Source: a virus
Reading direction: 5' to 3' (one strand)
Virus record (IMG/VR): IMGVR_UViG_3300037502_003932
Span: 1 to 20,162 of that record
DNA: 20,162 nucleotides
Shown: piece by piece, positions 1 through 20,162 of the stretch
Position numbering within the stretch: position 1 is the first letter of the stretch
Layout of the letters: the number at the start of each line of letters is the position of its first letter
Translations under genes and position numbers: made by a program
Notes under the pieces: generated by a model
What the model saw: only the letters and a program-made list of their open reading frames with translations
Database searches by the model: none
Told to the model about the DNA's origin: nothing

Positions 1-551
1 ATAAAAATGATCACAAGTGATGCAATAGGCAAAAACCATAATCCTTGAATGGGCTTTAAAACATTTTTTACGCTTTTAACTATTTTTATATTATTATTTT
101 TTTGATAGGTTCTAATTGCTTTATCTAGTGAACGATAATTATCTTGTAAATAGGACACAGAAAAGATATGTTTGTTATCAATGTAAAATCTATATCCTGA
201 GCTCACATCCCTAGATTCAATATGATCATATGCTATCTTTCTCGTTTTTTTAAGGGCGGTTGTATATATACAATACGAATCAAAAACTTGAACTTTCCAA
301 CGAGCTATATAAATCGATAGAAAAATAAAAGCAATTATGATCCCAAAGAAAAAAATAAAAACGAAGACTATATCTGATTGATCTATAAAATCTGGTATAA
401 AAATGAATACTCCAAGCAATATACCAAAAAATACAAACCCAATTATTGGAAAAACTATCCAAGACAACGGATAAACTATTGTATTGCTATTGTTATCTGA
501 TGATTTTCTTCTAACTAAAATACTACTCAATATTCCGCTTAACCAATTCAT
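1..551 (-). CDS. Membrane protein, two N-terminal TM helices plus soluble domain (3' end outside window)
   Basis: The frame is open from an ATG at 549-551 to the left edge (183 full codons), so the C-terminus is missing. The start is well supported by AAGGAGA a few bases upstream. The protein begins MNWLSGILSS, has a polar stretch, then two hydrophobic segments at about residues 28-50 and 57-80. A soluble part of about 85 residues follows (WKVQVFDSYC..., GYRFYIDNKH), and a third hydrophobic stretch starts near residue 170 where the window ends. A small soluble domain after a pair of TM helices resembles bacterial PH-like or DUF3592-type membrane proteins, but I do not recognise the family. 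A TATAAT at 616-621 is a possible -10, without a good -35. It lies downstream of the defence pair on the same strand, and nothing ties it to that system. Confidence 0.75.
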   Translation of the reverse strand, partial: MNWLSGILSSILVRRKSSDNNSNTIVYPLSWIVFPIIGFVFFGILLGVFIFIPDFIDQSDIVFVFIFFFGIIIAFIFLSIYIARWKVQVFDSYCIYTTALKKTRKIAYDHIESRDVSSGYRFYIDNKHIFSVSYLQDNYRSLDKAIRTYQKNNNIKIVKSVKNVLKPIQGLWFLPIASLVIIF

Positions 552-639
552 GGAAATCTCCTTAAAATTTATAATTATGAGACCAACTTTCATCCATTAA
601 GTATCTTTTACTACAATTATACTTAATTATTGCCCCAGT

Positions 640-700
640 TTATTTTCAAAAAAATTGCCACTCATTTTTTAAAGTCCCACCCATGCGGTACCCTGGGTAA
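640..700. repeat. Imperfect tandem repeats, possible IS21-like end relic
   Basis: This AT-rich spacer between the ATPase gene and the membrane protein carries two imperfect direct repeats of about 20-25 bp (plus strand ATTGCCCCAGTTTATTTTC and ATTGCCACTCATTTTTTAA) followed by a GC-richer block with ACCCA/TGGGT arms around a GGTACC palindrome. Multiple short terminal repeats of this kind occur at IS21-family ends, but no istA or istB is present. I see no coding potential in 552-725. Confidence 0.2.
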
Positions 701-725
701 TTATTTCAATAATAAGACGGGGGGA

Positions 726-2411
726 TTATAAAATTGAACTAAATCTATTTAAACATAATTCAAAATCATCATTATTTAATAATGAATTTTCAGGATTAAC
801 CAACATTATTATTTTCTTAATTTCATATGAATCATACAAGTTTTGATCAAATCCAACTAACGATGTAATTATTTGCCCATTTTCAGGTAAGTTATCAAAT
901 ATCAAATTAAATATTTTTCTTTCATTATCCTCATCAAAATCGGCATTATTAGGATTGTCAAATACTAAAGGGTATATTAAACTTTCCGAATTGAATTCGT
1001 ACTTGGTCTTCAACAATGAACATAACCAAGCAACCTGGGTAATGTTAACTCTCGTCCCATCAACTTTGATCTTTGTTTCAACACTATCTATTGATGATAA
1101 ATCAAGCCCACCAAGCGAATATTTTTGATAAACATCATAGAAATTAGTCAAATATGTTTTGTTAACTTCCTTTTTTCTCCCATCAAGCGATCTGAGTAGA
1201 TTTGTAATCTTTTTTCTGTTTTCGATAAATGTATTTTTGGATACTTCATTGTTTGTTATTTCTTCAAATATATTTGCCTTAATCTTTTTCATTCCATAAG
1301 ATTTTATTGTATCTCCCAAACCCTTATTACCCTCAAAAACTCTTGCTTCAATTTTTTTCAGTTCTGCAAGATTGTCTTCATACTTACTGTTAGTTAAAGT
1401 GATTTCTCTACTAAGTTTACCTAATTCTCTTTCAGCATCAAGTAATTGAAATTTTGCACCATCAACATCAACAGCTTTATGAATATATGCATGACTATCA
1501 TCTCTTAGCTCTGAATTACAGATAGGACATGTGTGTTCCTTAATTGATTTATCTAATACCTTCTCATCAAAACTGATCATTTTTCGTAATTCATTAATGG
1601 CATACTCAATCTCTATCTTAGAATCATTCGTCTTTAGTAATTTTTCTTTTAACTTGTTTGCTTCACCAATAAGTTTAGTATATTCATCTTGGTGTTTTTG
1701 AAGTTCTTTTTTTAAAACTTCAATCTCAGAGTAATTTGAATTCAAATCTTTATTCTTATCTATTTGTGCTAGCATTTCATTGAACATTAGGTTCTTCTTA
1801 TTTATTTCACCGATTTTTCTATTTAATTCATCTGATTCAATTTTCAACTCATTAAATTGCTTGTTGTTAACACCCAAATGTGAGTATAATAAATCAGAAT
1901 AAAAGGCAGAAAATGCATTCAAACCATTAAATGTGCTAAATTCCGACACACGGATTTCTTTTTGATCAATATAATTTAATAGATAATTAAATGCAGGATG
2001 TGCAATAGAATATTCGTTATTCTTATTCTTAAGGTAAATTTCTTGGTTAAATAGTTTGTTAAGTTCGATTGCTAGGTCTGCTCTATTTATAACCTTAAAT
2101 AATAAATTATTGTTTTCATCAAACAATTTAAATAGATTATCAAATCTTAACATTCTAAATCTGCTATTATTGATTGAAAAATCTAGTATGTATGTGTACT
2201 TGCCTTCTCTTTCCCATAGGCTTGTTGAAAACTTACCATCTGCTCCTAATGTATGATAAATACTTCTTAGTAAACTAGATTTACCAACATAATTACCGTT
2301 AATATTTTTGTTAGATGTTACAACATTAATTCCTGCAGTAAATTCTGCATACTTTGCTGTTTTACTATTAGGACTAATTATAGCAATACTATTTACAATC
2401 ATGTTTTTCAT
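726..2411 (-). CDS. SMC/Rad50-like ATPase with zinc hook, Lamassu LmuB / ABC-3C type
   Basis: This 561-residue protein has a split ABC-ATPase layout. The P-loop is at residues 39-46 (NGNYVGKS), where the usual first Gly is Asn. A long coiled coil runs over about 185-425, broken near its middle by a CPIC zinc-hook motif at 295-298. The Walker B region at about 479-487 (LIYPLVFDNP) has Asp485 followed by Asn where classical ABC ATPases have the catalytic Glu. DQP- or DNP-type motifs are known in ABC-3C/DUF3732-like defence ATPases. SMC-like partners of this kind are thought to sense DNA ends or phage DNA and license a nuclease. It starts 8 nt after the nuclease stop, so the two are one operon. 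It is most like LmuB or DUF2326-type ABC-3C ATPases; the exact subfamily needs a profile search. Confidence 0.8.
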   Translation of the reverse strand: MKNMIVNSIAIISPNSKTAKYAEFTAGINVVTSNKNINGNYVGKSSLLRSIYHTLGADGKFSTSLWEREGKYTYILDFSINNSRFRMLRFDNLFKLFDENNNLLFKVINRADLAIELNKLFNQEIYLKNKNNEYSIAHPAFNYLLNYIDQKEIRVSEFSTFNGLNAFSAFYSDLLYSHLGVNNKQFNELKIESDELNRKIGEINKKNLMFNEMLAQIDKNKDLNSNYSEIEVLKKELQKHQDEYTKLIGEANKLKEKLLKTNDSKIEIEYAINELRKMISFDEKVLDKSIKEHTCPICNSELRDDSHAYIHKAVDVDGAKFQLLDAERELGKLSREITLTNSKYEDNLAELKKIEARVFEGNKGLGDTIKSYGMKKIKANIFEEITNNEVSKNTFIENRKKITNLLRSLDGRKKEVNKTYLTNFYDVYQKYSLGGLDLSSIDSVETKIKVDGTRVNITQVAWLCSLLKTKYEFNSESLIYPLVFDNPNNADFDEDNERKIFNLIFDNLPENGQIITSLVGFDQNLYDSYEIKKIIMLVNPENSLLNNDDFELCLNRFSSIL

Positions 2412-2419
2412 CTAATTTA

Positions 2420-3451
2420 CTACTCGCTTTCCATTTTTGTTAATGTTAATAGTATTAAGCACTTTCTTTCTGACTTATCCTTAATAATATCCCATTCAAT
2501 GCAATTATAGACATAATCGATTATCTCAGATAACTTTAAATCCTGAATAGTACTTTCATTTTCATTGATACAATTACTAATATCTACAATTAGTGCTTCT
2601 ATCGTTTTTGATGTAATCCCATATTTAAAAATTCTAGGTAATGCGGTTTTTAAAAGCAATATTTCCCCATAATTATAATCACCATTCAGTGCCTCTATTT
2701 TAGATAAAGTTTTTTCTCTATATCTGTCAGCACCTAGTAAATTATTCAATATGTTATCAATCTCACTTCTTTTTATTCCTTTTTTATCGATGGTATCATT
2801 TAAATCAATAGTGTTCAACTCATAACTTGCTTTTCTGTCTACCAATCCCTTTATGTAATTATATATCAGTTTTGGTTCACTAAATTTAATACCTTTTGCA
2901 TTTTCTAAAAACTCAACAGTCTTACCTATTAATAATGTATCGGGATTATTAATGCAAAAATCTGATCTTATGAAGAATGAATCCTTTAAATCTGTGACTA
3001 GAATAGATTCTGCTTTAAGATGATCTTCAATTTTTTTCTTTTCATGATCTTCTAAATTTTCAAAAGGTATTATCTCAGAATTTTGAAGTATGGTATTTTT
3101 AATTGATAGTTTTGTATTAGAAACTACATTAATACTTTTGATTTGATCGTTTACCTTCAATGAAAAAAGCAAGGATAAATAAGAACGCCCATTCTTCTTT
3201 CTAATTAGATCAGAAATACTAAAAGGACTGCTGGTATCTTTTGTTTTTACTTGATAAAAATGTAATGTATCATTGAATCCAACTTCAATATCACAAACAT
3301 AGTCAAATATAACAAAAAAATCATCTGGGTTCTCCAAATAAAGATCATATATTTTACTAATTCCCCATAATATTTCTTGTCTAAATCTATTTTTAGTTCT
3401 AGAACCAGATAAATCTTTCGGTAAAATTGAATATGTAGTATCTAATGACAA
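2420..3451 (-). CDS. Cap4-type dsDNA nuclease (DUF4297), Lamassu LmuA-like effector
   Basis: 343 residues. The N-terminal 95 residues match the Cap4/DUF4297 PD-(D/E)xK nuclease fold: DLSGSRTKNRFRQEILWGI (14-32) with a candidate acidic residue at Glu26, CDIEVGF (53-59), then HFYQVKT (64-70) with the Q-x-K active-site strand. The remaining 250 residues are helical and unassigned, and probably form the docking or sensor part. In Lamassu-Cap4 and related systems such a nuclease is activated by the SMC-like partner, giving DNA degradation and abortive infection. The start is TTG at 3449-3451, chosen because AAAGGGGG lies 8 nt upstream and the next codons align with the family. The ATPase gene follows directly. 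No cyclic-nucleotide synthase is nearby, which argues against CBASS Cap4. No separate LmuC-like middle gene is seen. Confidence 0.8.
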   Translation of the reverse strand: MSLDTTYSILPKDLSGSRTKNRFRQEILWGISKIYDLYLENPDDFFVIFDYVCDIEVGFNDTLHFYQVKTKDTSSPFSISDLIRKKNGRSYLSLLFSLKVNDQIKSINVVSNTKLSIKNTILQNSEIIPFENLEDHEKKKIEDHLKAESILVTDLKDSFFIRSDFCINNPDTLLIGKTVEFLENAKGIKFSEPKLIYNYIKGLVDRKASYELNTIDLNDTIDKKGIKRSEIDNILNNLLGADRYREKTLSKIEALNGDYNYGEILLLKTALPRIFKYGITSKTIEALIVDISNCINENESTIQDLKLSEIIDYVYNCIEWDIIKDKSERKCLILLTLTKMESE

Positions 3452-3487
3452 AGAAACAACCCCCTTTATTGAAATGACTTTTTTATA

Positions 3488-3516
3488 ATTTTACCACATT
3501 ATAAGATTGTTTGCCA
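3488..3516 (-). promoter_or_regulatory. Putative promoter of the nuclease/ATPase operon
   Basis: On the minus strand, TGGTAAAAT (extended -10) lies 17 bp from TGGCAA, a weak -35. It sits about 20 bp upstream of the nuclease ribosome binding site in the short gap after the HNH gene. Another TATAAT nearby lacks a spaced -35. Confidence 0.4.
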
Positions 3517-3517
3517 T

Positions 3518-3811
3518 TCAACCAGTAAAATTTCCAAATACATCAAATAGAATTTTTTTCTTTTTGAATCTTCCATGTTCCTTGTTGTGACAGTCCTTAC
3601 ATAATAACTCCAAGTTATCTTGATTCAAACAAATATTACTATCATTAACATTATCAACTGTTAACCTAATCTTATGATGAACCTTTTCACCGATCGCACC
3701 ACACCGCTCACACTTGCCCTGTGTGGCGTTTGTTTTGATATTTCGAGCAACAAGCCAAGCCTTCGACTTATAGAACCTGTGCAGCTCTTTTGGTTTACTC
3801 ATAAGATTCAC
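3518..3811 (-). CDS. HNH endonuclease, phage type
   Basis: A 97-residue protein with a complete zinc-bound HNH core: CERC at 34-37, HH at 45-46, Asn66, and CKDCH at 71-75 with a further His79. The N-terminal FYKSKAWLVAR is typical of small phage HNH proteins, which nick or cleave DNA and often sit beside terminase genes to assist packaging. Here no terminase is next to it. The start may be GTG at 3811 or ATG at 3802; neither has a strong ribosome binding site. The ATG overlaps the ancestral metK stop codon (ATGAGTAA), so translation may once have been coupled to metK. The gene looks intact despite lying among relics. It ends with TGA. Confidence 0.85.
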   Translation of the reverse strand: MNLMSKPKELHRFYKSKAWLVARNIKTNATQGKCERCGAIGEKVHHKIRLTVDNVNDSNICLNQDNLELLCKDCHNKEHGRFKKKKILFDVFGNFTG

Positions 3812-4300
3812 TTAGTTGTTTCGCTTTAGCTTCTACTTGTTCCTAAGCAACATCAAGATCTACTCGTCCAATATGTCCATAAGATGCTAACGGTTTAAAC
3901 TTCACTTTGTCCAGGTTTAATTCTTTGATAATGCTTGATGGTGTAAAGTTAATGTTCTCTTTAATTAACTTTAATATCACATCATCAGAAGTAACCCCTG
4001 TTCCAAAGGTATCAACTGATACACTCACTGGGTTTGCTACTCCGATGGAATAGGACACACTAACTTCGCACCTGTCCGCTAAATTTGCCGCTACAAGGGC
4101 TTTTGCTACAAATCTGGCATAGTTAGCCGCACTGCTGTCTACCTTGCTCACATCCTTGCCAGAGAATGCGACACCGCCATGTTTTGCATAACCACCATAA
4201 GTATCAACGATAATCTTTCTACCTGTTAATCCAGAATCTCCATATGGTCCACCAACGACAAAAGAAACTGTTGGATTGATTAAAACTTTGAACTGATACC
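3795..4300 (-). pseudogene. metK: metK 3' fragment (S-adenosylmethionine synthetase)
   Basis: The minus strand encodes the C-terminal third of MetK, starting near INPT and running through [25 protein letters not shown] and SVDTFGTG to YGHIGR. The usual final AWE has TGG replaced by TAG (3843-3845); beyond it the frame continues EQVEAKAKQLSESYE to a TAA at 3795-3797, as in a normal MetK tail. The 5' two-thirds, including the ATP and methionine site residues, are absent. Positions that are normally invariant are changed (HGGG to HGGV, NPTG to NPTV). The apparent start upstream (near 4346) is non-homologous and lies antisense to a recombinase relic. The fragment cannot be functional. It may mark an integration or recombination point within metK, whose intact copy should be elsewhere. 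Confidence 0.85.
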
Positions 4301-4369
4301 AAAAACCCGTACTTTGATACAATATAAGTGTATGCAGGAGGATCACACGAAAGATAAAAAGAAAACATT

Positions 4370-4662
4370 AGTTCCCTAGATCCTAAAGAAGAGTTTCTTC
4401 TAACCATCATGTCATCAATGGCACAGGAGGAAGCAAGAAACGTATCAGAAAACGTATGGATAAAATCAATGAGATTTTAGGCAAAAAGAATCTAGTCATC
4501 GATGAACTTGATTCAGAGATTTTAAGTACATTCATCTATAAAAAGATATCAGTTGCCCCAAATGAGATTGTATACTGTATTGCTGGAACCAAGAATTATT
4601 AAGACAATGAGTTCAAAGAACGACGTTTTGAGTTCTTAAAATCAAAACCTATCATTGTGTAA
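4370..4662 (+). pseudogene. Large serine recombinase relic
   Basis: On the plus strand, SLDPKEEFLLTIMSSMAQEE followed by ARNVSENV is the conserved end of the serine-recombinase catalytic domain. The frame then breaks. A second frame from about 4456 reads MDKINEILGKKNLVIDELDS, later AGTKNY, an in-frame TAA at 4600-4602, then DNEFKERRFEFLKSKPIIV and a stop at 4660-4662; this resembles the far C-terminal coiled-coil and tail part. The catalytic Ser region, recombinase domain and zinc ribbon are missing, so a large internal deletion joined the two ends. Such enzymes integrate phages and ICEs at att sites. It is convergent with, and abuts, the metK fragment, hinting that this was one edge of an integrated element. 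Confidence 0.7.
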
Positions 4663-4714
4663 ACATATCACGCAAAGGGTGGCTTAACTAAGATGTTTAC
4701 CCTAGGTGTAGTGA

Positions 4715-4840
4715 TATAATTTTTTAGCAAATAGATGTTCTCACACTCAAGAAAATATATACTTAAAGCATCGTTTGATGACCCAAAATGATTTCGAGAT
4801 GTTTCCACATTGGGCAAAAAGCAAAAAAAGAAACATTTAA
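4715..4840 (+). pseudogene. Decayed reading frame with MFPHW motif (plus strand)
   Basis: An open stretch without a good start, reading ...FLANRCSHTQENIYLKHRL and then MTQNDFEMFPHWAKSKKRNI before TAA. It looks protein-like, but I do not recognise the family. The segment around the ATG at 4799 resembles, at DNA level, a segment on the opposite strand at 5042-5019 (both encode MFPHW followed by a Lys-Ser-containing stretch). It may be the tail of a lost transposase or phage gene. Confidence 0.35.
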
Positions 4841-4868
4841 CCCTATTTTAAGGAGTTAGATGTTTCTT
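4828..4868. terminator. Hairpin, possible bidirectional terminator
   Basis: Arms AAGAAACATTTAACCC and its near complement around a short AT loop, with A- and T-rich flanks on the two sides. It overlaps the end of the plus-strand relic frame. Confidence 0.35.
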
Positions 4869-4956
4869 CTTCTATTGTATAAATATCTTTGTTAAGTCGT
4901 TTTTAATGTAAGTAATGTCACACTCTCAACGTGCGTGGAGAATATCTAATTGCTCG

Positions 4957-4993
4957 AAAATATGTCGGTTCGTGTACGTCGGAAACATATTTT
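4957..4993. repeat. Inverted repeat, 9-bp perfect arms
   Basis: AAAATATGT and ACATATTTT flank a 19-bp, comparatively CG-rich centre (GTCGG repeated, GTGTACG near-dyad). The 37-bp size is in the range of serine-integrase att sites, and a serine recombinase relic lies 300 bp away, but it also falls within a decayed coding frame. Confidence 0.35.
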
Positions 4994-5003
4994 TAGCCAT
5001 TTT

Positions 5004-5042
5004 ATGTTCCCCCATTCCAGACTTTTTCCAGTGTGGGAACAT
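5004..5042. repeat. Inverted repeat, 8-bp perfect arms
   Basis: ATGTTCCC and GGGAACAT flank a 23-bp centre holding two copies of TTCCAG. It is 10 bp from the previous inverted repeat. No U-run follows on either strand, so a terminator role is unlikely. Confidence 0.35.
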
Positions 5043-5116
5043 ATTATAAGCAATATCTCAATAAATTCTTTGAGATTGGTAATGATTAATCTCTAAAAGA
5101 ATCAATTCAATAACTG

Positions 5117-5485
5117 TTATTTATTCAAGGCAATTATCGATATAAAAAGAGCTGTTACTGCGATACCCGTTGTCACTAACCATGCAAAAAATTTCAAATT
5201 TCTTTCAAAGGTTTTTCTCCTTAACTCTTCTAAATATGCCTTCCCTTTTGGGGTGAGAACCGAATCCGAAAAATCATCCTCTACATCACCATACTCATTT
5301 GGCATTGGTATTTCTGGATGTTTAACAAAACCCCTATTTATCAATTCAAAATAATCTTGCATATATTCTTTGTATTTTCCAGTCAAATCAAAATCTGTAT
5401 GGACACCATCAATATACACATCATCAAAATTACTTTTATATAATATATTAAGGAATTTCTCTGCTTTTCTATTTATTCTCTCCAT
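5117..5485 (-). CDS. Small protein with winged-helix-like N-terminus and C-terminal TM anchor
   Basis: 122 residues. The first 80 or so form a helical, charged region ending SVLTPKGKAYLEEL, a sequence often found at the wing or last strand of small winged-helix domains. A basic stretch and one strong C-terminal TM helix follow (about residues 99-119, FAWLVTTGIAVTALFISIIA). This layout puts the N-terminal domain in the cytoplasm, held at the membrane. The start is supported by AAGGGGATAG upstream. It has its own near-consensus promoter at 5536-5564. Function unknown; similar small anchored proteins are common near phage and defence genes, but I cannot assign a family. Confidence 0.75.
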   Translation of the reverse strand: MERINRKAEKFLNILYKSNFDDVYIDGVHTDFDLTGKYKEYMQDYFELINRGFVKHPEIPMPNEYGDVEDDFSDSVLTPKGKAYLEELRRKTFERNLKFFAWLVTTGIAVTALFISIIALNK

Positions 5486-5535
5486 AAATTCTATCCCCTT
5501 TTATTTTTACTTAGATTAATTCAACCAATTTATTG

Positions 5536-5564
5536 ATTATAAATTCCATTTTTACAGATATCAA
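5536..5564 (-). promoter_or_regulatory. Near-consensus sigma-70/SigA promoter
   Basis: On the minus strand, TTGATA (five of six matches) is separated by exactly 17 bp from a perfect TATAAT. It lies about 50 bp upstream of the start of the winged-helix/TM gene and just after the stop of the lipoprotein protease gene. It is the best promoter match in the window. Confidence 0.75.
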
Positions 5565-5575
5565 ATAATATAGTC

Positions 5576-6406
5576 TTAATTACCAGAACTATAAATCATT
5601 GATTGAATGTAATCTATAACCATTGCACTAGAAACTGAAAATCCTTCAGGATTATTTTCATCATGTGTACCCGCATAATTTATTCCAACTACTTTTAGAT
5701 CAAAGTTAAGGAGCATTCCGCCACTAGAACCACTGTTTGTCTCTGCCGAGTGTATTATCGACCAGAATTCATTCGTTTTTACTTCGCCATATCTATCAGT
5801 TATCTTAGTTTTGTTGTACTTAATCACACTACCTATTGAAACAACGTTTCTCTCTCCAAGTGGATTTCCAATTGCCATGATGTTATTACCTACTTCTATT
5901 TCGCCATCTACAATCTCTAAAACAGTTAACACAGATTCACTCTTACTAAAAACGATAATGGCTAAATCTAGCTCATAATTCATAGTACCTTCATAAATAA
6001 ATGCACTGAATTTATTATCAAAATAATCCACTACTTCTATAATCTGATACTTGAAGTTTTTGTGCTTATCAACTACATGATAATTAGTTAATGCGTAGTA
6101 GTAATCTTCTGATTCGTGAAAAATGACTCCACTGCCGCTGTAGATATTTTTAGTTGAGAAAAACCATTCATTGTCAAACGAAACGTTGTTTATTAAGATA
6201 TTTCCCTGTTTAGATTTCAATAACTCATCTTCATCAATGCTCTCGAAATCTTCAATGATTGAGGGTACATAAGGTTCAAAGCTAATATCATTTATTTGGT
6301 ACTCATCCAATGTAGGTGCTTGAAAGTTGAAATCATAATTTGATTTACACCCTTGTAATATAAATAAATTTAAAATTAAGATGAAAAATAGATACAGTTT
6401 TTTCAA
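5576..6406 (-). CDS. Trypsin-like serine protease lipoprotein
   Basis: 276 residues. A lipoprotein signal (MKKLYLFFILILNLFILQGC, lipidated Cys20) places it on the outer face of the membrane. The rest is a chymotrypsin/DegP-type fold with an intact triad: His110 in TNYHVVD, Asp147 in YELDLAIIVF, and Ser228 in NSGSSGG. AIGNPLG (178-184) also matches the S1C/HtrA family. No PDZ domain follows, so it is a short S1-type protease rather than full HtrA. The start is TTG at 6404-6406, chosen for the strong GGAGGG upstream and the complete signal peptide. It follows the Abi_2/HEPN gene by 39 nt and may share its transcript. An external protease in a prophage cargo region could act on surface proteins, but its target is unknown. 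Confidence 0.85.
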   Translation of the reverse strand: MKKLYLFFILILNLFILQGCKSNYDFNFQAPTLDEYQINDISFEPYVPSIIEDFESIDEDELLKSKQGNILINNVSFDNEWFFSTKNIYSGSGVIFHESEDYYYALTNYHVVDKHKNFKYQIIEVVDYFDNKFSAFIYEGTMNYELDLAIIVFSKSESVLTVLEIVDGEIEVGNNIMAIGNPLGERNVVSIGSVIKYNKTKITDRYGEVKTNEFWSIIHSAETNSGSSGGMLLNFDLKVVGINYAGTHDENNPEGFSVSSAMVIDYIQSMIYSSGN

Positions 6407-6445
6407 AATATTGCCCTCCGAGTTTGCATTGAGTAAGCAAAATTA

Positions 6446-7150
6446 CTATAATACAATCTTAGCAACGGTTGGCAAAATCCACTCAGTCTGAAAAGGATTT
6501 GATGAACCGTCATTTTCTTCAAATGCTGAGCATGAATTAATCTCGTTAATAAAGCTCTGTTTAACGCTTGTTTCTAAGTGATTGGCAAGATTGGTAAGAT
6601 TCGCGTGTAGTGAACCACTAATGCTGCCATCTATATTACATTCTTTGAAATCTAGATAATTAAGCAGGAATCGATTATGACTAACTGCATTTCGTAGTTC
6701 AGCTAACGCCTTTAAATTCTTTGATTCAAATATTGTATCTGGGAAAATCGAATGAATATCTTCTTCAGAAAGATCCAACACCTGAGCTATGAGATCGGAG
6801 AATAATGTCTTGTCTAATGTTTTAAACAATACTTTTTCATTCTTAAGTTTGTAAGCTATTTTAGTTGTTAAATTCAGTTGATCTATTTGATCTGAGTATT
6901 TATTATCTATATAAGCTCTTATCTTTTCTTCCAATAGGCCAATATACTTATAGAGGACTTTTCGAATACGTTTATCGTAACGATATGTGGTTGCAATTTC
7001 ACAATATTTGATTTTTGAAGCTGTGAAACTACTAAAATACGAATAAATTGAATGATGAAGATTAACACCTTTCAAATCCAAATAGTGCTTAGCTTTATCT
7101 ATCTCTTCTTGTTTAATCTCAATAAGTTCAATAAACTCATTTGCTTTCAT
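6446..7150 (-). CDS. Abi_2 / HEPN-family protein (putative toxin or RNase)
   Basis: 234 mostly helical residues. KRIRKVLYKYIGLLEEKIRA (60-79) and ALAELRNAVSHNRFL (148-162) are the two conserved helices of Abi_2 (AbiD/AbiF-like) proteins, members of the HEPN superfamily. The R-x4-H RNase motif is Arg153/His158. In HepT toxins the motif continues H-x-Tyr, with that Tyr adenylylated by MntA; here it is H-N-Arg, so this modification site is absent. It starts 9 nt after the stop of the nucleotidyltransferase gene, in the same direction, implying one operon and coupled translation. Members of this family cause abortive infection by cleaving RNA. Whether the upstream gene controls it is inferred from the pairing only. 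Confidence 0.75.
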   Translation of the reverse strand: MKANEFIELIEIKQEEIDKAKHYLDLKGVNLHHSIYSYFSSFTASKIKYCEIATTYRYDKRIRKVLYKYIGLLEEKIRAYIDNKYSDQIDQLNLTTKIAYKLKNEKVLFKTLDKTLFSDLIAQVLDLSEEDIHSIFPDTIFESKNLKALAELRNAVSHNRFLLNYLDFKECNIDGSISGSLHANLTNLANHLETSVKQSFINEINSCSAFEENDGSSNPFQTEWILPTVAKIVL

Positions 7151-7159
7151 AGTTACACC

Positions 7160-7774
7160 TTATTGAAAATACTCATTCAGTGTTTCTAGGAAAACAGAGA
7201 ATGATGGAGTTTCTTCATTTCTAGTTAAATGCAGATTTTTATTGCGCAAGTATCTTTCTTTGAAGTCTTCCCAGTAACCCTCTTCTTTGATTCTTTTAAA
7301 TTTCACACTATAATTTTTTGTTTTTCGGACTTCATTCCATAAGTATCTGCCAGAGGTTTTATCGAAAATCAATTTGTAAAGATTACCGTTGTTTCCTTCT
7401 ATCATAATTGCAACATCAAAAGAAAACTCCAGTTTTCCATCAAGCACAAGTTTAGATGTTATTACAGACGTTGAATTGCTAGCAAATTTAAAACTAAGTT
7501 TAGGATTTACCTCATTAAATGCATTTATGAAAATGTTCTTAATCTTCTCAGGATAAGAACTCAGTTCCTGTTTGTCTTTTTTTAGGATAAAATTATAATC
7601 TAAGTCAAAAGGACCACTCTCACCATTTCGAGTAATTAATCTTTTTTCACCACTTCCAATAAGTCGATATTCAAAAGTAAAATATTCTTTGACACTCTTT
7701 TGTACATTTAGAATAATATCTTCACATGCTTTCGCAAGTGAGTCTCTTTCTTCTTTTGAAACATATATATACAT
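7160..7774 (-). CDS. Nucleotidyltransferase-fold protein paired with HEPN gene
   Basis: 204 residues. A Pol-beta-type nucleotidyltransferase signature is complete: Gly40-Ser41 in RLIGSGEKR, the metal-binding pair Asp57 and Asp59 in FDLDYNF, and a third carboxylate Asp120 in FSFDVAIM. The gap between GS and DxD (about 15 residues, with a TRNGESGP loop) is longer than in minimal MNT antitoxins. No OAS/CD-NTase helical domain is evident beyond the core. The start is backed by AAAGGAGATG. With the HEPN gene 9 nt downstream it forms an MNT-HEPN-like couple, where the transferase would be the antitoxin acting on the HEPN toxin. A nucleotide-signal synthase is an alternative. Confidence 0.7.
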   Translation of the reverse strand: MYIYVSKEERDSLAKACEDIILNVQKSVKEYFTFEYRLIGSGEKRLITRNGESGPFDLDYNFILKKDKQELSSYPEKIKNIFINAFNEVNPKLSFKFASNSTSVITSKLVLDGKLEFSFDVAIMIEGNNGNLYKLIFDKTSGRYLWNEVRKTKNYSVKFKRIKEEGYWEDFKERYLRNKNLHLTRNEETPSFSVFLETLNEYFQ

Positions 7775-7807
7775 AATAATACATCTCCTTTACAATTGAT
7801 TTTGGCT

Positions 7808-8278
7808 TCAAATACTGTCCTTGATAAATTTAGGTAGTAATGTTTTTACTCCAAAGAACTCATAGATTTTGTGATGAGTAAATCCAATCGCATCAATCTC
7901 AATCGATTGATTTAAATAATCATAATCATCAACTTCATTATTCTTTCCAGAAGGACGAATATAATTCAATGTTTCATACTCCCATTTGTCTAGAGTATCT
8001 TTTGACTCCATCGATTTGGTTCTAATACAATAGCCTTGATAAGCATGTCTTGTCTCATGAAACGCAGTAACGATGACCTCAATCCATTGAGATTTAGCAA
8101 TCCATTCTTCATTGAATATAATTTCGTCAGATTCGAACAGATACATACCAGTAATCTCGTTATTAGATACTTCTGAGGGGTCAAAGAAGCTGATATGAGG
8201 TACAGGAATATTTAATATCTTCGCTATAATCTTTACACCATTTATTGCTACTTCGTGATTATTCATTATGCCATCCAA
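7808..8278 (-). CDS. HExxH zinc metallopeptidase-like protein
   Basis: 156 residues. HETRH at 74-78 is the zinc-binding helix, and Glu127 in QSIEIDAIGF is a plausible third ligand, as in small zincins related to ImmA/IrrE-type or SprT-like peptidases. No signal peptide or TM helix is visible, so it should be cytoplasmic. Either ATG at 8278 or the second ATG (residue 5) could be the start; both ribosome binding sites are weak. It lies 33 nt upstream of the nucleotidyltransferase/HEPN pair. ImmA-like peptidases often cleave a phage or ICE repressor, but no HTH repressor partner is beside it, so a regulatory or third-component role is open. Confidence 0.65.
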   Translation of the reverse strand: MDGIMNNHEVAINGVKIIAKILNIPVPHISFFDPSEVSNNEITGMYLFESDEIIFNEEWIAKSQWIEVIVTAFHETRHAYQGYCIRTKSMESKDTLDKWEYETLNYIRPSGKNNEVDDYDYLNQSIEIDAIGFTHHKIYEFFGVKTLLPKFIKDSI

Positions 8279-8324
8279 CTTTCACTTATTAAAATAATAT
8301 GCTATCTAGATTTTGGAACTCACA

Positions 8325-8546
8325 TTAATCACTGTATTTATTGATCAACGTAAGACAGGCACCTTCAATTGCTCCACCAATGATAGTTGGAATAATTAAA
8401 AAGAGAATAGTCCACACCAAAGCTGGTAACGGTACTGACAATGTTCTGAGTGGTTCATATAACTCTGTTAGAATTGGCAATAAGAAAATTGCTGTAAAAA
8501 TCTCGCCGATAATGAATGCTAGGAGTACAAATAATGCTTTATTCAC
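8325..8546 (-). CDS. Small two-TM membrane protein
   Basis: 73 residues with two hydrophobic segments (about 4-27 and 41-66) separated by a short polar loop around YEPLRT, and a short basic tail. The start is GTG at 8544-8546 with GGGGGAG seven nt upstream. It is the first gene behind the extended -10 promoter at 8585-8590, just after the phage operon terminator, so it opens the cargo cluster rather than closing the lysis module. A holin-like shape is possible, but position and promoter argue for a moron membrane protein. Family not recognised. Confidence 0.65.
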   Translation of the reverse strand: MNKALFVLLAFIIGEIFTAIFLLPILTELYEPLRTLSVPLPALVWTILFLIIPTIIGGAIEGACLTLINKYSD

Positions 8547-8584
8547 GATTTTTCTCCCCCAGTCTAGTAAATTTGTATAGTTTA

Positions 8585-8593
8585 ATTATAACA
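8585..8593 (-). promoter_or_regulatory. Extended -10 promoter of the cargo cluster
   Basis: The minus strand reads TGTTATAAT, a perfect extended -10, with only a T-rich weak -35. It sits between the phage operon terminator and the small membrane protein gene, about 25 bp from that gene's ribosome binding site. Confidence 0.6.
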
Positions 8594-8610
8594 TCACACT
8601 TAATAGAATA

Positions 8611-8656
8611 AAAATAAAAAATGACCATACCCGATTGAAAAATAAGGTATGGTCAT
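8611..8656 (-). terminator. Rho-independent terminator closing the phage late operon
   Basis: The minus strand carries ATGACCATACC and GGTATGGTCAT, an 11-bp perfect stem with a loop of about 14 nt, followed by TTTTTATTTTT. It starts 4 nt after the stop of the holin-like gene. Confidence 0.9.
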
Positions 8657-8659
8657 ATA

Positions 8660-9145
8660 CTACTTTTTAAGTTGTTCTTGAATAATTTTCTCAGCTGCTG
8701 ATAAAGTCGCCCTTCCCTGCATCTTGTTGCTGAAGGAAATGTAGTCATCAATGATAGCTTCAATCTTTGATTGATTGGTCTCAACAAACGTTACAGCCTT
8801 CTCTGTTGAACCCGTGAGATTACTAACCCACTCGCTTAATCTTGATACGACAGCGAGCTTTTTGTCATCACCGACAAGATAAGCTTCACCCTTTTCTTTT
8901 GCGAGCCTGTTCTTTTCTTCAACAATCATGATGAATTCTTTGATGGTTTTCTGGACACTTTCATCGAAGACGATATCTTTAGCTTTGTTTACTAAGTCAG
9001 ATACATTCTCTGCAGTGTTTTTTAAATCTTGCTTCACCTCTTTGATCACATCATTTAGAGACTGATCTTTCCCCAGTTTTGATGTCACATAGAGTGCCAA
9101 CAATAAAAGGGATGTAATGAGCAGAATGATTTCAAGTGTTGTCAT
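8660..9145 (-). CDS. Holin-like protein (LLH-type)
   Basis: 161 residues: an N-terminal TM helix (about 4-22, LEIILLITSLLLLALYVTS) followed by a long charged helical region. The VEEKNRLAKEKGEAYLVGDD segment and the following KKLAVVSRL resemble the conserved part of LL-H-type phage holins (Phage_holin_6_1), although this protein is longer than the usual 100-130 residues. Its last place in the late operon, right before the terminator, fits a lysis role. GGAGG lies just upstream of the ATG, and the gene overlaps the preceding one by 14 nt. No endolysin follows. Structural or tail-completion roles cannot be excluded. Confidence 0.6.
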   Translation of the reverse strand: MTTLEIILLITSLLLLALYVTSKLGKDQSLNDVIKEVKQDLKNTAENVSDLVNKAKDIVFDESVQKTIKEFIMIVEEKNRLAKEKGEAYLVGDDKKLAVVSRLSEWVSNLTGSTEKAVTFVETNQSKIEAIIDDYISFSNKMQGRATLSAAEKIIQEQLKK

Positions 9146-9458
9146 TTTCTTTGCCTCCTAAGCGTTTATAGATATTGACTTGTGAATCTTCAAGTCTGGA
9201 TACACGATGTTCTAAGACATTGACATCTTTCTTTAACGATTTGATATCTTGTGCATGCATTTCTAATAGATTAAGCATTTTGATGTTTTGCTTCTCTATA
9301 GTTCGAAGATTGATAAGAATCTCATCGTTATTCGTTTTGTTTTTCTGTTCTTGACGATTGAACTGCTTGATCGTTGTCATGATAACAACCACCATTGTTA
9401 CAATCCAATACACCAAATTTTCCATTCTAAATAGACTGAGTAAGTTATCCCAGTTCAT
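9132..9458 (-). CDS. Holin-like / XhlA-like membrane coiled-coil protein
   Basis: 108 residues with one TM helix near the N-terminus (about 14-30, NLVYWIVTMVVVIMTT) and a C-terminal coiled coil (about 45-98, with Leu/Ile heptads up to VLEHRVSRLEDSQ). Similar small proteins accompany holins in Firmicute phages as hemolysin XhlA-type or antiholin-type partners, though XhlA has its TM helix at the C-terminus. It overlaps the nucleotidyltransferase gene upstream and the second holin-like gene downstream by 14 nt each, so all three are translated together. Confidence 0.6.
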   Translation of the reverse strand: MNWDNLLSLFRMENLVYWIVTMVVVIMTTIKQFNRQEQKNKTNNDEILINLRTIEKQNIKMLNLLEMHAQDIKSLKKDVNVLEHRVSRLEDSQVNIYKRLGGKENDNT

Positions 9459-10113
9459 TACTAATCACCCGATCTTTGTAGTTTTCTATGTAAGTCAGTG
9501 CTTCCCTTAATAAAGGTATGTATGCTAAACCCTTACTTGTATTCCAGTTCTTTTTGTATTCAATCATGTGTGTGTACCATGGTTCATGAACAACATGTCT
9601 ATATTTTCCCGATTTATCAACATGATCCAGGATCCCACGAACTCTAAAAATATGATAATGGGACTTCTGTGGTTCTGGATAGTCGATTCGCATTTTATAA
9701 TGTTCAACAAAGCTGTCTAGAAACAATCCGAGTTTACTGGTTAAATCTATATTTTTGTATGCTTCATACGCATCTCGATAGTTTTCATCCAAGTAAATCA
9801 GATTATCTTTTTCCGATAAAACCTCATCGATATAAGCACGATCATATAGAGGAACTGTTGGATCTAGATTTTGTTTTTTGAGATAGATATCTTTTCCATA
9901 AGCAAACACATCTAATGTTCCTAAACTTAAATGCACATTCCCTTTGAATCCATCAAGTACTACAGTCACATCATCATCGCTGTTCTCATCGTTTAATCCA
10001 AAGGCTAAAGAACCACAGTAATAGATAAACATCACTGTGGTATTTGGGAATATTCCTTGAACGATTTCAAGGATACTTTCGTTAGATTGGATCTTCTGTT
10101 TCACTTGGAGCAT
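9445..10113 (-). CDS. Phage-encoded nucleotidyltransferase
   Basis: 222 residues. CGSLAFGLNDENSDDDVTVV (33-52) is a clear nucleotidyltransferase signature: Gly34-Ser35, then the Asp pair within SDDD (46-48), and a third Asp68 in GTLDVFAYG. The C-terminal 120 residues are helical, with His-rich HYHIFRVRGILDH, and resemble the YcgL/Pol-beta superfamily predicted transferases found in some phages. Substrate unknown: it could modify tRNA, protein or an antibiotic-like small molecule. It is buried in the late operon between fibre and holin-like genes, overlapping both neighbours (32 nt upstream, 14 nt downstream), so it is expressed late. The ATG at 10113 has no clear ribosome binding site, so the true start could be slightly downstream. 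Confidence 0.75.
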   Translation of the reverse strand: MLQVKQKIQSNESILEIVQGIFPNTTVMFIYYCGSLAFGLNDENSDDDVTVVLDGFKGNVHLSLGTLDVFAYGKDIYLKKQNLDPTVPLYDRAYIDEVLSEKDNLIYLDENYRDAYEAYKNIDLTSKLGLFLDSFVEHYKMRIDYPEPQKSHYHIFRVRGILDHVDKSGKYRHVVHEPWYTHMIEYKKNWNTSKGLAYIPLLREALTYIENYKDRVISNELG

Positions 10114-10417
10114 TTACTTGTGGTTCAACCACTTCAAAATCATCGATGGAATCGTCAAACCCGACCACGTTTTCTTTTAGCCATAGATAACCTTGTTCGA
10201 TGGGATTTGTGTTTTGAAATTGAGTAAAATCTGATGTCGGAATCTCGATATCGATTTCTTCAAGTGGTGCACTCTGGTTAGCTCGTGCTTCTTTTGATAG
10301 ATAGGAAGCGACACAGATAACTGCTTTCTTAACGACATAGTCGATGTTGAATGCGGTAATTCGGTGATAGGATAGTGCGATACCAAACTTTGATTGCATG
10401 TTTTTAATAATAGCCAT
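10082..10417 (-). CDS. Small tail-region protein of unknown function
   Basis: 111 residues, soluble. The N-terminal two-thirds (KFGIALSYHRITAFNIDY, then VASYLSKEAR and IPTSDFTQF) look globular. The tail, from about 95, is acidic and disordered. Short proteins of this style sit after tail-fibre genes in many Firmicute siphoviruses and may be fibre-attachment or assembly proteins; I cannot name the family. It starts 7 nt after the fibre-like gene and its end overlaps the nucleotidyltransferase gene. Confidence 0.7.
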   Translation of the reverse strand: MAIIKNMQSKFGIALSYHRITAFNIDYVVKKAVICVASYLSKEARANQSAPLEEIDIEIPTSDFTQFQNTNPIEQGYLWLKENVVGFDDSIDDFEVVEPQVNAPSETEDPI

Positions 10418-10424
10418 TGTATAC

Positions 10425-11105
10425 CTACTTTCTTAGCGTGCGATAAATCGTCACAGAGATTAAATCAGGTGATCCAAGATTAAGTCCTGGATTGATGTAG
10501 AGATTTCCAATAGTGCCATTGATCGTATGAGCAAAATCGACCATTGTAAGGGTTGCATTTCCTTGGCCAGTTACTGACGTGATAGCTTTTCCGTATGCTA
10601 GCCACTGTTGTGTGTCATTTAGTGAAAGCGCAAATGTTGGTGATAATTCGAAATCAATCACCTTTGAAATACCACTTTTGAGCGTAACTCCAGAAGAATA
10701 AGCATCTGGAATCGCAAAGGATGAAGTGCTTCTTGCAGAAGTCTTTGTGATAGTACTAACAACATCGTTTGAATAGGTAGCCACATAGGAACCGGTGAGA
10801 TTGGATAAACCCGAAGTACGGTAATAGATAAGTGTCGATGATGAATCAACAGATGTACCTTGTGTGGTTGCGACTACATGAACCTTATAGATATACGCTG
10901 GATCAAACACCAATGATGCACTATGCGTATAGGTAATGCCTTCATAAGCATAGACCAATTCAAGCTCACCACCCACCTTCACTACAGACGTTGAATTTCG
11001 GGCATATAGAGCATTGTTAGTGTAATCAAAGGCTAACTCCCCAACGTAGGAAAGGTTCGCTGTTGAGGGCTTTGTGGTGCCACGTTTGACCCGAAGTATA
11101 GCCAT
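10425..11105 (-). CDS. Tail fibre-like protein 2, Mtd-type N-terminus
   Basis: 226 residues. The N-terminus (MAILRVKRGTTKPSTANLSY and VGELAFDYTNNALYARN) is the short attachment motif of phage fibre and hyaluronidase-like proteins (major-tropism-determinant N-terminal type). The rest is Ser/Thr-rich beta sequence, expected to form a receptor-binding or particle-surface domain (TYTHSASLVFDPAYIYKVHV). It starts exactly where the preceding fibre gene ends. The shared N-terminal motif with its neighbour suggests that both plug into the same baseplate socket. No catalytic residues recognised. Confidence 0.7.
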   Translation of the reverse strand: MAILRVKRGTTKPSTANLSYVGELAFDYTNNALYARNSTSVVKVGGELELVYAYEGITYTHSASLVFDPAYIYKVHVVATTQGTSVDSSSTLIYYRTSGLSNLTGSYVATYSNDVVSTITKTSARSTSSFAIPDAYSSGVTLKSGISKVIDFELSPTFALSLNDTQQWLAYGKAITSVTGQGNATLTMVDFAHTINGTIGNLYINPGLNLGSPDLISVTIYRTLRK

Positions 11106-11956
11106 TAGTATGTACCACCATCAATGATGGATGAAGGTTGTAAAACTTTAGTAGTATCGATACCGATTTGGTATTTCACAACACTTGGCGTGTATTTTGA
11201 ATCAACGATTTGATACACCTTAATCGCATTAGCTATGACAGCTGCATCAAACGCTGCAAGTGTTCCCAATGTGTCAGAGCCTGTACTCTCTGAAATATTT
11301 GTATTGATGACATTAGCCAGTATATTCTTTTGAGTGGTTGTCAAATGTATGTCAGATGCAACGTGAGCGTTATAGGTAGTGGTTGATACACCGCCAAGTC
11401 CTGCAAGCGTGACTGTGACAGCTCCGGTTGAACCGTTGACACTGGTTACAGAGTCCGTAGGTGTTAAGAGCTCTTGCCAGTTGGCTAATGTTGCATACCC
11501 TGCAGTTTTAAGAATAAAGGATTTATTGATATCAGTTCTAACTGCTACATCGCCTTCTTGAGCATTGGATAGAGCTAACATAGCAGTTTGGCTTGCTACC
11601 ACCCATGTATTTGTAATCGCTACTTTTGGAATGACTGAATCTGAGAGTTTTCCATCGGCATCTAGAATTGGGATATTTCCGTTTCCGGTTCCGGTGTTTT
11701 TAGTTGCAGCAGTACCTAATCCAAGAGCTGTGATTTTGTTATCGATTTGAGTATCGACTTTAACAACACCTGGAATTTTTAAATAATCTGATTCTGCAAG
11801 TGGTGTACCTACGCTACCTGTCTTATCAGCTTTTGCAATGTATAAATGCTCTCCACTAAAATCAACAAGTGGTTCACCAGCTTTAATCGTTCCAGTAGTT
11901 CCAACGAGTGGTCCAGTACCTGCCGTGGTTCTACGTTTAATTTGTATTGTTGCCAT
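11105..11956 (-). CDS. Tail fibre-like protein 1, Mtd-type N-terminus
   Basis: 283 residues. It starts MATIQIKRRTTAGTGPL, with GEPLVDFSGEHLYIAKAD, the same attachment-type N-terminus as the next gene. A middle linker contains VTSVNGSTGAVTVTLAGLGG, a repeat style common in phage fibres, followed by YNAHVASDIHLTTTQKNIL, a trimerisation-like fibre segment. The protein is Thr/Ser/Ala-rich throughout. It probably forms a trimeric fibre contacting the cell surface. A ribosome binding site GGAGGAAA precedes the ATG at 11956. Confidence 0.75.
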   Translation of the reverse strand: MATIQIKRRTTAGTGPLVGTTGTIKAGEPLVDFSGEHLYIAKADKTGSVGTPLAESDYLKIPGVVKVDTQIDNKITALGLGTAATKNTGTGNGNIPILDADGKLSDSVIPKVAITNTWVVASQTAMLALSNAQEGDVAVRTDINKSFILKTAGYATLANWQELLTPTDSVTSVNGSTGAVTVTLAGLGGVSTTTYNAHVASDIHLTTTQKNILANVINTNISESTGSDTLGTLAAFDAAVIANAIKVYQIVDSKYTPSVVKYQIGIDTTKVLQPSSIIDGGTY

Positions 11957-11968
11957 AATATTTCCTCC

Positions 11969-12745
11969 TTATTTTTTGAGATACGCTTGTGTCACTCGAT
12001 GAGATGTATTACCCAAAGATAATGTGACAAGTCCATTAACATACGATATGCTTAGTGAGTAATCAGCTCCACCATATCGATAACTCATCGACGAATTTGA
12101 TCCTACAACAATAAATAGTTGATTGGTTGGTAGACTGACAATCGTTGTGTTTTCAATCACGATATAAAGAATACTTTTCATTAAAGCATATGAATTTACA
12201 TCACCAAATCTATATACACCGTTGCTAAGTTTTGTTAATCCAAGTTGCTGAGGATAGTAGAAATCTTTTAGTTTTGATTCAAGTTCTTCAACTCTTACAC
12301 GATCCGATGAGATCATCTGTCTTTCAAACTCGTTAATGAGGTTAACTGAAGTAGTTGTTTTTGAATAAGCTGCCAAAGCATACTCATATAACCCTTCTGT
12401 AATTTGAAGGTTGGCTTGTGTAAGCACAGGATAAGTACCAACCGCTTCTTTGATGTAAATACTCACTGTATTCGTTTGTGTATCAACACCAAGTACAACA
12501 TATCCATACTTACTTGAATCCGGTGTTACAGACACCGTTGTCTGATTTTCAATATAGATAATTCGTCCGTAAACTGCGACATAGCCATCCAAAAATGTAA
12601 TCGTGTTGTTAGCTAAGGTATAACTGCACTGTGATTTCACGTATTTCAAAATACCTATATCACTTGAAAATAAAAAATGATACAAATCCGCATCGATTTT
12701 CGATGTGACGTTTGCACCATCAAAGGTTACTTTTTGAATTCCCAT
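11969..12745 (-). CDS. Baseplate / receptor-binding-type structural protein
   Basis: 258 residues. The N-terminal half (VTSKIDADLYHFLFSSDIG and FLDGYVAVYGRIIYIENQT) resembles upper-baseplate attachment domains. A short coiled coil (DRVRVEELESKLKDF) follows, then a beta-rich C-terminal domain (about 170-258). This head-coil-tail layout is typical of receptor-binding proteins in Gram-positive siphoviruses. The assignment rests on layout and position between the tail hub and the fibres; there is no single decisive motif. Confidence 0.65.
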   Translation of the reverse strand: MGIQKVTFDGANVTSKIDADLYHFLFSSDIGILKYVKSQCSYTLANNTITFLDGYVAVYGRIIYIENQTTVSVTPDSSKYGYVVLGVDTQTNTVSIYIKEAVGTYPVLTQANLQITEGLYEYALAAYSKTTTSVNLINEFERQMISSDRVRVEELESKLKDFYYPQQLGLTKLSNGVYRFGDVNSYALMKSILYIVIENTTIVSLPTNQLFIVVGSNSSMSYRYGGADYSLSISYVNGLVTLSLGNTSHRVTQAYLKK

Positions 12746-13870
12746 TTAGAATTCACCTCCATCGAGATCTGTGATCCCTGTTGTTTGTATTGAGACATGA
12801 CCTGCAGCTGAATTCACACTCTTATTCAATAGCTGAATCTTCTCGGTCAACTTGATGCGATATTCACCTAGTGTCATCGTTGCTTGATGAAATCCATTGT
12901 TAAATTTGATACTGGTGACCACCGAATCATAGATTTGATCATTGTTCATGAACTCGATGAAGTCACCCAGTTCGATGTTTTTCATCGGTTGTATGACATC
13001 ATTATCGGTTCTAATCCTAAATGTGATATTATGGTCTAGTTTCGATGTGATCATCTCTGATCTGGCTTTAGTCAGTAGAGATGGATAATCACTATCCGTA
13101 TAGATGGATGCTTTTGGTTTTACACTCTGATACCTATTCTGATGGTTGATATCCTGAGTTAACTCACCATTTCTTAATAAAAAATACTCGATGGTTGATT
13201 TAATTAAGACATTTTCACTCTTTGGATAATAGGTGAGTTTATTCACCATTTGACTGGAGCTATCATTGACAACCAAATCTTGAATGGCTTGATAATTGTT
13301 CTTGAGTTTGATTCCCCTTTGAACCTCACTGATTCGAAAGATGATCCCAGTCACCCTTCCTCTTAAATACACTGCTTCAGAGGTTAGTCTTAACCCATAC
13401 GATTTTGTAATAAGCTCCATGAGTGATGCCAATGACATTATCTTATCTGCTTCGAAGGAGAGTTCTCCTTGAACACTAGCATCACGCTGTATGGAGAGGT
13501 AACTCAAGTTCTGTAATGCGTCATCGCTTTCCTTAAAATGACTTAATAAAATATTTTCAAGGTACAATCCCAAGTCACCCATAAAACTTTGAACTGGAAT
13601 GTCTATTGAAAACATTTCTTTAAAATCAAGCACATGAATTGATGGTCGGTGTTTGTCTGCTACTTCTAATCGTTCAACAATACCGATGTAGTGAATCGGT
13701 GCGTCCTTTAGGATGACAATATCTCCAATAGATGCATTAAGCTTTGTTTTATTTACTATGAAGGTTGATTTTTGAATGATGACTAGATCAAGTATGATTT
13801 CAAAATCCTTATCAACATACCCATAGTCTTTATAGGCAAGGTTTAGTCTATCGAGGAATACAAGTTGCAT
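12746..13870 (-). CDS. Tail hub protein, Gp37/Tal-like
   Basis: 374 residues, beta-rich in the first 120 residues (IVNKTKLNASIGDIVILKDA; HYIGIVERLEVADK) and in the C-terminal third (VIQPMKNIELGDFIEFMNND; TMTLGEYRIKL). This matches the Siphovirus Gp37-like/Tal family that forms the trimeric tail tip hub below Dit and in some phages carries a host-penetrating lytic domain. No peptidase or lysozyme domain is present here. It lies two nt after the Dit gene and abuts the next one, as in other tail modules. Confidence 0.75.
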   Translation of the reverse strand: MQLVFLDRLNLAYKDYGYVDKDFEIILDLVIIQKSTFIVNKTKLNASIGDIVILKDAPIHYIGIVERLEVADKHRPSIHVLDFKEMFSIDIPVQSFMGDLGLYLENILLSHFKESDDALQNLSYLSIQRDASVQGELSFEADKIMSLASLMELITKSYGLRLTSEAVYLRGRVTGIIFRISEVQRGIKLKNNYQAIQDLVVNDSSSQMVNKLTYYPKSENVLIKSTIEYFLLRNGELTQDINHQNRYQSVKPKASIYTDSDYPSLLTKARSEMITSKLDHNITFRIRTDNDVIQPMKNIELGDFIEFMNNDQIYDSVVTSIKFNNGFHQATMTLGEYRIKLTEKIQLLNKSVNSAAGHVSIQTTGITDLDGGEF

Positions 13871-13872
13871 AA

Positions 13873-14700
13873 CTATACCCCCAGATACCCTTCAAGTAAT
13901 GTGATGCGACACGTGGTAGGACTTGCGACTCCTGGTTTGAATTCCACTTCGTACTCTCCTGGTTCAACAAAGAGAAAATTGTCGCAAGTAAAATCCTGTG
14001 AGCCATAGATGGATAGGATCTCACCGTTATCAATTTGACGAATGTATTGCTTATTCGGGATAGCCGAGATGTGTATTTCCCCGTTTAATTGCGTGTGATA
14101 AAGCCTAAGCATCGTAATCACAGTACTGTTTTTTCTGATAATAATCTCTGGGTCACTTACCGCACCCATGATTTCAATTAAAAGAGGTGCCTTTTGTACA
14201 CCCCTGTTGATGATTTGAATTTTGCCTTCAAAGAAAGCTGAATACCTATAAGGATAACTGTATGCATATCGTTTTCCAACTGTATCTTCATTAACATTAA
14301 CTGTATAGAGTTGATTCTTTAACCATAAGGATAACTTCTGAAAGATAATCTGGCTTTGTAATGTTCCAGCTACAAGCTCCTGTTTAGATATCGATTTGAT
14401 ATCTACAAAACAAAAAGCAGAATCATCCGCTTCATAGTACAGTTTGAGCTCTTTTTCTCCAAGTTTGAGATAGTTCATCAATTCGGTGTATCCTGGGTAT
14501 CCTTTGAGAAATGTTAGGGTTGCTTGAATCTCCGTTAGTCCTTGAGTCTGATCAACACGATCATAAAATGTTTCATACTTAAGGTAAGTCATTTCTTGTG
14601 AATAACCAAGTCCACTTATCGCATGGATTAAGCAACCGCTGCGGTAATCAAAATAAAACTTATTACCCGATGGAGTTTCAAGATAGATTTTTCGAATCAT
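13873..14700 (-). CDS. Distal tail protein (Dit)
   Basis: 275 residues of the phage_sipho_tail (Dit) family. The N-terminal belt domain includes GCLIHAISGLGYSQEMTYLK and the typical TQGLTEIQATLTFLKGYPGY; the C-terminal galectin-like half contains ILIEIMGAVSDPEIII-like strands (about 175-195) and ends GEYEVEFKPG. Dit makes the hexameric ring joining tail tube and tip. It overlaps the tape measure gene by 4 nt (ATGA type), so the two are coupled. Order TMP-Dit-Tal is canonical. Confidence 0.85.
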   Translation of the reverse strand: MIRKIYLETPSGNKFYFDYRSGCLIHAISGLGYSQEMTYLKYETFYDRVDQTQGLTEIQATLTFLKGYPGYTELMNYLKLGEKELKLYYEADDSAFCFVDIKSISKQELVAGTLQSQIIFQKLSLWLKNQLYTVNVNEDTVGKRYAYSYPYRYSAFFEGKIQIINRGVQKAPLLIEIMGAVSDPEIIIRKNSTVITMLRLYHTQLNGEIHISAIPNKQYIRQIDNGEILSIYGSQDFTCDNFLFVEPGEYEVEFKPGVASPTTCRITLLEGYLGV

Positions 14701-16709
14701 ATCACACTACCTCCAAGAGCTCTGTTGATGGAATCGATATTGAAGGTTGGTGATGTGGTATTGATGGTGATATTATTTGTGTTCGTGTTTGAACGGTTCA
14801 CGTTACTTGTCGAGCTTACACTTTGGGTTTGCTTTAAATTAAACTTATCACCAAACCAACCACCTATCTTTCCGAAGAATCCACCAACTTTATCTGCAGC
14901 ATTCCCGACAAAATCACCCACACCTTTTGCCATGTTTGATGCGAACTCACCAATGTTTCCCGTAATGCTTCCAACCATATCGCCAAAGTTACCTGCGATA
15001 TCACCCATCTTTGAACCTAAGTCGCCAATCCACTCGAATATTTGAGTTAAAAATTCGACAATCTTTTGAACCACTGCCATGACAGGTTCTAGTACTTTTT
15101 GAAGTACTTTGATAGCCGGAACTAAAATGGCTTGGAGTACTTTCCCAATAATCTCAATCAGTGGTGCAACCATCTCTAACAATTCTGCAATGAACTCGAT
15201 TTGAGTCATCAGTGGCACCAATAATACTTCAATAATGGGAACTAACATTTCAACAAGCATGATGATTAAATCTATCAAGACATCAAGAATCGGTGTTAGT
15301 GCAGTCATTAGACTATCCACGATCGTCATGATCGGTGGCAACAACAGCATTAAGGTTTCACCAAGTCTAGCTAGTAATGCTCGAAACTCTTCGCTTTGAA
15401 ATAATGCCATAGCAATAATCGCTATGAGTGCACCAATACCAAGTGTAGCAAAGTTAAGTCCAGCACCAGCAAATAAACCTGAAGTTCCAACTGCCTTTAA
15501 TGCGGTCGAGACTATATTTAAAATAGGTCCTACTTTTCCGATGATGGAAAGTACTGGACCTATCGCTGTTATCACCGCACCAAGTGCGAGGATGATTTGT
15601 TTTGTTCCTGTATCAAGATTACTCCATTTCTCAGTCCAGCTTTTAATCGTTGGAATGATTTCATCTCTAACCTTTTGAAGCATGGCTTGCATGATGGGTA
15701 ACACTTGAACAGAGATATCCATCGCAAGACTACCGAGTGCTTGTTTGGTTTGATCGACTGTATCGCTAAACTCCCCAGATATTGCAGCTTGTTCTTTGGT
15801 TATAATGCCAAGTTCTCTGACCTCTTGTCTTAGTGAGATAACTGCAGATTCTTCTTGCGATAACATAGGGAGAATTTCAGTACCAATCTTGTCACCAAAA
15901 AACTCATTCGCTATACCCACTCTTAGGGCTTCATCTTCTACGCCAGCTAATGCGTCACGTATCAAATTAAATGCTTGATCTGCATTAAGCCCTTTGAGAT
16001 CCTCAACAGTTAGTCCAATTTGTGCAAGACTCTCCGATACCTTATCACCATTACCAGTTGCGATATCGCCAAGAATCCCATTGACCTTAATAAAGGCCTT
16101 ATTTAGGCTTTCTGTCGAGCTTCCAGAGATCTTCGCAACGTAGTTCCACTCTTGTAAACTCTCGGCGCTAAGCCCAAGTTTAGCGGCTGTATCCGCAATT
16201 TCGTCTGCAGCATTCGCTGTCTTAACAGCAAGTGCACCAAGAGCAGATAAAGCTCCCAAAACTGGTACAGTAACTGATTTCGTTAGTGTTGAACCTAATT
16301 TACCTATCTTTTCGTAGTTGGCATTGGATAGTTCTGTGATTTTGGTTCTTGTGTTTTGAAGCTCCTTATTGAGTTTGGATACTTCCGCTTCAGTATAGGC
16401 AACATTTCGAGCGAGTTTATTGAATTCAGTTTCACTCATCTGTCCAAGTTTTACTGCTTGCTTTGCTTTCTCAAGCTCTTGATTTTGTGTTTCTAGCTTC
16501 TTTTTAGTCCTTTGAAGGATGTCATTGAGCTTAGATTGTTTTTGTTTCCAAAGTTCGACATTAGAGCTGTCGTATTTGAGGTTTGCATTAATGGCTTTGA
16601 GATCCTTTTGTTGCTCTTTAAGATCCGATTGAATTCCTTTGAGTTCATTCTCTAAATCTTTGCCATCAAGACTTAGCTTAATATTTAATCCTTTGACTGT
16701 TTCTGCCAT
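14697..16709 (-). CDS. Tape measure protein
   Basis: 670 residues. A coiled-coil N-terminus (1-135) has TMP-typical LKGIQSDLKEQQKDLKAINA. A Gly/Ala-rich hydrophobic stretch (about 145-165), helical repeats including AADEIADTAAKLGLSAESLQ, hydrophobic membrane-insertion-like segments (about 370-520) and a Gly- and Asn-rich C-terminus with NTNNITINTTSPTF follow. The length predicts a tail of about 100 nm from the usual 1.5 Å per residue, so it is fairly short for a siphovirus. GGAGGTGAG supports the start. The corA terminator sits just upstream, so transcription must read through it or begin at a promoter I did not find. Confidence 0.9.
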   Translation of the reverse strand: MAETVKGLNIKLSLDGKDLENELKGIQSDLKEQQKDLKAINANLKYDSSNVELWKQKQSKLNDILQRTKKKLETQNQELEKAKQAVKLGQMSETEFNKLARNVAYTEAEVSKLNKELQNTRTKITELSNANYEKIGKLGSTLTKSVTVPVLGALSALGALAVKTANAADEIADTAAKLGLSAESLQEWNYVAKISGSSTESLNKAFIKVNGILGDIATGNGDKVSESLAQIGLTVEDLKGLNADQAFNLIRDALAGVEDEALRVGIANEFFGDKIGTEILPMLSQEESAVISLRQEVRELGIITKEQAAISGEFSDTVDQTKQALGSLAMDISVQVLPIMQAMLQKVRDEIIPTIKSWTEKWSNLDTGTKQIILALGAVITAIGPVLSIIGKVGPILNIVSTALKAVGTSGLFAGAGLNFATLGIGALIAIIAMALFQSEEFRALLARLGETLMLLLPPIMTIVDSLMTALTPILDVLIDLIIMLVEMLVPIIEVLLVPLMTQIEFIAELLEMVAPLIEIIGKVLQAILVPAIKVLQKVLEPVMAVVQKIVEFLTQIFEWIGDLGSKMGDIAGNFGDMVGSITGNIGEFASNMAKGVGDFVGNAADKVGGFFGKIGGWFGDKFNLKQTQSVSSTSNVNRSNTNTNNITINTTSPTFNIDSINRALGGSVI

Positions 16710-16730
16710 CTTAACTCACCTCCAATGTAT

Positions 16731-16754
16731 AAAAAACACATCTCAAAAGATGTG
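16731..16754 (-). terminator. Rho-independent terminator of corA
   Basis: The minus strand has CACATCT and AGATGTG arms (7-bp perfect stem, 4-nt loop) followed by TTTTTT. It lies 19 nt past the corA stop and just before the tape measure ribosome binding site, so it splits the tail operon. Confidence 0.8.
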
Positions 16755-16772
16755 CTTAAGGAAAAATAAAAA

Positions 16773-17735
16773 CTATTTAATCTTATTCGTGTATCTGTAG
16801 AGGAAAAACGCACCAACAACAGATAATAGAAAACTTCCAATTACAGCAATATAGAAACCTGATTCGACATTAGCGAGCGGTATAAAATTAAAGTTCATAC
16901 CATAAAATGATGCTACTAAAGTAGGAATAGATAAACCAATTGTGATTACTGCTAAAGCCTTCATGACAATATTTAAGTTGTTAGAAATAATAGATGCGAA
17001 GGCGTCCATCATACCTGCTAAGATATCTCTATAAACAGAACACATCTCAATCGCTTGATTGATTTCGATTTCTGTGTCTTCCAGCAAATCCATGTCATCT
17101 TCATATTGCTTAAATTCAGAGCTTCGTGTTAATTTGTGTACAACAACTTTATTAGAATTAAGGGCCGTAGAAAAGTATACAAGGGATTTGTTGAGTTCCA
17201 TTAAATCAAATAGTTCTTGGTTTCTCATTGAATGATGCAGTTCACTTTCAACTTTCTTAGTTTGACTATCAATTTTCTTTAGGAAAGCGATGTATGTCAT
17301 TGCCAATCGATACAAGAATAATAATGTTAATCGTACCTTTTTATGTGGTTCAATCTTTTTATTCTTGCTAAATAAATCTTTGACCATATCTGTTTCTTTG
17401 ACACTGATTGTAATAAAATGATTCTCAGTGTGAATAATCGCAAAAGGTGTTGTTGTATATGCATTCTTACTGTTTTTAATTGGATCATATAGTGGAACAT
17501 CAAGAATAATTAACTTAGCGCTGTCTTCCATATCGATATGCGCATTTTCTTCTTCATCAAGTGCACTTGTTATAAATTCATTAGGTACACTAAGTTTTGA
17601 CTTCAACCACTCTACTTCTTCAGTTGTTGGTGCTATAACTTCAATCCAAGAACCATTAACTAATTCTGTTGTTTCCAAAATGTTGATGTTGAATTTTTCT
17701 AACTTTTTGTTTACTTCATAATATTGTCTAATCAT
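16773..17735 (-). CDS. corA: CorA-family magnesium (divalent cation) channel
   Basis: 320 residues, full CorA length. A cytoplasmic alpha/beta and helical domain fills residues 1-255. TM1 (about 259-278) ends in the signature YGMN (Gly279-Met280-Asn281), followed by the periplasmic-side loop, TM2 (about 294-313) and a basic tail (YRYTNKIK). It should form a pentameric Mg2+ channel. It is not a phage structural gene: it interrupts the tail module between chaperone and tape measure, and has its own promoter, leader and terminator. Its ATG lies inside the end of a 17-codon leader ORF (8-nt overlap), suggesting translational coupling. This fits a moron giving the host or phage a metal-uptake benefit, or a host gene captured by recombination. 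Confidence 0.9.
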   Translation of the reverse strand: MIRQYYEVNKKLEKFNINILETTELVNGSWIEVIAPTTEEVEWLKSKLSVPNEFITSALDEEENAHIDMEDSAKLIILDVPLYDPIKNSKNAYTTTPFAIIHTENHFITISVKETDMVKDLFSKNKKIEPHKKVRLTLLFLYRLAMTYIAFLKKIDSQTKKVESELHHSMRNQELFDLMELNKSLVYFSTALNSNKVVVHKLTRSSEFKQYEDDMDLLEDTEIEINQAIEMCSVYRDILAGMMDAFASIISNNLNIVMKALAVITIGLSIPTLVASFYGMNFNFIPLANVESGFYIAVIGSFLLSVVGAFFLYRYTNKIK

Positions 17736-17781
17736 TGCTCACACATCCTTTTTGAGCAGTTAGACATGATGTCTTTTTCAT
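17728..17781 (-). CDS. Leader ORF 2 upstream of corA (17 aa)
   Basis: ATG at 17779-17781 behind a strong AGGAGG (7 nt spacing); the product is MKKTSCLTAQKGCVSND. The stop overlaps the corA start by 8 nt, and corA itself has only a poor binding site (AAGGAT inside this ORF), so ribosomes leaving this ORF probably start corA. Two Cys residues are notable in such a short peptide; no TM helix. Likely a regulatory leader peptide; no family recognised. Confidence 0.55.
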   Translation of the reverse strand: MKKTSCLTAQKGCVSND

Positions 17782-17822
17782 CTTCTTTCCTCCTAATTAT
17801 TATTTTTCTTATTCCATTAGAA

Positions 17823-17910
17823 GGTAATTTGAACGTGACTAACTAACACTCTCGTTATCAACGTGCGAATGTATAGTTAAAAAAACTTGAGTCGTATGAT
17901 TCAAATTACC
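17823..17910 (-). promoter_or_regulatory. Structured RNA leader of corA
   Basis: GGTAATTTGAA and TTCAAATTACC, 11 bp perfect, can close an 88-nt stem-loop. Nested inside are TAACTA/TAGTTA and CGTT-GAT-AACG arms. The structure covers most of leader ORF 1 and ends about 25 nt before the ribosome binding site of leader ORF 2, so translation of ORF 1 would melt it. This could act as a Mg2+- or translation-sensing switch. It lacks the conserved M-box sequences. Confidence 0.5.
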
Positions 17911-17940
17911 CTTTTGTATTCGCTCGTGATCCGATTCCAT
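17839..17940 (-). CDS. Leader ORF 1 upstream of corA (33 aa)
   Basis: ATG at 17938-17940 preceded by a perfect AGGAGGTGA about 10 nt upstream. The product starts MESDHERIQKGNLNHTTQVF and ends LTIHSHVDNESVS, with five His and many acidic residues and no hydrophobic helix. The ORF overlaps the 5' arm and loop of the leader hairpin. Because a good binding site precedes a short ORF in a structured leader, I read it as a regulatory upstream ORF; it could also be a short peptide product in its own right. Confidence 0.5.
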   Translation of the reverse strand: MESDHERIQKGNLNHTTQVFLTIHSHVDNESVS

Positions 17941-17969
17941 TAGTTATTCACCTCCTAAACATCGTTGTT

Positions 17970-17978
17970 ATTATATCA
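17970..17978 (-). promoter_or_regulatory. Extended -10 promoter of the corA leader
   Basis: The minus strand reads TGATATAAT, a perfect extended -10, with a T-rich weak -35. It lies 27 nt after the end of the chaperone extension and about 14 nt before the ribosome binding site of leader ORF 1. Confidence 0.6.
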
Positions 17979-18004
17979 CTAAAATATCATAATAAAAACC
18001 CCAA

Positions 18005-18229
18005 TTATATTAAAAAAGCATCAATATCTGATTGTGAAGCACGTCTACCAGAGTCTTTTCCAGATATGACATTCATTTCCAGTTGAACCAACTCAAAGTA
18101 AGTTGATAAATCAAAATACTTCGAATCCTCAATTGAGAGTCCTAGATGAGCCAAGTTAAAGATAATGTTTGAAGTTGCACCAAACTCTAGCTCATCATTT
18201 TGACTGTGGGGATGGTTTGGTGCCTTTTT
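18005..18229 (-). CDS. Tail chaperone frameshift extension (GT-type)
   Basis: This frame has no good start of its own and overlaps the end of the chaperone gene. It reads KKAPNHPHSQNDELEFG, then SNIIFNLAHLGLSIEDSKYF, and ends SQSDIDAFLI, in the style of T extensions of lambda-type gpG/gpGT chaperones that bind the tape measure protein. It is in the +1 (equivalently -2) frame relative to the chaperone. The likely slip site is CAA AAA GGC (18222-18230): a Lys tRNA on AAA can slide back 2 nt within the five-A run, or forward 1 nt to AAG. The product would be a fusion of about 180 residues made at low frequency. Confidence 0.7.
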   Translation of the reverse strand, partial: KKAPNHPHSQNDELEFGATSNIIFNLAHLGLSIEDSKYFDLSTYFELVQLEMNVISGKDSGRRASQSDIDAFLI

Positions 18230-18545
18230 GGAGAGTGCCGAGCATTTCACCGATAGTTTGCGATAGAATGCCTAATTCTTCGGTATCGCTCAAAATGCCA
18301 AAATCAAGTGCCATCAAGAAATCATTGTAAGAAGTCTTGCTGAATGGTCGATGAAGCACATAAATAATTCGGAAGATCGTATCGATTACGAGCGAGAAAT
18401 CTTCTTCTTTGATATTCTTTCCCTTTTCTAGTTTTTTGATATCACTGAAAAGTTCAGAACCGAATACATTACGATAATCGATGATTGTAAAAAGTGACGA
18501 ATGGAGTTTATACTCCTTGTCACCAAGTTTGATAACTTTTTCCAT
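18195..18545 (-). CDS. Tail assembly chaperone (gpG-like)
   Basis: 116 residues. MEKVIKLGDKEYKLHSSLFT is a beta-hairpin start typical of Firmicute tail chaperones, followed by a helical body (IIDYRNVFGSELFSDIKKLE; DFLMALDFGIL). It sits between the major tail protein and the tape measure gene, as expected, and has an overlapping second frame. GGAGGATTG lies just upstream of the ATG. It keeps the tape measure protein soluble during tail assembly and is not in the finished particle. It stops with TGA at 18195-18197. Confidence 0.8.
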   Translation of the reverse strand: MEKVIKLGDKEYKLHSSLFTIIDYRNVFGSELFSDIKKLEKGKNIKEEDFSLVIDTIFRIIYVLHRPFSKTSYNDFLMALDFGILSDTEELGILSQTIGEMLGTLQKGTKPSPQSK

Positions 18546-18558
18546 AGTTCAATCCTCC

Positions 18559-19050
18559 TTAAATGAATGTTGGTAGTACTGTCGATGTTGATAAAAAGTT
18601 CGTGTAATTAGTGTCTCCAACACTTGCGATAACACGAAGGATTAGATTATTTCCTGATTCGATTGGGCGAGCGGTGATGTTAAGTGATATTGAGTTAGCT
18701 TCAATGGAGTCGGTTTTCGATTTGCTAGCATCCCCTGAAGGTGTAGCTGTACATAGGTAATACCAAATACGACGTGCTTTAGCATCACCTTGAATTTCAT
18801 AACCCAATGCGAAGGTCTTGGTTTCATTGTTGACCACTTCGACAAAGTTGCCATTGGTGTCCGTCTTGAATCCAAAGATATCCTTTTTAAATTCATCATC
18901 AATCTCAGTAAATTTGAGGGTGACTGTTGAACCTGAATTGGAGACTAGGGTTGCGATAACTTTATCATCTGCATAGACCTGCGAACTACCACCGATGATT
19001 TCGGTAGTGATTTCTTGAGCACCAACCAGACGCTTTGGTGTGCACTGCTA
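18559..19050 (-). pseudogene. Major tail protein, 5' end removed by IS insertion
   Basis: The frame is open from the IS edge (CTPKRLVGAQEITTEIIGG) through YADDKVIATLVSNSG and KKDIFGFKTDTNG to FALGYEIQGDAKARRIWYYL and the stop at 18559. This is the C-terminal 80% or so of a phi13/TP901-1-type major tail protein, the subunit of the tail tube. The missing start would encode about 30-45 residues. An internal GTG at 18837 could give 92 residues, but not a working tube protein. The prophage should therefore be unable to form tails unless the element excises precisely. Confidence 0.8.
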
Positions 19051-19086
19051 TGATTTTTTAGGACACATAGGTACCACCCTAGACAT

Positions 19087-19128
19087 AAAAATAGCGACAT
19101 GCAACTTTCCTTTGTTGCTTCTATTTTA
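19087..19128 (-). terminator. Hairpin terminator after orfB
   Basis: The minus strand has AAAATAG...GCAAC and GTTGC...CTATTTTT arms, interrupted by unpaired bases, with a T-run at the end. It lies 15 nt after the orfB stop, inside the IS end. Confidence 0.55.
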
Positions 19129-19142
19129 TCATTTAATACTGT

Positions 19143-20011
19143 TTAAGTAAATCCGTTTATTGTTCGATACTCTACTGGTGTTAAGTAATCTAATCGATAA
19201 GCTACTCTGTGATGATTAAAATAATCTATGTACAACTCAATAGCGGTATTTATATCTTTGAAGTCATGCATTTTAATATAATGTTTTAGATCCCCTTTTA
19301 TCCATCCAATTAGTGATTCAATTACTGGATTATCAGTAGGTGTTCCTGCTCTTGACATAGAACGAGATATTGGATAATCCTTTTGAGCTTTTCAAACTTT
19401 TTAGAGGAGTACACAATCCCTTGATCACTATGTAAGATGGTATGGTCATCACCATATCCTCTTTCTTCTTTTATTCGAAGGAAATCATTTAAACTTCTTA
19501 AGTGATTCATAACTCCATTTCCGTGATTATAGTTCGCACAATCATATCCAACTATTTCGTTATTAAATACATCTACATGTAGGTTTAAATCATATTTCTT
19601 TCCATCGTGTTTAAGCATTGTTGTATCACTACACACTTTCTCAAATGGTCTTGTAGTATTCCAATCTCCATTGATTAAGTTAGGAAACTTATCACTAACT
19701 CCTTTAGGTCTTCTAAACGCTCTTCTACGGGCTCTAGAGTAGATTCCCATTTCTCTGAAACATTGATACATTAAGTAATAAGATACAAGCCATCCTGTCT
19801 CGTTAATGATATCTTTTCTTAATGCTCTATATCCTTTTTCAGGATGGATTAAATGATAATTCTTTATAAGCATTTTAAGCGTTTCTTTTGTTTCTTGTCT
19901 CTGTGTTTTATTCTCTCTTCTTCTTAGCCATCTATAATATCCAGATCTGCTGATTTCCATGTATTCACATAAATCATTGATGTAGTATTTTACTCTAAAT
20001 TTATGAACCAA
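19143..20011 (-). pseudogene. IS3-family transposase orfB, frameshifted
   Basis: An N-terminal helical region (YINDLCEYMEISRSGYYRWL) precedes the DDE integrase core (rve): first Asp near 129 in VCSDTTML, second Asp196 in ILHSDQGIVYSS. The frame then drifts at about 19370 (codons 213-215), and the rest, SMSRAGTPTDNPVIESLIGW with the catalytic Glu in PVIES, continues in the neighbouring frame to TAA at 19143. A single missing base explains this; together the two parts give a full-length OrfB. The usual start may be TTG at 20011 or further upstream, because the frame stays open to 20071. Confidence 0.85.
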
Positions 20012-20071
20012 TGTATATTCATAATTCAGGATTTCTTTTTTTTCTGACGGTTGGTGAATAGTGTGTATAAA

Positions 20072-20162
20072 CTACCTTATATTCTCCAATATGTCAGTTA
20101 TTCCTAAGTCTTTCATGTAATCTATGTACTTAACTCGTTTATCAGCTTTATTGACCTTTTTG
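20072..20162 (-). CDS. IS3-family transposase orfA, C-terminal part
   Basis: The last 29 codons (KKVNKADKRVKYIDYMKDLG, then ITDILENIR) end in TAG at 20072-20074. The HTH domain lies beyond the right edge. OrfA's stop is in the same frame as orfB, which is unusual, as IS3 members normally place orfB in the -1 frame. An eight-A run (20036-20043) lies between the stop and the orfB core. Confidence 0.6.
   Translation of the reverse strand, partial: KKVNKADKRVKYIDYMKDLGITDILENIR

Follow-up and report, generated by a model that had tools for sequence, protein, structure and literature searches.

Why does a gene for a magnesium channel lie inside the tail operon of a phage, and how would it be expressed there? 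The stretch of DNA that raises this question, hereafter the window, comprises the 20,162 bases of an IMG/VR record. Its minus strand carries, in order, the remnant of an IS3 element, a truncated gene for the major tail protein, a tail assembly chaperone, its partner ORF, corA, the tape measure gene, Dit and further tail genes. The initial annotation described the corA segment as a self-contained moron and placed it at 16731-17980, which is correct to within a few bases. Our analysis suggests that the cassette is probably a moron in a cargo slot, and that corA would serve lysogenic conversion, with its leader RNA acting as the gate, possibly in response to Mg2+.

The corA gene and its neighbors

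The corA gene (16773..17735, minus strand) encodes a CorA-type divalent cation channel of 320 aa and lies between the tail-chaperone ORFs upstream and the tape measure gene downstream, as had been proposed. The protein matches Pfam PF01544 with E=1.5e-54 (185.7 bits) over model positions 5-289 of 292, that is, over the full domain, and its GMN motif is found as YGMNF at residues 278-282. The best solved relatives in the PDB are the MjCorA-type CorA chains 4cy4 and 4ev6, with an alignment that extends through the transmembrane region. The full-length domain, the GMN motif and the C-terminal transmembrane pair by which the family is recognized are thus all present. Against the NCBIfam equivalog TIGR00383 the protein scores 129.5 bits, below the cutoff of 200.75. 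Judged from these matches, it is a member of the CorA superfamily; we give it no curated transporter name and do not call the equivalog. Among the phage corA copies, dN/dS is 0.02-0.07 at a dS of 0.8-3, where synonymous sites approach saturation; therefore, the CorA protein is maintained by selection. We also considered a CRISPR SAM-AMP CorA effector, which was ruled out by the lack of a CRISPR context and of any PADLOC match to CorA.

Both flanks are ordinary tail genes. The chaperone (18195..18545, minus strand; phrog_709, E=5.8e-12) forms the left flank and has homologues at the compared junctions. On this side the slot is bounded by the stop codon of the overlapping 81-aa partner ORF of the chaperone (18005..18250, minus strand). 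The right border is the Shine-Dalgarno sequence (SD) of the tape measure gene (14697..16709, minus strand; phrog_58, E=3.5e-37). The frame of the chaperone/partner overlap (18195-18250, minus strand) requires a +1 (or -2) shift near CTCCAAAAAGG and is kept in close relatives, whereas the chaperone frameshift of HK97 is annotated as -1. Further upstream, at 19040-20162 (minus strand), an IS3-family remnant interrupts the major tail gene, which lacks the first 28 of 188 residues that its relatives have. The phage copy in the window is, from this interruption, probably defective or a variant.

That the window is a single IMG/VR fragment, into whose major tail gene the IS3 remnant has also cut, could raise the suspicion of misassembly or of contamination with a chromosomal corA. 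We regard the chance of this as vanishingly small, and it is already refuted by the repetition of the leader-corA gene order on the independent IMG/VR contigs L002, L003, L005 and L006 and on a bacterial genome contig, L052. The nearest chromosomal CorA, from an uncultured Bacillales MAG (L053), is 76% identical and lacks the leader, and chromosomal copies in the host order do not exceed 51% identity. When the CorA scan of the IMG/VR viral contigs was repeated with the alignment as query, it gave no further relatives.

The bacterial contig also informs on lifestyle. We compared 160 genomes from the host order, the order of G001, whose prophage L052 carries the same leader-corA cassette, and 22 of them contain relatives of the tape measure; therefore, these phages do lysogenize. 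Since the host of L052 also encodes another, distinct CorA and has two MgtE genes, the phage corA is an addition and not the sole Mg2+ importer, which also settles the question of whether it could be the only corA of the chromosome. What benefit an extra CorA would bring to a cell so equipped is not obvious.

Several other genes of the window deserve mention in their own right. At its low-coordinate end (726-3451, minus strand) is a Lamassu defence pair, LmuB (PADLOC, E=1e-168) and an LmuA with a Cap4 nuclease domain (E=8e-71). The genes clustered at 5576-7774 (minus strand) encode a trypsin-like lipoprotein, an Abi_2 protein and a nucleotidyltransferase with weak similarity to CBASS cyclases. 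By eye, ORFs resembling the latter two also come after the tail genes of the L052 prophage (L087). Past those same tail genes, at 6586-8936 of L087 (G001 contig C28), a reverse-transcriptase-like ORF is followed by a radical-SAM-like one and more ORFs, again by eye. Within a GC-rich island of the window, positions 3843-4346 (minus strand) encode only the C-terminal domain of an S-adenosylmethionine synthetase (Pfam, E=2.7e-57), possibly a metK 3' end displaced by phage integration.

A cargo slot between chaperone and tape measure

With CorA and the tape measure as queries, scans of IMG/VR gathered about 50 loci, and together with the host genomes these gave 64 readable chaperone/tape-measure junctions, a count that takes in close relatives and so does not represent independent events. 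Twenty-seven of these junctions are empty, consisting of 12-21 nt that hold just the ribosome-binding site of the tape measure gene. The other 37 are loaded, and their cargo falls into 19 unrelated classes. The flanks remain near-identical despite the unrelated cargo (tape measure often above 90%, chaperone often 96-100% identity), and the junctions of tape-measure relatives in host-order genomes show the same pattern as those from IMG/VR. Since a moron is recognized by its presence in one phage and absence at the same site in close relatives, the 27 empty and 37 loaded junctions place this cargo in that category. Because corA is missing here in many related phages, the possibility that it is always present and co-transcribed fails. 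A Mg2+ channel at this site had been called unusual; with 37 of 64 junctions loaded, the site itself is a recurrent cargo site. In HK97 (AF069529), too, the gp15 moron (8203-8391) and an annotated putative terminator lie between the chaperone gp13/14 and the tape measure H. For this reason, the junction is, in terms of gene order and sequence, a classical moron site, here a multi-cargo slot in temperate tailed phages (siphoviruses) of Bacillota. It is the cargo, CorA, that is unusual, not the junction.

The cargo is diverse. In the window phage it is corA, and in L007 it is a DUF2975 membrane protein with corA. Other metal-related cassettes are a Cd/Zn-type P-type ATPase (CadA-type) with an ArsR regulator in L024 (5364-7902, opposite strand) and, in L115, an ABC metal-exporter-like set of an ABC ATPase, a UPF0014 permease and a CopZ-zinc-binding/BFD-like protein. 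GHKL-like ATPases occupy L022 (weak Pfam match) and, by similarity to L022, L124 and L125. A pPIWI-associated nuclease (PADLOC Aga_Nuclease) is found in L037, and elsewhere there are List-Bact-repeat lipoproteins, DUF1232, XRE and ParB-like proteins, as well as several families that match nothing known. Two recurrent families gave no Pfam or PADLOC match: one of 395 aa (L011, L012, L043 and L046) and one of 319-329 aa with a hydrophobic N-terminal stretch (L013, L018, L035, L050 and L108). Unrelated cassettes can share near-identical terminator ends, for example AAATCGAAGTGCTTTTTATTTGCAGT in L011, L012 and L125, and comparison of these ends suggests that cassette swapping may use the terminator and the tape-measure ribosome-binding site as right-hand homology.

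The cassettes also bring their own signals. Upstream of the corA leader is an extended -10 promoter element, TGATATAAT (17970..17978, minus strand), whose pattern TG[AG]TATAAT is kept in all corA loci with the leader. At the other end, an intrinsic terminator (16729..16756, minus strand), consisting of a stem-loop at 16735-16756 and a U-run, sits directly upstream of the tape-measure SD. A simple promoter/terminator scanner listed neither signal of corA; both were identified through sequence comparison. Over all junctions, a terminator hairpin occurs in 32 of 37 with cargo versus none of 27 empty ones and 5.8% of shuffles, and an extended -10 element in 26 of 37 with cargo versus 7.3% of shuffles. 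These comparisons indicate that the corA cassette has a promoter of its own, and the earlier picture of a CorA moron with promoter, leader and terminator is upheld at this level.

It had further been expected that the terminator would be polar on the tape measure and all tail genes after it. Strict polarity is unsupported given how many cargo junctions carry a terminator. From terminator to tape-measure start there are usually only about 25-30 nt, too little for a promoter. With a terminator in nearly all cassettes and no room for a promoter behind it, late transcription would have to pass by read-through or antitermination, and polarity, as far as these arrangements tell, is evidently tolerated.

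Because corA is co-directional with the late tail operon in which it lies, one could imagine that CorA serves the lytic cycle, supplying Mg2+ for DNA packaging or burst, and that upstream transcription drives corA together with the late genes. We consider this quite unlikely. The gene has its own promoter and terminator; most close relatives lack it and evidently make tails without it; and two slot occupants, L024 and L049, are on the opposite strand.

Layout and fold of the leader RNA

Between promoter and corA is a structured 5' leader RNA of about 230 nt (17736..~17967, minus strand; fold z=-4.1), which we aligned in seven sequences (alignment A3; the L081 copy ends at a contig end). It contains two short ORFs, both on the minus strand. 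ORF1 (17839..17940; 33 codons, MESDHERIQKGNLN...) is preceded by the SD GGAGG at 17951-17955, and ORF2 (17728..17781; 17 codons) overlaps the corA start codon (ATGATTAG). In the predicted fold, the ORF1 SD and start codon (17918-17955) pair with the end of ORF1 (17831-17870) to form a P1 domain (17831..17955, minus strand), and the ORF2 SD pairs with CCUUCUAAU in an anti-SD hairpin, CCUUCUAAU/AUUAGGAGG (17789..17824, minus strand). Computed ensembles leave both SDs largely hidden in all seven sequences, with the ORF1 SD about 20% and its AUG 7-9% unpaired. A competing or pseudoknot helix (17823..17910, minus strand) can form between GGUAAUUUGAA (17900-17910) and UUCAAAUUACC (17823-17833). When this helix is forced, the computed accessibility of the ORF2 SD, otherwise about 0, reaches 0.4-0.7, and the ensemble becomes less favorable by about 9-15 kcal/mol. 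Its six counted pairs are intact in 7/7 sequences, with one-sided G-U changes at two of them. Pairing is kept in 98.4% of the cells of A3 versus 29-42% in slid controls, and two-sided covariation is absent from the seven-sequence alignment. The leader structure is thus backed by energy and conservation, not proven.

The 33-codon ORF1 is present in 7/7 leaders with zero indels. Its nucleotide identity is 79-97%, while dS in corA is near saturation, and its few changes are more often non-synonymous than synonymous. Because ORF1 has changed so little, and mostly at non-synonymous sites, while corA synonymous sites are near-saturated, it is the RNA, more than the peptide, that is constrained; from these substitutions the ORF1 peptide is not clearly under selection itself. 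The scarcity of synonymous changes likewise rules out a coding-only cause of the leader conservation. Since L007 has corA without the leader, the leader is not obligatory.

Does this RNA belong to a known class? Rfam gave no match at the gathering score over 4227 families, including the known Mg2+ leaders (M-box, mgtA leader), and nothing credible at a permissive E-value; a match to FtrA (E=6.7, other strand) is due to chance. When IMG/VR and sets of 160 and 395 genomes were searched with patterns and covariance models, the leader was recovered only upstream of this phage corA, with filters in the large-genome covariance-model searches so strict that diverged copies could escape. IMG/VR holds no leader match outside the family of the window phage, and BLAST of the leader against the 395 class genomes gave just weak, short matches. 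Two candidate carriers were rejected: a full read of the L072 locus shows no leader, and the covariance-model match in G090 (E=0.003) lies within an unrelated ORF and is at chance level for 395 genomes.

These features can be read in two ways. The leader could be an undescribed phage-borne RNA regulator of a phage Mg2+ channel. It would sense Mg2+ or the state of the ribosome and would be the Gram-positive counterpart of the enteric corL/mgtL attenuators. Its two upstream ORFs (uORFs) with sequestered SDs, its competing helix and the lack of a homologue on the bacterial chromosomes searched are the parts of this idea, which we put forward tentatively. Alternatively, the RNA may be constrained for a reason other than Mg2+, such as shutting off corA on long late read-through transcripts or a response to a different ligand. 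RNA-level constraint with few synonymous changes, the default hiding of both SDs and the missing match to an Rfam Mg2+ family would all fit, but the leader stands directly upstream of a Mg2+ channel, and its layout of uORFs and SD sequestration parallels that of enteric corA. This second possibility, too, is one to which we give limited credence; it concerns regulation only and is compatible with the cassette being a moron.

Proposed role of the cassette and known systems

We propose the following scheme for the corA moron. The junction sequences show unrelated cassettes taking each other's place in the interval from the stop codon of the chaperone to the ribosome-binding site of the tape measure. 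A lysogen may transcribe corA from its own promoter. By default, the folded leader would hide the SDs of ORF1 and ORF2, the latter being presumably coupled in translation to corA. Whether CorA is produced would depend on a signal, for which Mg2+ or the behavior of ribosomes on ORF1 is the most plausible candidate. The phage CorA could then give the host an extra uptake channel for Mg2+ or other divalent cations, that is, lysogenic conversion. In the lytic cycle, late transcription would read through or antiterminate the cassette terminator, and the tail genes would still be expressed.

Another role for the protein has to be weighed against Mg2+ nutrition. HK97 gp15, in the same genomic slot, is a short superinfection-exclusion protein of an E. 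coli phage (PMC10883804), and other slot cargo includes the pPIWI-associated nuclease; the main function of CorA in the membrane could then be superinfection exclusion or defence against phages. We think this improbable, since CorA is a full canonical channel under strong purifying selection that PADLOC does not match, other cargos are ordinary metal transporters (the CadA-type ATPase with ArsR, the UPF0014/ABC set), and the leader resembles the regulation of Mg2+ transporters. We thus keep to lysogenic conversion by a moron. What is new here is how wide a range of cargo the slot takes, that this cargo includes metal transporters, and that the leader is constrained.

Compared with HK97, the shared features are the junction and a membrane protein as cargo (PMC10883804). 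The differences are that gp15 has no annotated structured leader, whereas the window phage has CorA with a leader, in a slot with 19 cargo classes across relatives. The HK97 gp15 junction hence doubles as a recurrent cargo slot in a Bacillota phage family, with at least 19 kinds of cassette. Phage hot spots for defence genes and morons are known from P2/P4-type phages (cited in PMC11364771) and from Tab of JBD26 (PMC10884400), and these, too, are fixed sites at which temperate phages can exchange accessory genes. The present slot differs in its position and in adding metal transporters and lipoproteins to defence; its cargo extends past immunity to a Mg2+ channel, a Cd/Zn-type ATPase with its regulator and an ABC metal-exporter-like set. 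CorA-family proteins are also encoded on other phage records (phrog_26011, Prevotella Lak megaphages and gut phage contigs), but they are at most 45% identical to the one in the window.

For the leader, the closest parallels are the enterobacterial corA/corL and mgtA/mgtL systems, where a structured leader likewise precedes a Mg2+ transporter gene and the SD of a uORF lies in a stem. The enteric corA leader has the uORF corL with its SD sequestered by stem A, and Rho mediates the control that uORF translation and Mg2+ exert on corA (PMC11552253). By fold prediction, ORF1 of the phage leader has the corL/mgtL arrangement of a leader uORF with its SD in a stem. Unlike enteric corA, the phage leader has two uORFs, the second overlapping the corA start, and matches no Rfam family; the likeness is one of predicted layout. 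A phage CorA behind a conserved RNA leader would make regulated metal uptake a candidate lysogenic-conversion trait, and the leader itself a compact candidate for a new cis-regulatory RNA.
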